From: Micromonospora phytophila
GTDB taxonomy: Bacteria > Actinomycetota > Actinomycetes > Mycobacteriales > Micromonosporaceae
NCBI RefSeq assembly: GCF_023656545.1
Contig: NZ_JAMOKF010000001.1
Span: 1-64,000 of the forward strand
DNA: 64,000 nt
Reading direction: 5' to 3'
A program made the translations under genes and the position numbers. Below the pieces are notes generated by a model. The model was not told the origin of the DNA. It made no database searches and worked only from the letters and a program-made list of their open reading frames with translations. Shown piece after piece: positions 1 to 64,000 of the stretch; the stretch's first letter is position 1, and every line of letters begins with the position of its first letter.

Positions 1-1
1 C

Positions 2-262
2 ATCACCGGCGACACCGAGACCGCCGCGGCCGCCCTGGCGGGTGCGCTGGGTCCGCCCGGCACTCCGGCCCTGCCGGTGCACGTGGTTGCGGTCGAGGCC
101 CTCGCCGACCTCGACGCGGTGCCAGCGTCAGCGGCCGACCGCCTCCGCGAGTTCCGCGACTCGGCCCGGCGGCTCGTCGGCACGGACGCCTGGCCGGTCG
201 ACGTCCCGCACCCGGACGAACGGCTCCGCGACGCCGCCCGGCGCGCGCTGCGCCAACGGTGA
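2..262 (+). CDS. C-terminal end of a gene cut by the window; possible ADP-ribosylglycohydrolase tail
   Basis: Only the last 86 codons are inside the window; the frame is open from base 2 and stops with TGA at 260-262. The visible start contains GDTETAAAALAGAL, which resembles the C-terminal metal-binding GDTDTxAAxAGAL motif of DraG-type ADP-ribosylglycohydrolases. The rest (Ala/Leu/Arg-rich, ending in DAARRALRQR) is not diagnostic. The family call rests on this one motif and is weak; the upstream sequence would settle it. Confidence 0.4.
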   Translation: MTGDTETAAAALAGALGPPGTPALPVHVVAVEALADLDAVPASAADRLREFRDSARRLVGTDAWPVDVPHPDERLRDAARRALRQR

Positions 263-602
263 ATCGCCCCGGCCGGCGGTGCGGTGCCGGCCGTGGCGCG
301 GGGAGTCGAGGGAGCGGTCATGTCCGCCAGCGGTTGCGCTGGACGGAGGGCAGTCGCTCACGTACCCGCGACACCGTCGCACGCGCCCACCAGGCGGCCC
401 GCTGGCCGCGGCATACCGCCGAGACCTCCACTGTGTCGGGGTGCCCGCCATCTGAGCGAATGCCGACGTGGGCTGCTAAGATCATTTGCTCGGATCTGCC
501 GCTGACCGCGCGTCCGTCCGGTGACCTGATCTATTGAGTTGCGTGTGTAGAGCCGTGCTCATCGACCGAGTCCCGCTGCGCCGGGCAGCGCTCCAACGGG
601 CG
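263..602. other. Gap with no recognisable gene
   Basis: This 340-bp stretch lies between two genes that end towards each other. Its short open frames are Arg/Pro-rich and overlap on both strands, which is what high GC content alone produces. No clear terminator hairpin, repeat or RNA gene was seen. Confidence 0.5.
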
Positions 603-1499
603 TCAGGCAATCCGCTCAGCACCGTACCCATTGCGCATCCGGAACTTCATCGGGTCGGTCCCGGTGGCCGTCACGTGCGCGATCAGCAATGACCTTAGTG
701 ACTCCGGAATCTCGGCGCGCTGCGAACGAGTCCACTCAAGGGACGTGAACAGTTCTGCGGCACCGTCGAGCTGGTCCGGCGTCAGGGACGCCGACGCCAT
801 AGCGTTGAAGATCGACTCAGTTGGCTCGGCCAGCAGCAACCGCTGGGGTGCCAGCTCATACCATGGCGTGCCACCCGTCGTGGTCGTGTGGCGAGGCGGG
901 AAGCCAGCCCATGACGCGAGGGCTCGGATGCGTTCGAGGGCATCGGGGTATCGCCGGGCCACCAGGTCGGCGAGCCGTTCTTCGGCGCCAGTTTCTCGGC
1001 GCGACGCTGCCTTCGCAGCCCGGACAAGGGTCGGCGGCGCGGCCTTCACCCATTGGACACGGCGCTCCTCGTTTTCAACCGCTTGACGGGCCAGCATCTG
1101 CTGGACCTCGCGCGATCCGGTCAAGCCGTGCTCAGCCAACCAGCCGGTGAGGCCAGCGCCATCACGGAGCTCGGCGTCACAACTTCCGAGACCCCTTATC
1201 GCGGTCTGGTGGTGCAGGGTCCACCGGGCGAGCTCGCGGCCGGTTACGTCCAACACGAGGATCGTTGGCCAGCCCAGGCACAGGCAGCGGTCTGCGGTGC
1301 CGCCGTCTACGACAGCCAGTAGCCGGGCCAGCTCGGCGATCTCCTTGCCCGAGAGCACAATCCGTGCCGCGTCAGTTCGGTCGAGTTCGTCGCCGGATGC
1401 CTCGATGATCAGCACTTCAGCGGCCTTGGCGAGAACGCGTTCCACCAGCGCTGTACTGGGAGCCCCGTCGTCGCTGCGGGTTGTCGGCGCGCTAGTCAC
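603..1499 (-). CDS. Hypothetical protein, 298 aa
   Basis: An uninterrupted minus-strand gene with a GTG start at 1499 and strongly GC-biased third codon positions. The product appears soluble: there is no signal peptide or membrane segment. The N-terminal half reads like a compact alpha/beta domain (AEVLIIEASGDELD, then WPTILVLDVTGRELARWTLH). The C-terminal half is helical and charged. No catalytic motif was recognised. It lies in a run of orphan genes with Imm21-like and DUF4253 neighbours, so a role in self-protection or signalling is possible but purely contextual. Confidence 0.6.
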   Translation of the reverse strand: MTSAPTTRSDDGAPSTALVERVLAKAAEVLIIEASGDELDRTDAARIVLSGKEIAELARLLAVVDGGTADRCLCLGWPTILVLDVTGRELARWTLHHQTAIRGLGSCDAELRDGAGLTGWLAEHGLTGSREVQQMLARQAVENEERRVQWVKAAPPTLVRAAKAASRRETGAEERLADLVARRYPDALERIRALASWAGFPPRHTTTTGGTPWYELAPQRLLLAEPTESIFNAMASASLTPDQLDGAAELFTSLEWTRSQRAEIPESLRSLLIAHVTATGTDPMKFRMRNGYGAERIA

Positions 1500-1597
1500 A
1501 GCGGCGAGCGTATCGTCCGCTCACCTGTCGGGAATGCCCCCAGCGCGGTATAGGCTCTCGCGCCGCAACGTCCTCCACTGGCTGACTACGCGCCGCA

Positions 1598-2182
1598 TCA
1601 TGAAGCCGGAATGAGGAGCCAGCGTGCGAAGCAGCTGTCGTCGTCCAGTTCGGTGTACCAGCGGATCTTGAATCGGTACACGCTGGCGGCGGTCTGGATC
1701 AGCATGCCGGGGTCCAGCTCTGGCGACGGGGGACCGTGAACGATCGGTACCGGCCCGGGCTGTGCCGGCGATAGTCGGGTCGAGTGTTCCCCTGCGCCGT
1801 CGACGGCTGCGCTGAAGACCGCCAGTTCACCACCGCCGACGAGGAGGTCGTCACCCTCGTTGTCCTCTGCATCCGGGTACCTCAGTGCTGCCGCGAGTAC
1901 ACCCGGATAGTCGGGCCCTGATGCCTGTACGAAGGCGAGGGCGCCGTCCTCGAAATGGAAGACCTCGATCCAACTGTCGTCACGGACAACACCGTCCCCG
2001 CCGACCAGAGCCGCGCTGCCGGCCGCGACGGAGATGCTGCTGTCCTCCGGCGCCAAGTTGACGACCCGTTCGAAGTCGTCGTCGCTGTAACCGCGCCAAT
2101 CGCTCCGGCGTGTCGCGTCGATGGCGAGGAAGGGCTCGCCATTGGTCCATAACCGGCCGACATGAGCCCATGATCCCCGCAC
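1598..2182 (-). CDS. Imm21-like immunity family protein, 194 aa
   Basis: The start is GTG at 2182, reading MRGSWAHVGRLWTNGEPFLAI. The pattern of an N-terminal W...GGP-like strand (LWTNGEPFLAID), a W-x-G-Y/D stretch, a central GSAALVGGDGVVRDDSW segment and an acidic Trp-rich C-terminus resembles the Imm21 group of immunity proteins from polymorphic toxin systems. No toxin is encoded nearby, so it would be an orphan. It ends about 100 bp before the 298-aa gene and follows the DUF4253 gene on the same strand. The family assignment is from memory of the profile and is moderately uncertain. Confidence 0.5.
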   Translation of the reverse strand: MRGSWAHVGRLWTNGEPFLAIDATRRSDWRGYSDDDFERVVNLAPEDSSISVAAGSAALVGGDGVVRDDSWIEVFHFEDGALAFVQASGPDYPGVLAAALRYPDAEDNEGDDLLVGGGELAVFSAAVDGAGEHSTRLSPAQPGPVPIVHGPPSPELDPGMLIQTAASVYRFKIRWYTELDDDSCFARWLLIPAS

Positions 2183-2197
2183 TGAACCAGTATCACC

Positions 2198-3079
2198 TCA
2201 GGGCCGGTTGTGCACGAACCAGGCGTCACCGGCGGTCAAGGCGACGGCGATCTCCCACCGGCTCAGGTCGAGGTTCGGGGCGAGCGCCTTGAGCTGGCCG
2301 GCCGCGGTCCATGCCTCGGCACCCGGTGCCGGGCGACGACCCACCTGGAACTGCAGCATGGTGCCCCACGACGCGACCAGGCGGGCGTCCCACCGGTGGC
2401 GCCACTGCGCCAACACCTCGGCGAGCGTCCACTGGTACTCCCGGGTGAGCGCACCGAAGAAGTCCACCCAGTACCCCGAGCTGCGGACGTCGCTGGTGGG
2501 CAGCAACATGAGCAGGACGCTGTCAGGCGTGTACCAGTAGTCGGTCTGCGTCACGAACCGCACGCTGTCAAGCACCCGAGCGTGTAGATCGGCGTCGGCG
2601 AGCAGCCGGTCGTACAGCGCCCGCTCCAGCGCTTGGCGCGGGGTCGGCAGCGCCACATCCGACACCAGGGCCGTCAGGTCGAGATCGACGCCGGCCATGC
2701 CACGCGCGTAGTACTCGACCTCGCCCTCGTCGACCTCGTCGTCCTCGCTGTAGTCGCAGTAGACCAGCCAGGGTTCGGAAGACTCCGCCGCCTCGGCGAA
2801 CGCGCGCAGCTCCGACGCCGACGGACCCGGCTCGGGCTCGGGCCGGATTCTCAGCGTGTCGCCGAAGTCGTCGGTGACCATGACGGGCAGGCGTCCGATG
2901 ACCGGCACCAGCGCGTCGGCAACCTGCCAGGCCTCGTGCAGGCGATCGGGGTCGATGCCGGCGACGAGGACAGTGCCCGACGGGCCGTGCCCGATCGGCA
3001 GGCCGGCCAGTGGCGTGCCGACGAACGCCGCTTCGATCTGGTCGAGGTCGTTTCGCACGGTGAAAGTGTCTCCGATCAT
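2198..3079 (-). CDS. DUF4253 domain protein, 293 aa
   Basis: The C-terminal third (EVLAQWRHRWDARLVASWG, then a beta strand ending LQFQVGRRP and an Ala-rich helix) follows the DUF4253 signature: vLxxWxxRxGARLv, a hydrophobic strand, a short R-P, then a helix ending in aPN. The N-terminal part (IGHGPSGTVLVAGID) probably forms another alpha/beta layer. The frame stays open to 3223, but those extra 48 residues are Pro/Arg/Cys-rich and unlike a protein. ATG at 3079 (MIGDTFTVRNDLD) is the natural start. Function is unknown; the family is widespread in actinobacteria and often sits among immunity genes. Confidence 0.65.
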   Translation of the reverse strand: MIGDTFTVRNDLDQIEAAFVGTPLAGLPIGHGPSGTVLVAGIDPDRLHEAWQVADALVPVIGRLPVMVTDDFGDTLRIRPEPEPGPSASELRAFAEAAESSEPWLVYCDYSEDDEVDEGEVEYYARGMAGVDLDLTALVSDVALPTPRQALERALYDRLLADADLHARVLDSVRFVTQTDYWYTPDSVLLMLLPTSDVRSSGYWVDFFGALTREYQWTLAEVLAQWRHRWDARLVASWGTMLQFQVGRRPAPGAEAWTAAGQLKALAPNLDLSRWEIAVALTAGDAWFVHNRP

Positions 3080-3603
3080 CGACGCGACGCGACGTGGAGG
3101 TGGGTCCGGGTGCACATCAGTATCCGGCGAGCAACGCACGCAGCATCCGCCCAGGTCTGGTCGAGAGGTTCCTCGCCGTGGCCGGACAACTGTCTCCGCC
3201 CTGATGCCACCCGCAGAACCCACCTTGACCAGACCCTGACCCGTGAGGCTCGGTAATTCTCCGAGGTACCAACCAGCCGGTTGTCCCTGGGAGTACGGGA
3301 ACGTCTACGACGAGGACGGCAACGCTCTGGGCTGGTGGACTGAACCATAGCGGGGTGAAGGCGTTCAAGCTCTTCGAGGAACATCCGCACATGGCACACA
3401 GCCGCTGGTCGGCTTTGGTCGGGCCGGCCCGTGCATCGTCATGCCGAGATGCGGATCCCAACGAGTTGCAGGTGGCCGATGTTGTTGAAGCGGACCAGCG
3501 TGGGGGCGGTCGGTTTCCCGTTGCACGATGGTGAGTCCGCAGTTGGCCTGGTGGAGACCGCTCCAGCTTGGGATCAGACCGCGGAGTCCGGACGGTGCGT
3601 GGC
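3080..3603. other. Gap with two possible very short plus-strand ORFs
   Basis: No long gene is convincing here. Two short plus-strand stretches look protein-like. Bases 3243-3350 (GTG start, 35 codons) contain CPWEYGNVYDEDGNALG. Bases 3355-3534 (GTG start, 59 codons) begin VKAFKLFEEHPHMAHSRW. Neither has a clear ribosome-binding site. They may be remnants of degraded genes. Confidence 0.3.
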
Positions 3604-3966
3604 TCAGCCGCACGCCAAGCGCGTGGCGTGGCTCGTCTCCTCAGGCGCGACCTCACTGCGTCGGCTGATCCGTAGTTGCCACCGGGTGTGCGCGCCCTCC
3701 GGACCGGGCAGTTGACCACGGGACAGCGCCAGGTCGATGCGCTGCCGGACGGTGTCTTCCAGGTCCGGTTCGGCAGCGAACAGAATCCTCAGACGCACCT
3801 CGCCGCCGTCGCTCCGATCCGCACGGGTGTGGTGCGGTGCCAAGGGGCATGGCGGCTCGTGTTCCCAATGGCCGCACAACCCCACAGTGATCGCCGCACC
3901 GGGCGCCTGTGTGTCAGCGTCCGGCGCCATGAGGAGAACCGCTTCGTGCGCGAACGCCTGTCGCAT
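3604..3966 (-). CDS. Small conserved-looking hypothetical protein, 120 aa
   Basis: The frame gives a well-behaved acidic protein beginning MRQAFAHEAVLLMAPDADTQ, with a central LCGHWEHEPPCPLAPHH segment and the following VRLRILFAAEPDLEDTVRQR. The C-H/H-C spacing in that segment could bind a metal. The same frame stays open upstream through the DUF1152 gene, but that part is an antisense shadow; the ATG at 3966 marks the change to normal composition. Function unknown. It lies about 75 bp downstream of the DUF1152 gene on the same strand and may share its transcript. Confidence 0.55.
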   Translation of the reverse strand: MRQAFAHEAVLLMAPDADTQAPGAAITVGLCGHWEHEPPCPLAPHHTRADRSDGGEVRLRILFAAEPDLEDTVRQRIDLALSRGQLPGPEGAHTRWQLRISRRSEVAPEETSHATRLACG

Positions 3967-4040
3967 GCGCTCAGTATGCCGGGTGCCATCGCGCAGCTGA
4001 GTTTTGCAATCAACGTCCTTTTCTGCCGCCGGCCGGGCGT

Positions 4041-5033
4041 TCAGTGGGGAAACGCGCGGGGGATGCGTGCGTTGAGGAGTTCGTCGCGGAAGGCTTGGAT
4101 GCGGGTGATGACCTGTCGCCTGCCGATGGTGTTCTCGATGCGGTCGAGGTACAGGCATCGGGCGGCGAGTTTGTCGAGGTCGACGGTGAAATAGATCGCC
4201 ATGAGCGGGTTGACGAACAGGTCGCCGTCGCCGGTGCGGCGGGTGAACTGCACGTCTCCGAACGCGCCGCTGGTGGCGGCGGCGATCTGTCCTTGGACGA
4301 TGCTCGGCCGGTCTTGGGTGGCGGCTTGGGCGTTGGCGACGGCATCGCGGTACAGCGCGGCCTCCCGGCTGGAACCGGGGATGGACAGGGCGCCGAGGTA
4401 GCCGCCGTCGCGGTCGAGTGCGGCGAGGTTCTCCAGCACCTGGACGTGGTTGACGCCGTCGTAGGCGTCGATGCCGAAGCCGAGACTGGTCACCAGCTTG
4501 ACCGGCACGTCCAGCGCGGCCACGGCGGCCAGGCTGGTGATGTCCTCCACCGGGGTGCCGAGATCGCTTTCGTCGCCGCGCAGCAGGACGTCGGTGCCGC
4601 CGTCGACCAGCACCACCGCATCGATGTGGAGTTGTTCGATGAGGTGCCGGTACGCCGCCCGTAACGGCTGGACACCGAGCGGCGGAAAGGCGTACACGGT
4701 CGACGGCAGCTCCTGAGCCGCCAGCCACCGGGCGAGCGTCCGTTCGGGGAAGTACCAGTCTGGGCTGCTGGTGTCCGGCTGCACCTCCGCGACGTGCTCC
4801 GCTACCCACGCGTCCCGGTCGGTCAACTCGAGCTCTGAGAAGGACAGGCTGGCCAGGTGCACCTGTGCCCCGCCGCGCCACAGGGCGAACGCCAAGGGCA
4901 GGCCGGCGTACACGTCGAACCCCCCGCCCGCTCCGGCGATGAGGATGCTGCGCGCCGGAGCCAGCGCGGCGAACAGCGGCGGAACGGCCAACGAGAAAAC
5001 ACCGGGAGCGGCCGGCAGCGCGGCAGGGTCCAT
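4041..5033 (-). CDS. DUF1152 family protein, 330 aa
   Basis: The N-terminal region contains ILIAGAGGGFDVYAGLPLAF followed by VHLASLSFSEL. This is the hallmark of DUF1152, whose glycine-rich loop suggests a nucleotide-type binding pocket. A second conserved block reads AVVLVDGGTDVLLRGDE. The C-terminus (YFTVDLDKLAARCLYLDRIE) also fits the family. Length is typical. GTG at 5036 and ATG at 5033 are adjacent possible starts; ATG was chosen. The biochemical role of the family is not established. No partner is obvious nearby. Confidence 0.75.
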   Translation of the reverse strand: MDPAALPAAPGVFSLAVPPLFAALAPARSILIAGAGGGFDVYAGLPLAFALWRGGAQVHLASLSFSELELTDRDAWVAEHVAEVQPDTSSPDWYFPERTLARWLAAQELPSTVYAFPPLGVQPLRAAYRHLIEQLHIDAVVLVDGGTDVLLRGDESDLGTPVEDITSLAAVAALDVPVKLVTSLGFGIDAYDGVNHVQVLENLAALDRDGGYLGALSIPGSSREAALYRDAVANAQAATQDRPSIVQGQIAAATSGAFGDVQFTRRTGDGDLFVNPLMAIYFTVDLDKLAARCLYLDRIENTIGRRQVITRIQAFRDELLNARIPRAFPH

Positions 5034-5158
5034 CACCGCTCAATGATCACCCACGCCCATGCTTCCCAAGCCCCTCGTGGGCCACCGCGACGGGCAACAG
5101 CGATCCGTGTACGCACCTGCCGCTGTCCTGGGCCTCCAGTGGCGTCTGCTCCGCGAGC

Positions 5159-5620
5159 TCATGCCGCCCGCAGCCAGCAGGTATGGATGTCCTGGTAGCC
5201 GAGCGGGTCGACGGCGACCGGGTCATCGAGGAGCTCGACGCGGCGTCCAACGCCTACATGAGCGTCCCATCCTGCCAGTCCACGAAGACATCGACGTCGC
5301 CATTCGTCCAGAGCTGGCCATGCGCCTTGCCCGTCGCCATGGCGTCGACTTGCCTGCGGGTCCTCGACCGTGCGCGAGTCGCCGTCCGGGTTGGTGAACA
5401 GGTTGATCAGCCCATCGGGGCGTTGCGTGCCCAAGTCCCGGTCGGCTGCCAGGGCGTACAGCTTGCGAAGGGCTGGCTCTGCCGCCGCCGGCACTTGCAG
5501 CTTGCAGGTCCAGTCCGACCCCACGACGGCATGATGACGATCAGCTTCGGGCGGCGGCAAGCCGACTACGGAACGCGTCGCGGCCGGGCTCCGTCGCAGC
5601 GAGCAACGATCGCTCAGCAC
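5159..5620 (-). pseudogene. Hypothetical gene with two apparent frame changes
   Basis: The 153-codon frame looks genuine at first (SDWTCKLQVPAAAEPALRKL, then DGLINLFTNPDGDSRTVEDP). It then becomes Arg-rich while a different minus-strand frame gives MATGKAHGQLWTNGDVDVFV at about 5264-5341. Near 5250 the first frame again looks like protein (RVELLDDPVAVDPLGYQDIH). Two compensating shifts, or a deletion plus insertion, would explain this. It could be a decaying gene or sequencing error. No family was recognised. Confidence 0.35.
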
Positions 5621-5888
5621 TCAACGGCATCCGCAATTTGCCGCAGGTCCGCTCCCATGCCTATCAGCTACCAGGGGCGCGTTGCGGAGGCCACCCGCGC
5701 AATGGACCGGCCGCTGCGGAGGTGCCGGCGGACATGCGGGACCCGTCCACCGGTTGCCGATCGGCGAGCCGCGTACCGTCCCGGTTTGGGCTCGGGCGGG
5801 TACAGCGGCTGCCCGCCGTGCTCCGGGCCGGTTGCGGCCCGTCGCCGCGGCAAGGGCCACGTCGGACCGCCCGCCTAGAGTCAGCCGC

Positions 5889-6887
5889 ATGTACTTTGTG
5901 TGCCGCTGGCGAGAGGAATCGCCGCTCAGCAAGCGGGTGGTCACCCTGCCCGACGCGACCGTGCTGGACTGGTTCCGCCGCGGCTGGGAACACGACGACC
6001 CGGACGCATGGATCGACAGCGAGTTGGGCGGCAACGTCTACGGCTTGGAGTCGATCTTCGAGGAGGTCCGGAAGCGGAACCTGCCCCGGCCTGAGTCCTT
6101 TGACGAACTGGGCGCGCTGCTGAACGAACACCTGTGGGTGGAGGGTGACGACGAGGGCACCTTCGTCCGGCTCGGCGAGCACGCCCTGAGAGTGCGCACC
6201 GATGACGACGAGGTGGACCTCGCCTACTACTTCATCGACGACGAGGCCGCCGCCGCATCGCCCGACCGGCTTGCGTTCCTGCTGCACGACACCTGGCCCC
6301 TGCCCGCCAACACGGCCGCGCCTGGCGCGGTCTTCAGCCACGGCGTACCGGTTCGTACCGTCCGGCTGGTTCCGCCCGGGCCGGAGTCCGTCTTCTCGGT
6401 CCGCCTTTGCTGGCAATCGCCCGATACCTATCGGAACCTGGACCTGGCCGGCGCCATCGTCTTCCCCGGCCTGACCCTGCCGGACCTCGCCGCCCACCTG
6501 CGCGGCGTCGACGACCCCGACGCCCACCACTGGCCCCACGACGCTCGACTGCTGCGGGCCCTCGTCGCCCCCGGAGAGAACGACGTCGGCCTGGCGCTGG
6601 AACGCTACGCCCGGCTTCCCGGATACGCTCCGTCGCCCGCCGGCCTCGACCGAGTGCCCGCGCACGCCCCGAACCTCGGGGACATGCTGGAACTGCTGCC
6701 CGCGGAGCGGCCCACCGAGTCGCTGATCCAGCTAGACCCGCACACCGCGCAGGTCGCTCGGTACATCGACGGCTTCTTCGGGTTCGACCAATGGTTCCTG
6801 TTCGACACTCGGTGGGCGGCGGCCCACCCGGACCTGGCCCGCTCGCTGCTGCGCTACGACGCCCACTGGGACCCATACGAGACATAG
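5889..6887 (+). CDS. Hypothetical protein, 332 aa
   Basis: ATG at 5889 begins MYFVCRWREESPLSKRVVTL. The open frame extends 69 codons upstream, but that extension is low-complexity Arg/Gly/Ala and was excluded. The protein is acidic and Trp-rich (WFRRGWEHDDPDAWIDSELG), with no signal peptide or membrane segment, and ends in an aromatic block (FFGFDQWFLFDTRWAAAHPD). No catalytic motif was recognised. A hairpin right after the stop (6887-6930) probably ends the transcript. Function unknown. Confidence 0.6.
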   Translation: MYFVCRWREESPLSKRVVTLPDATVLDWFRRGWEHDDPDAWIDSELGGNVYGLESIFEEVRKRNLPRPESFDELGALLNEHLWVEGDDEGTFVRLGEHALRVRTDDDEVDLAYYFIDDEAAAASPDRLAFLLHDTWPLPANTAAPGAVFSHGVPVRTVRLVPPGPESVFSVRLCWQSPDTYRNLDLAGAIVFPGLTLPDLAAHLRGVDDPDAHHWPHDARLLRALVAPGENDVGLALERYARLPGYAPSPAGLDRVPAHAPNLGDMLELLPAERPTESLIQLDPHTAQVARYIDGFFGFDQWFLFDTRWAAAHPDLARSLLRYDAHWDPYET

Positions 6888-6930
6888 AGCCCTTTTCATC
6901 GTGACCAGCACCGCCACGATGAGAAGGCTC
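6887..6930 (+). terminator. Probable terminator hairpin after the 332-aa gene
   Basis: GAGCCCTTTTCATCGTG at 6887 pairs with CACGATGAGAAGGCTC at 6915 across an 11-nt loop, with one bulge and one mismatch. It starts inside the stop codon region and separates the plus-strand gene from the minus-strand hydrolase ending at 7040. There is no long T run, which is common in actinomycetes. Confidence 0.45.
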
Positions 6931-7039
6931 ATCGATGCAAGCCGCAAAAAGGCGCATCTGGAGTCATTCGCCGCCGCGAATCTGCACTTATCGCCGGTAC
7001 CGGCGCCCAGCTTCGCGCGGGACGCCGGTAGCGGTCAGG

Positions 7040-7798
7040 TCAGGCCCGGCCGAGGTGGCGGGACAGGAACGTGTCGTCCACCCCGACCCACCGGACGCTG
7101 CGTTGGTCGCCCGGGTTCGCGTGCAACGTCTTCTCCGCTGAGGCGAACGCGTCGAACAACGCGAACCCGGACGAACGGGCGATGTGCTCGTCGTCCCACG
7201 GCAGCAGGAACTGGACCGGCACGGTGATCTGCCGCGCGGCCATGATCACCGGTTCGTCCACAAAGAACCCGCCGCCGAAGATCGCGGCGGTGATCCGGGG
7301 CTCGGCCGCGGTCAGCCGTACCCCGATCGCCGTGCCCATCGCGATGCCCCCGCCGTAGCCGACCGGCGCGTCCGGGCCGATCTGCGGCAACGCCTGCAGG
7401 GCGTCCAGCGTCGCCTGCCATTCCGCTACGGCCCGTTCCGCGAGCGAGGCAATGAAGCGGACGCTGGCCGCCGCGAACCGCGGGGTGTCACCCGCCGTCA
7501 CGGCTTCCCGGATCTCCGTACGGGCCTGCTCGTCCTCGTCCGTACGCGGGCGGTCGCCGTGTCCCGGCGCGTCGATCGCGACGACATTGAACCCCCAGGT
7601 GGCCGCGGTGCGCAGGGCGCGGGCCCGGAGCCCCGGCGCCTTCTTGTGCATGCCGCCGTTGTGCCCCACGAGCACGATCGGGGCATGATCGGCGCCGGAT
7701 ACGGGTGCCCAGAGCACACCCGGGATCTCGCCGACGAGGAAGTCGCGTTCGACGACACCGTCGGACGAGGTCTCAGCGGTGAAACGTACAGAATGCAT
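7040..7798 (-). CDS. Alpha/beta-hydrolase-fold protein lacking catalytic Ser and His, 252 aa
   Basis: The order of elements is that of a dienelactone-hydrolase/acyl-peptidase-like alpha/beta fold: strand IVLVGHNGG, the VVAIDAPGHGDRP turn, an elbow helix, VQFLLPWDDEH carrying the acid, and a C-terminal FLSRHL. At the nucleophile elbow the sequence is GYGGGIAMGTAIG, where relatives read G-x-S-M-G-T, so residue 153 is Ala (codon GCG). Where relatives have PGxH near the end, this protein has PGDQ (Gln232). Both a nucleophile and a general base therefore seem to be missing. It may bind a ligand or act as a scaffold; it is unlikely to be a normal esterase. Confidence 0.7.
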   Translation of the reverse strand: MHSVRFTAETSSDGVVERDFLVGEIPGVLWAPVSGADHAPIVLVGHNGGMHKKAPGLRARALRTAATWGFNVVAIDAPGHGDRPRTDEDEQARTEIREAVTAGDTPRFAAASVRFIASLAERAVAEWQATLDALQALPQIGPDAPVGYGGGIAMGTAIGVRLTAAEPRITAAIFGGGFFVDEPVIMAARQITVPVQFLLPWDDEHIARSSGFALFDAFASAEKTLHANPGDQRSVRWVGVDDTFLSRHLGRA

Positions 7799-7995
7799 GG
7801 TTTGATGCCTTTCGGGAGTGCCATCTGATGGGCGCTCCCGGCGGCGGTTACGTCAGTCGCCCGTCCGTAACGGGAGGGAGCACCACGTGCGAACTGCGTT
7901 CACGGGTCTCACCTCCTCGGCCGGGTCACGGATCTGGGGGCACGCTATCAACCCGGCCGCACTGCCAGCCAGTCAATTACCCGTCGGCCACGCGT

Positions 7996-8475
7996 TCACG
8001 GTCCGGCTCGATCCGGAGAGCCGTCCCGAGGTCGTTGGCTAGACGGCCGGCCGCCGGCCCGGCGGGCAGGGAAGCCGTGGGAGGTTCGGTCTTGTCGATC
8101 CGGAAAAGCGTGATCGGCTTCCGTTGCCTGGGTCCGTGGACCAGGGAGGCAAGCAGGGCCAACACCCCGCCCGCGATCTGGCCGGTCGGCGTCGGTGCGG
8201 CCGACGCCGCACCCGAGGCGATGGTCAGGACCTGGCGATCGAACCCGGTGACGTGACCGCGCAGTTGTGTGGCGTAAATGCTGCAGATCCTCCGCCAACA
8301 GCTCGACGGCAGAGCCTCGCCGGCGTTCGATGCGCTGCAGATCGTCGAAGTAACGTCCGCCCAACTGACGGAGATGGACGGCGTCAGAGCCCATCCGCAA
8401 GATCGCACGGATCGACGGGAGGACCAGCTCGGTGGAAAGCAGCTTGTACACCAGGCCGGCCGCCGAAGACCTCAC
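7996..8475 (-). pseudogene. Hypothetical gene with one apparent frameshift, about 160 codons
   Basis: From a GTG at 8475 the frame reads sensibly (KLLSTELVLPSIRAILRMGS, then YFDDLQRIERRRGSAVELLA). At about 8285-8270 it turns Arg-rich, while the adjacent frame, open to 7977, continues sensibly (IYATQLRGHVTGFDRQVLTI, then LLASLVHGPRQRKPITLFRI). A single-base change would join them into one protein ending ALRIEPDRERVADG. No family was recognised. Either a recent pseudogene or a sequence error. Confidence 0.45.
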
Positions 8476-8669
8476 TCGGCAAGACGGCGCGCCGCGCCGT
8501 CAACGCTGTCCCCACCTCGCCCCGATCTGCCGCTGAGAACGCTCGAGCCGCTCACTGCAGTCAAGGCACTGTGAGCGGCGGGGGGTGTCGTGGGCGGTGC
8601 AGCAGCGCTGGTGGTGGCTCGGGTCCGGGGTGCCCCGGGTTGGCGTCGGGCGCCGACCAGGACCACCGG

Positions 8670-9110
8670 TCAGCGGCGGCCGGTGGCCAGGGCGACGAGG
8701 TACTGTCCGCCGCCTGCGTCGACGCTTGCGGTCACCGGCAGTCCAGGCACCAGCCGGGAGAACCGGTCAACCAGCCAGTCCGCCGCCTCCTGGGCGTCCT
8801 TCTTGCTCGGACAGCGGGCGACCAGCTCGCGGCCACCCTTGCGCTCGAGTCGCTCGGCGACGGTGATCAGCGGTGCGGGCTCCACCACGTGCAGACGGTC
8901 CGGCCAGGCGATGACCACCTTGACCGCGCCCTTGCGAGTGTTGCAGGCACGGTGCGCGAGTCGCTCGGCGACCTTGGCCTTCTTGTCGGCGGTGCGGCTG
9001 TCGACGCTGGGACCACGCGGGTCGTTCACCGACATGTCGGCGTCGACCGGCTCGTCGCACACCCAGCATCGCCAACTGTCACGCCTCGCGACGTCATCGA
9101 GGAGACTCAT
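8670..9110 (-). CDS. HNH-like zinc-finger protein, 146 aa
   Basis: The N-terminal 60 residues have the frame of an HNH nuclease: CWVCDEPVDADMSVND, then SVDSRTADKKAKV, then ERLAHRACNTRKGAVKV. CxxC and the late HxxCN..KG are present. The usual DH pair that supplies the catalytic His is DS here (SVDSR), so nuclease activity is doubtful. The remaining 85 residues form an unknown C-terminal domain (VVIAWPDRLHVVEPAPLITV, and GLPVTASVDAGGGQYLVALA). ATG at 9110. No operon partner is evident. Confidence 0.65.
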   Translation of the reverse strand: MSLLDDVARRDSWRCWVCDEPVDADMSVNDPRGPSVDSRTADKKAKVAERLAHRACNTRKGAVKVVIAWPDRLHVVEPAPLITVAERLERKGGRELVARCPSKKDAQEAADWLVDRFSRLVPGLPVTASVDAGGGQYLVALATGRR

Positions 9111-9541
9111 CCGAGCAAACTAGCCTGTCAGCCCCCGGCCAACGACAGCCCGGGCCGCGGCGAGCGCCGCCAGTCCGAAGAAAGGTTGCAAGGGATTCGC
9201 TCTCCTGTGCCGTCCGCCTTGACTCCTGGTGCGATATCGCACCGCCGATGGCAGCCGTGACTCCGGTTGGCAGTTTCGGCCAACGCACTTACCTATGCCA
9301 CCGACCGTGCGCGCCGACAACCTGCGAGGTGTCCGGGCCTGGTGGGGGCAAGTGCGGACGCGGTGGCGAGACGTCGGCCGAGCCGGCGGGCTGACGGTCG
9401 CCGAAGCTGCGGGTTCGGCGACCGGGGTCCAGCTCGGGCCGGCCGACGCACGGTCGACCCAAGGTCGCTCTCCGTGGCCGTTCGCGGTGCGGGCAGTTGT
9501 CGTGGCGCGAACGAGCGCAGACTGGGATAGCCTTGGCGTAT
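9111..9541. other. Intergenic region
   Basis: About 430 bp between the divergent HNH-like gene and the small plus-strand gene at 9542. It must hold both promoters, but no confident -35/-10 pair or operator could be singled out. The long frames crossing it are GC artefacts. Confidence 0.4.
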
Positions 9542-9829
9542 ATGGCTACCTATCGCAGCGCCTCAGTGCTTCTCTCCTCGGACGGCACCAGGACCCCCGG
9601 CACCGCCGCGCTCTTCGCCGAGCCCGCCCGCAAGGGTGGGACCCCGCCGTGGGCAGGTGACTTCCGACCCGCCAACAGCGCCGGCAACGGCCCCAAAAAC
9701 GCGGTGGGGAAGACCTTTACGTTGGAGCTGCCCGACGGCAGCACCGGCAAGGTCGTGGTCCAGAGCCTCAAGAGCGGGAAGGGAGGCGTCGTGCTGGCGT
9801 TGATGGGCGAGGACGCACCTCCCTTCTGA
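9542..9829 (+). CDS. Small hypothetical protein, 95 aa
   Basis: ATG at 9542 gives MATYRSASVLLSSDGTRTPG. The C-terminal half predicts a small beta-rich fold (GKTFTLELPDGSTGKVVVQS, GKGGVVLALMGED). The frame is open 15 codons upstream, but those residues look non-coding. It has no signal peptide or membrane segment and no recognised family. Composition and codon use are normal for the window. Confidence 0.5.
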   Translation: MATYRSASVLLSSDGTRTPGTAALFAEPARKGGTPPWAGDFRPANSAGNGPKNAVGKTFTLELPDGSTGKVVVQSLKSGKGGVVLALMGEDAPPF

Positions 9830-10210
9830 TCAGGAAACTGATCGCCGCCGACGCCACCGGCTGGAGACGGCCGGTGTGCGACCCTGCCGATGCCAATGCG
9901 TTCGGATAGCTGCCGGGCGCATTGCCTCACCCGTGGCTGGGCGTCGACGAAGGTCAGGTGTAATGATCTGCCGCGAACAGCGCGTTCGTCGGTCACCTCG
10001 ACCAAGCCTGGCCGGGCTGCGATCGTCCCACCAGTAGACAAGTAGCCGCCGACCGCGCTCGTTCGGCGCCGCCCTGTCGTACCGGTGACCGCGCGCGTCA
10101 ACCCCGGGTTCCGCCGCAGGCTGTGGTGGACCACCCGGCCGCTCCCGGCCACGAGGGCCAGTGGCTCCGCCCGCCGTGCCGCTCACACGTGCGGCGGCAC
10201 GGCGGACGTG
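9830..10210. other. Gap between convergent genes
   Basis: About 380 bp downstream of both flanking genes. Short overlapping Arg-rich frames occur on both strands. No clear hairpin terminator, repeat or RNA gene was found. Confidence 0.4.
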
Positions 10211-11203
10211 TCAGACATGCGTGATCACGTTCTTGCCGTACGAGGTGAGGGTCTTTTCCCGGTCATCGTGCATGAGGTAGAGGGCGAAGTTGTGGACCCC
10301 GATCTCCTTGAGCTCCTGCAGCCGGTCGACGTGTGCCGACTCGGGTCCGAGCAGACAGAACCGGTCGACGATCTCGTCGGGGACGAAGTCAGCGGACGGA
10401 TTACCGGCGCGGCCGTGGTGTGAATAGTCGTAGCCCTCGCGGCCCTTGATGTAGTCGGTGAGCGCCTTCGGTACGACCCCGGAGTCGCCGTAGCGGGCGA
10501 CCAGGTCGGCCACGTGGTTGCCGACCATGCCGCCGAACCAGCGCAGCTGATCCCGTTGGTGCCCGAGGTTCGTGCCCACGTAGGCCGGCGCGGCCACGCA
10601 CATCGTGATCGAGTCGGGATCTCGACCTGCTGCGGTGGCCGCATCGCGTACCGAGCCGATCGTCCAGCGGGCGATGTCGGGATCGGCCGTCTGCAGGATG
10701 AAGCCGTCGGCCTGCTCGCCGACCAGCCGCAGCGCTTTCGGGCCGTAGGCGGCCATCCAGATCTCCAGCCGGCCGTCCCGCACCCACGGGATGCGCACCG
10801 GCGTGCCGTGGTGTTCGACCTCGTTGCCTTCGGCCAACTCTTTGATCACGTGCATCGCTTCCTTCAGCGTGGCCAGGCTCGCCGGCGGCTGGCCGATGAC
10901 CCGCCGGGCCGAGTCACCGCGGCCGATCCCGCACACCGTGCGGTTGCCGAACATGTCGTTGAGCGTGGCGAAGAGCGACGCGGTGACCGACCAGTCGCGG
11001 GTGCTCGGGTTGGTCACCATCGGCCCGACGATCAGGTGCTTGGTGGCGGCGAGGACCTGCGAGTAGATGACGAACGGCTCCTGCCACAGCACGCAGGAGT
11101 CGAACGTCCACCCGTAGCGAAACCCGTTGTCCTCGGCGGCGGTGAGGCCGGCCACGACGTCGCGAGCTGGCGGGTCGGTCTGCAGTACGACACCGAAGTC
11201 CAC
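10211..11203 (-). CDS. F420-type LLM-class oxidoreductase of the pyrimidine locus, 330 aa
   Basis: This is a luciferase-like TIM barrel. It starts MDFGVVLQTDPPARDVVAGL and has GWTFDSCVLWQEPFV, the cofactor-region strand LIVGPMVTNPSTRDWSVTAS, and GIGRGDSARRVIGQPP. It matches the LLM subgroup I know as TIGR03842, a deazaflavin-dependent group defined by its place beside dihydropyrimidinase genes. The GTG start at 11203 has a clear AAGGAG site. It begins 12 bp after the dihydropyrimidinase stop, so it is the last gene of that operon. Substrate unknown; a redox step on a pyrimidine or hydantoin is the contextual guess. Confidence 0.8.
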   Translation of the reverse strand: MDFGVVLQTDPPARDVVAGLTAAEDNGFRYGWTFDSCVLWQEPFVIYSQVLAATKHLIVGPMVTNPSTRDWSVTASLFATLNDMFGNRTVCGIGRGDSARRVIGQPPASLATLKEAMHVIKELAEGNEVEHHGTPVRIPWVRDGRLEIWMAAYGPKALRLVGEQADGFILQTADPDIARWTIGSVRDAATAAGRDPDSITMCVAAPAYVGTNLGHQRDQLRWFGGMVGNHVADLVARYGDSGVVPKALTDYIKGREGYDYSHHGRAGNPSADFVPDEIVDRFCLLGPESAHVDRLQELKEIGVHNFALYLMHDDREKTLTSYGKNVITHV

Positions 11204-11215
11204 CGCTTCTCCTTT

Positions 11216-12619
11216 TCAGACCAGGTACTGACTGAGATCGCGCTTCAGGAACCTGCCGTGCCCGGCCGCGCCGTGGAAGGCGTTGTCATCGACCACGACC
11301 CGGCCACGGGACAGCACGGTGGAGACCTTTCCGGTCAGCTCCATGCCCTCGTACGCGGAATAGTCCACGTTCATGTGGTGCGTGCGGGCCGATATGGTCT
11401 GCCGGGCCGTCGGGTCGTACACCGTGATGTCCGCGTCGGCGCCCGGCGCGATGACGCCCTTGCGCGGGTAGAGCCCGAACATCCTGGCGGGCGTGGTCGA
11501 GCTGATCTCCACCCAGCGCGGCAGGGTGATCTCGCCCCTCACGACGCCCTGATAGAGCAGGTCCATCCGGTGCTCGACGCCGGGCATCCCGTTCGGGATC
11601 TTGGAGAAGTCTCCCCGGCCCAGCTCCTTCTGGTCCTTGAAGCAGAAGGGGCAGTGGTCGGTGGACACCAGCGACAGGTCGTTGGTGCGCAGGCCCCGCC
11701 ACAGTTCCGCCTGGTGCTCCTTCGGGCGCAGCGGGGGAGAGGCGACGTACTTCGCGCCCTCGAAGTCGGGCCTGGCCAGATCCTCAAGCGACAGGAACAG
11801 GTACTGCGGGCAGGTCTCGGCGAACACGTTCTGCCCGGTGTCGCGGGCCTGGGTGACCGCGTCCAGGGCGTGCGCGGCGGACAGGTGCACGATGTACAGC
11901 GGCGAGCCGGTGACCTTGGCCAGCGCGATCGCCCGCGAGGTGGCCTCGCCCTCCAGCTCGGGCGGCCGGGTCAGGCCGTGCTGCACCGGGTCCGTCTGAC
12001 CGTTGGCCAGCGCCTGGAGGACGAGCTGGTCGATGGCGATACCGTTCTCCGCGTGCATCATGATCATCGACCCGGTGTCCCGGGCCTTCTGCATCGCCCG
12101 CAGGATCTCCCCGTCCGTGGCGTAGAAGACCCCCGGATAGGCCATGAACATCTTGAACGTGTTGACGCCCGCCTCGATGCAGGCCTCCATCTCCTTCAGC
12201 GACGTGTCGTTCACGTCCGAAATGATCATGTGGAACCCGTAGTCGATCGCGCAGTTGCCGTCGGCCTTGCTGTGCCACTTGTCCAGCGCAGACAGCACGG
12301 ACGTGCCCTTGCCCTGTACGGCGAAGTCCACGATGGTCGTCGTGCCGCCCCAGGCCGCCGCGATCGTCCCGGTCTCGAAATTGTCCGCCGAGAATGTCCC
12401 GCCGAACGGCATCTCCATGTGGGTGTGGCCGTCGATGCCGCCGGGCACCACGTACTTCCCGGCGGCATCGATCACGCGCTCGGCACCAGCCGCCCACTGC
12501 TCGGCCAGACCGGAGTCGGGCGCGGCGAGCGCCGCTATCCGCTCGCCCTCGACCAGCACGTCCGCCGGGTGCGCCCCGGTGGCGTTGACGACTGTTCCGT
12601 TCCGGATGACGATGCTCAC
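11216..12619 (-). CDS. hydA: Dihydropyrimidinase / D-hydantoinase, 467 aa
   Basis: This is a cyclic amidohydrolase that opens dihydrouracil or hydantoins to N-carbamoyl amino acids. All metal ligands are visible: HxH in GIDGHTHMEMPF (H65, H67), the carbamylated Lys in NTFKMFMAYPG (K156), MHAEN (H189), HLSAAHA (H245) and STDHCPF (D321). The C-terminus has the second small beta domain (GADADITVYDP). GTG at 12619 is taken as start because it overlaps the nitrilase stop (GTGA) and the homologous region begins with IVIRNGTVV; the 18 codons upstream belong to the nitrilase gene. Cytoplasmic, second step of reductive pyrimidine catabolism. Confidence 0.92.
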   Translation of the reverse strand: MSIVIRNGTVVNATGAHPADVLVEGERIAALAAPDSGLAEQWAAGAERVIDAAGKYVVPGGIDGHTHMEMPFGGTFSADNFETGTIAAAWGGTTTIVDFAVQGKGTSVLSALDKWHSKADGNCAIDYGFHMIISDVNDTSLKEMEACIEAGVNTFKMFMAYPGVFYATDGEILRAMQKARDTGSMIMMHAENGIAIDQLVLQALANGQTDPVQHGLTRPPELEGEATSRAIALAKVTGSPLYIVHLSAAHALDAVTQARDTGQNVFAETCPQYLFLSLEDLARPDFEGAKYVASPPLRPKEHQAELWRGLRTNDLSLVSTDHCPFCFKDQKELGRGDFSKIPNGMPGVEHRMDLLYQGVVRGEITLPRWVEISSTTPARMFGLYPRKGVIAPGADADITVYDPTARQTISARTHHMNVDYSAYEGMELTGKVSTVLSRGRVVVDDNAFHGAAGHGRFLKRDLSQYLV

Positions 12620-13458
12620 GGCTTCACCAGCGATTCGTACGTGTCGGGCCGGCGGTCGCGGTAGAACGCCCACAGGTCACGGACCTCGGCCAGCTTGTCC
12701 ATGTCCAGGTCGCGGACGACGACCTCGTCCTCGGTGTCCGACGCCGCGTCGCCGACCAGTTGCCCGCGCGGGTCGACGAAGTACGACTGGCCGTAGAAGT
12801 CGTTGTCGCCCAACGGTTCCACGCCGACCCGGTTGATCGCGCCGACGTAGTACTCGTTCGCCACCGCCGCCGCCGGCTGCTCCAGCCGCCACAGGTACTC
12901 CGACAGGCCGCGGCTGGTCGCCGACGGGTTGAAAACGATCTTCGCGCCGGCCAGGCCGAGCGCCCGCCAGCCCTCCGGGAAGTGCCGCTCGTAGCAGATG
13001 TAGACGCCGATCCGCCCCACGGCGGTGTCGAACACCGGATAGCCGAGGTTTCCCGGCCGGAAGTAGAACTTCTCCCAGAACCCCTTCACCTGCGGAATGT
13101 GGTTCTTCCGGTGCTTGCCGAGGTAGGTGCCGTCGGCGTCGATCACGGCGGCGGTGTTGTAGTAGACGCCCGGCTGCTCCTGCTCGTACATCGGCACGAT
13201 CAGCACCACGCCGTGCTGCTCGGCGACCTCGCGCATCAGCGCGGTCGTCGGCCCGTCCGGGATGGCCTCCGTGTACGAGTAATAGTCCGCGTCCTGGATC
13301 TGGCAGAAGTACGGGCCGTAGAACAACTCCTGCAGGCAGACCACCTGGGCGCCCTGCGAGGCGGCGCTGCGGATGGCCTCGACCGCGTTGGCGATCATCG
13401 ACTCCTTGTCGCCGGTCCACTTCTGCTGCACCAGCCCGGCTCGGATGATGTTGCTCAT
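12616..13458 (-). CDS. Beta-ureidopropionase-type carbon-nitrogen hydrolase, 280 aa
   Basis: A nitrilase-superfamily amidase with the Glu-Lys-Cys triad: CLQELFYGPYF (E44), GKHRKNHIP (K118) and GVYICYERHFPEGWR (C155). Its position before dihydropyrimidinase suggests it cleaves N-carbamoyl-beta-alanine to beta-alanine, CO2 and ammonia; N-carbamoylputrescine is an alternative substrate. ATG at 13458 begins MSNIIRAGLVQQKWTG. The frame stays open 42 codons upstream, but those are encoded by the inserted IS. That insertion begins at the base before the ATG and has removed the native ribosome-binding site. Confidence 0.88.
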   Translation of the reverse strand: MSNIIRAGLVQQKWTGDKESMIANAVEAIRSAASQGAQVVCLQELFYGPYFCQIQDADYYSYTEAIPDGPTTALMREVAEQHGVVLIVPMYEQEQPGVYYNTAAVIDADGTYLGKHRKNHIPQVKGFWEKFYFRPGNLGYPVFDTAVGRIGVYICYERHFPEGWRALGLAGAKIVFNPSATSRGLSEYLWRLEQPAAAVANEYYVGAINRVGVEPLGDNDFYGQSYFVDPRGQLVGDAASDTEDEVVVRDLDMDKLAEVRDLWAFYRDRRPDTYESLVKP

Positions 13459-13477
13459 CAGGATCGCGGCGTGGAAA

Positions 13478-13497
13478 CCCGGCCGTTTAGGGCCGGG
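13478..13497 (+). repeat. Left-end hairpin of the TnpB element
   Basis: CCCGGCC, loop GTTTAG, GGCCGGG is a perfect 7-bp stem about 20 nt inside the inferred left edge. Subterminal hairpins like this are the structures that Y1 (TnpA) transposases bind; the enzyme itself must be supplied from elsewhere. Confidence 0.65.
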
Positions 13498-13559
13498 AGG
13501 TAACGCCGCTCCCTCCCCTCGATGCTCGTCTTGCATGATGGGTGGATAGAATGTGAGGC

Positions 13560-14672
13560 GTGGGTGAGGTGGTGAAGCGGGCATACAAGTACCGCTTCTA
13601 TCCGACCCCAGGGCAGGCCGATCAGCTCAACCGCACCTTCGGGTGCGTGCGAAAGGTCTACAACCTCGCCTTGGCGGCGCGCACCCGTGCGTGGGCCGTT
13701 GACCGGCAGCGCAGCACCTATGTGCAGTCCTCGGCGTGGCTGCCCGAGTGGAAGCGCACCGGGGAGCTGGCGTTCCTTAACGAGGTCAGCTCGGTGCCGT
13801 TGCAGCAGACGCTGCGGCACCTGCAAGCCGGGTTCGCCGCGTTCTGGGGCAAGCGGTCGCGCTACCCGCGTTTCAAGGCCAAGCGCAAGTCCCGGGCGTC
13901 GGCGGAATACACCCGCTCGGCGTTTCGCTGGCGTCACGGGCAACTCACCCTGGCCAAGATGGACGCCCCGCTGGGCATCGTGTGGTCGCGGCCCCTGCCC
14001 GAAGGGGCCGAACCGTCGACGGTCACGGTGTCCCGCGACGCGGCCGGTCGGTGGTTCGTGTCCCTGCTGGTCGACGACCCCACCGTCAAGCCACTGCCGC
14101 CGCTGTCCACGGCGGTCGGGGTGGACGTGGGCATCACGAGCCTGCTCACCTTGTCCACCGGGGAGAAGATCACCAACCCGCGTCATGAGCGCGCCGACCG
14201 GCGCAGGTTGGCCAAGGCGCAGCGGAACCTGTCCCGTAAGGGCAAGGACACCAAGAACCGGGCCAAAGCCCGGCTTGCCGTGGCCCGCATCCACTGTCGC
14301 ATCGCCGACCGGCGGCGGGATCACCTGCACAAGCTGTCGACTCGACTCGTCCGCGAGAACCAAACGGTCGTGATCGAAGACCTCAGCGTGCGCAACATGC
14401 TGCGCAACCATTTCCTGGCCCGCGCCATCTCCGACGCGGCATGGACACACCTGCGCAGCATGATCGAGTACAAGGCCGCCTGGTACGGGCGGCAGGTGAT
14501 CGCCGTCGACCGCTGGCATCCGAGCACGAAGACCTGCTCGGCGTGCGGGCGGATCAACACTGCGATGACCCTCGGCGTTCGCGCCTGGACGTGTCCCGGC
14601 TGTGATGCCGTGCACGACCGGGACGTCAACGCCGCGTGCAACATCCTCGCCGCCGGGCTGGCGGAGAGGTGA
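13560..14672 (+). CDS. tnpB: TnpB, RNA-guided RuvC-like nuclease of an IS605-superfamily element, 370 aa
   Basis: The N-terminus (VVKRAYKYRFYPTPGQADQL) is the standard OrfB start. The RuvC catalytic residues are all present: D189 in VGVDVGITSLL, E273 in VVIEDLSVRNM and D355 in HDRDVNAACN. A four-Cys zinc ribbon (C326, C329, C345, C348) lies between the last two. Length is normal for TnpB. GTG at 13560 is the longest start; GTG at 13569 or 13572 would give a more usual V-K-R-A-Y-K start. It reads opposite to the catabolic operon it interrupts. The protein should form a complex with an RNA from the element's right end. Confidence 0.9.
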   Translation: MGEVVKRAYKYRFYPTPGQADQLNRTFGCVRKVYNLALAARTRAWAVDRQRSTYVQSSAWLPEWKRTGELAFLNEVSSVPLQQTLRHLQAGFAAFWGKRSRYPRFKAKRKSRASAEYTRSAFRWRHGQLTLAKMDAPLGIVWSRPLPEGAEPSTVTVSRDAAGRWFVSLLVDDPTVKPLPPLSTAVGVDVGITSLLTLSTGEKITNPRHERADRRRLAKAQRNLSRKGKDTKNRAKARLAVARIHCRIADRRRDHLHKLSTRLVRENQTVVIEDLSVRNMLRNHFLARAISDAAWTHLRSMIEYKAAWYGRQVIAVDRWHPSTKTCSACGRINTAMTLGVRAWTCPGCDAVHDRDVNAACNILAAGLAER

Positions 14673-14791
14673 AACGCCTGTGGAGGGCCGATAAGACCCG
14701 ACCCGCGAAAGCGGTGAAGGCGCGGCCCGGTGAAACAGGAACCCCCCCGGGTGACCGAGGGAATCCCCGCCCTTCAGGGCGGTGGAGGATG

Positions 14792-14795
<4 letters not shown>
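14640..14795 (+). ncRNA. Predicted omega-RNA / right-end region of the TnpB element
   Basis: In this superfamily the guide RNA overlaps the 3' end of tnpB and runs through the right-end hairpin, with the guide taken from flanking DNA. Here the region after the tnpB stop contains the right-end hairpin (14767-14782) and ends GGAGGATGTCAA. The guide would begin at about 14796, inside the permease gene. This is predicted by position and family knowledge; no covariance model was run, and the 5' limit is approximate. Confidence 0.4.
14767..14782 (+). repeat. Right-end hairpin of the TnpB element
   Basis: CCGCCC-TTCA-GGGCGG forms a perfect 6-bp stem with a tetraloop, 13 nt before the inferred right edge. 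It is a usual landmark for the end of the omega-RNA scaffold in TnpB elements. Confidence 0.6.
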
Positions 14796-16342
<1,547 letters not shown>

Positions 16343-16582
16343 CGGTCACCTCCCTGTTGCGCTGCCGCAACAGTGGCCGGCCAGCCGGCGCGCGTGCTGC
16401 GGGTGGGGGCGGGATCAGCTCGATCTTTATCTCGGAATGGTGGGTGTCCCGGACCCGCCACGGCAGCGGCAAAGTGTCCACGCTTGCCGTAATCAGGGCA
16501 CACTGTGTCCACCGCACGGTTGCACCGAGCTGTCAATCCGCGCGGTGGACCGATTAGCGGCTCCTGCTGGACCCTTGACCCG

Positions 16583-18187
16583 TCACGCCTCGTCGAGTTC
16601 GTGGACCAGGAGGGCCACGTACAGCGACAGCATCGACTCCGGGTCCTCCAGCGACACCCCGAGCACCTGCGCGATCCGCGACAGCTGCTGGTAGTAGGCC
16701 GTACGTGACAGGTGCGCGGCGGTGGCCGCCGCTGACTTGTTCCCGCCCTGCTCGCAGAAGCAGCGCAGCAGCTCCACGAGCCGGCTGCGCTGGGTGGCGT
16801 CCCGCGCCAGCAGCGGACCCAACTCGCGGTCCGCGAACGCCCGGACCCGCTCGTCCTCCCGCAACAGATGCAGCAGGCCGCGCAGGCGCACATTGTCCAG
16901 CTTGTGGTAGAGCTGCGTGCCGGGGGAGCGCAGCGCCGCCCCCGCCACGTGGGCGGCCTCGCCGAGGCTGCGGCGCACCTCGGCGACGTGCGACACGGTG
17001 GTACCGACCGCCACCAGCACCGGATCGGCTGCGGAACGGTGCACCTCCTTGGCCAACCGGCGCAGTACCGCGTCGACCCCGGCCTGCGCGGGCAGCGACA
17101 GCAGCGCGCGAACGCTGGTGTCGTCCACAACGCCCACCAGGGCGGGTATGGCCACCCGCCGCGCGGCCAACGCGGTGGCTTCCGCGAGGTCGCGCAACAC
17201 CTCCTGGGTGGCCAGCGCAGGGGCTCGTGGCGTCACGGTCCCGGGCCGGATCGCCACCCCCACCAGCTGTCGCCGCTCGAGGCCGACGCCCAGCGCGGCG
17301 GCCCGGGCGGCCAGATCCGGGGGCGGTACCGCCTGCCCGAGCAGCTGCGCGAGCAACATCCGGTGCGTCTGCCGTTCCAGACTCTCCCGATCACGCGCCA
17401 CCAACCGATGCACCGCCAGCGCCGACGCGGCCCGCTCGGCGACGACCACGTGCCGGTGCGGCGGAGGATCCGGCGAGAGCAGGACCAGGCGTCCCCAGTC
17501 GGCGCCCTGCGCGCCGACCATCGTGACCAACCAGCCGGCCTCCTCGTCGTGCGCCGTCCGTTCGGGCGCGGCCACGGACCGGGACCGCTGACCCCAGTCG
17601 GCCAGCAGCTGGGTGGGATCCTGCCCGGCCGCGTCGTACGCGAGCACGTCGTGCCCCAGCGTCTCCAGCACGACCGGCAGTCCGGAAATCCTGGCCACCT
17701 CGCGCAGCACCTCGGCCGGCTCCGCTCCGGCCACGGTGAGTGAGGTGAACGTCTCGTGCACCTGCTCGGCCGCCCGCAGCTCGGCGAGTTGCGCGTCGAC
17801 GATCAGCGCCACCACCGCCTCGGTGACGGACACGAACGGCGTCTCCTGCGCGAGCGTGATCAGTGGGAGTCGGTGCCGGTCGGCCGCGGTCACCAGCGCC
17901 TCGGGTATGTCGTCACTCCACCGCCGGACCAGCTCGATCACCAGGCCCGCCGCACGGACCGCGGCCAGGTCGTCCACGTACCTGGTGAGCGCCGCCGCCT
18001 CGTCCGGCAGCGCGATTCCGGTGGTCAGCACCAGTTCGCCGCCGCGCAGCAGGTGCGCGATGTCGGCGACCTCCGCCACGTGGACCCAGCGGACCCGGCC
18101 CTGCATGCCGGCCGACCCGGCCACCACCTGCGGCTTCGCGCGGCGGATCACCGGCAGTGCGATGGCTTCTGCGACGGAGGGGTACAT
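16583..18187 (-). CDS. PucR-family transcriptional regulator, 534 aa
   Basis: The N-terminal PucR domain (PSVAEAIALPVIRRAKPQVV, then VRWVHVAEVADIAHLLRGGE and LVLTTGIALP) is followed by a CdaR/GGDEF-like middle. The C-terminal PucR helix-turn-helix is FCEQGGNKSAAATAAHLSRT with YYQQLSRIAQVLG. ATG at 18187 has an AGGAGAGG site. The frame stays open far upstream, but that stretch is antisense to the aminotransferase gene. PucR proteins control purine, pyrimidine or amino-acid catabolism. Sitting between the permease operon and the divergent aminotransferase operon, it is the likely regulator of both. Confidence 0.88.
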   Translation of the reverse strand: MYPSVAEAIALPVIRRAKPQVVAGSAGMQGRVRWVHVAEVADIAHLLRGGELVLTTGIALPDEAAALTRYVDDLAAVRAAGLVIELVRRWSDDIPEALVTAADRHRLPLITLAQETPFVSVTEAVVALIVDAQLAELRAAEQVHETFTSLTVAGAEPAEVLREVARISGLPVVLETLGHDVLAYDAAGQDPTQLLADWGQRSRSVAAPERTAHDEEAGWLVTMVGAQGADWGRLVLLSPDPPPHRHVVVAERAASALAVHRLVARDRESLERQTHRMLLAQLLGQAVPPPDLAARAAALGVGLERRQLVGVAIRPGTVTPRAPALATQEVLRDLAEATALAARRVAIPALVGVVDDTSVRALLSLPAQAGVDAVLRRLAKEVHRSAADPVLVAVGTTVSHVAEVRRSLGEAAHVAGAALRSPGTQLYHKLDNVRLRGLLHLLREDERVRAFADRELGPLLARDATQRSRLVELLRCFCEQGGNKSAAATAAHLSRTAYYQQLSRIAQVLGVSLEDPESMLSLYVALLVHELDEA

Positions 18188-18316
18188 CGCGGCCTCTCCT
18201 GTGGCGGGATTGCACAGAACGTAATGCCAGTGCGCCCAGAGCGGCACAGGTTGTGCATAGCGGTTGGACAACGATTGCCGCCACACTCGCCCTAGGGACG
18301 AGATACGGAGGACGCG
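18188..18316. promoter_or_regulatory. Divergent promoter region between pucR and the aminotransferase operon
   Basis: This 129-bp gap must drive both directions. It holds a separated inverted pair, TGCACA (18211-18216) and TGTGCA (18252-18257), and a nearby TTGGACAA. These are candidates for regulator contacts. Exact -10/-35 boxes could not be assigned with confidence. Confidence 0.35.
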
Positions 18317-19618
18317 ATGGCGCACCGCGAACTGCTGGACAGACACCGGTCCGTGATGCCGAGATGGCTGGCGCTGTACTACGAGCAGCCGATCGAGATG
18401 GCCAGCGCCCACGGTCGGCGGGTGACCGATCGCGAGGGGCGGACCTACCTCGACTTCTTCGCCGGCATCCTCACCAACGCGATCGGCTACGACGTGGCCG
18501 AGATCAGCGAGGCGGTGCGCTCGCAGCTCGACACCGGCGTGCTGCACTCCTCCACGCTGTACCTGATCACGTCGCAGGTCGAGCTCGCGGAGAAGATCGC
18601 GGCCCTGTCCGGCATCCCGGACGCCAAGGTGTTCTTCACCAACTCGGGCACCGAGGCGAACGAGACGGCGCTGATGCTCGCCACCCAGTACCGCCGCAGT
18701 GAGCAGGTGCTCGCGCTGCGCAACTCCTACCACGGCCGCGCCTTCGCCACCGTCGCCATCACCGGCAACCGCGGCTGGTCGGCCAGCGCGCTCAGCCCGA
18801 TCAAGGTGAGCTGGGTGCACGGCGGCTACCGCTACCGCAGCCCGTTCCGGGATCTGTCCGACCCGGACTACATCAAGGCCTGCGTCGCCGACCTGCGTGA
18901 GGTCATCGAGACGACGACTGCGGGAGATGTCGCCTGCATGATCGTCGAGCCGATCCAGGGGGTCGGTGGCTTCACCACCCCACCGAACGGGTTGTTCGGC
19001 GAGTTCAAGAAGGTGCTCGACGAATACGGCATCCTCCTCGTCTCCGACGAGGTGCAGACCGGCTGGGGCCGTACCGGCGAGCACTTCTGGGGTATCCAGG
19101 CGCACGACGTCGTGCCCGATGCGATCACCTTCGCCAAGGGTCTGGGCAACGGTCTCGCGATCGGGGGCGTGGTCGCACGTGGCGACCTCATGGACTGCCT
19201 GGGCGCCAACTCGATCTCCACCTTCGGTGGCAACCCGGTCGCCACCACCGGCGCCCTGGCGTCGCTGAACTACCTGCTGGAGCACGACCTGCAGGCCAAT
19301 GCCGCGAAGCTGGGCAGCCACCTGCTCGACGGTCTGCGCTCGGTCGCTGCGGCGCATCCCGTGGTCGGCGACGTCCGCGGCAAGGGCCTGATGATCGCGC
19401 TGGAGTTCGTCGGACCCGACGGCGCACCCAACCCGGCGGCCGCCGCCGCGCTGCTGGAGGAAACGCGTGAGCGTGGGTTGCTGGTCGGCAAGGGCGGCCT
19501 GTACGGCAACGTCATCCGCCTGGCGCCACCGATGACGCTGACCCAGGCCGAGGCGGAGGAGGCACTCGAGATCCTCACCCAGTCGATCGAGGCCGTGGCC
19601 AAGGAGGTGCAGCGATGA
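18317..19618 (+). CDS. Class III PLP aminotransferase (beta-alanine/beta-aminoisobutyrate type), 433 aa
   Basis: A fold-type I transaminase with NSGTEANETALM (cofactor phosphate region), LVSDEVQTGWGRTG (D244 contacts the pyridine nitrogen) and the Schiff-base lysine in ITFAKGLGNGL (K274). In this cluster it most likely converts beta-alanine or beta-aminoisobutyrate to the semialdehyde, with pyruvate or 2-oxoglutarate as acceptor. GABA or AGXT2-like activity cannot be excluded from sequence. It is followed by the semialdehyde dehydrogenase with an ATGA overlap, so the two are translationally coupled. Confidence 0.87.
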   Translation: MAHRELLDRHRSVMPRWLALYYEQPIEMASAHGRRVTDREGRTYLDFFAGILTNAIGYDVAEISEAVRSQLDTGVLHSSTLYLITSQVELAEKIAALSGIPDAKVFFTNSGTEANETALMLATQYRRSEQVLALRNSYHGRAFATVAITGNRGWSASALSPIKVSWVHGGYRYRSPFRDLSDPDYIKACVADLREVIETTTAGDVACMIVEPIQGVGGFTTPPNGLFGEFKKVLDEYGILLVSDEVQTGWGRTGEHFWGIQAHDVVPDAITFAKGLGNGLAIGGVVARGDLMDCLGANSISTFGGNPVATTGALASLNYLLEHDLQANAAKLGSHLLDGLRSVAAAHPVVGDVRGKGLMIALEFVGPDGAPNPAAAAALLEETRERGLLVGKGGLYGNVIRLAPPMTLTQAEAEEALEILTQSIEAVAKEVQR

Positions 19619-21105
19619 GGACCACGCACCGGATCGGCGGCAAGCCGTGGAACGGTGTCGCCGGGCGCACCGGTGACGTCTACGACCCCGCCACCGGCCA
19701 GGTCTCCGGACAGGTCGACTTCGCGACCGCCTCGGTCGTCGACGAGGCGGTGGCCGCCGCCGGCGAGGCGTTCTCCCGATGGCGTACGGCGTCCCTCGCG
19801 CAGCGGACGAGCGTGATGTTCTCATTCCGGGAGCTGCTCAACGCCCGCCGGTCCGACCTCGCCGAGATCGTCACGGCCGAGCACGGCAAGGTGCTGTCCG
19901 ACGCGGCGGGGGAGATCCAGCGCGGGCTGGAAGCCGTCGAGTTCGCCTGCGGGATCCCGCAACTGCTGAAGGGCGGGTTCAGCGAGAACGCCTCGACGCA
20001 GGTGGACGTGTACTCCATCCGGCAGCCGCTCGGCGTGGTCGGGGTGATCTCGCCCTTCAACTTCCCGGCAATGGTGCCGCTGTGGTTCGTGCCGAACGCG
20101 ATCGGGTGCGGCAACGCGGTGGTGCTCAAGCCGAGCGAGAAGGACCCGTCCGCGGCGAACTTCCTGGCGGAACTGTTCGCGGAGGCGGGGCTACCGGACG
20201 GTGTCCTCAACGTCGTGCACGGCGACAAGGAGGCGGTCGACCGGATTCTCGAGCATCCCGACGTCAAGGCCATCTCGTTCGTCGGCTCCACCCCGGTCGC
20301 CCGCTACGTGTATCAGACGGGCACCCAGCACGGGAAGCGCGTGCAGGCACTCGGCGGCGCGAAGAACCACATGGTCGTACTGCCCGACGCCGACCTCGAC
20401 CTCGCCGCCGACGCGGCCGTCTCGGCCGGCTTCGGCTCGTCGGGTGAACGCTGCATGGCCATCTCCGTCGTCGTGGCCGTCGACCCGGTCGGTGACGAGC
20501 TGGTCGGCAAGATCAGCGAGCGGATCAGCGCACTACATGTCGGCGACGGCCGTCGCCCCGGCTGCGAGATGGGACCGCTGGTCACCGGTGCTCACCGCGA
20601 CCGGGTGACGTCATACCTGGACGCTGGTCGGTCCGCCGGGGCGCATCTGGTGGTCGACGGGCGGAGCCACCCGATCGACGGTGAGCAGGGTGGCTTCTGG
20701 CTGGGGCCGACCCTCTTCGACCGGGTCGGCACCGACATGTCCATCTACACCGACGAGATCTTCGGACCGGTGCTCTCGGTGCTGCGGGTGCCCAGCTACG
20801 ACGCCGCCGTCGAGCTGGTCAACGCCAACCGGTACGGCAACGGCACGGCGATCTTCACCAACGACGGCGGCGCCGCCCGGCGGTACCAGAACGAGATCGA
20901 GGTCGGCATGGTCGGGGTGAACGTCCCAATCCCGGTCCCGGTGTCGTACTACTCCTTCGGGGGCTGGAAGGACTCACTGTTCGGTGACGCTCACGCGTAC
21001 GGGCCGGAGGGGGTGAACTTCTTCGTCAGATCCAAGGTGGTCACCAGTCGATGGCTCGACCCGTCCCACGGTGGAGTGAACCTCGGCTTCCCCCAGAACA
21101 CCTGA
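19615..21105 (+). CDS. mmsA: CoA-acylating (methyl)malonate-semialdehyde dehydrogenase, 496 aa
   Basis: An aldehyde dehydrogenase of the acylating MMSDH type: PLGVVGVISPFNFPAMVPLW, SFVGSTPVARYVY, LGGAKNHMVVLPDADLD and catalytic Cys in GSSGERCMAIS (C280). As in MMSDH, the general-base Glu of hydrolytic ALDHs is replaced (LGGAKNH). It would turn malonate semialdehyde into acetyl-CoA, or methylmalonate semialdehyde into propionyl-CoA, with NAD+ and CoA, completing beta-alanine degradation. ATG at 19615 overlaps the aminotransferase stop by four bases. Confidence 0.9.
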   Translation: MRTTHRIGGKPWNGVAGRTGDVYDPATGQVSGQVDFATASVVDEAVAAAGEAFSRWRTASLAQRTSVMFSFRELLNARRSDLAEIVTAEHGKVLSDAAGEIQRGLEAVEFACGIPQLLKGGFSENASTQVDVYSIRQPLGVVGVISPFNFPAMVPLWFVPNAIGCGNAVVLKPSEKDPSAANFLAELFAEAGLPDGVLNVVHGDKEAVDRILEHPDVKAISFVGSTPVARYVYQTGTQHGKRVQALGGAKNHMVVLPDADLDLAADAAVSAGFGSSGERCMAISVVVAVDPVGDELVGKISERISALHVGDGRRPGCEMGPLVTGAHRDRVTSYLDAGRSAGAHLVVDGRSHPIDGEQGGFWLGPTLFDRVGTDMSIYTDEIFGPVLSVLRVPSYDAAVELVNANRYGNGTAIFTNDGGAARRYQNEIEVGMVGVNVPIPVPVSYYSFGGWKDSLFGDAHAYGPEGVNFFVRSKVVTSRWLDPSHGGVNLGFPQNT

Positions 21106-21146
21106 GCACCGGAAGCGGAGCCGGTCTTGAACCCGCCGCCCGGGAG

Positions 21147-23366
21147 GTGTGGAACGCGCAGCGGCGTTCCGACGAGCCTTCTTTCGACGCCCTGCCTCCG
21201 AAGATTCGCAACATGGCGCGCCTGCCGCTGTACATGAGCCTCATCCGGGCTGCCAGGTCAACTGAGCCGCTCGGGCAACCCAACGCCTACCGGCTCGTGG
21301 AATTCTGCGTCGCCTCGATCTTGAGGGCAGCGGGCCTGGACGTCGACCATGCGACGGCGGACCTGACGGCAGTCGCGCGAAGGCAGCTCGCTGCGGCATG
21401 GGCGCACCATCTGCTTCCTGCGATCGAAGCCGACCCGCCAGGGAATATCGGCGACCTCACCGCTTCCCCGATCGCGAGACTCGTGCGGTCCGGCCTGTCC
21501 GGCAGCCTGACGTTCCATCACGACGTGATTCGTGAGTATCTCTTCGCACGGTGGCTCGCCCAGCTCATCGAGTCTCACGGTCGCTCGACGATCACCATCG
21601 AGCTGCTCAACGACCTTGCCGCTCGTACGAGCACATCAGGCGACTTGCGAGGCGTCCTGGAATTCCTACTGCAGGGTTTGGACGCGACGTCACCGGAGCT
21701 GCTGGCCGCCGTCGCTCAGTCGCCGTCGCTCAGCATCACCGAGACGTTGCCCCTGATGCTCGAACTCACCGGCGAAAGCCCAGCCTTCGCCACGGCTGAG
21801 GTGCTGCGCGTGTGCGCCTCTCGATGTCTGCACGACAATGGCCTGCAGCTCGCCAGAGCCCTCCTGCACACCAACGCAGCAGCTACCGCGCTGGGCGCGG
21901 AGTACCCCCGATGGATGCTGCGGGTGCTGCGCCGCTTCGGCCCGGCAGTCTGGTCCGACATCGTGGCGTGCGTCGAGAGGCAGCTGCCCATCGCGGCCGT
22001 CCAGGACTTCGTCCGTCTCGCGCAACTCGACACCGTAGAGGACGCGGTGTTCCTCGCCCGACACTTCTACGTCTTCCTCGCCGCTGACGACGGCAGTTCC
22101 CAGGAGCTGAAGGCACTCCTGGCTCACCCCGACTGGCGAGCCCGCGCCGCCCTCGCCGAGAGCATCCGAGCGGGCCACGCGATCCCACATCAGACGATGA
22201 TCTCGATCATGGAGTCATTGGCCGCGGACCGCGACTACAAGGTCCGCGCCACCGTCGCCGACGCCGTCGGTCGGTCGACCGCACCCGGCCTGGAACACCT
22301 GGTCGCCACTCTCCTCGAAGACCGGAACTGGCACGTCCGCGAACGCCTCCTCCATGGGCTGTCCTTCAAGGTCGCAGACGACGACTCGGCCGCCGAACTG
22401 GTCATCCGGGGCCAAGGAGCATGGCGTGATGGCCCTCGAAACGTCCGAATCGCCGCGCAGCGGCTTCTACTGAAGTGCGGCAGGGAACCGCTCCAGGACG
22501 CGGATTCCTCTCTTAGCGCCCTGTTCGGCCTGCTCCGAGAAATCCGCACCGGCGCCCTGCGGCTACCCACGAACGTCCAGTCCGCCCTGATCAGCCAGGG
22601 CGTCGCCTCGACCGACTGGCTCGTTCGCACCGAAGCCAACCTGCTCGACCGACACGACATCGCCACGAGCGCAGCCGCAGGCATCAGCAAGGAGGCCTTC
22701 CGGCGCCTCCGAGGCGGACGCGCCCTTCAAGTCGCACTCGACATCCGCGACATCGACCACGCCATCGCCGTCGCCCAGGCCGCCGCCAGCGCTGGCGTGC
22801 AATTCATCGAGATCGGCGATCCGCTCATCAAGAGCGTCGGCGTCCAAGTCATCAGTGCCATCAAGCAGCGAACCACTGGTGCGTGGATCGTCGCCGAGAT
22901 GATGTCCGCAGACTGGGGACGCGACCAGGTGGTCCTCGCGACCGAAGCCGGCGCCGACGTCGTACTGCTCATCGGACCCGCCAGCATCGCCAGCGTGTCC
23001 GCAGCGGCCGAAGCGAGCAGACGCCTGGGCGTCCCCATCATGATCGACGTGCCCGAGGGCAGGCTGATCCAGGGCTGGGTCCAGGACATGGAACGCGCGG
23101 GAGTCGACGGCTTCGCCATCACCACGAACATCGACCTGGGCGTGGCCGGCTTTCACCCCCTCGACCAGGCGCAACTCATCAGGTCGTGGACCAAGCTGCC
23201 GGTCGCGGTCTCCGGCGGCTTCGAACCCACCGACGTCGAAGCCAGCCGACGACGCTCATGGGACATCCTCGTCGTCGGTCGCGGAGTCACCGACTCCCTG
23301 GATCCCGCCGTCGCCGCCCGGGACCTCGCCGCGTCGATCGAACTCACCGAAGGACACCACTCATGA
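21147..23366 (+). CDS. 5'-truncated STAND/NACHT-like protein with HEAT-like repeats fused to a HUMPS/OMPDC-like TIM barrel
   Basis: In order: a helical region like that found after a NACHT ATPase (LPPKIRNMARLPLYMSLIRA, then TFHHDVIREYLFARWLAQLI); an alpha-helical repeat region with HEAT-like pairs (HPDWRARAALAESIRAG, DRDYKVRATVADAVGRS, EDRNWHVRERLLHGLS); and a C-terminal 215-residue TIM barrel (22719-23363) matching the 3-hexulose-6-phosphate synthase/orotidine-decarboxylase fold (QVALDIRDIDHAIAVAQ, QFIEIGDPLIKSVG, LPVAVSGGFEPTDVE, DILVVGRG). The family motif DxKxxD reads VAEMMSAD, so the Asp is Glu and the Lys is Met. No Walker A/B is present; the frame begins only 40 bp after mmsA, so the ATPase half is probably lost. 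GTG at 21147 is a guess at the start. Confidence 0.65.
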   Translation: MWNAQRRSDEPSFDALPPKIRNMARLPLYMSLIRAARSTEPLGQPNAYRLVEFCVASILRAAGLDVDHATADLTAVARRQLAAAWAHHLLPAIEADPPGNIGDLTASPIARLVRSGLSGSLTFHHDVIREYLFARWLAQLIESHGRSTITIELLNDLAARTSTSGDLRGVLEFLLQGLDATSPELLAAVAQSPSLSITETLPLMLELTGESPAFATAEVLRVCASRCLHDNGLQLARALLHTNAAATALGAEYPRWMLRVLRRFGPAVWSDIVACVERQLPIAAVQDFVRLAQLDTVEDAVFLARHFYVFLAADDGSSQELKALLAHPDWRARAALAESIRAGHAIPHQTMISIMESLAADRDYKVRATVADAVGRSTAPGLEHLVATLLEDRNWHVRERLLHGLSFKVADDDSAAELVIRGQGAWRDGPRNVRIAAQRLLLKCGREPLQDADSSLSALFGLLREIRTGALRLPTNVQSALISQGVASTDWLVRTEANLLDRHDIATSAAAGISKEAFRRLRGGRALQVALDIRDIDHAIAVAQAAASAGVQFIEIGDPLIKSVGVQVISAIKQRTTGAWIVAEMMSADWGRDQVVLATEAGADVVLLIGPASIASVSAAAEASRRLGVPIMIDVPEGRLIQGWVQDMERAGVDGFAITTNIDLGVAGFHPLDQAQLIRSWTKLPVAVSGGFEPTDVEASRRRSWDILVVGRGVTDSLDPAVAARDLAASIELTEGHHS

Positions 23367-23842
23367 TCATCGCGCCGCTCACGGTCGACCGGATTCCCGA
23401 CCTCGAGAAACTGCTGGCGCTGGGAGAGCCGTACATCAGGCTGCGGGGCTCATCGGACTACTGGCTGTACGCCACGCTGTTCGCCAACACCTGCCCACTC
23501 GCCATCATCGACGGGCAGGTCGCCGGCAGCGTGATCGCCTTCCGAAGCCAGGTCGACCCATCACAGATCTACCTGCAAGACGTGATGACGCACCCCAGCC
23601 ACCGCCGTCAAGGGGTCACGCGGGCGCTCGTGGAAGAGGTTCATCGCCAAGGGGCCCTCTGGGGATGCCGGCGCCTGTTCCTCACCTCGGAACCTGACAA
23701 CCACGCCGCGCACAGCGCATGGCTCGGCTTGGGCTTCAGTAACCGCTCAGGAGACACCACCGAGCAAGGCGTGTCCGTGATCTACGACTACAAGGGGCCG
23801 GGAAAGCACCGCGCCGTGTATGAGCGACAGATCGGCAGCTAA
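23363..23842 (+). CDS. GNAT-family N-acetyltransferase, 159 aa
   Basis: ATG at 23363 overlaps the stop of the HUMPS-fusion gene (ATGA), so the two are translationally coupled. The acetyl-CoA site is clear: IYLQDVMTHPSHRRQGVTRA has the V-x-P-x-x-R-x-x-G signature. It is followed by GCRRLFLTSEPDNHAAHSAW and an LGFSNRS tail, which is the usual N-x-x-A-x-x-x-x-x-GF close. The substrate is unknown. The tight coupling argues that it acts with the upstream protein, for example by modifying it or its ligand. Confidence 0.8.
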   Translation: MIIAPLTVDRIPDLEKLLALGEPYIRLRGSSDYWLYATLFANTCPLAIIDGQVAGSVIAFRSQVDPSQIYLQDVMTHPSHRRQGVTRALVEEVHRQGALWGCRRLFLTSEPDNHAAHSAWLGLGFSNRSGDTTEQGVSVIYDYKGPGKHRAVYERQIGS

Positions 23843-24111
23843 ATTCGGGCGCCACGCGGGCGGCGGCTGAACGTGCACGGCGGCGTGGACCCTCCGCGAC
23901 GAGGATGGACAGCAGAGCTGTTGTGGCGTGAGCAGCAGCTCGCGCATTTCTACCGGTAGTCGGAAGACGTGCTCGGGTCCGCGTGACATCTCCGTCTGGG
24001 CGACGTACGCCAGTCGGTCTTCTCGCTTTACCGCTGTCGACGATGTCCTACCCGCGAGAGTTGGGACTGGCGGCCTCGGCTGCGCCCGCCCCAGGGCGGG
24101 GCGGGCGCAGG

Positions 24112-24408
24112 TCACGCGGCGCGTGGCGGTGCGGGTTGATGCAGGCGGAGTAGGCGGGCGAGTGTGGCGGCTTGGTCGACAGTAGGGAGGCCGGCTTCGG
24201 CGGCCAGTGCTTGGATCTCGGTCTCGGTGTCGGGGTCGGTCAGGTAGCGGGCCATCGACAGCGTCCCCGGCAGAACGGCAGGCTCGCGGTCGGGGTCGGG
24301 GTCGGGGTGTGCGGTCGGGGCCTCGCCGCCGGCTGCCCGCGTGGGCGGGGTCGGCGGCGACGGGTGTGGTGTGTTCGCGCGTGATGTCTGGTCACGGCGT
24401 GTGGCCAT
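24112..24408 (-). CDS. Small hypothetical protein of the mobile-element remnant, 98 aa
   Basis: ATG at 24408 follows a strong GGGAGGGAC ribosome-binding site. The N-terminal half is Pro/Ala/Asp-rich and probably disordered. The C-terminal half is ordered (ARYLTDPDTETEIQALAAEA, then LPTVDQAATLARLLRLHQ) and looks like a small helical domain. It lies downstream of the replication-relaxation gene on the same strand, where actinobacterial integrative elements often carry short accessory proteins. No function is known. Confidence 0.5.
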   Translation of the reverse strand: MATRRDQTSRANTPHPSPPTPPTRAAGGEAPTAHPDPDPDREPAVLPGTLSMARYLTDPDTETEIQALAAEAGLPTVDQAATLARLLRLHQPAPPRAA

Positions 24409-24818
24409 GTCCCTCCCAGGACGGCTCGTGGCGTGAGGCCGACGTTTCGGGCCATGGGCATCTCCTTGTCGTTGGTAGGGACTCGCTGAGGAATGATCGC
24501 CGCATTCCGCCAGCCGGAGTCGGCGGCGGCTCGACGAGCGGTGAGGGCCGTGGACGGTACACCGCGGAAGGAAGGTGTTCGCCACGCACAGCGACTCCCA
24601 GCGGCGTGCCTCTGTGGGCGGGCGCGGGGCGCCGCACGGCGCGGCTGACAGACTCTGACAGCTCCCGTTCGAGGCGAAGTCCGCTCCGGTCGCCTCGGTG
24701 CGCGCCCGTATGGGCGGGCGACGGCTACCGCCCCGGCGGCGTTGGCACGTGCGGGCGGGGTCGGCGGCGTGTGCGACCTTCAGGCCGCCGCACGCGCCAT
24801 GAGTTCCGCTACCCCTCA
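24409..24818. other. Gap inside the mobile-element remnant
   Basis: About 410 bp between the replication-relaxation gene and the small downstream gene. No convincing ORF, hairpin or repeat was found; the overlapping frames are GC artefacts. Confidence 0.35.
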
Positions 24819-25756
24819 TCAGGCGGCCCGCTCCTCCGGGGTGGGCTGGTGATGGGTGGGGTATTGGTCGTCGTGGCGGGTGTCGGTGTAGGGCAGGTCG
24901 ATGAGACGGTGACGGCCGGTACGGCCGGGCAGTTGCCAGACCTGGTGGGCGGGGCTGGCGGCGAGTGCGGTGCGCAGTTCGGCGGTAGTGGTGGCGATGA
25001 CAGTGGTCAGGTCGGGGACGGCGGCGAGGCGGTGGTGCAGGTTCGCCTCTCTTCGTGCGGAGGGGAGGTGGAACAGCACCGGCCAGGCCCAGGTGCTCAT
25101 GGTGTACAGCCGCTCGTACTTGATGACCTTGTCGATAAGGACCTGCAGGTGTTCCAGGCCCGTGTCGTACTCGAGGAGGAACGGCACCGACCGTCCGCGT
25201 TCGGTCCACACCCCGGCACCGTCCGGGCGGGGAAAGCCGGTCGCTCCGGCGATGATGATGTGCGGATCGCCGCCTTCGCGGTACAGGGTGCCGGGTTCGT
25301 GGTAGGCCGACGCGGGCTGCCAGCGGACCAGGTCGCCCTCGGGGTGGGTGCGGGCGTGGGCGGCGAGGTCGATGAAGACCTGGTTGCCGCCGAGCAGGTG
25401 CGGCAGGTCCGGTCGGTTGGTCAGGGAGTGTTTGCGGCGGCGGGCCTGGTCCCGGCGGCCTCGTGGAAGTCCGCGTTGGGCGTGGACGTGGTCGTAGCCG
25501 AGTTGGTCCAGGAGTAGTGGTAGGGATGGGAGCCGCCGTCAGCCTTGTTCGGCCGGAACCGGTCCACCGCCCGCAGGGCGGTGAGGCGGCGTAGCCGGCG
25601 TTGGGTGAAGTCCAGCGATGGGAACAGGGCGACGGCGATCTGGTCGGTGGTGAACACGCCGTGGTCGTAGAGCCAGCCCAGCAGCCGGTCGTCAAGGGCG
25701 GTGATGCTGGCCTGCAGGCGCAGCAGCGGGTCCGCGGTCGGTAGGTGTTTACCCAT
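24819..25756 (-). pseudogene. Replication-relaxation family protein gene with a one-base frameshift
   Basis: From ATG 25756 the sequence reads like the replication-relaxation family: GKHLPTADPLLRLQASITAL, DDRLLGWLYDHGVFTTDQIA, LFPSLDFTQRRLRRL. It then passes into HPYHYSWTNSATTT. In the next frame it continues exactly as the family should: LLDQLGYDHVHAQRG, LPHLLGGNQVFIDLAAHART, HEPGTLYREGGDPHIIIAGA, GVWTERGRSVPFLLEYDTG, WAWPVLFHLPSARREANLHH. One missing C at about 25517 (CACTACTCCTGG for CACTACCTCCTGG) accounts for the change. These winged-helix proteins belong to actinobacterial plasmids and integrative elements. Inactive as written, unless the deletion is a sequencing error. Confidence 0.75.
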
Positions 25757-26199
25757 GGGCAGAAGCCCCTGGGGGGAGACCCGAGACTGGAGGGTCTGTC
25801 TGGAGCGGCCTCGCACCGCTGACAGCGGGGCTGACCTGGGCTGTGAGCGGCTGTGGGGGGTCAGGTTGGGGGTCAGCATCAAGACGGACGGTAGAACGGA
25901 GATCGGCACTGACTGCTGAACCGCCGGGCACAACGGTTGCCGGGCGACGGTGCCGTGAGAGTTTGCGTGCGTCCGGTCGGCGACGCCGGTGGAGGTCGTC
26001 GGGTTGGGTCGTCATCGTTGTTGCTCCAAGCGTCATCGTTGTTGCTCCAATATGTGGGTGGGTGTGCGGTGCGCGCCGACCGCTGCGGCGGGAACGCGCT
26101 GACAGGTCTGGTCCGGTTGTGTCAGCTGCCGCGCCTCAGGGGAGACGCGGGTCTGACAGCGGCGGCTCGATCTGACAGAAGCCGTGGGTCGAAGTTCTG
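25757..26199. other. Upstream region of the replication-relaxation gene
   Basis: No gene is supported here. The notable content is a pair of 19-bp direct repeats (26011-26050, listed separately). Frames crossing the region are Arg/Ser/Pro-rich and occur on both strands. Confidence 0.4.
26011..26050. repeat. Two 19-bp direct repeats at 21-bp spacing
   Basis: GTCATCGTTGTTGCTCCAA occurs at 26011-26029 and again at 26032-26050, separated by GC. A 21-bp period is two helical turns, so a protein could bind both copies on one face. Being 250 bp upstream of the replication-relaxation gene, they could be iterons or operator sites. There are only two copies, so a simple tandem duplication is also possible. 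Confidence 0.6.
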
Positions 26200-26588
26200 T
26201 CACGCGGCCTCCGGCGGTGACAGATCCGGTGCGGGCGGGGTGGTCTCGGCTCGCAGGGCGCGCACGAGCGCGGAGGCGGTGGCGTTGGACAGCTGGTGCC
26301 CATCCGCGCGTAGCTGGTGAGCGAGGGCCTTGCGGGACAGCGGTGTCCCCTCGGCGGTGAGGGTGCGGGCGGCGGTCCGGGCGGCCGGCACCAGCGCGGC
26401 GACTTCCGGACCGTCCTCGTTTGTGGGGGCCTCGGTGTCCCGGCGGTCCGGGACCGCCGACGGTTGGTCCGTGACGGCGGGGACTGCGATCCTGGAGTCC
26501 GGGACCGCGGCGGCGGTGACGGGGACCGGAGGATGGATGTCCGGGACCGACGCGTCGACAGCGGACGTCGGTCCGTGCTTCGTCCGCT
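26200..26588 (-). pseudogene. C-terminal fragment of a DUF2637-type plasmid transfer protein
   Basis: The last ~130 codons read as a proline-rich linker followed by a small winged-helix-like domain (ALVPAARTAARTLTAEGTPL, SRKALAHQLRADGHQLSNAT, ASALVRALR). This is how SpdB/DUF2637 proteins of actinobacterial conjugative elements end. The membrane-spanning N-terminal half that defines the family is missing: upstream of about 26590 the frame runs into sequence coding on the other strand. It lies upstream of the replication-relaxation gene on the same strand, the order expected in such elements. Confidence 0.5.
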
Positions 26589-26589
26589 C

Positions 26590-26778
26590 GAGCTGAGTGG
26601 TCCGGCCGCCCTGTCGATCGTCTTCCTGCTGCTGACGTACTTCGCGCCGGGAATGTTCAAGACCGTGCTCACCGTGCGAACCGGCAACGCCTGGGTCCAC
26701 GTCTGGGCCTACCACGCACTCGCGCCACATACCCTCGCCGACACACCACACATGGTCCACGTCTTCCACCTCAAGTAG
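26590..26778 (+). pseudogene. C-terminal fragment of a membrane protein
   Basis: From about 26590 the plus strand codes for one hydrophobic helix and a conserved-looking tail: GPAALSIVFLLLTYFAPGMF, then VLTVRTGNAWVHVWAYHALA and PHTLADTPHMVHVFHLK before TAG. The upstream part of the frame is antisense to the DUF2637 fragment, so only the 3' end of the gene survives. The join at about 26588-26590 marks a recombination junction. Confidence 0.45.
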
Positions 26779-27386
26779 AAGGCGAGCCAACGTCGGGACG
26801 GCTCTCCCAGGCCGTACGCCTCACAGGGCCGCCAATGCCTCTCGTTGCCTGCACGGGTGCAACAAGGCCTCCACGTCCCGGCGTTCAAACCCTTCCCCCT
26901 GGTCCTCTTCTTGAAAGGAATCCCATGGCGTTTCGCCACCCCGTGAGACAGGCCCCCGCCACGGCCACCACCGCCCGGCAGGCGACCGATGGCCGCTACC
27001 AGTTGCCCGTCCTGCCCAGTTGACGGGCGCTCGGGCGAACGACCACCGCGGCGATCAACACCGACCACACCGGTGAAGGCTTCGACGCCGGCGACGCCAC
27101 GTCGGCGGTGAGGGCGGAGCCGACACGGCGACCGCCGCGCTGGCGCGGGAGGATCGTTCCGGCCCCGCGCTACCTTCCGCTGCTGAGACTCGGACTCGTA
27201 CCGGTGCTCTGCGTGCTGCAGCACGCAGAGCACCGGCGACTCAGGGACCTGGCCCAGCGTCGGCCAGGCTGTTGGAACCGCAGACTCCGGCAAGGAGCCG
27301 ATCAGCCACGACAGCACCTGCGCCGGTCCTCGACCAGGTCGGCTCCACGCCGTGATGCCCCGCGCGGCGGTCAGCCGGGCTGGTGG
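26779..27386. other. Non-coding end of the mobile-element remnant, with a palindrome and one tiny ORF
   Basis: Nothing of normal gene length is supported. A 32-codon ORF at 26925-27023 (MAFRHPVRQAPATATTARQA...) follows a GAAAGGAA site and might be a small peptide gene, but it has no recognised family. A perfect 36-bp palindrome lies at 27201-27236 (listed separately). Confidence 0.35.
27201..27236. repeat. Perfect 36-bp palindrome
   Basis: CCGGTGCTCTGCGTGCTG is followed at once by its exact reverse complement, centred on CTGCAG, with no spacer. It is too symmetrical for a terminator, which needs a loop. It resembles two inverted copies of an 18-bp end joined head to head, as in an excision scar or element junction; a binding site for a dimeric recombinase is another possibility. 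Confidence 0.85.
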
Positions 27387-28346
27387 TCACTGCTGAAGTG
27401 ACGCGATGACCTCGACGAGGACGTCGGGTGCCTCCCAGTTGAGCAGGTGTCCGGCGTCGGGCACGGTCACCAGCCGCGCTCCGGGCACACCGGCGGAGAG
27501 CCGGTGTGAGTGGCTCGGGGGCGTCGTGCGGTCCGCCGAGCCCACCACGACGACGGTCGGTACGGTGACCTCGCTCAGCCGGGGGTAATGGTCCTCCCGG
27601 CTGAAGGCCCGCACGATCGGGATGAGCGGCTGGTGGCTCTGACGGACGAAGACGTCCCGGAATACGGAGATCATGGCCGGCGACGGCCGGGTGCCGCACT
27701 GCGCGGCTCCGAACAGCACACCGCCGGTACGAGTACGCGCGAGCCGCTGCAGGACACCGGTTTCCAGCAGCGGAATCTGCAGCCGATTCTGCGGTGCCTG
27801 GTCGAGGATGCGGCCCGCCCAGGTAGCGAACAGCACCAGGCCGCGCAGGCGCCGGGCCAGCTCGGGGTGGTCGAGCACGGCACGGATCGCGATGAACCCG
27901 CCCATGGAGTGGCCGACCAGCACGGCGTCACGCACGTCGAAGTGCTCCAGAATGGCGGCGTAGTCCGCCGCCATGGGTTTCGAGCCGGTACCGGCGGAAC
28001 CAAGCGTCGAGCGCTCGTGGCCGCGCTGGTCGAAGGCGATGACCCGGTGACCGCGGGCGACCAGGGTGTCCCACACCACGTTCCACTCCAACAGCGAGGC
28101 CCCATATCCGTGCGCGAGCACCACCGGCGGGCCGTCCCCGGCCACGATCGCGCGCAGCACCGTTCCGTCCGGACGCGGGACGAGCACCGCCTCGCCCTGC
28201 GGCTCCCGAGCGAGCCGGTCATACGGCAAGGGGTCCGGGTTGCGTTCGATCCTGGCGACCGCCGCCCGCGCCGCCCGCGCCGCCGCGATGGTGGCGGCAC
28301 CGAGCAGCGCGACGGCCGTGCCGCCCACGATCCAGGCGCGGCGCAT
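27387..28346 (-). CDS. Membrane-anchored alpha/beta hydrolase, 319 aa
   Basis: An N-terminal hydrophobic helix (residues 4-24, GGTAVALLGAATIAAARAAR) probably anchors the protein. It is followed by a classical alpha/beta hydrolase: oxyanion loop VVLAHGYGASLLEWN, nucleophile S147 in VGHSMGGF, acid in VVVGSADRTTPP and base in VPDAGHLLNWE. ATG at 28346 lies only 2 nt after the P450 stop, so the two genes form a coupled operon. Earlier in-frame codons fall inside the P450 gene. Likely an esterase, epoxide hydrolase or haloalkane-type enzyme; the substrate cannot be read from sequence. Confidence 0.85.
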   Translation of the reverse strand: MRRAWIVGGTAVALLGAATIAAARAARAAVARIERNPDPLPYDRLAREPQGEAVLVPRPDGTVLRAIVAGDGPPVVLAHGYGASLLEWNVVWDTLVARGHRVIAFDQRGHERSTLGSAGTGSKPMAADYAAILEHFDVRDAVLVGHSMGGFIAIRAVLDHPELARRLRGLVLFATWAGRILDQAPQNRLQIPLLETGVLQRLARTRTGGVLFGAAQCGTRPSPAMISVFRDVFVRQSHQPLIPIVRAFSREDHYPRLSEVTVPTVVVVGSADRTTPPSHSHRLSAGVPGARLVTVPDAGHLLNWEAPDVLVEVIASLQQ

Positions 28347-28348
28347 GC

Positions 28349-29554
28349 TCAACGCCGCCGGAAGTGAAGCGGCAGGCTCTCGGGTCCGTGGATGGCGGTG
28401 GGCGGACGCCAGGTCCCGGGGCCGGCTATCGACGGCGGCGCCAGTTGGCTGCTGAGCGCGATCAGCGACTCGGCCATCTCGACGCGGGCGGTCGGTGCCC
28501 CGATGCAGTAGTGCGCTCCACCGCCGAAGGTCAGGTGCGGCACCTGCCGGTGGATCGTGATGTCGAAACGGTCGCCGTCGTCGACGGCGCGCGGGTCGCG
28601 GCTGGCGGCGTGCGTGCCGAGCAGCAGGAAGGTGCCTGCCGGGACGTGGACACCGTGCAGGTCGAGGTCCTCGGCGGGGAACCGGAAGATCGTCGGTACC
28701 GCCGGCGCCCATCGCATGACCTCCTCCACGGCCTGTGGCGCGAGCTCCGGGCGCTCTGCGAGCAGCCGCCACTGGTCGGGGTACTCGCTGAACGTCGCCA
28801 GCGCCTGACCGAGCTGGTTACGGGTGGTGTCGTGCGCGGCGAACACGAGGGTCAGGGCGAGGTTGCGCAGTTCTTCGGTGCCGAGCCGGTCCCCGCTCTC
28901 CTCGGCGGCGATGAGCGCCGACAGGAGGTCGTCCCGCGGCTCGGCGCGGCGCTGCTCGATCAGTGAGTCGACGTACGCCCGCAGCCCCACGACGGCGTCC
29001 TCCACCCGCGTACGCAGCTGCGGCAGGGTGAAGCTGTAGACCAGTCCGACATCTGTCGACCAGCGGCGGAACAACTCGTAGTCGGTTGGTGGGACGCCGA
29101 GCAGCGCGCACATCACCCGCACCGGCATCGGGTCGGCGAAATCTGCCATGAACTCGCACTCGCCCCGCTGGGCGATCGCCGCGGTCAGACTCGTCGCGGT
29201 GTCACGCATGAATGGCCGCAGGCCCTCGATCATCCGTGGCGAGAATGCCTTGCTGACCAGTCGCCGCAGGCGCAGATGGTCAGCGCCTCGCTGGTGCAGG
29301 ATCATCGGCACGAACCAGTCGTACAGCGGTCCGTCGGAAATGCCCATCAGCTCCAGGTAGCGCTCGCCGCTCTGCGCCAGCCGTGGGTCGCGGAGCAGTT
29401 GGTGCATCTCGGCATGGCGCAGCACGATGAGTCCCATCGGCGTCGTGGCACACCAGTTCGCCTCGCGTGCCGCGGCGACCGCGGGGGAGTCGAACCGAAA
29501 GTCCTGCGCGGTGATGTCGAGGAACGGAAGATCCACGGCGGGGGTCGTCGTCAT
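28349..29554 (-). CDS. Cytochrome P450, 401 aa
   Basis: The family signatures are complete: heme-binding LTFGGGAHYCIGAPTARVEM, the I-helix FAAHDTTRNQ, and the K-helix EEVMR with its later Arg. The N-terminus is soluble, as in bacterial class I P450s, so it needs a separate ferredoxin, which is not in the window. ATG at 29554 is preferred over GTG at 29560 because CAGGAG lies 5 nt upstream. With the adjoining hydrolase it forms a two-gene unit that could hydroxylate or epoxidise a substrate and then hydrolyse the product. Confidence 0.92.
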   Translation of the reverse strand: MTTTPAVDLPFLDITAQDFRFDSPAVAAAREANWCATTPMGLIVLRHAEMHQLLRDPRLAQSGERYLELMGISDGPLYDWFVPMILHQRGADHLRLRRLVSKAFSPRMIEGLRPFMRDTATSLTAAIAQRGECEFMADFADPMPVRVMCALLGVPPTDYELFRRWSTDVGLVYSFTLPQLRTRVEDAVVGLRAYVDSLIEQRRAEPRDDLLSALIAAEESGDRLGTEELRNLALTLVFAAHDTTRNQLGQALATFSEYPDQWRLLAERPELAPQAVEEVMRWAPAVPTIFRFPAEDLDLHGVHVPAGTFLLLGTHAASRDPRAVDDGDRFDITIHRQVPHLTFGGGAHYCIGAPTARVEMAESLIALSSQLAPPSIAGPGTWRPPTAIHGPESLPLHFRRR

Positions 29555-29944
29555 CGTCACTCCTGACCGAATGATCTAGGTACATGAATCGATGCCGTGG
29601 TCACGGTAGCCACACCACCCCCCTGCGCGACACCCCCTGTAATCAACATCCCACGATGTGTCACCCCCGCTATTCGCACCGGATCACCGATCTTGCGCGC
29701 AACGGCTTGACGGGGCTTGCCGCTCGGCGACCTCTTCGGCGCCTCCTGAGGGGTCACGTCCTTGCCGCGCTCACACGCGGCCCTGCTCGGCTGGGGGCGG
29801 CGCAAAGGTCCTTGTTGTCGCCAAACTGGTCGTTTCAGAATGAGGACACCGCGTCACCCGAGGGCGTGCGGCCCGGCCGCGCGCCCGCCGTGTCGGCTGC
29901 GAAACTTGCTGTCCGGTTGTCGGAGACGGTGATAGACAGCCTGA
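29555..29944. other. Divergent promoter region between the P450 and the maleylpyruvate-isomerase-like gene
   Basis: This 390-bp region must hold the start signals of both genes. An AT-richer patch lies right before the P450 gene (TGATCTAGGTACATGAATCG). No operator matching those of the TetR regulon was found here. Confidence 0.4.
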
Positions 29945-30736
29945 GTGGAAGAGACTCTGGAGTTCCCCGTTCTGCTGCGGCTGATCGACCAACGGTCGAC
30001 CGCCTTCCGCGCCGCGGTCGCCTCCGCGCCCAGCCTCGACGTGCAGGTTCCGACCTGCCCCGAGTGGACGCTGTTCGATCTGGTGCAGCACCTGGGCGAG
30101 GGGCGCCGCTCCTGGGCCGCCACCGTCGCCGCAGGGCCTACCGCCTCGGCCAGGTCCGCATCGGAGGGCCCGGCTGCGCCTCGGGAGCGCGAGGCCCTGC
30201 TGGCCTGGTTGGCCGCATCGACGCAGCAGCTACTGCACGCATTGCGGGAGGCCGGCCCGGATCGCGGTTGTTGGACGTGGTGGGGTACGTCGCAGTCGCC
30301 GCGGACCTGCGGTGCCGTCGCCCGACACCAGCTCCAGGAGATCGCGGTGCACACCTACGACGCCCAGGTCACCCTGGGCGCCCCGCAGCCGCTGCCGGAC
30401 CAGGTCGCACTCGACGGTGTCGAGGAGTTCCTGTCCACCTGCTGCACAACGACGGCCGCCTGGCCGCACGAGCCCGCTGCCGTCGATTACCACGCCACCG
30501 AGGGCCGCTCCTGGCGCAACTGGCTCTCCGCCGACGGCGCACGGGCCGCCCGCCTGCCCACACCCGGCACAATGCCCGCCACCGCTGCCGTCGAGGACGC
30601 GGCCGACGCCTCCGCCCGAGGCACGGCCAGTGAGCTGGTCCTGGCCTTCTACGGCCGTGTTCCGGTGGACTCCCTGAAGCTCGACGGCGACCGACGTCTC
30701 TTCGACCTGCTCATAGCCTGGGAACCGGATGAGTAG
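29945..30736 (+). CDS. Maleylpyruvate-isomerase-family mycothiol-dependent protein, 263 aa
   Basis: The N-terminal MDMPI/DinB-type helical bundle is visible: VPTCPEWTLFDLVQHLGEGR with the first metal-binding His, then ARHQLQEIAVHTYDAQVTLG with the HxxExxxHxxD pattern. Together they give the three-His metal site of the family. The C-terminal domain follows (ASELVLAFYGRVPVDSLKL). Family members use mycothiol as thiol cofactor, typical of actinobacteria. The precise reaction is unknown. GTG at 29945 is the start; the ribosome-binding site is weak. Confidence 0.8.
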   Translation: MEETLEFPVLLRLIDQRSTAFRAAVASAPSLDVQVPTCPEWTLFDLVQHLGEGRRSWAATVAAGPTASARSASEGPAAPREREALLAWLAASTQQLLHALREAGPDRGCWTWWGTSQSPRTCGAVARHQLQEIAVHTYDAQVTLGAPQPLPDQVALDGVEEFLSTCCTTTAAWPHEPAAVDYHATEGRSWRNWLSADGARAARLPTPGTMPATAAVEDAADASARGTASELVLAFYGRVPVDSLKLDGDRRLFDLLIAWEPDE

Positions 30737-30844
30737 GACGTGACGATGCGTGGCGCTTCAGCCCGGCGACGAGATGTAGATCTCACCCGTGGACGACGTC
30801 CCGGCCTCGGACGGCGCTTGCTTCCGTTGGGGTCCGAACGTAGC

Positions 30845-30871
30845 TTGACATGACATACCGACCGGTCGGTA
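30845..30871 (+). promoter_or_regulatory. Promoter -35 box and TetR-type operator 1
   Basis: TTGACA at 30845-30850 is followed at once by the perfect palindrome TACCGACCGGTCGGTA (30856-30871), which occupies the spacer and the -10 region. Binding there would block RNA polymerase. It is about 100 bp upstream of the NADP oxidoreductase start. The same palindrome core recurs at 32936 and 37725. Confidence 0.75.
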
Positions 30872-30968
30872 CGCCTAGCCCACGGGTGGCCACGTCGATC
30901 TGCGGTACGGGCTTGTCGCTGTGCACATTCAGGTTTCCGTCAACCGTGACAATCGAGGGACCGCCGAG

Positions 30969-31982
30969 ATGAAGCGCATCAACCGTCAACTGCTCCTGGC
31001 TGCGCGTCCCATGGGGCTGCCCCGGTCAACCGACTGGGAGCTGCTCGAGGTGCCGGTCGACGAGCCGGGCGAGGATGAGTTCCTCGTGCAGGTGCTGTAC
31101 CTCTCACTCGACCCGGCGATGCGCGGCTGGATGAACGCGGCCAGGTCGTACATTCGGCCGGTGGAGATCGGCGAGGTGATGCGCGCCGGTGCGGTGGGCC
31201 GGGTCATTTCCTCGCGGCACCCCGGGTTCGCGGTCGGCGACCACGTGTCCGGCGCGTTCGGCGTCCAGGAGTATTGCGTGTCGGACGGGCGCGACGTCAC
31301 CATCGTGGACCCTGCGCTCGCACCGCTGCCGGTCTATCTCGGCGCCCTCGGCATGACCGGAATCACGGCCTACTTCGGCCTGCTCGACGTCGGCCGCCCG
31401 CAGCCTGGGCAGACCGTCGTGGTCTCCGCAGCGGCGGGCGCGGTCGGCAGTGTGGTCGGCCAGATCGCCAAGCTCCTGGGCTGTCGGGTCATCGGCATTG
31501 CCGGCGGCGAACACAAGTGCCGACTGGTGGTGGACGAGTTCGGGTTCGATGCGGCGATCGACTATCGGTCCGAGGATGTGCAGAAGGCCCTACGCCAGCA
31601 CGCCCCGGACGGGGTGGACGTGTTCTTCGACAACGTCGGCGGCGACATCCTCGACGCGGTGCTGACCCGGCTGGCCCGAGGTGCGCGAATCGTCATCTGC
31701 GGTGCCATCTCCCAATACAACAACACCGAGCCGGTCAAGGGCCCGAGCAACTACATGTCGCTGCTTGTAAGCCGCGCCTCCATGACGGGGATGGTCGTTT
31801 TCGACTACGCCGACCGGTACTCCGAGGCCGTCGCGAAGCTGGCCGAGTGGTTGGCGGCCGGACAGCTGCGGTCGATGGAGGACGTGGTTCCCGGAGGGGT
31901 GAGCGCGTTTCCCGAGACGTTGCTCCGGCTGTTCCGCGGTGAGAACCTCGGCAAGCTGGTGCTCCAGGTCGCGGACGCGTAA
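30969..31982 (+). CDS. NADP-dependent medium-chain oxidoreductase (zinc-free, PTGR/CurA-like), 337 aa
   Basis: The N-terminus (NRQLLLAARPMGLPRSTDWE, VLYLSLDPAMRGWMN) is that of the leukotriene B4 12-hydroxydehydrogenase/curcumin-reductase group. The nucleotide site reads VVVSAAAGAVGSVVGQIAKL, and the later FFDNVGGDILDAVL is also typical. There are no zinc ligands. Such enzymes reduce the double bond of alpha,beta-unsaturated carbonyls. ATG at 30969 with GAGGGA upstream was chosen; the frame extends back over the promoter. It is the first gene behind operator 1 and is followed by an SDR gene. Confidence 0.87.
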   Translation: MKRINRQLLLAARPMGLPRSTDWELLEVPVDEPGEDEFLVQVLYLSLDPAMRGWMNAARSYIRPVEIGEVMRAGAVGRVISSRHPGFAVGDHVSGAFGVQEYCVSDGRDVTIVDPALAPLPVYLGALGMTGITAYFGLLDVGRPQPGQTVVVSAAAGAVGSVVGQIAKLLGCRVIGIAGGEHKCRLVVDEFGFDAAIDYRSEDVQKALRQHAPDGVDVFFDNVGGDILDAVLTRLARGARIVICGAISQYNNTEPVKGPSNYMSLLVSRASMTGMVVFDYADRYSEAVAKLAEWLAAGQLRSMEDVVPGGVSAFPETLLRLFRGENLGKLVLQVADA

Positions 31983-31994
31983 GGGATGCCAGTC

Positions 31995-32777
31995 ATGGAA
32001 CTGAGCGATGCCGGTGTCGTCGTTACCGGAGCCGGATCGGGAATCGGCGCGGCGCTCGCCCGCCGATTCGCCACTGCGGGGGCCAGGGTCGTGGTCAATG
32101 ACCTGGACGCCGAGGCTGCCGCGAGGGTCGCCAAGGAGGTCGGGGGCATTTCCGTGGCCGGCGACGCCAGCGCCGAGGAGAGCGTGGCCGCGCTGGTGAC
32201 GGCCGCCCGGGCCCATCTCGGCGAGATCGACCTGTTCTGCGCGAACGCCGGGATCGAGCCGGGCGGCGGAGTGCACACCCCGGACGAGACGTGGGACCGG
32301 GTGTGGCAGGTGAACGTCATGGGGCACGTGCGGGCGGTTCGACACCTGCTCGGGCCCTGGCTGGCGCGGGGGCGGGGGCACCTGCTGGCCACCGTGTCCG
32401 CCGCCGGTCTGCTCACACACCTCGAGTCCGCGTCGTACTCGGTGACCAAGCACGGCGCGTTGGCCTTTGCCGAGTGGCTTTCGGCCAGCTACGGCGACAA
32501 GGGAGTGACGGTCCAAGTCATCTGCCCGCTGGGGGTGCGCACAGAGATGTACGAGCGTACCGACCCGGCCGCCAAGGCGGTCCTCGCCGGCGAGGTCCTG
32601 GAGCCGGAGCAGGTCGCCGACGTGGTCATGGCGGGACTCGCGGACGGGCGATTCCTCATCCTGCCCCACCCCGAGGTGCAGGACCACTACGCCTTTCGAG
32701 CGACCCAGACCGACCGGTGGCTCCATGCCATGGGCCGCCTTCGTCGGCGCATCGACGAGGCCGCCGGCACCGGGTGA
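31995..32777 (+). CDS. Short-chain dehydrogenase/reductase, 260 aa
   Basis: A classical SDR: cofactor loop TGAGSGIGAALARRF, NAG in LFCANAGIEPG, the serine strand TVSAAGLLTHLESAS and catalytic YSVTKHG (YxxxK). DLDAEA after the second strand suggests NAD(H) preference. ATG at 31995 gives a sound spacing to AAGGG; ATG at 31986 is too close to it. It follows the NADP oxidoreductase by 12 nt, so the two form an operon under operator 1. Likely a 3-hydroxyacyl or alcohol dehydrogenase step. Confidence 0.88.
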   Translation: MELSDAGVVVTGAGSGIGAALARRFATAGARVVVNDLDAEAAARVAKEVGGISVAGDASAEESVAALVTAARAHLGEIDLFCANAGIEPGGGVHTPDETWDRVWQVNVMGHVRAVRHLLGPWLARGRGHLLATVSAAGLLTHLESASYSVTKHGALAFAEWLSASYGDKGVTVQVICPLGVRTEMYERTDPAAKAVLAGEVLEPEQVADVVMAGLADGRFLILPHPEVQDHYAFRATQTDRWLHAMGRLRRRIDEAAGTG

Positions 32778-32935
32778 ACTGACCCGATCCCTCGTTGCCA
32801 TCGGTGTTCGCAACCGCGTGAGGTGAACGCCAGCAAGCGATTGGGTGAGGCCGACAGGCAAGGCTCCGGCGGCGTGCGCCGCACCCGCTCGGGGAAGCGC
32901 TCGGGGGGTGACACCCACCCGCCGGGCGTGCCACC

Positions 32936-32953
32936 ATACCGACCAGTCGGTAT
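32936..32953 (+). promoter_or_regulatory. TetR-type operator 2
   Basis: ATACCGACCAGTCGGTAT is an 18-bp palindrome differing from operator 1 only in the two central bases. It ends 20 bp upstream of the molybdopterin oxidoreductase start, so a bound dimer would overlap the promoter and leader. The tetR gene lies downstream in the same transcription unit, which would give autoregulation. Confidence 0.8.
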
Positions 32954-32973
32954 CCCACCGGAAGGGGCCTGCG

Positions 32974-35193
32974 ATGGCGGCGACGACCGCGACGCGCACC
33001 GCGTACCGTACCTGTCCGCTCTGCGAGGCCACCTGCGGCCTGACCCTGACCATCACCGGTGATCGGGTCACCCACGCACGCGGCGACCGCGACCACGTCT
33101 TCAGCCACGGCTTCGTCTGCCCGAAGGGAGCCGCGTTCCCGCAGCTCCTCGCCGACCCGGACCGCCTGCGCCGGCCGCTGCTGCGCGTTGACGGCACGCT
33201 GCGGGAGGTCGGCTGGGACGAGGCGTTCGCCGCCGTCGAGGCCGGACTCGCCGCCGCCCGGTCGGGCGGCCGGGACGCCGTCGCCGTCTACCTCGGCAAC
33301 CCCAACGTGCACACCATGGCCGGCGGACTCCATGTCGGTCCCCTCGTCCGGGCGCTCGGCACCCGCAACGTCTACTCCGCCAGCACCGTCGACCAGATGC
33401 CCAAGCATGTCTCCTCGGGTTATCTCTACGGCGACCCGAACGCCATCCCGGTGCCCGACCTCGACCGCACCGACCTGCTCGTGCTGCTTGGCGCCAACCC
33501 CTTCGAGTCCAACGGCAGCCTCTGCACCGCCCCCGACTTTCCCGGCCGGCTGCGGGCGTTGCAGGCCCGCGGCGGTCGGTTCGTCGTCGTCGACCCCCGG
33601 CGCACCCGCACGGCCACCGCCGCCGACGAGCACCTACCCATCCGGCCCGGCACCGACGCGCTGCTGCTCTTCGCCGTCGTGCACACCCTCTTCGAGGAGG
33701 ACCTCGTACGGCTCGGCCGGCTGGCGGAGTATGTCACCGGCCTCGACGACGTCCGGGACCTGGCCGCGGCGTTCACCCCCGAGCGGGTGGCCGACCGGTG
33801 CGCGGTGTCCGCGCCGCGCATCCGCCAACTCGCCCACGAGCTTGCCGCCGCTTCCGCGGCCGCCGTCTACGGCCGCATCGGCACCTGCACCGTCGCGTTC
33901 GGCACGCTGACCAGCTGGCTGGTCGACGTGGTCAACGTGCTCACCGGTAACCTCGACCGGCCGGGCGGGGCGATGTTCCCCCTCGCCGCCCACCAGCGCA
34001 CCCGCGCCGCCGGGCCCGGCAAGGGCTTCCGCACCGGACGTTGGACCAGCCGGGTGCGCCGCCTGCCGGAGGTCAAGAGCGAACTCCCGGTCGCCACGCT
34101 CGCCGACGAGATCGAGACACCGGGGGAGGGTCAGGTCCGGGCGTTGATCACCATCGCCGGCAACCCCGTTCTCTCCACCGCCAACAGCCGGCGGCTGGAC
34201 GGCGCCCTCGCCTCGCTCGATTTCATGGTCAGCGTCGACCCGTACCTGAACGAGACCACCCGGCACGCCGACGTGGTCCTGCCGCCGTCCGATGCCGCCC
34301 GCACCGGCCACTACGACTTCGCGTTCCTCACCCTGGCCGTTCGCAACGTCGCCAGCTACTCGCCTCCCGCCCTGCCGCCGGAACCCGACAGCCTCGACGA
34401 GTGCGACATCCTCGCCCGGCTCACCCTGATCGCCGCCGGACGGGGCGCCGGTGCCGACCCGGCGGAACTGCACGAGCACCTGCTCGGCCAGACGCTCGCC
34501 GACGCGGCCGAGACGCTGGGCCGGCCGGTGGCACAGCTACGCGCCCTGGTCGCCGGGGACCGGCCGGCCGAGCGCCTGCTCGACGCGCGGCTGCGGCTCG
34601 GCGCCTACGGCGACCAGTTCGGAGCGCGACCGGACGGCCTGTCCCTGACCCGGCTCCTCGAGCACCCGCACGGCGTCGACCTCGGACCGCTGCAACCGCG
34701 GCTGCCGGAGGTGCTGCGCACGGCGAGCGGGACCATCGAGCTCTGCCCGCCGCCGATCGCCGCCGACGTGGCCCGGCTCCGCGAGGCGCGCGACGCGCCA
34801 CCGGACGGATTCGTCCTCGTCGGCCGCCGGCACCTGCGGTCGAACAACAGCTGGATGCACAACGTGCCCGCGCTGGTGAAGGGGCGCGACCGCTGCACCC
34901 TGCAGGTGCACCCAGAGGACGCGACCAGACTCGGGCTCGCCCCCGGGGACGCCGCGCGGGTCTCCTCCCGGGTCGGGTCGGTCGTCGTCCCCGTCGAGCT
35001 GACCGCCGACACCATGCCGGGCGTGGTCAGCATGCCGCACGGGTGGGGACACGACGTCCCGGGCACCCGCCAGTCGGTGGCCCGCGCGCACGCCGGCGTC
35101 AACAGCAATGTGCTCACCGACGAGACGGCCGTCGACCCGCTGTCGGGCAACGTCGTGCTCAACGGCATCCCGGTACGTGTCGAGCCCGCCTGA
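32974..35193 (+). CDS. Molybdopterin-dependent oxidoreductase with N-terminal 4Fe-4S cluster, 739 aa
   Basis: The N-terminal cluster motif is complete: CPLCEATCG (C14, C17, C21) with FVCPKG (C49). Next come molybdopterin-family blocks: SASTVDQMPKHVSSGYLYGD, LLVLLGANPFESNGSL, the strand FVVVDPRRTRTA, and the C-terminal dinucleotide-binding barrel (NNSWMHNVPALVKGRDRCTL, MPHGWGHDVPGTR, VNSNVLTDET). There is no Tat signal, so it is cytoplasmic. This DMSO-reductase subfamily is often annotated formate-dehydrogenase-like, but the substrate is unproven. ATG at 32974 follows GGAAGGGG and operator 2. Confidence 0.85.
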   Translation: MAATTATRTAYRTCPLCEATCGLTLTITGDRVTHARGDRDHVFSHGFVCPKGAAFPQLLADPDRLRRPLLRVDGTLREVGWDEAFAAVEAGLAAARSGGRDAVAVYLGNPNVHTMAGGLHVGPLVRALGTRNVYSASTVDQMPKHVSSGYLYGDPNAIPVPDLDRTDLLVLLGANPFESNGSLCTAPDFPGRLRALQARGGRFVVVDPRRTRTATAADEHLPIRPGTDALLLFAVVHTLFEEDLVRLGRLAEYVTGLDDVRDLAAAFTPERVADRCAVSAPRIRQLAHELAAASAAAVYGRIGTCTVAFGTLTSWLVDVVNVLTGNLDRPGGAMFPLAAHQRTRAAGPGKGFRTGRWTSRVRRLPEVKSELPVATLADEIETPGEGQVRALITIAGNPVLSTANSRRLDGALASLDFMVSVDPYLNETTRHADVVLPPSDAARTGHYDFAFLTLAVRNVASYSPPALPPEPDSLDECDILARLTLIAAGRGAGADPAELHEHLLGQTLADAAETLGRPVAQLRALVAGDRPAERLLDARLRLGAYGDQFGARPDGLSLTRLLEHPHGVDLGPLQPRLPEVLRTASGTIELCPPPIAADVARLREARDAPPDGFVLVGRRHLRSNNSWMHNVPALVKGRDRCTLQVHPEDATRLGLAPGDAARVSSRVGSVVVPVELTADTMPGVVSMPHGWGHDVPGTRQSVARAHAGVNSNVLTDETAVDPLSGNVVLNGIPVRVEPA

Positions 35194-35247
35194 CGCGCGT
35201 ACGCTTGCCCACCGGGCCGGCCGGCGGCCCGGAAGGGAAGGGCGACG

Positions 35248-35847
35248 GTGAGTCGTACGGTCGGCGGCGAGGCACTGCCGCAGCGGCTGCTGGCGGTCGC
35301 CACCCGGCTGTTCGCGGAGAAGGGCTTCGAGAAGACCTCGGTCCAGGAGATCGTCGAGGCGGCCGGGGTCACGAAGGGCGCGATGTACCACTACTTCGCC
35401 GCCAAGGACGACCTGCTCCAGGAGATCTACCAGCGGCTGCTGCGCATGCAGCGCGAACGCCTGGAGACCATCATGGCCAGCCCGCAGCCGGTGGCGCGGC
35501 GCCTGCACGCCGCCGCCGCCGACGTGGTGGTCACCGCGATCGCCAACCTCGACGACGCCACCATCTTCCTGCAGTCGATGCACCTGCTCACCGCCGACCG
35601 CCAGCGCGCGGTGCGGGCGGCCCGCCGCGAGTATCACGAGCGCTTCCGCTCGCTGGTCGAGAAGGGGCAGCGCGCCGGAACGTTCCGTCCCGACGTGCCG
35701 GCCGAGCTGGTGGTGGACTACTTCTTCGGCGCGGTGCACCACCTCGGCGCGTGGTTCCGCAGCGACGGCCGGCTCACCCCGGAGCAGGTCGGCGACCACT
35801 TCGCCGACCTGCTCCTGGCCTCGCTGCGTCCCGAACCGGCCCGCTGA
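35248..35847 (+). CDS. TetR/AcrR-family repressor, 199 aa; likely regulator of the local regulon
   Basis: The N-terminal helix-turn-helix is typical: ATRLFAEKGFEKTSVQEIVE then AAGVTKGAMYHYFAAKDDLL. The C-terminal ligand domain (DVPAELVVDYFFGAVHHLGA) resembles TetR regulators of acyl-CoA metabolism. The GTG start at 35248 follows GGAAGGGAAGGG. It sits 54 bp after the molybdopterin gene with no operator of its own, so it is probably cotranscribed and autoregulated through operator 2. It is the best candidate for binding all three TACCGAC-YR-GTCGGTA sites; its natural inducer would be a pathway acyl-CoA. Confidence 0.85.
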   Translation: MSRTVGGEALPQRLLAVATRLFAEKGFEKTSVQEIVEAAGVTKGAMYHYFAAKDDLLQEIYQRLLRMQRERLETIMASPQPVARRLHAAAADVVVTAIANLDDATIFLQSMHLLTADRQRAVRAARREYHERFRSLVEKGQRAGTFRPDVPAELVVDYFFGAVHHLGAWFRSDGRLTPEQVGDHFADLLLASLRPEPAR

Positions 35848-36024
35848 CCGGTGGTCGCCAGGTGACAGCCGGAGGCGTTACTGCATGGCGGCACGGTACG
35901 GCGTTTCCGGGGCATGCCACGCAGGCACAGATTCGTAGCTCGCCGTGACGGCCGACGGACACGCCGGTCGGTTCGTGAGCCGGGTCGAGCCGCGGCCTCG
36001 ACCTCGTCGCTGTGGCGGAAGACC

Positions 36025-37557
36025 TCAGAAGAGCGCGGCGAGGAGCTTCGTCCGGGTGTCCGCGGGGTCGACCACGTCGTCGAGTTCGAAGCTCGCGGCG
36101 GCGGAGAGCGCCTTGCCGCGGGCGTAGGCGAGCGCCACCAGCTCGTCGTACCGGCGCTGGCGCTCGGCGTCGTCGGCGATGGCCGCCAGCTCCCGGCGGT
36201 GCGCCAGCCGCACCGCCCCCTCCAGACCCATCGCGCCGACCTCGGCGGTCGGCCAGGCGAGGGTGAGGCGGGACTCGTGGAAGCTTCCGCCGGCCATCGC
36301 CATGGCGCCGAGGCCGTACGCCTTACGCAGCACCACCGTCACCAGTGGGGTGCGCAGCGACGCGCCGGCAGTGAAGAGTTCCCCGACCGCCCGCACCAGC
36401 CCGGTTCGCTCCGCGTCCGGACCCACCATGATCCCCGGGGTGTCACAGAGGCTCACCAGGGGCAGGCCGAGGCGGTCGCAGAGCCGCAGGAAATGGGTCG
36501 CCTTGCCGGCGGCGGTGGCGTCGATCGCGCCGGCCCGGTGCAGCGGGTTGTTGGCGATCACGCCGATCGGATGCCCGTCGAGGCGGGCGAATGCGGTCAC
36601 CAGGGACCGACCGTGCCGCTCCCGGAGTTCGAGCATCGAATCCACGTCGAACAGCAGGCGCATGACCCCGCGTACGTCGTAGGCGCGGCGCCGGTTCTCC
36701 GGCATGACGCGGCGCAGGCGGCGCTGGTCCTCGTGGCTTCCGTTCACCGGTTGCCGGTTCGCGTAGCCGAGCACTAGCCGGGCCAGGCGCACGGCGTCGG
36801 CGTCGTCCGCCGCGCGGATGTCCACGGCGCCGCTGGCCAGGTGCACCTCGAGCGGGCCGACGTCCTGCGGTGCGACCGTGCCCAGCCCGGCCGCCTCCAC
36901 CATCGCCGGTCCGCCCATGCCGATGCTGGCGCCCGCGACGCCGATGGTGACGTCGCACGTGCCCAGCAGCGCCGCGTTGCCGGCGAAGCAGAAGCCGGCC
37001 GCGATCCCGACCCGCAGCGAGCGCAGCCGAGCCAGCGACGCGAAGGTCGTCAGCTCCAGGCCCGCCACGGTCGGATGGTCGGTGTCGCTGGGGCGGCCGC
37101 CGCCACCTTCGGTGAAGATGACGACGGGCAAGTCCTCCCGCGCGGCGATCTCGAAGAGCCGGTCGGTCTTGCGGTGACCGGTCAGCCCCTGGGTGCCGGC
37201 GAGCACGGTGTAGTCGTACGCGACCGCGCCGACGCGGGCACCGCCGACCCGGCCGACCCCGACGATCACGCCGTCGGCGGGGGTCGCCTCGGTGAGTTCC
37301 GCGAGCGGCCGGCGGGAGCGCTGCGCCGCCACGGCCAGGCCGCCGTACTCCAGCCAGGTGCCCTCGTCGAGCAGGTCGGCGAGGTTCTCCCGTACGGTGC
37401 GCCGCCCCGCCGCGTGTCGTCTCGCCGTCGCGTCGGCGCGGGCCGGGTCGAGCAGCCCGGCCCGGCGCTCCAGCACCTCGGCCAGCTCGGCCGGGACCGG
37501 GTCTCCGCCCGTGGGAACCTCCCCGGTGGACGGCTCGTCACCGCTCACGTCGCACAC
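36025..37557 (-). CDS. Acyl-CoA carboxylase carboxyltransferase (beta) subunit, 510 aa
   Basis: A crotonase-fold carboxyltransferase with both halves. The N-terminal half has VGAVAYDYTVLAGTQGLTGH, GGGGRPSD, and the oxyanion region CFAGNAALLGTCDVTIGVAG with IGMGGPAMVEAAGLG. The C-terminal half has GVIANNPLHRAGAIDATAAG, FLRLCDRLGLPLVSLCDTPG and VVLRKAYGLGAMAMAGGSF. It would transfer CO2 from carboxybiotin to an acyl-CoA such as propionyl-CoA. No biotin-carboxylase/carrier (alpha) subunit is in the window, so it must borrow one. GTG at 37557 is used; GTG at 37545 is also possible. It is divergent from the acyl-CoA ligase across operator 3. Confidence 0.83.
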   Translation of the reverse strand: MCDVSGDEPSTGEVPTGGDPVPAELAEVLERRAGLLDPARADATARRHAAGRRTVRENLADLLDEGTWLEYGGLAVAAQRSRRPLAELTEATPADGVIVGVGRVGGARVGAVAYDYTVLAGTQGLTGHRKTDRLFEIAAREDLPVVIFTEGGGGRPSDTDHPTVAGLELTTFASLARLRSLRVGIAAGFCFAGNAALLGTCDVTIGVAGASIGMGGPAMVEAAGLGTVAPQDVGPLEVHLASGAVDIRAADDADAVRLARLVLGYANRQPVNGSHEDQRRLRRVMPENRRRAYDVRGVMRLLFDVDSMLELRERHGRSLVTAFARLDGHPIGVIANNPLHRAGAIDATAAGKATHFLRLCDRLGLPLVSLCDTPGIMVGPDAERTGLVRAVGELFTAGASLRTPLVTVVLRKAYGLGAMAMAGGSFHESRLTLAWPTAEVGAMGLEGAVRLAHRRELAAIADDAERQRRYDELVALAYARGKALSAAASFELDDVVDPADTRTKLLAALF

Positions 37558-37724
37558 TCCCGTCGGCTCGCCTCATCGCGCGGGCCGACCGGATCGCCTG
37601 GCTGTCCCGAGAGTCCCGCGGCCGATGCAGGTACTCCACCTCGCGGGTTCGGTTCGAGGTCCCACACCTGTCTGCCCATTGACGCACATGCCGGCGGCTC
37701 GCTACCGTCGCCGGACGCAGAACA

Positions 37725-37740
37725 TACCGACTGGTCGGTA
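37725..37740. promoter_or_regulatory. TetR-type operator 3, between divergent genes
   Basis: TACCGACTGGTCGGTA is palindromic except for its central YR step and matches operators 1 and 2. It lies 168 bp before the carboxyltransferase start and 140 bp before the ligase start, so one bound dimer could control both. No clear -35/-10 pair could be fixed on either side. Confidence 0.78.
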
Positions 37741-37879
37741 CGGCGTCCAGTGAACGTGACCGAGTGAACGTGAGGAGCCCGGGGGAGCCTCGTCATTCCG
37801 TGATGTCCACGGGCGCGGGGCGTCGACCGGCTCTCACGTCGCCCGATGTACCGCGACTCGCCGCCACAGGAGGAGCAGC

Positions 37880-39412
37880 ATGAGCTTCAACCTCGCCACC
37901 ATCCTCCGGGAGCCCCGCCGGGAGCACCCGGACAAGCCGCTCTGCCACGTCAACGACCTGACCTTCAGCTACGCCCAGGTCGACGAACTCTCCGGGCGGG
38001 TGGCGGCCAGCCTGCTGCGGCTCGGCCTGCGCCGCGGCGACAAGGTGGCGGTGCAACTGCCCAACCTGCCGCAGTTCCTCTTCACGTACTTCGGCATCCT
38101 CAAGGCCGGGCTGGTGATGGTCCCGCTGAACCCGCTGCTGCGCGCCGGCGAGGTGGCCTACCACCTGGCGGACTCCGACACGAAGGTGTTCGTCACCTTC
38201 GAACTCTTCGCCGAGGAGGCGGCCAAGGCAGCCGCCGAGGTCGAGGGCGTGACGACGTACGTGGTGAACCTGCCGGGCAGCGACCGGCGGCCCGAGGGGA
38301 CCCGATCGTACGACGAGCTCTTCCGCGCCGAGGACACCGGTGACATCGAGCCGACCCAGTCCGACGACACCGCCGTGCTGCTCTACACCAGCGGCACGAC
38401 CGGCCAGCCCAAGGGCGCCGAGCTGACCCACTTCCAGCTCTACATGAACTGCACCGTCGGCGGCGAGCTGTTCGGCTTCGCCGAGGACGACATCGGCGTG
38501 GCCGTCCTGCCGCTGTTCCACGTGTTCGGGCTCTCCAGCGTGCTCAACGTCTCGGTCCGGTACGGCGGGACCATCGTGCTCGTGCCCCGCTTCGAGGTCG
38601 AGCCGGTGGTCGACGCCATCGAGCGGCACCGCTGCACGATCTTCGCCGGGGTTCCCACCATGTACTTCGCGCTGCTGCAGGCCGACCTCACCGGCCGGGA
38701 CCTCTCGTCGCTGCGGGTCGGTGTCTCCGGCGGCGCGGCGATCCCCGGCGAGGTCGTCCGGGCCTTCGAGGAGAAGTTCCCCGGAGTGGTGATCCTCGAG
38801 GGCTACGGCCTCTCCGAGACGGCCAGCACGACGACCTTCAACATCAGCGCCGAGCAGCGCAAGGTGCTCTCCATCGGCAAGCCGATCTGGGGCGTGGAGA
38901 CCCGCATCGTCGACGATCTCGACCGGCCGCTGCCGCCCGGGCCCGAGCACGTCGGCGAGATCGTCGTGCGCGGACACAACGTCATGAAGGGCTACTACCA
39001 GAACCCCGAGGCGACCGCGGGGGCGTTCCGCGGCGGCTGGTTCCACACCGGAGACCTGGCGTACGCCGACGAGGACGGTTACCTCTTCATCGTCGACCGC
39101 AAAAAGGACCTGATCATCCGCGGTGGCTACAACGTCTACCCCCGTGAGGTCGAGGAGGTCCTGTACGCCCACCCGGCGGTCGCCGAGGCCGCGGTGATCG
39201 GGCGTCCCGACGACAAACTCGGCGAGGAGGTCGTGGCGGTGCTCAGCGTCAAGCCCGACGCCGAGGTGACGCCCGACGACCTGGTCGCCTACTGCAAGGA
39301 GCAGCTGGCGGCGTACAAGTACCCCCGGCAGGTCCGCATCGTCGAGGAACTGCCGAAGGGCCCGACCGGCAAGCTCCTCAAGCGCGAGATCAAGAAAGAG
39401 CTGTACGGATGA
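37880..39412 (+). CDS. AMP-dependent acyl-CoA synthetase/ligase, 510 aa
   Basis: An ANL-superfamily ligase with the P-loop-like LLYTSGTTGQPKGAELTH, LPLFHVFGLSSVLN, VILEGYGLSETAS, the hinge region GDLAYADEDGYLFIVDRKKD, and the catalytic lysine in PKGPTGKLLKREIK. It would activate a carboxylate to its acyl-AMP and then CoA thioester. The length and the short N-terminus fit fatty- or aromatic-acid ligases. The GGAGGAGC site precedes ATG 37880. Together with operator 3 and the downstream importer, it marks substrate activation as the entry step of the pathway. Confidence 0.9.
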   Translation: MSFNLATILREPRREHPDKPLCHVNDLTFSYAQVDELSGRVAASLLRLGLRRGDKVAVQLPNLPQFLFTYFGILKAGLVMVPLNPLLRAGEVAYHLADSDTKVFVTFELFAEEAAKAAAEVEGVTTYVVNLPGSDRRPEGTRSYDELFRAEDTGDIEPTQSDDTAVLLYTSGTTGQPKGAELTHFQLYMNCTVGGELFGFAEDDIGVAVLPLFHVFGLSSVLNVSVRYGGTIVLVPRFEVEPVVDAIERHRCTIFAGVPTMYFALLQADLTGRDLSSLRVGVSGGAAIPGEVVRAFEEKFPGVVILEGYGLSETASTTTFNISAEQRKVLSIGKPIWGVETRIVDDLDRPLPPGPEHVGEIVVRGHNVMKGYYQNPEATAGAFRGGWFHTGDLAYADEDGYLFIVDRKKDLIIRGGYNVYPREVEEVLYAHPAVAEAAVIGRPDDKLGEEVVAVLSVKPDAEVTPDDLVAYCKEQLAAYKYPRQVRIVEELPKGPTGKLLKREIKKELYG

Positions 39413-39644
39413 CGCGGACACGGCACGCGTCCCGTCAACCCCCGTGAGGGCCCACTGCCAATCCCGCATCTCGTGTGCAGCAACCGCCGGTCGGGGTGGT
39501 GCGGTGACCGCGGCCGGTCCGCCCCTCCGGCGAGGAGCCCAACCGGCGCCACCGGACCACCATCTGCCCCGCCCAGCGTGACTGTCCTTCGCCCGATCCC
39601 ATACCGCGCGTTCTCCCGACGCCGCGTCCTCTTCAGAGGTGAAG

Positions 39645-40490
39645 ATGAGCCACCCACCATCCGGCACCCCCGGTGACGGCATCAACCTGGCGCTGCACCA
39701 CGTCGGCGTGCGCTTCGGCGGGCTCGTCGCGCTCGACGACGTCTCCCTGCGGGTACCCGCCGGCCGGATCGTCGGCGTGATCGGCCCCAACGGCGCCGGG
39801 AAGACGACGTTGTTCAACGTGGTCTGCGGCTTCGTCGCGCCGACCAGCGGATCGCTCACCCTGGACGGCCGACCGTTCCGGCCGCGCCCGCACCGGTTGA
39901 CCCGTTTCGGCATCGCCCGCACGCTCCAGAGCGTCGGCCTGTTCCCGGGCCTCACCGTCCTGGAGAACGTGATGGCCGGCGCGAGCCACGCCGCCCGCGC
40001 CGGCTTCGCCGCGGCCCTGTTCGGCCTCCCGAGGAGTGACCGCGACGAACGGCGGCTGCGGGAACGGGCCCTGGACCTGCTGGCCGAGCTGGGCGTCGCG
40101 CAGCACGCCGCCGCGGCCCCCGCCACCCTGCCGTACGCCGTGCGCAAACGCGTCGCCCTGGCCCGCGCCCTGATCGCCCGACCTCGCCTGCTCCTGCTCG
40201 ACGAACCGGCCGGTGGGCTGGGCGCCGACGACATCGCCGAGCTCGGTGAGCTCATCACCGCGCTGCCGCGCCGCGCGGACGGCGCGTGCTCGATCATGCT
40301 CGTCGAGCACCACATGGACCTCGTCATGTCCGTCTGCGACGAGATCGTGGTGCTCGACTTCGGCAAGGTCATCGCCGCCGGGCCGCCCGGTCACGTGCGC
40401 GACGACCCGAAGGTGACCGAGGCCTATCTCGGCGCCGACGTCCCGGTCGAGGTGGCCGGGACCGCGCCGAGCCGGGGGGCCGGGTCATGA
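39645..40490 (+). CDS. livG: Branched-chain-type ABC transporter ATP-binding protein LivG, 281 aa
   Basis: Walker A is GPNGAGKTTLF, Walker B LLLLDEPAGGLG, and the H-loop lies in MLVEHHMDLVM. In place of the usual LSGGQ signature it reads TLPYAVRKRVALARALIA, close to the LPYGxQR form of LivG proteins. The FGGLVALDDVSL start and long internal insert also fit LivG. ATG at 39645 with AGAGGTG upstream was preferred to GTG at 39639. First gene of a five-gene importer operon; it lies 230 bp after the ligase gene without an operator of its own. Confidence 0.88.
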   Translation: MSHPPSGTPGDGINLALHHVGVRFGGLVALDDVSLRVPAGRIVGVIGPNGAGKTTLFNVVCGFVAPTSGSLTLDGRPFRPRPHRLTRFGIARTLQSVGLFPGLTVLENVMAGASHAARAGFAAALFGLPRSDRDERRLRERALDLLAELGVAQHAAAAPATLPYAVRKRVALARALIARPRLLLLDEPAGGLGADDIAELGELITALPRRADGACSIMLVEHHMDLVMSVCDEIVVLDFGKVIAAGPPGHVRDDPKVTEAYLGADVPVEVAGTAPSRGAGS

Positions 40491-41209
40491 GCGCCGAACC
40501 CATCCTTCAGGTCGACGGGCTCAGCGCCGGCTACGGCGCGGTGCCGGTACTGCGGGAGGTCACGCTCAGCGTGCCTACCGGGACCATCGCCGCCGTGCTC
40601 GGGGCCAACGGCGCCGGCAAGACCACCCTGCTGCGCACGCTCTCCGGCCTGCTCCGACCCACCGGCGGCCGGGTCCTCTTCGACGGCGCCGACCTGCGCG
40701 TCGTCCGCGTCGAAGGCCTCGTGCGGCGCGGCCTGGCACACGTGCCCGAGGGGCGCGGCATCGTCGCCGAACTGACCGTCGACGAGAACCTGCGCCTCGG
40801 CGGGCTGTGGCGCCGGGACCGGGCCGACGCCCGGCGGGCGCAGGACGAGGTGTACCAGCTTTTCGAGCCACTGGCCCGGCGGCGCCGGCACGCGGGGCAC
40901 CAGCTCTCTGGCGGAGAGCGGCAGATGCTCGCCCTCGGGCGGGCGCTGATCGGGCGCCCGAGGCTGCTGCTGCTCGACGAGCCGTCGCTCGGGCTCGCCC
41001 CCCGGGTGACCGCGCAGATCATGGCGCTGCTGCGTCAACTCTGCGACAGCAAGGGGCTGACCGTTCTGCTCGTCGAGCAGAACGTGCGCAGCGCCCTCTC
41101 CGTCGCCGACCAGGGGGTCGTCATGTCCCTGGGCCGGGTCGTCATGGCCACCGGGGCGGCGCAGTTGCGCGACGACGAGAAGCTCCGTCACGCGTACCTC
41201 GGGTTCTGA
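40487..41209 (+). CDS. livF: Branched-chain-type ABC transporter ATP-binding protein LivF, 240 aa
   Basis: Walker A is GANGAGKTTLL, the signature is HQLSGGERQMLALGRAL, Walker B is LLLLDEPSLGLAP and the H-like switch region is LLVEQNV. The LAHVPEGRGIVAELTVDENL segment is diagnostic of LivF. ATG at 40487 overlaps the livG stop by four bases, so the two ATPases are translationally coupled. It energises the permeases encoded next. Confidence 0.92.
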   Translation: MSAEPILQVDGLSAGYGAVPVLREVTLSVPTGTIAAVLGANGAGKTTLLRTLSGLLRPTGGRVLFDGADLRVVRVEGLVRRGLAHVPEGRGIVAELTVDENLRLGGLWRRDRADARRAQDEVYQLFEPLARRRRHAGHQLSGGERQMLALGRALIGRPRLLLLDEPSLGLAPRVTAQIMALLRQLCDSKGLTVLLVEQNVRSALSVADQGVVMSLGRVVMATGAAQLRDDEKLRHAYLGF

Positions 41210-41237
41210 CAAGCCCCTTTTAGGAAGGATTCCGCGG

Positions 41238-42116
41238 TTGGACCGGTTCTTGTTCCTCACCTTCGACGGCCTGTCCACCGGCGCCGTCTACGCGGCGTTC
41301 GCCCTCGCCCTGGTGCTCATCTGGCGGGCGGCACGCCTGGTCAACTTCGCGCAGGGTGCGATGGCGGTCGCAACAACCTACGTCGGCTACACCGTCGTCT
41401 CCGGGACCGGCTCGTACTGGCTGGGCCTCGGCGTGGCCGTCCTGGCCGGTCTGGCCCTGGGTGCGCTCGTGGAACGGGTGCTGATGCGTTTCGTCGGGCA
41501 CGCCAATCCGCTGGGCGAGGTCATCGTCGCCCTCGGCCTGGTGCTGCTGATCCAGGCGGTGCTCGGCATGGTCTTCGGCAACGAGTACCGGCCGGCGACC
41601 GTACCGTTCGACACCGACGCCCTCTCGGTCGGCGGGATCACCGCCGTCTCCCCGTACGACCTGTGGGTGTTCGGTGCGGTCATGGTGGTCGTGGTGCTGC
41701 TCGCGCTGCTGTTCACCCGGACGTCGATCGGCCTGCGGATGCGGGCGTCCGCCTTCGCGCCCGAGGTGTCCCGGCTACTCGGCGTCAACGTGGGACGCAT
41801 GCTCACGGTGGGCTGGGCCCTGGCCGCCGCGGTCGGCGCCCTCGCCGGGATGCTGGTCATCCCCACCGGGCTGGGACTGCACCCGCACGCGATGGACATG
41901 GTCTTCGTCGTCGCGTTCACCGCCGCCGTGGTCGGGGGCCTGGACAGTCCGGCCGGGGCCGTGGTCGGCGGGCTGCTGGTCGGTCTGATCCTGTCCTACG
42001 TCACCGGCTACCTCGGCCCCGACACCACACCGCTGGCCGTCCTCGTTCTGCTGCTGGCAGTCCTCCTGGTCCGCCCCGGTGGCCTCTTCTCCAGCGTGAA
42101 AGCGAGGCACGTGTGA
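41238..42116 (+). CDS. livH: Branched-chain-type ABC permease LivH, 292 aa
   Basis: An integral membrane protein with about eight helices and the LivH hallmark sequences LSTGAVYAAFALALVLIWRA, NFAQGAMAV near the N-terminus, and late VVGGLDSPAGAVVGGLLVGL. The start is TTG at 41238 with GGAAGGA upstream; no ATG or GTG fits. It follows livF by 28 bp and overlaps livM by four bases. Confidence 0.88.
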   Translation: MDRFLFLTFDGLSTGAVYAAFALALVLIWRAARLVNFAQGAMAVATTYVGYTVVSGTGSYWLGLGVAVLAGLALGALVERVLMRFVGHANPLGEVIVALGLVLLIQAVLGMVFGNEYRPATVPFDTDALSVGGITAVSPYDLWVFGAVMVVVVLLALLFTRTSIGLRMRASAFAPEVSRLLGVNVGRMLTVGWALAAAVGALAGMLVIPTGLGLHPHAMDMVFVVAFTAAVVGGLDSPAGAVVGGLLVGLILSYVTGYLGPDTTPLAVLVLLLAVLLVRPGGLFSSVKARHV

Positions 42117-43246
42117 CCGCCACTCGGACCGGCCTGTCCACCGCAGATCGGCAGCCCACCCGGCCGTCGCCGCTACGCCGGTTGCTGCCCGGCCCGCCGG
42201 GGAGCCCCGGCCCGGGTGACTCCGCCCTGCTACGCCACCTGATCCTGGCCGGGCTCGCGGGCACCATCGTCGTGCTCGTGACCAACCAGCTCGAGCCGTA
42301 CCAGAACCTCCAGGTGGCCCGGGTCTGCGCGTTCCTCTGCGTGACGGCCGGCTACACCGTGCTGGTCGGGCTCAACGGCCAGCTCTCCCTTGGGCACGGG
42401 GCGCTGATGGCGACCGGCGCGTACACCGTGGCGCTGACCCAGCAGGCCTTCGACGAACGGGCGGTGCAGGGCCGGTGGATCCTGCCGCTGTCGCTGCTGC
42501 TCGCCGTCGCGGTGACCGCGGTGGTGGGCCTGGTCATCGGGTTGGCCGCCGCCCGGCTGCGCGGGCCCTACCTGGCCGGTGTCACGCTCGCCGTCGCGAC
42601 GCTGGTCCCGGCGATCACGACGATCTTCACCGAGGTCTTCAACGGGGAGCAGGGGTTGCGCTTCCCGTCGGAGACGCCGCCGGCGTTCCTCGGCGCGTAC
42701 TTCCAGCCCGAGCGTTGGCTGGCCTGGATCGCGCTGGCCGCCGCGTTGCTGACGATGCTGCTCATGGCGAACCTGGTGCGCAGCCGGTTCGGCCGCTCGC
42801 TGCGGGCCGTCCGCGACGACGAGGTGGCCGCCGGGCTCTGCGGCATCCACGTCGCCGGTAGTCAGGTGCTCGCCTTCGTGGTGAGCGCCGCCTGCGCCGG
42901 CCTCGGCGGCGGCGTGTACGCCGTGCTGACGGCGACCGTCGCCCCGGGCAAGTTCGCGCTCGACCTCTCGCTGTTCCTGCTGATGGCCATCGTGATCGGG
43001 GGCCTGGGCAGCCTCGCCGGCGCGGTCTGGGGGGCGATCCTGCTGGTGGCGCTGCAGGAACTGCCGAGCCTGATCACCGAGACCTTCACCCTGCCCTCGG
43101 ACCTGGCCCAGCGGCTGGAGGGCAACCTCGCCCTGGCCGTGTTCGGGCTGATCCTCATCGTCGTCATGATCGTGGCTCCCGCCGGCCTGCAGGGCGCTGC
43201 CCGCTCCCTGGCCGCGCGGCTCCGGCGACGAGCCTCCAGCCGCTGA
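42113..43246 (+). CDS. livM: Branched-chain-type ABC permease LivM, 377 aa
   Basis: After a Pro-rich cytoplasmic N-terminus (~40 residues) come about nine to ten helices with LivM motifs: GLNGQLSLGHGALMATGAYT, AARLRGPYLAGVTLAVATLV, RSLRAVRDDEVAAGLCGIHV and IGGLGSLAGAVWGAILLVAL. GTG at 42113 overlaps the livH stop (GTGA), giving tight coupling. It forms the translocation channel with LivH. Confidence 0.87.
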   Translation: MTATRTGLSTADRQPTRPSPLRRLLPGPPGSPGPGDSALLRHLILAGLAGTIVVLVTNQLEPYQNLQVARVCAFLCVTAGYTVLVGLNGQLSLGHGALMATGAYTVALTQQAFDERAVQGRWILPLSLLLAVAVTAVVGLVIGLAAARLRGPYLAGVTLAVATLVPAITTIFTEVFNGEQGLRFPSETPPAFLGAYFQPERWLAWIALAAALLTMLLMANLVRSRFGRSLRAVRDDEVAAGLCGIHVAGSQVLAFVVSAACAGLGGGVYAVLTATVAPGKFALDLSLFLLMAIVIGGLGSLAGAVWGAILLVALQELPSLITETFTLPSDLAQRLEGNLALAVFGLILIVVMIVAPAGLQGAARSLAARLRRRASSR

Positions 43247-43294
43247 GCCACCGGTTGCACCCACCCCGACCACCTCGCACAGGACAGGAGAACC

Positions 43295-44566
43295 ATGTAT
43301 TTCACCGCACGGCGCGGCCTAGCTGCTGCCACCGGCCTCGCGCTGCTTGTCGGCGCTTCGGCCTGCGCCAACGACGCCCAGCGGGCGGCCGAGAACGTCC
43401 CCGGTGTCACCGACAGCGAGATCGTGATCGGCACCCACCAACCGCTCACCGGCCCGGCCGCTCCCGGGTACTCCCGAATCTCCGCCGCCACCAAGGCGTA
43501 CTTCGAGCACGTCAACAGCAAGGGCGGGGTGAACGGCCGGAAGATCGTCTACAGGGTGATGGACGACGGCTACAACCCTGCGAACACCGAGAACGTCGTC
43601 CGCAAGCTCGTCCTCGACGACAAGGTCTTCGCGCTCCTCGGCGGCCTGGGCACCCCCACCCACACCAACGTGCTGGAGTTCGTCAAGGCCCAGAAGGTGC
43701 CGGACCTCTTCGTCTCCTCCGGCAGCCGCGCCTGGAACCAGCCCGACAGGTACCCGACCACCTTTGGCTGGCAGCCGGACTACACGGTGGAGGGCAAGAT
43801 CCTGGCCACGTTCGTGAAGAAGGAGTTCCCGAGCCGGAAGGTGTGCCACTTCGGGCAGAACGACGACTTCGGGCGCGACTCCCTCGCCGGCGTGGAGAAG
43901 ATCCTCGGGCCGGTGGCGGCCAAGCAGACCTACACCACCACGAACCAGCAGGTCGGCCCGGCGATCGGCGCCCTGAAGGCAGCCGGCTGCGAGGTGGTCA
44001 TCTCCGCGACCATTCCCGGCTTCACCGCGCTCGCCATGGGCCAGGCCGCCGCCCAGGGGTTCAAGGCTCAGTGGATCGTGTCCAACGTGGGCGCCGACTA
44101 CACCACACTGTCGAAGCAGCTCGGCGACAAGAAGGTGATCCTGGAGGGCATGATCGCCGACAACTACCTGCCGATGGCCGGCGACGCGAACGACCCGTGG
44201 ATCCGGGCGTTCCGGAAGATCCACGAGCACTACAACGCTGCCAACCCGCTCGACGGCAACGCCATCTACGGCTACTCGATGGCGTATACGTTCGTGCAGT
44301 CGCTGCTCACAGCCGGCACGGACCTCACCCGCGAGAAGCTGGTCGAGGCGGTGCAGAAGGACGGCTTCCGGGGGCCCGGCCTGACCCCGTTCCGGTACAG
44401 CAAGTTCGTCCACGCCGGCTACAGCGGCGTGCGGCTGACCAAGGTGCAGAACGGAGTGCAGGCCTACTTCGGTCCGACCTACATGACGGACGACGGCGAG
44501 GACCAGGTCAGGGAGTTCCCCGAGCCGCCGGTCGCACCGCCGGCCGACGCCATTCCGACATCCTGA
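43295..44566 (+). CDS. livK: ABC transporter substrate-binding lipoprotein, LivK/HBA type, 423 aa
   Basis: The signal peptide ends in a lipobox (LLVGASAC, lipidated C24), so the protein is anchored outside the membrane. The mature part is a type I periplasmic binding fold: SEIVIGTHQPLTGPAAPGYS, YFEHVNSKGGVNGRKIVYRV, QNDDFGRDSLAGVEKILG, and a PAIGALKAAGCEVVISA segment. The family carries amino acids, urea and also aromatic or acyl substrates, so the ligand may be the acid activated by the upstream ligase. ATG at 43295 has an AGGAGAA site. A strong hairpin after the gene ends the operon. Confidence 0.88.
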   Translation: MYFTARRGLAAATGLALLVGASACANDAQRAAENVPGVTDSEIVIGTHQPLTGPAAPGYSRISAATKAYFEHVNSKGGVNGRKIVYRVMDDGYNPANTENVVRKLVLDDKVFALLGGLGTPTHTNVLEFVKAQKVPDLFVSSGSRAWNQPDRYPTTFGWQPDYTVEGKILATFVKKEFPSRKVCHFGQNDDFGRDSLAGVEKILGPVAAKQTYTTTNQQVGPAIGALKAAGCEVVISATIPGFTALAMGQAAAQGFKAQWIVSNVGADYTTLSKQLGDKKVILEGMIADNYLPMAGDANDPWIRAFRKIHEHYNAANPLDGNAIYGYSMAYTFVQSLLTAGTDLTREKLVEAVQKDGFRGPGLTPFRYSKFVHAGYSGVRLTKVQNGVQAYFGPTYMTDDGEDQVREFPEPPVAPPADAIPTS

Positions 44567-44603
44567 CCCCGACCGTCGGTCGCCAGGCCGGCGGAGCGAC
44601 CGG

Positions 44604-44635
44604 AACGGGCCGCCACGGCGCTGTGGCGGCCCGTT
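44604..44635 (+). terminator. Strong terminator hairpin after the ABC importer operon
   Basis: AACGGGCCGCCAC (44604-44616), loop GGCGCT, GTGGCGGCCCGTT (44623-44635) form a perfect 13-bp stem followed by TCCGTT. It starts 37 bp after the binding-protein stop. Confidence 0.8.
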
Positions 44636-44727
44636 TCCGTTGACGCTGCGCACATGCTGAGGCTCAGGAAGCCTCGTCGCCGGTCCCTCCGCGTCGCCCA
44701 GGAGCCGAGCCGGCGGCTTCAGAAGAT

Positions 44728-44862
44728 CGGGCTGGGCGCTCGGTGTCGCCCAGCCGACACTGCCGCAGTCGGTGCGCGCGCTCGAAGGCGAACTCGGCGT
44801 CGACCTGTTCCACCGAGTCGCACACGGGTTGGTGCTGTCCTGCGCCGGCATCGGCAGGTTCG
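44728..44862 (+). pseudogene. Remnant of a LysR-type helix-turn-helix
   Basis: Between the terminator and the TetR gene the plus strand codes for a truncated LysR N-terminus: ALGVAQPTLPQSVRALEGEL, then GVDLFHRVAHGLVLSCAG. This is the second half of the wing-helix and the start of the linker. No first helix, start codon or effector domain remains. The TetR gene starts 60 bp later, so recombination has removed most of the LysR gene. Confidence 0.6.
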
Positions 44863-44923
44863 GCCCCGGCGCCGCCGGGCCGGGATGCCGCGACCGTCGG
44901 TCGTCGGCCCTACGCTGGACGCC

Positions 44924-45547
44924 ATGCAGGACGCCGCCCTTCACGGTGCCGAGGTGCCCTCCCGCGAAGTGATCCTCGACGCCGCCGCGGCGCTGATGGC
45001 GCGGCTCGGCTACGCCGGTACCTCCATTTCGAAGATCTCCGCCGCCTCCGGTTCACCGGCCAGCTCGATCTACTGGCACTTCGGCAACAAGGACGGGATC
45101 TACCTCGCGGTGCTCCGCCGTGCCCGCGACAATCTCGTCGCCTCGCTCCCGGGGACTCCGGTCGGGGACACCGTGGGGGAGCGGCTCACCGCGTTCCTCG
45201 ACGGCGCCGGCGCCGCGTTCGAGCGCCACCCGCACGACCTGCGGCTGCTGCTGGATCTCGGCATGCTGGAGCAGCGCGCCGGTGCCGCGGCAATCGCTGA
45301 GCTGGGGCAGTACCGGCTGGCCTTGCGCCAGTGGGCCACCGATTCACTCGGCCACGTCTTCGGCCTCGCCGACCGCCCGGGCGTCGCCGGCGAGCTCGCC
45401 CGCTTCATGCTCAGCGTGGTCGGCGGGACCGCGATCGCGCGCTGGTTTGACGGCCCGGTGACGTCGTTGCCCGTACAGCAGTTGCGCGTCGCCCTGGTGG
45501 CCCTCGCCCGCCATCACGGACTGCCGGTGGACGAGGACCCCCGCTAG
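44924..45547 (+). CDS. TetR/AcrR-family regulator, 207 aa
   Basis: The helix-turn-helix is clear: ILDAAAALMARLGYAGTSIS, then KISAASGSPASSIYWHFGNK. The C-terminal domain is TetR_C-like, with a Leu-rich helix (LRLLLDLGMLEQRAG). ATG at 44924 begins MQDAALHGAEVPSREVIL; the frame extends upstream only through the LysR remnant. It has no TACCGAC-type operator upstream. Targets are unknown and may lie outside the window. Confidence 0.82.
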   Translation: MQDAALHGAEVPSREVILDAAAALMARLGYAGTSISKISAASGSPASSIYWHFGNKDGIYLAVLRRARDNLVASLPGTPVGDTVGERLTAFLDGAGAAFERHPHDLRLLLDLGMLEQRAGAAAIAELGQYRLALRQWATDSLGHVFGLADRPGVAGELARFMLSVVGGTAIARWFDGPVTSLPVQQLRVALVALARHHGLPVDEDPR

Positions 45548-46016
45548 GCCGACGGGCCCACTTTCGGCGTCGTGCAGGGGTGCTGCCAGGCCGGATCGTG
45601 CGAGGCGGGGCGCCCCGTGGGTGCGTCCTGTCGGCGCGGCCGGACCTGTACCGACGGCATCTGACCGAGTCGCTGGTCGGCCTCAACGGCGTGCGCAAGC
45701 ATGCCGAGACATCCGACACGTCGTCGAACCGAACCAGTCTCGGTGGTCACTGGCTGATGGAGGACGGTGGGTGCGGCGGCACCGCTGCCGCGTCGGCTCC
45801 TGTCGGGTGGCCATGGTCACCTGGATCCGCGTGGTTTCGCCAGTGTGGGGAGATCCTCCCTCACGTTTCCTCCCGTGGCACCGAACGGTAACCAATCCAT
45901 TGACATCCATCGCTTCGCTGGCCATCCTGGGTGAGTCAAGTTACTGAACGGTCACTATCCATATGCATCCGCATATGGGCGTTTTGGGACGTGAGCCCCA
46001 GCCAGTTAAGGAGGAC
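45548..46016. other. Long intergenic region before the secreted protein gene
   Basis: About 470 bp with no supported gene. Near its end, TTGACA at 45900-45905 could be a -35 box. It is followed by the AT-rich inverted repeat at 45959-45978. Together with the strong ribosome-binding site of the next gene, the 3' part probably carries its promoter and control region. Confidence 0.4.
45959..45978. promoter_or_regulatory. Inverted repeat CCATATGC-N4-GCATATGG upstream of the secreted protein gene
   Basis: Two perfect 8-bp half-sites separated by ATCC, ending 38 bp before the ATG. Such an AT-rich palindrome is conspicuous in this GC-rich sequence and has the size of a repressor operator. An RNA hairpin in the leader is the alternative. 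Confidence 0.5.
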
Positions 46017-46988
46017 ATGGTGTCTCTGCGCAGACTGAACTTGGCGGTGGCCCTCGCGGTCGCCGTCGCCGGCACCGCGGTCGCCGGGATCCCGGTGGCC
46101 AGCGCCGCGGACAGCGGCGAGCAACAGCTCGCGACGACCGAGACGAGGACCATCCGGTACGGCCCGTGGACGATTCCCGCCGCCACCGGCCACACCCACG
46201 ACGAGATGGGCGGCACCGGCAACCGAGTGGCGTTCAACATCGAGAAGCCCTGTACCAACTGCATGCTGACGGCGATCAAGCCGAACCTGGTGTACGAGGA
46301 CGGCAGAAACGCCAACATCAACACCGGTCCGATGCTGCACCACGCCGTGATCGGCCAGTTCGGCGAGCCGGACCTGGTGTGCCGCCTCGGCGGACTGGGC
46401 CCGAAGCGCCTGTTCTCGTCGGGCAACGAGCGGACGCCGGTGACCCTGCCCGCCGGATTTGGGATGCGGATCGACTCAGGCGACCGCTGGAGCCTGGTGT
46501 ACGACTTGATGAACCACGCCCACGCGGAGAGAACCGTCTACATCTCCATCGAGTACACCTACCTGACCGGCTCCGCCGCCCGGCGACTGACGCCGGTCAC
46601 CCCGATGTGGTTGGACGTGGCCAGCTGCCTCAACCCGACCTTCGACGCTCCCGCCGGAGACACCACCCGAACCGCACGGTGGACGTCAACGGTGAGCGGT
46701 GAGGTCGTCTACATGAAGGGTCACCTGCACCACGGTGGTAAAACCATCACGGCCACCAACCTCACCACCGGTCAGCGAATCTGCGAGGTCGCCGTGGTCC
46801 AGGGCGGTTCGCCGGAGTTCATCGACGAGCACGGCAACGCCGAAATCTCCAGCGCACCCCCCTGCATCGGCTCTCCGATCCAGACCATCCGTCGCGGCGA
46901 TGTCCTGGAGATCGCGGCCCGCTACGTCGCCGACCATCCGCACGAGGACGTCATGGGCATCATGACCGGTTGGATCGCCGAGCGCTGA
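46017..46988 (+). CDS. Secreted protein with PHM/DBM-like copper monooxygenase ligand pattern, 323 aa
   Basis: A classical signal peptide (residues 1-30, ending PVASA-ADS) is followed by a beta-rich mature protein. The order of possible copper ligands mirrors peptidylglycine hydroxylating and dopamine beta monooxygenases: an HH pair in GPMLHHAVIGQF (H108, H109), His in DLMNHAHAE (H167/H169), HxH in YMKGHLHHGG (H236, H238), and a late Met in HEDVMGIMTGW (M313/M316), where PHM has DEMCNxYxM. Four or more Cys could form disulfides. TAAGGAGG lies 5 nt before ATG 46017. The enzyme call is inference from this spacing; an uncharacterised secreted copper-binding protein is the safer reading. Confidence 0.6.
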   Translation: MVSLRRLNLAVALAVAVAGTAVAGIPVASAADSGEQQLATTETRTIRYGPWTIPAATGHTHDEMGGTGNRVAFNIEKPCTNCMLTAIKPNLVYEDGRNANINTGPMLHHAVIGQFGEPDLVCRLGGLGPKRLFSSGNERTPVTLPAGFGMRIDSGDRWSLVYDLMNHAHAERTVYISIEYTYLTGSAARRLTPVTPMWLDVASCLNPTFDAPAGDTTRTARWTSTVSGEVVYMKGHLHHGGKTITATNLTTGQRICEVAVVQGGSPEFIDEHGNAEISSAPPCIGSPIQTIRRGDVLEIAARYVADHPHEDVMGIMTGWIAER

Positions 46989-47008
46989 CGACACCACCGA
47001 CGACGCGC

Positions 47009-47044
47009 CGTGGGCGGGCCGCAGCAGGACACGGCCCGCCCACG
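47009..47044 (+). terminator. Strong terminator hairpin after the secreted protein gene
   Basis: CGTGGGCGGGCCG (47009-47021), loop CAGCAGGACA, CGGCCCGCCCACG (47032-47044) form a perfect 13-bp stem 20 bp after the stop codon. Some read-through to the membrane protein gene starting at 47137 remains possible. Confidence 0.75.
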
Positions 47045-47136
47045 CCGTTCCGGCACCACCCACCACCGTTCCCCACGCACCCTTCGTCGATGACCGCCAG
47101 GCCGTGGGCCGGATCCCCAGCACTGCGGAGATTGCC

Positions 47137-47694
47137 ATGACAGCTCTCGACGGCGTCCCTCGGCTGCGCCGCTCCCGACTCCGGCACCGGACCACCTCCT
47201 TGCTTGTGGCGCTGTCGCTGTTGGTCGCCTGGACGGCGATGTTCCTTGTCGCCCCACACGTAGGGGTGAGCGCGGGTGTCCGGCAGTTGGCGCTCTTCGC
47301 CCATCTGGCCGCGCTGGTGCTGGGCTTCGGCGCGGTGCTGACCCTGGACTGGTTCGCTCTGCTGTGGCTGCTGCGACGCCGAACCCTGGCGACCGTCATG
47401 CAGGTCGCACGCGGCGTCCACACACCGATCTGGCTCGGCCTGGGCGGACTGACGCTCAGCGGGGTGGTCCTCGCGCCCGACACATCCACGCCCTTGACCG
47501 TGGTCAAACTCGTCGCCGTGCTCGCCGTGGCGATCAACGGCCTCTGCGCGCGGCAGGTCCAGCGGCGGTTGGCCGAACTGAACCGGAAGAGCCCACCGCT
47601 CAGGCTCCTGCTGACCGCCGCCCTGGTCATGGTGATCTCTCAGGCCGGCTGGTGGACCGCCACCACCATCGGGTTTCTCAATGCGCAGCAGTAA
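47137..47694 (+). CDS. Multi-pass membrane protein, 185 aa
   Basis: Four to five hydrophobic helices are visible: SLLVALSLLVAWTAMFLVAP, QLALFAHLAALVLGFGAVLT, a third in LDWFALLWLL, TPIWLGLGGLTLSGVVLA, VVKLVAVLAVAINGLCA and LLLTAALVMVISQAGWW. Two helices contain a buried His (LFAHLAALVLG and ARGVHTPIWLG), which could bind heme, though this is not proven. ATG at 47137 begins MTALDGVPRL. It follows the secreted copper-type protein on the same strand. A role in electron supply to that protein would be attractive but is speculative. Confidence 0.6.
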   Translation: MTALDGVPRLRRSRLRHRTTSLLVALSLLVAWTAMFLVAPHVGVSAGVRQLALFAHLAALVLGFGAVLTLDWFALLWLLRRRTLATVMQVARGVHTPIWLGLGGLTLSGVVLAPDTSTPLTVVKLVAVLAVAINGLCARQVQRRLAELNRKSPPLRLLLTAALVMVISQAGWWTATTIGFLNAQQ

Positions 47695-47887
47695 AGGGAC
47701 CCAACCCGAAGCTCAGCCATGGATCGAGGGGCCCGGACCGCAGCCGGAACGAAGGCAACTCAACCTCGGGTCTAAGCCGCCGGCGAGTAGGACGACGAGA
47801 TCAGCTTCCTGCCCTCGACGGCGTTGCGTGCACCACGTGCCGCGTGAAGACTGAGTCACCACCTCGTGCGATTGGAGCGGAGGGCGC

Positions 47888-48250
47888 ATGTCTGGCGAGC
47901 GGATGACCAGGCCGAAGCGAAAAGCCCTCGTCGCAGTCGCGGTCGCTGTGGTCCTCCTGATCAGTGTCTTCGCGGCGGTGACCGCCATGCGTCGTGCCCA
48001 GGAGTTCGAAGTGGCGGTGAACGCCTACAACGCACGCAGCGACCCCAAGGTCCTCGATGCACGCGTCGAGATGCATCCCGAATTTGAGATCGTGCGCACG
48101 GACGCTGACTACCAGGGCGATCGTGTGATCTTGCACGTAGTCGCGCGGCAGCCGACATTGTGGTGGTCGGGCGGCGATTACGCCGAGGTGCGATGGGTGC
48201 GGGTGAGGCTGACGAGCCGCTCGGCGACCGGCAGGTACTGGATGCTGTGA
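47888..48250 (+). CDS. Small membrane-anchored hypothetical protein, 120 aa
   Basis: A single N-terminal membrane helix (residues 13-33, ALVAVAVAVVLLISVFAAVT) is preceded by a Lys/Arg-rich start (MTRPKRK), giving an N-in topology. The outer part is about 85 residues (FEVAVNAYNARSDPKVLDAR, DYQGDRVILHVVARQ). There is no lipobox. GGAGGGC precedes ATG 47888. No family was recognised. Confidence 0.55.
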   Translation: MSGERMTRPKRKALVAVAVAVVLLISVFAAVTAMRRAQEFEVAVNAYNARSDPKVLDARVEMHPEFEIVRTDADYQGDRVILHVVARQPTLWWSGGDYAEVRWVRVRLTSRSATGRYWML

Positions 48251-48620
48251 GCGGCAGCCCTGTGCCATGAGACTGATCCCTCGGTTACGGGCCGGTCCGA
48301 CTGTCTGGCAGTCCGCAACAGGTCGGCGGACGGCGGGGGAGTGGTGTGAGATGTCGAGAGCTTTTCCACCGCGCCTGAAGTGCTCGCCCGCACGGAAGCG
48401 CACCGCACCCGGCCGCGCCTGGACACGGACCCGGTGGGAAGCGGTCTTGCCACCGGCCGGTGGCTCAATATGCGCCCGATGATCTCGGAGGCCCAGACGT
48501 GCATCGGAACGAAGGCACGGCCCACGTCCGGTGGAGCTGACGCTGAGGCTGATGCTGCGCCGTCAATACTTCAAACCGTCGACCGGCTCAGATGGCCTCG
48601 ACAACCAAGGGCGTAGTCCA
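48251..48620. other. Gap with no recognisable gene
   Basis: About 370 bp between the ends of two convergent genes. Only short overlapping frames of skewed composition occur; no strong hairpin was noticed. Confidence 0.35.
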
Positions 48621-48959
48621 CTACCAGGCCTTCCCGCGGATCGGAGGGACGTCGAGGTCGTGGTGCCCGCCGCGGCGCTCGGCGAGCAGTTGGCGGCGGA
48701 TGGTGCGCCAGGTGACGCGCTCCTGGCGGTGGGCGAGCTTGCGGTACGACTGGAAGCTGCAGAGCTGGCAGCCGCACAGGTTCGGGGCCTGGGCCGACGG
48801 CTGCCGGGAGCAGCGGGTGCGGATCTGGCGGTGGGCGGCGAGAAAATCGTCGAGGTCGCACGGTCCGCGGCCGTGCTCGTGGACGTCAGTGAACCAGTGG
48901 CGCACCAGCGGGTCTCGCCGCTGCACGCGTTCGGGTCGGTGGATGTCGGTACGGGCCAT
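48621..48959 (-). CDS. Small hypothetical protein with Cys-rich centre, 112 aa
   Basis: ATG at 48959 begins MARTDIHRPERVQRRDPLVR. The centre holds CSRQPSAQAPNLCGCQLCSF, a possible zinc-binding cluster, and the rest is basic and helical (YRKLAHRQERVTWRTIRRQL). Small basic Cys-containing proteins of this kind are common in actinobacterial integrated elements. A GGGCAGG site lies upstream. No family or function assigned. Confidence 0.45.
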   Translation of the reverse strand: MARTDIHRPERVQRRDPLVRHWFTDVHEHGRGPCDLDDFLAAHRQIRTRCSRQPSAQAPNLCGCQLCSFQSYRKLAHRQERVTWRTIRRQLLAERRGGHHDLDVPPIRGKAW

Positions 48960-49326
48960 GCGACGACCTGCCCTTCGGCCGCCCGCGCACCGTGCGCGGG
49001 GCTAACGCCTGCCTGACATGTCGATCACCTCCGGAGGGGGAAGCGGAATGAGTGGGTCCAGGGTAGGGGTTAGGTCCGACCGGCGTCGCATCGGTGCGCG
49101 ATCCGCTTCAGAGGCGGTAACCACAGCTGCTTGCCGCGGCCGAGCCGGTAGGCGGGGGGCGGCGGCGCAGCGGCCGTGGTCGGCCGGCCGGCGCACCACT
49201 GACGGTGGAGACCGCGGCGACGGCTCAGGGCCCGCCTGAGCCGTCGCCGTGTTCCTCGGCGCCGGCCCCGTCGATGTCCATCTGCGGCCGTCTGCCGATC
49301 TTGCACGCTGGTGGGACGCGGTACGG

Positions 49327-49760
49327 CTAGCGGTAGTGGTAGCGCCGGACGTGCCAGGCGAAAGCCCAGTCCAACCCGGGGATCACCATGCGACCCAGTC
49401 GTACGTCTTCCGCGCGGCCGGCACGGTGGGCATTGCTGCGGGGTCCCTCAGAGCCTTGCCGTGGCGTGGTCAGTTCGGCTCCGTCGATGGTGGGCGGGTC
49501 CTGCCGCGCTTGCTTGACTTGTACGCGGCATCCATGGACGAGTATTTCGCCGCTCGGGCGATCATTCCGTGCTCGGTCTGGTCGGCGAGGTAGGCGAGGG
49601 CGCTTGCCTCTTCGGCCAGGTCGTCGTGCAGGTGGGCCGGCGCTGCAGGTAGGGCGTGGGAGAGGGCGTCCTGTGCCTGACGGATCTCGGCGAGTGCTGC
49701 TCTCCAGCAGTGGCAGCAGCCAGAGGAGGCGTTCTTGCGCTGACCTGACGCGTCTGGTCG
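49327..49760 (-). pseudogene. Remnants of one or two small genes
   Basis: Two minus-strand stretches are protein-like but lack proper starts. Bases 49470-49760 read RAALAEIRQAQDALSHALPA, then HLHDDLAEEASALAYLADQT and MIARAAKYSSMDAAYKSSKR to a TGA, with an upstream TGA cutting off any start. Bases 49327-49440, in another frame, end MVIPGLDWAFAWHVRRYHYR. They may be pieces of a decayed operon or of one frameshifted gene. Confidence 0.3.
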
Positions 49761-49821
49761 TCACACCGCGTTACCGGATACCGGGTTGCCTGCTCCCCAC
49801 ACCTGCGACACCCTTCACCGC

Positions 49822-50316
49822 ATGATCGAGACGCGTGTGCTCAGCGAGGACAATTGGAAGATGTGGCGAGAGCTGCGGCTCGCTGCGCTCGCGGAGGCGG
49901 CGTACGCGTTCGGTTCCCAGTTGGCGGACTGGCAGGGCGAGGGCAATCGTGAGGAACGCTGGCGCGGTCGGCTGGCCATCCCCGGCTCGTACAACATCAT
50001 GGCGATGCTCGACGGGCAGCCCGTCGGGATGGCCAGCGGGGTGCCGACCGATCAGGACGGCGTCGTCGAGCTGATCTCGATGTACGTGGCGCCGGTGGGA
50101 CGTGGCCGGAGCGTGGGCGACCACCTCGTGCGGGCGGTCGAGCAGTGGGCTCGGCTGGTGGGCGCGGAGACGCTGCGCCTGGCCGTGGTGGAGGGCAACA
50201 AGAACGCCTGGACGCTCTACCAGCGGAACGGCTTCCGTGACACGGGTGAGCTTGGCGACCTCATGCCCGACGGCGTGCGTCGGGAGCACACATTGACCAA
50301 GAGTCTCGTGGCTTAG
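49822..50316 (+). CDS. GNAT-family N-acetyltransferase, 164 aa
   Basis: The fold elements are in order: N-terminal WKMWRELRLAALAEAAYAFG, strand QPVGMASGV, ELISMYVAPVGRGRSVGDHL with the acetyl-CoA pyrophosphate loop (V-x-P-x-x-R-G-x-x-x-G), and the closing NKNAWTLYQRNGFRDTGELG. ATG at 49822 begins MIETRVLSEDN. This resembles small aminoglycoside- or peptide-type acetyltransferases, but the substrate is unknown. No operon partner is evident. Confidence 0.85.
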   Translation: MIETRVLSEDNWKMWRELRLAALAEAAYAFGSQLADWQGEGNREERWRGRLAIPGSYNIMAMLDGQPVGMASGVPTDQDGVVELISMYVAPVGRGRSVGDHLVRAVEQWARLVGAETLRLAVVEGNKNAWTLYQRNGFRDTGELGDLMPDGVRREHTLTKSLVA

Positions 50317-50543
50317 CGGTCGGCCGTCGACCGAGGGACTCCGACCAAAGCTTCACAGTAGGTAGCCAGCGCGTCGGGGATCGCGTAACCCATCAAGCGG
50401 AGTCAACCGGAAGACGGGCAAAACAACGCCAGCGGGTCAAACCCCTAGCCTTGACCGGCCCCGCTCCTTCATGGATGGCAGATCAGTCTCGGGACGTGCG
50501 TGACACATCCGGCTAGACGATCATGTCCTTGACGCTTGTGCGG

Positions 50544-50912
50544 CTATCTCGTTGCCTGCTGAGTGGTCTGGTCAGGAATCGGTGCGGCGCAAATGTGGTT
50601 CGCGAGAGCGTTCTGGTAACGCGTCCACAGAGTCATGATCCATAGGTTGGAGCCGGGGGGTGGCTCCGACGTCATGAGGGGTGACGGGGCTGTTTCGATG
50701 AGGTGCAGCAGGGACCAGGCACCTCCGAAGCAGTCGTCATCTCCGAAGCATGTTGCCAGGAGTTGGGCCTCCTCGTCGGTGACGGGTGGGGCGATCGCGC
50801 GCAGGAGTTGCTGTCTCTCGTCAAGATCCGCGATCCCGTCCTCCGACAGGTCCTGCTCTGATGGCAGCGGGCCCTTCCGGTGAAACTCACGAACCTCGTC
50901 CCTGATTGTCAT
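50544..50912 (-). CDS. Hypothetical acidic protein, 122 aa
   Basis: ATG at 50912 follows a near-perfect AGGAGGAG site, which supports a real gene. The sequence is acidic and helical (EQDLSEDGIADLDERQQLLR, TDEEAQLLATCFGDDDCFGG, WSLLHLIETAP). There is no signal peptide or membrane segment. Its size and composition resemble orphan immunity proteins, but no profile was recognised. Confidence 0.6.
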   Translation of the reverse strand: MTIRDEVREFHRKGPLPSEQDLSEDGIADLDERQQLLRAIAPPVTDEEAQLLATCFGDDDCFGGAWSLLHLIETAPSPLMTSEPPPGSNLWIMTLWTRYQNALANHICAAPIPDQTTQQATR

Positions 50913-51421
50913 GGGCTCCTCCTCGCGCTAGATCATTGTGCACCGCCCGATCGTCGGCCAGCCCGCGGCGGTTCGGGTTTGCGGACTTTGAAGCGGGTGA
51001 TGTCCCTGGCCGTGGCCGACGACCTCCGTCCGGGCAGAGCCGAGTGGGGTGGGGCCTGTCCGGTCAAGGTCGTTCAGCCGCTGGGTGCTCCACCTTGACC
51101 GGGCAGGCCCCACCCACTCCACGGTGTGCGGAGGAAGGCCGACGGGATGGCTAGGAGGCGCAGCGGGGGACTCGCCCAAAATCAGCTCTCCGCCGGAGCG
51201 GTGTCAATTTGGTGGCTCAGGCTGGCGTACTACGCGGAGAACGTCCGGGATACGGACGGCGTGTGCGCCGAGTTGAGATAACCAGGTCGAACCCTGCTTC
51301 AACCGGATCAAGCAGTGGCGTGACCTGGCCACCCGCTATGCAAAACGAGTCAGTTATCTACCGAGCGTGTCTGGTCCTGATCGCCACGCTTATGTGGCTC
51401 GCGTGACCGGCAGGACAGGGC
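50913..51421. other. Gap containing a long inverted repeat
   Basis: About 510 bp between two minus-strand genes. Apart from the inverted repeat at 51042-51120 no gene is supported; the short frames overlap on both strands. Confidence 0.4.
51042..51120. repeat. Long inverted repeat, two ~28-bp arms
   Basis: GTGGGGTGGGGCCTGTCCGG-TCAAGGT on the left is matched by ACCTTGACCGGGCAGGCCCC-ACCCACTC on the right. The arms have one mismatch and one extra base, and a 21-nt loop. It is too far (over 300 bp) from the N-acetyltransferase stop to be its usual terminator. A small MITE-like element or a double-ended recombination scar are alternatives. Confidence 0.65.
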
Positions 51422-52330
51422 CTACGCAACCCGATCTGCCTGAGCGGCCACCCACTGCTCGTGCGCGGCGCTCACCCGGGCCCACAGCCGGGCGCGCGCG
51501 TCCCGGTCCACGTCCGACAGCCGCAGCCCAAAAACGTCCGCGAGCACAGCGAACCACTCGCCCTGGCTGTCGAGGATCCTCGGGGTCCGCCCGGCCGCGT
51601 CGAGTCGCTCGAGCACCCGCCCGCGCAGCATGTCGACGCCGCGCTCGTCCTGCCGCCCGAATGTCAGCTTCCGCACGAACCCGGATGCGGGCGAGGTCGA
51701 AAGGTGCCGGTGTGCGGCGGCGAACGCCTCGATGCTCACCGGTTCCGGTGCGAACACCATCGACGAGAACACTCCGCGCACGTCGTGGACGAACCGCCAG
51801 CCTCCCGCTCGAGCCGCCCACGGCTCGAGCCGATAGGTGAACGGGCCCTGCTGGCTCACCCCTGCACGCAGCGGCATCGGCTCGTGCGGCGCGTCGACCA
51901 GGCCCGGGTCAACGAACCAGGTCTCGCCCTCGCAGCGCACCACCAGCACCTGATGGTTGATATCCAACCCGGGTGCGTCCTCGTCGGGGCCGGGCCCGCG
52001 CACGTCGCCGACATGCCGGGTCACGTCGTACCCGAGGCAGGCCAGCAGCGTGCCGAATGCGCCGTTGAGATGGAAGCAGTACCCGCCGCCACCACCGACG
52101 ATCCGGGCGATCGACTCGACCGGATCCACGGTGGTCGGCCGTTCCAGATGGATCTCGAGGGTGTCGTAGGGGATGCACTCCCGGTGCGCACGGTGAGCGG
52201 CGAACAGCCACGCCACGTCGGGGCGCGCGGGCCGCTCAAGCCCGAGCCGGCCCAGATACCCGGCGACGTCCGCGCGTGGATCGGCAGGGACGGTCAGGGC
52301 CGGGATCGGGGTCGGGGAGATCACGGTCAT
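51422..52330 (-). CDS. nat: Arylamine N-acetyltransferase, 302 aa
   Basis: The Cys-His-Asp triad is present: C85 in GGGGGYCFHLNGAFGTLLAC (R-G-G-x-C-x-E in most relatives), H126 in DINHQVLVV and D141 in TWFVDPGL. The N-terminal LGLERPARPDVAWLFAAHRA and PYDTLEIHL are also typical. The enzyme transfers acetyl from acetyl-CoA to arylamines or hydrazines. ATG at 52330 is chosen; the frame remains open further upstream in non-coding composition. It is probably monocistronic. Confidence 0.87.
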   Translation of the reverse strand: MTVISPTPIPALTVPADPRADVAGYLGRLGLERPARPDVAWLFAAHRAHRECIPYDTLEIHLERPTTVDPVESIARIVGGGGGYCFHLNGAFGTLLACLGYDVTRHVGDVRGPGPDEDAPGLDINHQVLVVRCEGETWFVDPGLVDAPHEPMPLRAGVSQQGPFTYRLEPWAARAGGWRFVHDVRGVFSSMVFAPEPVSIEAFAAAHRHLSTSPASGFVRKLTFGRQDERGVDMLRGRVLERLDAAGRTPRILDSQGEWFAVLADVFGLRLSDVDRDARARLWARVSAAHEQWVAAQADRVA

Positions 52331-52477
52331 GTGCCGAGGGTATATCAGCGCGCCGTTGACGCCCGCCGCCGCGGTACTGACCCGCGGGCCCTGCGCCGGG
52401 GACCTTCTGATCGCCTCAAAGGCAAGGGCAGCCTGCGGCCAAACAAGCGCTCCCCAAGGCTCGAACACAGCCTTCGC

Positions 52478-52498
52478 CTAGGGCGTGTCCTGCCGATC
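52478..52498 (+). repeat. Solitary IS end matching the terminal repeat of the nearby IS5-family element
   Basis: CTAGGGCGTGTCCTGCCGAT-C matches 20 of 21 bases of the reverse complement of the IS right end at 53939-53959. No transposase adjoins it. The DinB gene lies between this end and the IS, so the three may once have formed a larger unit, or a second copy was lost. Confidence 0.7.
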
Positions 52499-52558
52499 AT
52501 GAGCTCCGTGGATCATCCGGGGCAGCGCCGACACCCAACCGGATGCCATAGTGCCGCG

Positions 52559-53134
52559 ATGAAGGCAGACCTGCACAGTTACTTGAAGGGCGGCCGCGAC
52601 GCGCTGCTGTGGAAGCTCGACGGGCTCAGCGAATACGATATTCGGCGTCCGTTGACCCGGACCGCAACCAACTTGCTCGGTCTGGTGAAGCACTCGGCGG
52701 CCATGGAGATCCTCTACTTCGGCGTCGTGTTCGGCCGGCCGTTCGAGCAGGAGCTGCCGTACGTCGGCGACGGAGCGGAGACCAATGCCGACATGTGGGC
52801 GACCGCGGATGAGACCCGCGAGGAGATCGTCGCACTGTACCGTCGCGCGATCGCCCACGCCGACACCACCATCGAGGCCCTTGCACTGGATGAGGTCGGC
52901 CGCGTGCCGTGGTGGGGCGATGCAGCGGTCACGTTGCACCACGTCCTGGTCCACGTCATCGCGGAAACACAACGGCACGCCGGCCACGCTGACATCGTGC
53001 GCGAACTCATCGACGGCGCGGCCGGGCTGCTGCCCAGGAACGACAACCTGCCCCCCGCCGACGAGTCATGGTGGCTGAACTACCGCCAGCGAGTGGAGCA
53101 GGCTGCCGTCGACGCCAGCAAACGCAGCAACTAG
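52559..53134 (+). CDS. DinB-family (DUF664-like) protein, 191 aa
   Basis: A four-helix bundle with the DinB metal triad: His in NLLGLVKHSAAMEILYFGVV, and the HxxxH pair in VLVHVIAETQRHAGHADIVR. The ESWWLNYR tail is common in actinobacterial DUF664 proteins. Members of the wider family are thiol transferases using mycothiol or bacillithiol, so a detoxification role is likely but unproven. ATG at 52559. The stop overlaps the left end of the IS5-family element, so its 3' end may have been altered by the insertion. Confidence 0.75.
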   Translation: MKADLHSYLKGGRDALLWKLDGLSEYDIRRPLTRTATNLLGLVKHSAAMEILYFGVVFGRPFEQELPYVGDGAETNADMWATADETREEIVALYRRAIAHADTTIEALALDEVGRVPWWGDAAVTLHHVLVHVIAETQRHAGHADIVRELIDGAAGLLPRNDNLPPADESWWLNYRQRVEQAAVDASKRSN

Positions 53135-53959
53135 GTTTTCTGCCGATCATGGAAGCCAGATGACAGCGGCGATGAGGACGAGGCTGGCCCGGTAGAGGGA
53201 TGCGCGTTTGGCGTAGCGGGTGGCCAGGTCTCGCCACTGCTTGAGGCGGTTGAAGCAGCGTTCCACCACGTTGCGCTTCTTGTAGACCGCCCCGGTCGAA
53301 GGCGGGTGGCCGCCCGCCGGCGCTGCCCTTGGCGGCCCGGCGGGCGACCTGGTCCGAGCGTTCCGGGATGACGTGCCGGATCCCGCGGTGCCGCAAAGCG
53401 CGGCGGGTGGACTCGTGGGCGTAGCCCTTGTCGGCGATCAGCACGTCGGGGCGTTTGCGGGGTCGGCCCGGTCCCGGCTCGTTGACGCAGATCGCGTCCA
53501 GCAGCACCAGCAGCTGGGGGTTGTCGCCGGCCTGACCTGGGGTGAGCAGAATCGACAACGGCCGGCCACGTCCGTCGACGGCGAGGTGGATCTTCGTGCT
53601 CAGCCCGCCTCGGGACCGGCCGATGGCCTCGCCATCTTGCGCACCAGGCGTCGCCGCACTGGTCGGGGAGCGAGGATCCGATCCCACGTCCCGTCGGCCG
53701 TCCACCGACGCAGCCGTTCGTGGCAAGACTTCCACGGCCCGAACCGTTCCGGCAGGTCACGCCACGGCGCACCCGTACGCAGCTTCCACAGGTTCCCATT
53801 GATGACCTGACGGTGATCCCGCCACCGCCCCCGCGCACCACTCGGCTCGGGCAGCAACGGCGCGATCACCGCCCACGCCTCATCGGTCAGCTCACCACGA
53901 CGCACCACCGGCACATCGTCAACGACCAACCCCTACAAGATCGGCAGGACAGGCCCTAG
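53131..53959 (-). mobile_element. Degenerate IS5-family (IS427-like) insertion sequence
   Basis: The right end is GATCGGCAGGACAGGCCCTA-G (53939-53959). The left end CTAGGTTTTCTGCCGATC (53131-53148) is its inverted repeat with a short deletion. Both are bounded by CTAG, the kind of target used by this group. Inside is a broken transposase reading on the minus strand. At about 830 bp it is close to full length, but it has an internal loss and a frameshift, so it is not autonomous. Confidence 0.8.
53147..53929 (-). pseudogene. Broken IS5-family transposase
   Basis: The first part (ATG 53929: GELTDEAWAVIAPLLPEPSG, NGNLWKLRTGAPWRDLPERF, GPWKSCHERLRRW) is the DUF4096 DNA-binding half. The catalytic part follows in another frame (GEAIGRSRGGLSTKIHLAVD, then DVLIADKGYAHES with the second Asp). 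After a further shift at about 53285 the end reads YKKRNVVERCFNRLKQWRDL with the Glu, to LIAAVIWLP. The segment that should carry the first catalytic Asp (VDSTxxRAHQH) is missing. A natural -1 frameshift joins the halves in intact relatives, but it cannot repair the deletion. Confidence 0.8.
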
Positions 53960-54036
53960 TCCGCTGACATCAGCAGCTCTGTTGACAAGCTGCTCAGAGG
54001 CCAAGGGGCACTCGATGGCCGCCCCTGTCCACGACC

Positions 54037-54561
54037 TCACCGCGGCACCACAGCGATAACGTCGATCTCAATCAGCATCCCGTCCAGCGCCAGGGCGGGC
54101 ACCGGGATCAGAGTCCATGCCGGTTTCCGGTCACCCCATACGCGATCGAACTCCTGTTTCACCACCCCAAACTTCTCCTCGTTGTGGTCAACGACGAGGA
54201 GGTTGAACTTCGCTACGTCCGACATCGTGGCGCCGGCGGCTGCAAGCACAGTTGCCGTGTTGGCCAGCGCTTGCCTGAGCTGCGTCCCGAAGTCCTCCGC
54301 CAGAGTGCCGTCCTCAGTCTCGCCGCCTTGTCCTGCCGGAAGGATCATCCGCCAGTCGGCCGGGAATACCGCAAGATGCGAGTAGGCGTTCGGCCGAGGA
54401 TCGTAGAGACCCCTTGGGTTGATGAACGTCAGTTCGTCAACTTCTCCCGCGTGAACGTCATGGGCCACGTCGTTTTCCCCCTCTGCGCCTGCTGCGAGGA
54501 CGCCTGCCCTCAAGTACCTAGGGTGGTCACGAAAGGTGCTTGTATCGTTACCCGCAGTCAT
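54037..54561 (-). CDS. RidA/YjgF-family protein, 174 aa
   Basis: The core is LTFINPRGLYDPRPNAYSHL, then RMILPAGQGGETEDGTLAED, LANTATVLAAAGATMSDVAK and PAWTLIPVPALALDGMLIEI. This is the YjgF/Rid fold, including the ligand-contacting strand near the end. RidA proper deaminates reactive enamine/imine intermediates; many paralogues have other roles. ATG at 54561 gives a 40-residue N-terminal extension, longer than usual, so a later start cannot be excluded. Confidence 0.8.
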   Translation of the reverse strand: MTAGNDTSTFRDHPRYLRAGVLAAGAEGENDVAHDVHAGEVDELTFINPRGLYDPRPNAYSHLAVFPADWRMILPAGQGGETEDGTLAEDFGTQLRQALANTATVLAAAGATMSDVAKFNLLVVDHNEEKFGVVKQEFDRVWGDRKPAWTLIPVPALALDGMLIEIDVIAVVPR

Positions 54562-54978
54562 CGCGAGTCTAGTGCTCCTGCCATGGCTGGCGGGGTCGGA
54601 GTCTGCGCAACCTGCTACTCGACCGCGCAACCGACGCGGGAGCCGGATGCGATCCGATCGTGACATTGGGCTGGGTTGTCCGGTGGCGCAGCGCGTCCCA
54701 CGTGCGAGGGATTGCCTAGGCACTTCGACTCGGTGACCTTTTCGGTGGAATCCGAAGGCGTCGGCATTGCTGGCTCACGTTTGCCAGGCGTGCGACGTCC
54801 GCACATGCCACAAGTAGTGCAGTCGGTCATGCCGCTCGTCATCGTTGAGCCACTCGATGTCGGTACGGGTGGTGCGGTGTTCGCCGGCCCCTCGATCCAG
54901 GGCCTTTTCGCAGGCCGCCCCCTACGCCCGCACGTTCGTCACGTAGACACCCGACCCGCTGTGCGGGAGCCTTTGCAC
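54562..54978. other. Gap with a gene remnant on the minus strand
   Basis: At about 54775-54950 the minus strand codes for CEKALDRGAGEHRTTRTDIE, WLNDDERHDRLHYLWHVRTS and HAWQT before TGA. A TAG stop lies just upstream in the same frame, and no start codon is seen. It looks like the 3' piece of a lost gene. The rest of the gap shows nothing. Confidence 0.3.
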
Positions 54979-56373
54979 TCAGGTGGTGTGGAGTTGCACC
55001 CGCGGGTATCGGCCTGGTGCGTTGCGCACGAACTTCTCGAAGGCGGCCAGCGGCAGGGGCTTCGGTATGGGGTGGCGGTGCGGGATTGCGCGTATCGCAC
55101 GCTGGTAGCTGAAGAACACTTGCGGGTCGTTGGGATACCGGTTGGGTGATACACCTGCGAAGACGCCGGCGATGCGGGCTCGCCGTAGCAGCTCACGCCA
55201 TTGGTCGGCGCTGGCTATGCCCACCGAGTCGACACCGTGGCAGAACAACCCCAGGTGCAGGTAGTCGTATTGCTCGCCGCTGTTCAGATAGCGGTGCACA
55301 GCGTCGAGAGACGGTTGAACAGGGAAAGCGGTCCAGTAGGGCACGGCGCCGGTGCGTAGGGTCCACCACGGGTCCAGCAGCATGAACGAGTCGATCAGCA
55401 GCCGGTCACCCGGTAGGTCGCGTTGCCGGTACCACCAGCGGTACAGGTCCGCGATCAGCGGGCTGAGGTTCTCAGGCTCGTCGAACACCAGCCTGCTCAG
55501 CCGGTAGCCGTGGCGGTCGGCGAAGGCGGCGAGATCGTCGTGAAGCGCCGGCTCGAAGCCCCATTCCGCTTCCGGGCTCTCGCCGTCGGCTGGCGGCGCC
55601 TGCCACTTGCTGACCGGGGCGCCGTAGCGGTGAAGATATCCCGCGACCCGCGGCCCTCCGTCGCGGTACTCCTGCGGTGACATGCCGCCGACGGCACCGA
55701 ACTGGAACAGATGCCGCTCACCAATGCGGCTCGTGGGCCACCGCTGGCCGCATTCGGCCGTCAGGATGACGCCGCCTGGTTCGAGAACCTCGGCGAGGAA
55801 CTTCTCGTACGCGCGACCCAGCCGGATGCGTTTGACCCGAAAGTACGCCATTCGGCGCAGCGTGAGCCGATCCTGGCTCGGATCATGCATGTGATGCAGC
55901 ACCAGATCGGGGTTGCGATCGAGCATCGCGCGGGCGGTGGAGTCGAACGCGTGCGCGGCCAGCACCGGATCGTCGGGCGGAACCCCACGCTGGCGTACGG
56001 GCAACAGCAGCGTCTGCGGCAGCCAGGGCACACCCAGCGCGGCGCAGAGATGGATCAGCGCACCATCGGAGGACCCGATCACCACCGCGGGGTAGCGGCG
56101 GCGCGGATACAACCCGGCAATCGATCCCGCCACGGCGTCGATGTCGATCTTGGCAATATCCGGCTCGGGACGTCCCTCGGCGCCGCTGAACACGCTGTAG
56201 ATCCACTCACGGGTGCGCAGCGGCAGCCTCGCGGCAACCATCGCGGCCGGCCGCAACACCCGCAGGGCGGGTTTGCCCAGCGGCGGCGTGTCCCGCCCGT
56301 GCAGGAACCGGGCCAACGCAACGACCATCGCGGACGCGGAGTCGAAACCGGCGATCTCACGCGGCAACTTCAT
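54979..56373 (-). CDS. Uncharacterised protein with a GSSDG elbow, 464 aa
   Basis: ATG at 56373 follows CGGAGGTG at ideal spacing; the frame extends further upstream over the divergent gene. Residues 94-107 (YPAVVIGSSDGALI) have a strand-GxSxG-helix elbow as in alpha/beta hydrolases (S102), but no obvious acid or base partner was identified. A middle block (EVLEPGGVILTAECGQRWPT) resembles a methyltransferase strand. The C-terminal half is Trp/Tyr-rich (YRWWYRQRDLPGDRLLIDSF, LLDPWWTLRTGAVPYWTAFP). The family is unknown. It is divergent from an alpha/beta hydrolase 50 bp away and shares its promoter region. Confidence 0.65.
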   Translation of the reverse strand: MKLPREIAGFDSASAMVVALARFLHGRDTPPLGKPALRVLRPAAMVAARLPLRTREWIYSVFSGAEGRPEPDIAKIDIDAVAGSIAGLYPRRRYPAVVIGSSDGALIHLCAALGVPWLPQTLLLPVRQRGVPPDDPVLAAHAFDSTARAMLDRNPDLVLHHMHDPSQDRLTLRRMAYFRVKRIRLGRAYEKFLAEVLEPGGVILTAECGQRWPTSRIGERHLFQFGAVGGMSPQEYRDGGPRVAGYLHRYGAPVSKWQAPPADGESPEAEWGFEPALHDDLAAFADRHGYRLSRLVFDEPENLSPLIADLYRWWYRQRDLPGDRLLIDSFMLLDPWWTLRTGAVPYWTAFPVQPSLDAVHRYLNSGEQYDYLHLGLFCHGVDSVGIASADQWRELLRRARIAGVFAGVSPNRYPNDPQVFFSYQRAIRAIPHRHPIPKPLPLAAFEKFVRNAPGRYPRVQLHTT

Positions 56374-56422
56374 GAGCACCTCCGGCCGAATCATGCCCGC
56401 CCGCACGGGTATCAAGCAGGCC

Positions 56423-57184
56423 ATGCCCAAGTTCCCGCGCGATGTGACCACGTCGTACCACGACGGGATCCTGGGTCGGATGCGCAGCCGCGCGATCGGT
56501 GCGCCACGACCTGGCGTCCCGGAGGTCGTGCTCGTGCAGGGCATGGCCGTGGCCGACTATCTGCTACCAGGCCTGGCCGCGTTCGCCCAGTGGACCCGCG
56601 CGCACCTGGTGGAACTGCCCGGATTCGCCGGCAGCGGCGATCCGCCGCACGAGTTGTCGGTGCCGGAGTTCGGCCACGCCGTGGCCGACTGGCTAACCAA
56701 GCGCGATCTTGGCCCTGTTGTCCTGGCGGGGCATTCCAGCGGCACCCAGGTAGCAGCCGAGGCCGCCGTGATCCACTCCGGCGTCGCCGGGCTGGTACTG
56801 GCCAGTCCCACCGTCGACCCCGTCGCCCGCGGCCCGCTGCGTCTGCTTGTGCGTTGGCAGCTCGACGGCCGGCACGAACCGCCGGGCCTGACCGAGTCGC
56901 ATCGGCCGGAGTGGAAACGCGCCGGCCTGCGTCGACTGGTCCACCTGGTGCGGGCTCATCTGCGCCATGTCATGGAGGAACCATTGGCGCGACTGACCGT
57001 GCCGCTGCTGGTCCTGCGCGGCGAGGAGGACCGGCTGAGCACGCCGCAGTGGGGGCGGCGACTGACCGGTATCGTCGCGGACGGCCGGTACCGCGAATTT
57101 CCGGGCGCTCACACGTTTCCCTGGCTGGACCCGCAGGCGTGGTCGGAACCGGTGCGCGCATTCGCCCAGACGGTGCGGCCGTAG
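56423..57184 (+). CDS. Alpha/beta hydrolase, 253 aa
   Basis: A complete hydrolase: oxyanion region VVLVQGMAVADYLLPGLAAF, nucleophile in VVLAGHSSGTQVAAEAAVIH (S105 of GHSSG), acid in PLLVLRGEEDRLSTPQW and base in EFPGAHTFPWLDPQ. ATG at 56423 begins MPKFPRDVTTSYHD; an in-frame ATG at 56393 is also possible. The product has no signal peptide. It is arranged head to head with the GSSDG protein gene, so the two may be co-regulated. Confidence 0.82.
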   Translation: MPKFPRDVTTSYHDGILGRMRSRAIGAPRPGVPEVVLVQGMAVADYLLPGLAAFAQWTRAHLVELPGFAGSGDPPHELSVPEFGHAVADWLTKRDLGPVVLAGHSSGTQVAAEAAVIHSGVAGLVLASPTVDPVARGPLRLLVRWQLDGRHEPPGLTESHRPEWKRAGLRRLVHLVRAHLRHVMEEPLARLTVPLLVLRGEEDRLSTPQWGRRLTGIVADGRYREFPGAHTFPWLDPQAWSEPVRAFAQTVRP

Positions 57185-57231
57185 GACAACCGTGCCCGCG
57201 CCACGGTTCGCCGGGCGCCAGGTCGATCAAG

Positions 57232-57470
57232 CTACTTGCCGCGGGCCTTGCAGGTGCTGCTGTTGTTGGCCTCGCGGGTGGCGTTGACCAGGTCGGTCTT
57301 GTTCATCCCCGGCCACGAATGTCGAGCTTCTTCGCCACGTCCATCAGGTGCTGCTTGCTGGCGTTGGCGTCGACCCCGCCGGCGGTCTTGCCGGAGGAGC
57401 CGCGGCCGCCGGCAGCCTTCTTGTCGCTCGGCCCTTCTTGCTCTTGGTCGCCCAGGAACGAGCGCGGTCG
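57232..57470 (-). pseudogene. Frameshifted remnant of a small Rho-N/plasmid-stabilisation-like protein
   Basis: The minus strand codes for a Lys/Gly-rich linker (GPSDKKAAGGRGSSGKTAGG) and SKQHLMDVAKKLDIRGRG, then stops. In the next frame MNKTDLVNATREANNSSTCK continues to KARGK and a TAG at 57232. Joined, they give the K-x-L-x-I-x-G-R-s-k-M-x-K-x-x-L-v-x-A pattern of Rho-N/SAP-like domains in small actinobacterial proteins. The 5' end runs into non-coding composition. One base change or an ATGA-type overlap separates the two parts. Confidence 0.4.
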
Positions 57471-57544
57471 GATGGGCCGGTCCGCGAGCGGCCCCTGTTG
57501 CGGGGCCCGGGAGCGAACCGGCCGCTGGTCAGGGCGGCCGTGAG

Positions 57545-57550
57545 TACGAT
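57545..57550 (+). promoter_or_regulatory. Possible leaderless -10 box of the first LAL gene
   Basis: TACGAT at 57545-57550 lies 6 nt before the GTG chosen as start. In actinomycetes a TANNNT box at this distance is the usual sign of a leaderless transcript, which also explains the lack of a ribosome-binding site. Confidence 0.4.
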
Positions 57551-57556
57551 CCAGGC

Positions 57557-60379
57557 GTGAGCAGGGGCGGCGAGGTGAGGTCCATTCTCCCGGCGCGGGA
57601 CGGCACGGCGCAGGAACAGTCAGAAGTCGAGCTGATCGGACGTAGCGGGGAAGTGGCTCTGCTCGATGGCTTCCTCGCCGACAGCGCGACCGGTGGTGCT
57701 GCCCTGCTGGTATCGGGGGAGGCGGGTGCCGGTAAGACGGCGTTGTTGGACCTGGCCGCACCGCGAGCGGCGGTACGCGGATTCCGCGTCCTTCGCGCGG
57801 CGGGTGTCGAGTTCGAGTCGGAGATGAGTTATACCGGTCTCCTCCGGGTGCTGACCCCGCTGCTGGCCGGGCTCGGTCGGCTGAGCCCGGCGCAGGAACA
57901 GGCGCTAAGTGTTGCCGTGGGGCTCGCCGAGGGGCAGCCCCCGAGCCAGTTGGCGGTGGCGAACGCGACGCTGTCGCTGTTGCGGGGCTCGACGGTCGGC
58001 CAGCCACTGCTCCTGATCGTGGACGACCTGCCCTGGATCGACGCGGTCAGTGCCACGGTGCTCGCTTTCGTCGCCCGTCGACTCGCCGGTAGTCGGGTGG
58101 GTTTCCTCGCCGCCTTCAGGACGGGGGAAGGGGGCTGCTTCGAAGGCGCCGGACTCGACGAGCTGGAGCTCAAGCCACTCGACGACGACGACGCTGCCTG
58201 CCTGGTGACGATGCGGTTCCCGGACCTGAGCCTGAGGACGCGCCAGCTCGTCCTTGATCAGGCTGAGGGCAACCCGCTGGCGTTACTCGAACTGCCTCGA
58301 GTGCTCAGCCAACCGCAGCGAGCGGAGGTAGCGCCAGGTCTTGTCGTCCTGCCGCTAAACAACCGCCTCGAGGGGATGTTCGCCGCACGGGTCAGCCAGC
58401 TCCCCGACAACACCCGCAGAGTGCTTCTGCTCGCCGCACTCGAGCGCACCGGGGACATCGGCCTGCTCAAAGCTGCCTCTGCTCGGGAAGGTGGGTTGAG
58501 TAGCCTCTCCCACGCCGAACGCGCCGAACTCGTGCATGTCGATATGAGCCGCTCGCGACTCGAATTCCGGCACCCCCTGGTCAGGTCTGCCGTGGTTCAG
58601 ATGGCGAGCCCAGGCCAGCAACGCTCGGCACACGCAGCACTGGCGGAACAGTTGCACGACCAGCCGTACCGCCGGGCGATGCACCTGGCAGGGGCAACCG
58701 AGGGCAAGGACGAGTCCGTGGCGGGACTCGTTGAACGGGCCGCGGTGGAAATGCAGCGACGCGGCGACCCGGTGGGTGCGGTTAGTGCACTACGTCGAGC
58801 TGCCGAGCTGAGCCCCCACGGCGGGGACGAGAGCCGCCGGCTTGCCCAGGCCGCCTATCTCCGCGCGGACGTGACCGGTGATCTGCGCGGAGTGCCAGAA
58901 CTGCTGAACGACGCGCGGCGTGCGGATGCCGCCTCGACACAGTCCCTGGCCTCGGCTGTCGCGCTGTCCTCGCACCGACTTCACATCGACGGAGACCTTG
59001 ATTCGGCGCACCGTATGGTGGTAGAGGCCATCGATGCGCTTTCCGACCGTGACGCGCCGGATCAGACTCTCATCGAAGCTCTCTACTACCTGGTGGCAAT
59101 CTCGTCGTTCGGTGCTCGTGACGAACTCTGGCGACCGGTCCACGCGGCGATCGACCGGCTCGGTCCGCGTATCCCGGAATTCCTGGCTCTCCTTGCCACG
59201 ACCTACGCTGACCCGGTTCGGCTCGCGCGGCCGATGCTCGGCCGACTCGACACGGCGGTCGCGCGTCTGACCAGCGACACCGACCCAGGCCACATCGTTC
59301 GGGTGGCGATCGCGGCGGGGTATGTCGATCGGTTGCCCGCCTGCCGCGCAGCACTGTCCCGCGTGGTCGAGCACGGCAGGACCGGTGGGGCCATCACTGC
59401 CGCGATCCAAGCGCTCCTGCTTCTGGGCAATGACGCCTTCAGCGCCGGCGAGTGGGACAGGGCGACGCAGCTGTGCGGCGAAGGTCTCGAGCTGTGCGAG
59501 AGTCACGGCTACCGGCTGCTCGGCTGGCCGATCATGCACCAACGGGCGATGATCGCGGCCGCGCGAGGCGACATCGACGAAGCACTCGCCGTTGCCGACC
59601 AGCTGGACACCGGGGCGACGCCGAGGCGGGTGGGCCTCGTCACCGCCTACGCCTCGGGAATCCGAGCGCTGGCCGCTCTCGGGCGGGGCCAGGCTGACGA
59701 GGCGTTCCGGCACGCGAACGCCGTCAGCCCCGCGGGAACTCTCGCCTCGCACCTGCCGTACGCGATGTGGGCCATCCTCGACCTCGTCGACGCCGCCACC
59801 CTCGCTGGAAGGCACCGCGAAGTGGCAGCGCACGCGGCTGCCGCCGAACGTGCCCGGCTCCGCGATATCTCGCCCCGCCTGGCGCTCATCGCCATCGGAT
59901 CGTCAGCGATCGCCGCTCCCGATGACCGCAAGCGAGACCTGTTCGAGGAGGCACTCGCCGTGCCCGGCGCGGACCGCCATCCGTTCGAGTTCGCCCGGAT
60001 CACGCTGTACCACGGCGAATACCTCCGCAGGAGCAAGGCGGTCGAAGAGGCGTGCGAGCCCCTTGCCGTGGCCCGGCGCATCTTTCAGCGACTACGTGCC
60101 GAACCGTGGTCGCATCGAGCAGGTCGTGAGATACGGGCGGCCGGACGCTCCGCAGGCATTCAGCCCGCGGAGCGTGCCGCGCTCACCGAGCAGCAGCGGG
60201 AGATCGCGCAGCTCGCGGCGACCGGCCTCACCAACAAGCAAATCGGCGAACGGCTCTTTCTCTCTTCCCGAACCGTGGGAACACACCTTTATCAGATCTT
60301 TCCGAAGCTCGGCGTCACCTCTCGCGCCGAGCTCCGCGACGCACTGGCGAAGCTACCCTCGGATGACCGTGACACCTGA
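57557..60379 (+). CDS. LAL-type LuxR-family regulator, 940 aa
   Basis: An N-terminal AAA-like ATPase is followed by a long TPR-like helical region and a C-terminal LuxR helix-turn-helix. Walker A is SGEAGAGKTALL and Walker B LLLIVDDLPWIDAV. The HTH is LTEQQREIAQLAATGLTNKQ, IGERLFLSSRTVGTHLYQIF and PKLGVTSRAEL. Large ATP-binding LuxR regulators are usually activators of secondary metabolism or sugar and sterol catabolism. GTG at 57557 was chosen for its leaderless -10; GTG at 57575 is also possible. A second regulator with the same layout follows 83 bp later. Confidence 0.9.
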   Translation: MSRGGEVRSILPARDGTAQEQSEVELIGRSGEVALLDGFLADSATGGAALLVSGEAGAGKTALLDLAAPRAAVRGFRVLRAAGVEFESEMSYTGLLRVLTPLLAGLGRLSPAQEQALSVAVGLAEGQPPSQLAVANATLSLLRGSTVGQPLLLIVDDLPWIDAVSATVLAFVARRLAGSRVGFLAAFRTGEGGCFEGAGLDELELKPLDDDDAACLVTMRFPDLSLRTRQLVLDQAEGNPLALLELPRVLSQPQRAEVAPGLVVLPLNNRLEGMFAARVSQLPDNTRRVLLLAALERTGDIGLLKAASAREGGLSSLSHAERAELVHVDMSRSRLEFRHPLVRSAVVQMASPGQQRSAHAALAEQLHDQPYRRAMHLAGATEGKDESVAGLVERAAVEMQRRGDPVGAVSALRRAAELSPHGGDESRRLAQAAYLRADVTGDLRGVPELLNDARRADAASTQSLASAVALSSHRLHIDGDLDSAHRMVVEAIDALSDRDAPDQTLIEALYYLVAISSFGARDELWRPVHAAIDRLGPRIPEFLALLATTYADPVRLARPMLGRLDTAVARLTSDTDPGHIVRVAIAAGYVDRLPACRAALSRVVEHGRTGGAITAAIQALLLLGNDAFSAGEWDRATQLCGEGLELCESHGYRLLGWPIMHQRAMIAAARGDIDEALAVADQLDTGATPRRVGLVTAYASGIRALAALGRGQADEAFRHANAVSPAGTLASHLPYAMWAILDLVDAATLAGRHREVAAHAAAAERARLRDISPRLALIAIGSSAIAAPDDRKRDLFEEALAVPGADRHPFEFARITLYHGEYLRRSKAVEEACEPLAVARRIFQRLRAEPWSHRAGREIRAAGRSAGIQPAERAALTEQQREIAQLAATGLTNKQIGERLFLSSRTVGTHLYQIFPKLGVTSRAELRDALAKLPSDDRDT

Positions 60380-60462
60380 CAGGAGCGGATCGGCGAAGCT
60401 GCCGCCGACCTCGTCGGATTTGGCCCACAGCAGCCAGAAGGCTGGTGTCAGGAGAGGCTGTG

Positions 60463-63273
60463 ATGACGGGTCCTGACGCCACCTGGGGTGGCGCCGGCAG
60501 CCGACTCGTCGGGCGCGACTCCGACGTCGCATCCCTTCATGCGTTCGTCGACCGGGCCGTCTCCACAGGCGGCGCCCTCGTGCTGACGGGGGAGGCCGGG
60601 GTGGGTAAGACAGCGTTGCTGGAGTCGGCTTCCCAGCACGCGGCGGGAACCGGTACGAGAGTGTTGAAGGCGGCCGGGGCACAGTTCGAGGCCGATCTGA
60701 GCTACGCAGGGCTCAACCAACTCCTGTACCCCCTGCTCGACGACATCAACCGGCTCGCCGCCGCGCACTGTCAGGCCCTGACCGTGGCCCTGGGTCTGAG
60801 CGGCGGATCACCCCCGGAGCACCTGACGCTGTCGAGAGCCGTGCTGGACCTGCTGCACCAGGCGGCCGGCGAGCGCGGACTGCTGATCGTGGTCGACGAT
60901 CTTCCCTGGATCGACCGGGCGAGCTCGGTCACCCTTGCGTCCATCGCTCACCGGCTGGCCGGCAGCCGGATCGCATTCGTCGCTGCGCTCCGCTCCGGCG
61001 AGGAAGGGTTCTTCGATCGAACCGGCATTGACGAGTACGAGGTCGATCCACTGGACAACGCCGCATCAGCCGCCCTGCTGACGGATCGGTTTCCCGCGCT
61101 GGCCGCCCCCGTTCGGCGACGCCTGGTAGCTGAGGCTCAGGGAAATCCGCTGGCCCTGCTGGAGCTACCGGGATCGCTCACCGACCCGCAGCGCACCATG
61201 CAGGCTCGGTTGCCGTCGCTACTGCCCTTGAGCCGCCGGCTCCAGAACATGTTCGCCGCCAGGATCGCGGGCCTCCCAGCGCCGACCCGCCGCCTGCTGC
61301 TGACCGCCGTGCTCGATGGGACAGGAGATTTGGGCGTACTGCGCGGCGCTGCTGTCGGGCGCCTGTCGACGAATCTCGCGCCTGCCGAAGGGGCTCGGCT
61401 GGTGCAGGTGGACCGCGCTGAGGATCGGCTGCTGTTCCGTCATCCGTTGATGCGGTCCGCTGTCGTTCAGCTTGCGATGAGCGAGGAGCGTCGAGAGACG
61501 CACCGGTGGCTTGCAGGCCACTACCGGGACCAACCCGACCGGCGGGCGTGGCATCTGGTGGAAGCTGTGGTGAAGCCGGACCCGGAGGTCGCTTCAGTCC
61601 TGGAAGGAGTCGCAGACGCGGCTCTCCAGCGTGGCGATGCGGTAGGGGCGGTCACCGCCATGCTCCGCGCCGTCGAAGTGAGTCCTCGTGGTCGCGAGCG
61701 GAGCCGCCGGACGGCCGAGGCCGCGTATCTCGGGGCGAATATCACGGGTGATCTGCATCGGGTCACCCAACTACTCGACGAGATTCGTCGAACCGACCCG
61801 GGGCGCGCGGCGTCCCTGGCCGCGGCGGTCGCGGGCTCGTCGCTACTGCTGAACGGCGACGGCGACGTCGACACGGCGCACCGGATGCTCGTCAGCGCCT
61901 TGGAGATGGAAAGCGACATAGATCTGGCTGAAGAGAAGAATCTCGCCGAGGCGTTGCACATGCTTCTCCTGGTCTGCCTGTTCGGCGGCCGGCCGGACTT
62001 GTACGCGCCGTTCGACGCTGTGATCCGCCGACTCGGCTCCCGGACCCCCGAACTTCTCTGGATCACCAGCAAGACCCTCGCCGACCCGGCTCGTACCGCA
62101 CCGGAAGCCCTTGACCGGCTCGACGCCGTGCTGTCCGGCGTCGACAGCGAGGTGAACCCGAGCCGGATCGTCCGGATCGGCATTGCCTGCGCCTATGTCG
62201 ACCGGCTGGCCTCATGCCGCCCCGCGTTGTGGCGAGTGGTGGACAGCGGACGTACCGGTGGTGCCGTTGCCTCGGCGATCGAGGCATTGTTCCTGCTCAG
62301 CAACGACGGCTTCTTCGCGGGGGACTGGGACCGGACCCTTGCCGCGACCGAGGAAGGGCTCAAACTGTGTGACGACCACGGCTATCGGGTGCTGACCTGG
62401 CCCGGGGTTTTCCTGCGAGGGCTCATCCATGCTGCTCGAGGGCGGACGGACGTAGCGTCGTCGCTGGCCGACCAAATGACTGGATGGGCCACCCCCAGGG
62501 GCGTTGCCCTGGTGCAGTGCTATGCCGCTCACGTGCGGGCGTTGGCGGCGTTCGGCGAAGGGGACGTTGAGGCCGCATACCAGTACGCGGCTGCGGTCAG
62601 CCCCGCAGGAGTCCTGGCCTCCCACAGCGCCCACGCGATGTGGCTCGTCCTAGACCTGACCGAGGCTGCTGCCCGGACGAACCGGCGCCGCGAGGCCGCA
62701 GCGCATGCCGCCGCGGCACGGCAGGCGGGAATCGCCGCCATCTCCCCACGTTTGGCGCTGCTCGTGGCCGCCGCCTCGGCTGTCGTCGCTCCCGCCGGCC
62801 GGGACGTCGAGCTCTTCGAGGAGGCGCTCTCGGTGCCGGGTACGCAGCGCTGGCCCTTCGACCTGGCCCGGGTCCACCTGATCTACGGGGAACGTCTCCG
62901 TCGGATCAAGGCCACCACAGAAAGCCGACGGCATCTCACCCAGGCGCGCGAGACCTTCCAGCGGCTGGGGGCCGTCCCGTGGGTCGAGCGGGCCAGCGCC
63001 GAACTGCGAGCAACAGGCATCGCCATCCCCAAAGGTGGCGCCACACATCTCGCAGTGCTTACGCCCCAGCAACAGCAAATCGCCCTGCTGGCCGCGCAGG
63101 GCATGACGAACAAACAGATCGGCGCTCGGCTCGCTCTCTCCCCGCGTACCGTAGCCACCCATCTGTACCAGCTGTTCCCCAAGCTGGGCGTCACGTCACG
63201 CGCCGGCCTGCGGGACGCCCTCACCCAGCTGTCGGCGACAGAGATCGGCGATCCACCGCGGCAGGACGAATAG
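60463..63273 (+). CDS. LAL-type LuxR-family regulator, 936 aa, paralogue of the preceding one
   Basis: Domain order and many blocks repeat the upstream gene. Walker A is TGEAGVGKTALL and Walker B LLIVVDDLPWIDRA; the two share the FEADLSYAGL/FESEMSYTGL and QGNPLALLELP/EGNPLALLELP blocks. The HTH is LTPQQQQIALLAAQGMTNKQ, IGARLALSPRTVATHLYQLF and PKLGVTSRAGL. ATG at 60463 has AGGAGAGG upstream; GTG at 60445 or 60460 are less likely. The pair looks like a local duplication. It may be cotranscribed with the first gene or act on the hydrolase gene downstream. Confidence 0.9.
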   Translation: MTGPDATWGGAGSRLVGRDSDVASLHAFVDRAVSTGGALVLTGEAGVGKTALLESASQHAAGTGTRVLKAAGAQFEADLSYAGLNQLLYPLLDDINRLAAAHCQALTVALGLSGGSPPEHLTLSRAVLDLLHQAAGERGLLIVVDDLPWIDRASSVTLASIAHRLAGSRIAFVAALRSGEEGFFDRTGIDEYEVDPLDNAASAALLTDRFPALAAPVRRRLVAEAQGNPLALLELPGSLTDPQRTMQARLPSLLPLSRRLQNMFAARIAGLPAPTRRLLLTAVLDGTGDLGVLRGAAVGRLSTNLAPAEGARLVQVDRAEDRLLFRHPLMRSAVVQLAMSEERRETHRWLAGHYRDQPDRRAWHLVEAVVKPDPEVASVLEGVADAALQRGDAVGAVTAMLRAVEVSPRGRERSRRTAEAAYLGANITGDLHRVTQLLDEIRRTDPGRAASLAAAVAGSSLLLNGDGDVDTAHRMLVSALEMESDIDLAEEKNLAEALHMLLLVCLFGGRPDLYAPFDAVIRRLGSRTPELLWITSKTLADPARTAPEALDRLDAVLSGVDSEVNPSRIVRIGIACAYVDRLASCRPALWRVVDSGRTGGAVASAIEALFLLSNDGFFAGDWDRTLAATEEGLKLCDDHGYRVLTWPGVFLRGLIHAARGRTDVASSLADQMTGWATPRGVALVQCYAAHVRALAAFGEGDVEAAYQYAAAVSPAGVLASHSAHAMWLVLDLTEAAARTNRRREAAAHAAAARQAGIAAISPRLALLVAAASAVVAPAGRDVELFEEALSVPGTQRWPFDLARVHLIYGERLRRIKATTESRRHLTQARETFQRLGAVPWVERASAELRATGIAIPKGGATHLAVLTPQQQQIALLAAQGMTNKQIGARLALSPRTVATHLYQLFPKLGVTSRAGLRDALTQLSATEIGDPPRQDE

Positions 63274-63539
63274 GCGGCCGGGCGCAGACGGCCCAGGCGG
63301 GGCCATAGGTAGAACAGGTAACGAAGGTCGTTCGGTGTAGGGCCGGGAAGAGCAGGCATTCACCCCGCAGTCCTCAGCTGAGGGGCCGGGCATGCGTAGG
63401 CGTGAGGCGTGCCGCGGGCAGGAAGGGGCCCGCCCAAGGCCTTCCCAAAGGCAAGTCAAATGACTGAATCGGCCATCACCACGCCGCCCTACTGTCGTAG
63501 ACGCGCCGAACGGTGGCGCTCAGAAACAGGAGGAACACA

Positions 63540-64000
63540 ATGAGTGCAGATTCGACGACGAAGAACGTCGTCCTCGTGCACGGCGGCTTCGTCGATGGCT
63601 CCGGCTGGCAGGGCGTGTACGACCAGCTCACCAACGACGGCTTCAACGTCACCATCGTTCAGAACCCGACCCTCTCGTTTGAGGGGGACGTGGCCGCCAC
63701 CCGCTGGGTCCTGGACGGCCAGGATGGCCCGGTCGTCCTCGTTGGCCACTCCTACGGCGGCGTCGTCATCAGCGAGGCAGGGAACCACCCCAACGTGGCC
63801 GCGCTGGTCTACATCGCGGCGTTCGCTCCCGACCAGGGGGAGTCGGTCCAGACCCTCATCGCCAACCCGCCGCCCGGCGCGCCGGTGCCGCCGATCCTGC
63901 CGCCCCGGGACGGCTTCCTGCTGCTCGACCGGGAGCAGTTCGCCGGATCCTTCGCCGCCGACCTGCCCGCGCAGCAGGCCGCCTTCATGGCTGACTCGCA
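63540..64000 (+). CDS. Alpha/beta hydrolase (salicylate-esterase-like), N-terminal part, cut by the window end
   Basis: ATG at 63540 follows ACAGGAGGAAC. The product begins with the oxyanion loop NVVLVHGGFVDGSGW and the nucleophile elbow VVLVGHSYGGVVISEA (S71), then ALVYIAAFAPDQGES. These blocks are typical of the small esterase group related to plant salicylate-binding esterases. The acid and base residues lie beyond the window. It is a plausible target of the LAL regulators encoded just upstream. Confidence 0.88.
   Translation, partial: MSADSTTKNVVLVHGGFVDGSGWQGVYDQLTNDGFNVTIVQNPTLSFEGDVAATRWVLDGQDGPVVLVGHSYGGVVISEAGNHPNVAALVYIAAFAPDQGESVQTLIANPPPGAPVPPILPPRDGFLLLDREQFAGSFAADLPAQQAAFMADS

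Follow-up and report, generated by a model that had tools for sequence, protein, structure and literature searches.

Several described systems lie close to the gene family reported here. MalT of E. coli is a STAND transcription factor in the available sections of PMC4381067 and PMC10427625, and there, as in our family, an HTH effector, a NOD, an arm and a C-terminal small-molecule sensor are joined in one chain, the sensing being predicted in our case. AfsR, in the available part of PMC10936776, is a SARP-NOD-TPR regulator of antibiotic synthesis, and it resembles our family as an actinobacterial STAND regulator with an N-terminal DNA-binding domain (predicted here) and a tie to natural products. 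As far as that part describes it, AfsR differs in being a global regulator with a SARP in place of the XRE-like HTH and a TPR in place of the HEAT repeats and barrel, and no GNAT partner is mentioned in it. The EACC1-type and ternary conflict systems, as the available text of PMC7159879 presents them, resemble our family in that multicellular bacteria carry STAND proteins whose effectors vary, and in the EACC1-type caspase, which is found here in one copy (L043). That text mentions one GCN5-like acetyltransferase effector, but TIM barrel, orotidine, hexulose and GNAT are all terms absent from its main text. Searches of open-licence papers found no STAND protein ending in a metabolic barrel.

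Two further comparisons come from structural models. The animal NLRs (NLRC4, NLRP3, NOD2) share with our family, by model, an NTPase and the helical domains that follow it, whereas our family has an HTH or a caspase as effector and a terminal enzyme barrel instead of LRR. The HPS and KGPDC enzymes of the HUMPS family share the barrel fold (Z 24-27) and the phosphate-loop residues; our family differs from them in having ExMxxD for DxKxxD and in being fused to a STAND protein in most copies seen. With respect to MalT, in which the HTH is C-terminal, our family has an N-terminal HTH, a HUMPS barrel as candidate sensor and a constant GNAT partner.

The window that we analysed is a stretch of 64,000 nucleotides of Micromonospora phytophila, and it holds a truncated remnant of this bacterial STAND switch family together with an intact GNAT partner. 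The preceding gene, a putative mmsA (methylmalonate-semialdehyde dehydrogenase, as named in the initial annotation; 19615..21105, plus strand), is intact, with a C-terminus that is complete in comparison with the paralogues L003/L004, and lies outside the system. Homology to the mmsA paralogues stops at 21108-21112, and from 21136 the window matches an intact copy (L024:8881-11586, from Micromonospora endolithica) at 98.0% over 2,706 bp; the truncation junction (21113..21135, no strand assigned) lies between the ends of these two homologies. Because homology to the intact copy begins only at 21136, we considered the window gene as 5′-truncated. Precisely, the 3′ remnant of an HTH-NACHT-HEAT-HUMPS gene occupies 21136..23366 (plus strand), starting by alignment from residue ~295 of about 1040, in a reading frame that is open from either 21051 (ATG) or 21147 (GTG) to 23366. 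The HTH, the Walker A motif and the Walker B motif are all missing. The remnant retains the motif FHHDVIREYLFARWLA, which belongs to the helical region after the NTPase (21513..21560, plus strand, by alignment with homologues), the HEAT repeats, which are part of a longer helical superhelix (22107..22364, plus strand; Pfam HEAT_2, 9.7e-8, and homologue model), and a HUMPS/OMPDC-type TIM barrel without the catalytic lysine (22707..23354, plus strand; Pfam OMPdecase/HUMPS, 2.1e-13). The GNAT acetyltransferase gene (159 aa; 23363..23842, plus strand; Pfam PF00583, 6.9e-15) starts at 23363, so that an ATGA overlaps the barrel stop, which ends at 23366. The initial annotation had taken the copy to be probably truncated and had described a HEAT and HUMPS fusion in one polypeptide and this ATGA overlap, and all three points stand.

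In all pairwise comparisons of 11 sequences, the window copy among them, dN/dS was 0.145-0.262, therefore the reading frame in the window is no chance ORF. There is no working switch in this genome because the N-terminal ~294 residues have been lost; the GNAT alone of the pair may still be functional. Further downstream, we take 24112-25933 to encode a replication-relaxation protein and 26200-26790, presumably, a DUF2637 protein.

Intact homologues are about 1040 residues long and consist of an HTH, a NACHT-type NTPase, HEAT repeats and a HUMPS barrel. Matches running from HTH to barrel were obtained at 19 of the 26 named loci, including L040, which has a frameshift, and the Walker A P-loop was present in 18/18 aligned homologues and absent from the truncated window copy. 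A related protein (L015) is without the NTPase and has a Thr at the lysine position. Among the matches listed, the whole-protein fold search (VIA) returned barrel matches only; for this reason we modelled the NTPase part by itself (pLDDT 86, pTM 0.86) and ran a fold search with that model. This NTPase/helical model matched NLRC4 (4kxf) with Z 21.5, 431 residues aligned and an rmsd of 5.2 Å, NLRP3 and NOD2 with Z of about 19-21, and MalT (8bob) with Z 14.0 over 297 residues at 6.3 Å, which places the NOD of the family nearer to the animal NACHT than to MalT. Avs4 was the second Foldseek match of the NTPase part, and the Pfam NACHT match was weak (0.0067 in L041). Going by the model, the homologue NBD and the helical/winged-helix region after it adopt the STAND/NACHT fold.

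The barrel of a homologue model matched the hexulose-phosphate synthase 3f4w with Z 26.9 at 2.0 Å over 208 residues, the K64A KGPDC structure with bound ligand (1so4) appeared in the same list of fold matches, and the family barrel matched Pfam PF00215 at 4.6e-12. In the window, VAEMMSADWG aligns with VADLKTMDTG of the hexulose-phosphate synthase 9lj9, hence the lysine of DxKxxD is replaced by Met and the first Asp by Glu, giving EMMSAD (22896..22913, plus strand; translation and alignment against HPS). The lysine position was Met in 30/30 barrels compared, a count biased by the seeds, and in 9/9 barrels found by whole-protein search without a seed. In fact, peptide seeds, V[AV]E[ML]MSAD itself among them, had been used to find the 26 named loci, so that the conservation of EMMSAD in these loci is partly built in. 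The phosphate-loop residues S-G-G and G-R were invariant in the alignment of 21 rows. A barrel without the lysine could still catalyse some other reaction.

The same GNAT gene lies directly after the barrel in 26/26 named loci, and the barrel and GNAT distances are correlated over 30 loci (r 0.855; 0/2000 permutations as high). In the family at large, we recovered what the initial annotation had expected: full-length relatives with a P-loop, a STAND/NACHT type, a barrel that lost its diagnostic lysine and kept the phosphate-loop features, and a two-gene unit with the GNAT. Its idea of a barrel that senses a sugar phosphate or nucleotide, with acetylation as output or reset, keeps the rank of a hypothesis. 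A GNAT search of the class gave 3/394 genomes: the window's own genome, G329 with a weak match, and G493, which we read as a probable remnant beside CRISPR-like repeats. We dropped the HTH half alone as a family marker: three other genomes had the HTH part only in the class search (394 genomes, E<=1e-30), namely G270 and G423, whose matches resemble by eye HTH-TPR regulators, and G415, which yielded no called gene.

At the N-terminus, HTH-like sequence in P0003 was below the cut-off (HTH_3 0.0076, HTH_31 0.0092). Three N-termini were unlike the common HTH: L086 has another HTH, above the cut-off (6.4e-10), L029 has no recognised effector, and in Nocardia jiangxiensis (L043) an EACC1-associated caspase replaces the HTH (NF047832, 214 bits, cut-off 140) and the GNAT follows. 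The caspase scan covered part of the family N-termini, and L043 was the one caspase copy. Upstream, the 13-bp element TAGNNNTGYCCTA lies 79-100 bp from the start in 14/27 regions, and it occurs at 0-2 sites per genome in the 11 genomes searched. The element was lacking in 9 of the 27 scored regions (L027, L032, L033, L037, L041, L042, L085, L086, for which the start used was probably wrong, and L088), the scoring having left out L029, L040 and L043. Four of these nine regions bear TGATCGNNNNTGATCA, an element shared by the four copies whose recognition helix is AQST and absent from the rest of the 96 loci compared. The two elements, the caspase-for-HTH copy and the FxLD proximity in four lineages described below are new here.

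We propose that intact members act as an auto-regulated STAND switch in which a dead enzyme barrel senses a phosphometabolite and the GNAT acts on that molecule, a reading that in our judgement has about equal chances of being right and wrong. The HUMPS barrel, with its lysine lost and its phosphate-loop residues kept, would bind a phosphorylated metabolite, and binding would, as in MalT, free the NACHT module from a closed ADP state. The freed protein would then multimerise, after which the N-terminal effector would act. This effector, usually the HTH, would work at an element dedicated to it, which lies 79-100 bp ahead of the start of its own gene, and would so set how strongly the STAND-GNAT operon, and perhaps the divergent operon too, is expressed. 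The GNAT may acetylate either the same metabolite or a cluster product, as self-protection or reset. The computed results behind this proposal are the architecture, the lost lysine, the GNAT linkage, the conserved elements, the one effector swap and the FxLD proximity. Against it count the other reactions open to a barrel without the lysine, L015 with its Thr and no NTPase, the upstream regions lacking the first element, the three deviating N-termini, the barrel-GNAT pair of L046 with no fused STAND, the variable neighbouring operon and the post hoc nature of the FxLD count.

In the gene neighbourhoods of four lineages, an FxLD lanthipeptide methyltransferase was found at a distance of no more than about 4 kb. 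TIGR04364 was above the cut-off in L032, L033, L034, L086 and L088; FxLD precursor-like peptides were present in L032, L033, L034 and L088, and L086 had the methyltransferase only. TIGR04364 had no match in the window's own genome, and its background, estimated in one family only, was 125 matches in 150 genomes. Upstream neighbours were often enzymes, and downstream neighbours also included several (NUDIX twice, ThiC, an inositol phosphatase, a HAD); for NUDIX, the estimate assumed 27 loci and genomes of 6,500 genes. A general test of biosynthetic versus other nearest neighbours was not decisive, with enzymes on both sides, therefore the cluster linkage rests on the FxLD count and on a DegT/dehydrogenase/kinase trio.

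It is possible, if doubtful, that this linkage is non-functional and that the STAND-GNAT pair is an accessory cassette landing in gene-cluster islands. This would suit the transposase that is the first called gene beyond the GNAT in L032, the integrase that is the second in L027, the window and C77 copies, which are rearranged pieces, and a neighbouring operon type that differs from lineage to lineage; because of this last variation it is difficult to name one ligand shared by all. The FxLD proximity, likewise, could reflect two accessory features in shared islands. However, random placement would give FxLD within 9 kb in 0.05-0.17 of about 24 lineages (a post hoc Poisson estimate, the lineages being our own grouping) against the four observed, and the DegT trio is common to L027 and the Micromonospora group, between which the STAND identity is 44%.

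A second alternative, which we consider unlikely, is a conflict or antiphage receptor in which the barrel would detect infection, or the change in nucleotide or sugar phosphate that it causes, and trigger a death or stress programme, with the GNAT as antidote or modulator. The caspase copy with its GNAT kept points this way, as do the NLR-like fold, the Avs4 match and a patchy presence: 21/350 genomes of the family (E<=1e-40) and 3/250 of another family (E<=1e-30), the latter sequences being identical to those of L030, L034 and L045, so that no independent loci were added; the 35 genomes of the family of G329 had none. The NCBIfam antiphage models EruA (5.4e-5), HyoA and IteA also matched P0003 weakly and far below cut-off, as HyoA and EruA did the post-NTPase region of the window. 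Against this, PADLOC gave no family match for P0001 and P0002 and, for four intact or caspase-type homologues, weak short matches only, mostly at the P-loop; the HTH is the usual N-terminus, with a conserved upstream element; several neighbours are biosynthetic; and the caspase form occurs in 1 locus. In viral contigs, 19 pattern matches yielded no confirmed relative, which says little either way. Among the 20 of 124 plasmid records listed, none covers 80% of the query, and all are annotated as hxlA bar one, which is unannotated. Antiphage defence is thus the less supported role, since PADLOC does not cover the protein, EruA and HyoA match weakly and the usual HTH comes with an upstream element; the one caspase-bearing copy would still fit a conflict role.

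The least likely alternative is that barrel and GNAT are the enzyme pair of a small pathway with changed barrel chemistry, the STAND part being no more than its regulator, joined to the barrel in most of the actinomycete copies seen: divergence is lower in the barrel than in the NTPase and HEAT parts, the barrel distances go with the GNAT distances, a Ktedonobacter MAG (L046) has the barrel as a separate gene before the GNAT with no fused STAND, and the solved structure nearest to the GNAT by sequence is EctA, a small-molecule acetyltransferase, but the lysine is replaced in all barrels compared, the HPS residue that we take to be the active-site His aligns with Thr, and no other recurrent neighbour within 8 kb was found in >9/26 loci (with a lossy gene caller), the one reaching that number being an XRE-type regulator.

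Returning to the STAND switch with a sensing barrel, we tentatively suggest, at somewhat less than even confidence, a bacterial NLR family with a retired HUMPS enzyme as ligand sensor, swappable outputs (an EACC1-type caspase, or one of several HTHs acting on its own promoter) and, as constant partner, an acetyltransferase that produces the signal or takes it away. Such a family would tie a phosphometabolite to cell death or to the control of gene clusters, those for lanthipeptides among them. If this is true, an ordinary enzyme would have come to serve as the receptor end of an NLR-like switch, and the family would offer a bacterial NLR whose ligand can be guessed at (a phosphate of a sugar or nucleotide) and whose upstream element is mapped. 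Sensing by bacterial STAND proteins would become addressable through binding to one small domain, and the switch would open a way into clusters, for lanthipeptides and other products, that are silent in actinomycetes.

In the window, an ORF with Pfam matches to HEAT and HUMPS (21051/21147-23366) is followed by an ORF with a Pfam match to GNAT (23363-23842), which confirms the gene order described in the initial annotation. The suspected truncation was also found: window 21136-23841 is 98.0% identical to the intact copy of Micromonospora endolithica (locus L024), with no match reported just 5′ of 21136, and homology to paralogues of mmsA, the intact gene 5′ of the remnant, ends at 21108-21112. 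From where the identity to L024 begins and the mmsA homology stops, we placed at 21113-21135 the break that removed codons 1 to ~294 of the STAND gene. The small divergence from L024 (dN 0.010, dS 0.044) suggests that this loss was recent. Contig C77 of the same genome carries another copy, a shorter one (G000:C77:20098-21107; L005:7034-9335). It follows window 22493-23502 at 94% and then jumps to window 25532-26595; in it, the barrel and a GNAT cut at codon 47 are joined by deletion to the sequence at 25532-26595. The genome, at 88% completeness, yielded no intact STAND copy. The genes 3′ of the GNAT (window 24078-26605), which we take to be of replication-relaxation and DUF2637 types, are 84% identical to the intact locus L024:11761-14315, and are perhaps an integrated mobile element.

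Intact homologues were sought in several searches, which overlap in that several loci come from the same genomes. Among 150 genomes of the same bacterial family, 15 had a match at E ≤ 1e-3 (ordinary barrels among them) and 7 had full-length ORFs of 1025-1047 aa; among 350, 21 matched at E ≤ 1e-40 (own genome counted in), the match covering most of the protein in 17, as judged by reading the rows. The genome_contigs scan of one genome per species (84,980 species), with peptide seeds including V[AV]E[ML]MSAD, gave 26 loci, in Micromonospora, Rugosimonospora, Pilimelia, Nocardiopsis, Streptomyces, Saccharopolyspora, Actinomadura, Nocardia, Amycolatopsis, Myceligenerans, Gandjariella and Sinosporangium, a Micromonosporaceae MAG and a Ktedonobacter MAG; an HTH-to-barrel match was present in 19 of them (in L040 across a frameshift), and the P450 genes next to L035, L038 and L039 are identical. 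Since a class-wide search of 394 genomes at E ≤ 1e-30 gave, outside the own genome, nothing beyond the HTH part, the STAND-HUMPS protein is rare. The Ktedonobacter MAG, the sole non-actinobacterial member seen, carries a stand-alone barrel gene with EMMSADWG and then a GNAT (L046:7021-9280); small HTH-like and NUDIX-like ORFs lie 5′ of the pair.

The proposed STAND-type similarity of the helical region held in the homologues; a Walker A motif is present in 18 of 18 aligned copies, with weak Pfam matches on the P-loop (AAA_22 4.9e-5; NACHT 0.0067 in L041). The protein of Micromonospora sp. CB01531 was modelled with AlphaFold2 at pLDDT 82 and pTM 0.68, and the NTPase-helical part alone at pLDDT 86 and pTM 0.86. 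This part matched NLRC4 (4kxf) with Z 21.5 over 431 residues at 5.2 Å, NLRP3 with Z 20-21, NOD2 with Z 20 and the NB-ARC of NRC1 with Z 15.3, all above the Z of ~13 up to which, by the tool's warning, helical proteins can match with little meaning. MalT (8bob) scored lower than NLRC4, with Z 14.0 over 297 residues at 6.3 Å. Foldseek returned NLRP3 (7.5e-7) and Avs4 (1.6e-6).

The barrel superimposes on hexulose-phosphate synthase 3f4w with Z 26.9 (2.0 Å, 208 residues, 26% identity). The initial annotation had the catalytic Lys lost and the phosphate loops kept, and both points extend to the family. At the active-site motif, VAEMMSADWGRD occurs in 26 of 30 loci and the other 4 differ by one or two letters; the Lys position is Met in 30/30 barrels (four of 34 rows dropped beforehand), a conservation partly built in by the seed V[AV]E[ML]MSAD, although the 9 of these 30 found by whole-protein search (L076, L078, L080, L083-L088) have it as well. 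The phosphate loops have S-G-G and G-R invariant in 21 aligned rows. The more distant L015 of genome G004 (L015:1477-3075, 533 aa) is an HTH-HEAT-HUMPS protein that gave no NTPase match and in which AVTAID replaces EMMSAD, leaving Thr at the Lys position. Absence of the Lys need not mean absence of binding, because K64A, a KGPDC mutant devoid of that residue, was crystallised with a bound hydroxamate phosphate (title of 1so4).

A GNAT gene lies directly 3′ of the barrel in 26/26 named loci (tblastn, 45-99% identity; running into the contig end in L031) and in all 16 regions of a further set, several from the same species (interrupted in L089). Among solved structures, EctA (4.8e-12) and YqjY (6.7e-11) come nearest to it. 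Barrel and GNAT distances over 30 loci, from which L023, L033, L036 and the window had been excluded, correlate with r 0.855 (0/2000 permutations as high); this shows shared inheritance, which would also follow from adjacency by itself. Of the copies with a broken STAND gene, the window, L021, L045, L047, L048, L091 and L092 retain a full-length GNAT and L016, L089 and C77 have a broken one, a small and uncontrolled count in which the GNAT lies 3′ of the breaks. In L092/L095 (G493:C42:1-1565) the GNAT and a barrel remnant adjoin repeats that, by translation, look like a CRISPR array.

The N-terminus varies. In Nocardia jiangxiensis (L043) the usual NTPase, HEAT, barrel and then GNAT come after a caspase domain that contains YYVGHG and DCCYSG (NCBIfam 'caspase, EACC1-associated type', 214 bits where the cut-off is 140; Pfam Peptidase_C14 barely above its own, 21.8 vs 21.4); the XRE-type HTH of L086 is of another kind (HTH_31 6.4e-10), and no recognised effector was found in the short N-terminus of L029. 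The sensor end and the GNAT are the constant parts.

Upstream of the gene, TAGNNNTGYCCTA occurs exactly, 79-100 bp 5′ of the assumed start, in 14 of the 27 regions scored (L028, L030, L034, L035, L036, L087 and eight Micromonospora-type copies, which are close relatives). Exactly one site is present in 30 of 96 loci, redundant copies counted, that of L046 being at the far end of the locus and unrelated to the gene. Whole genomes contain 0-2 sites (11 genomes); in G036, G592, G679, G731 and G090 one site is that before the STAND gene, the count is 0 in G114 (variant site) and in the window genome (promoter lost), and four genomes without a STAND match had 0, 0, 1 and 0. As the reversed pattern occurs 1-19 times per genome, such a pattern is intrinsically rare. 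With a weight matrix trained on seven of these sites, the search also found L025, L026, L031 and L083 (-81 to -107) and no such element in L027, L032, L033, L037, L041, L042, L085, L086 (start used probably wrong) and L088, with L029, L040 and L043 left out. Of these nine, L032, L033, L037 and L042 have the recognition helix AQSTV, as against AAVSN or similar elsewhere, and share TGATCGNNNNTGATCA, which none of the other loci among the 96 has; L032 and L033 being close relatives, these are three lineages. That helix type and element type go together is the strongest indication that the HTH may act at its own promoter; alternatively, the element may itself be a promoter or have another function.

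In 19 of 23 loci, the nearest gene called on the 5′ side of the STAND gene is transcribed divergently from it. The DegT aminotransferase, zinc dehydrogenase and deoxynucleoside-kinase-like genes of the Micromonospora group are 72, 67 and 44% identical to those of L027; other divergent operons hold a carbamoyltransferase (L025, L042) or a radical SAM gene (L028, L087), and L042 also has a thymidylate-synthase-like neighbour. Non-biosynthetic neighbours are an AAA protein (L026), an XRE regulator (L027), an ATP-binding protein (L088) and a same-strand FGGY kinase (L043); no family was found for the upstream neighbour of L086. The FxLD methyltransferase TIGR04364 is over cut-off in L034, L032, L033, L086 and L088 (in the last two on the GNAT side rather than in a divergent operon), thiopep_ocin in L034, L032, L033 and L040, and LANC_like in L034; L032, L033, L034 and L088 also encode precursor-like peptides whose leader has F/W-x-L-D and whose ends are Cys-rich, and G123 has a further TIGR04364 match 8.7 kb from its remnant. 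As background, 150 genomes belonging to a single family held 125 TIGR04364 matches at E ≤ 1e-60; on this basis 0.05-0.17 of ~24 lineages would be expected to have TIGR04364 within 9 kb and four were observed, a post hoc count; the window genome had no TIGR04364 match. Past the GNAT, a NUDIX gene is the first called in four loci (L034:11826-12431, L037:12661-13146, L085:2675-3205, L091:12894-13346) and the second in L048; from the 26-34 NUDIX matches present in each of five genomes, ~0.13 would be expected by a rough count. ThiC and NMT1/THI5-like genes are the first ones called beyond the GNAT at L035:11903-13228 and L026:11828-13099, and from these two loci a link to a pyrimidine or thiamine precursor is possible.

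In MalT, as PMC4381067 describes, the NOD opens when the inducer binds to sensor and arm, and nucleotide exchange follows. We infer ligand binding and every later step by analogy: a phosphometabolite would bind the dead barrel, the HEAT arm would then free the NACHT core and the protein would multimerise, the effector would act, mostly at its own promoter and so also on the GNAT, and the GNAT might remove or convert the ligand or product. There is a precedent in AfsR, a STAND protein that regulates antibiotic production (PMC10936776). The suggestion of an undescribed two-gene system stands for the family, as far as the searches reach, and fails for the window copy, which is unable to switch. 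The caspase form, known from one locus, suggests that proteolysis can be another output of the same sensor, and a role in conflict is therefore possible for some members.
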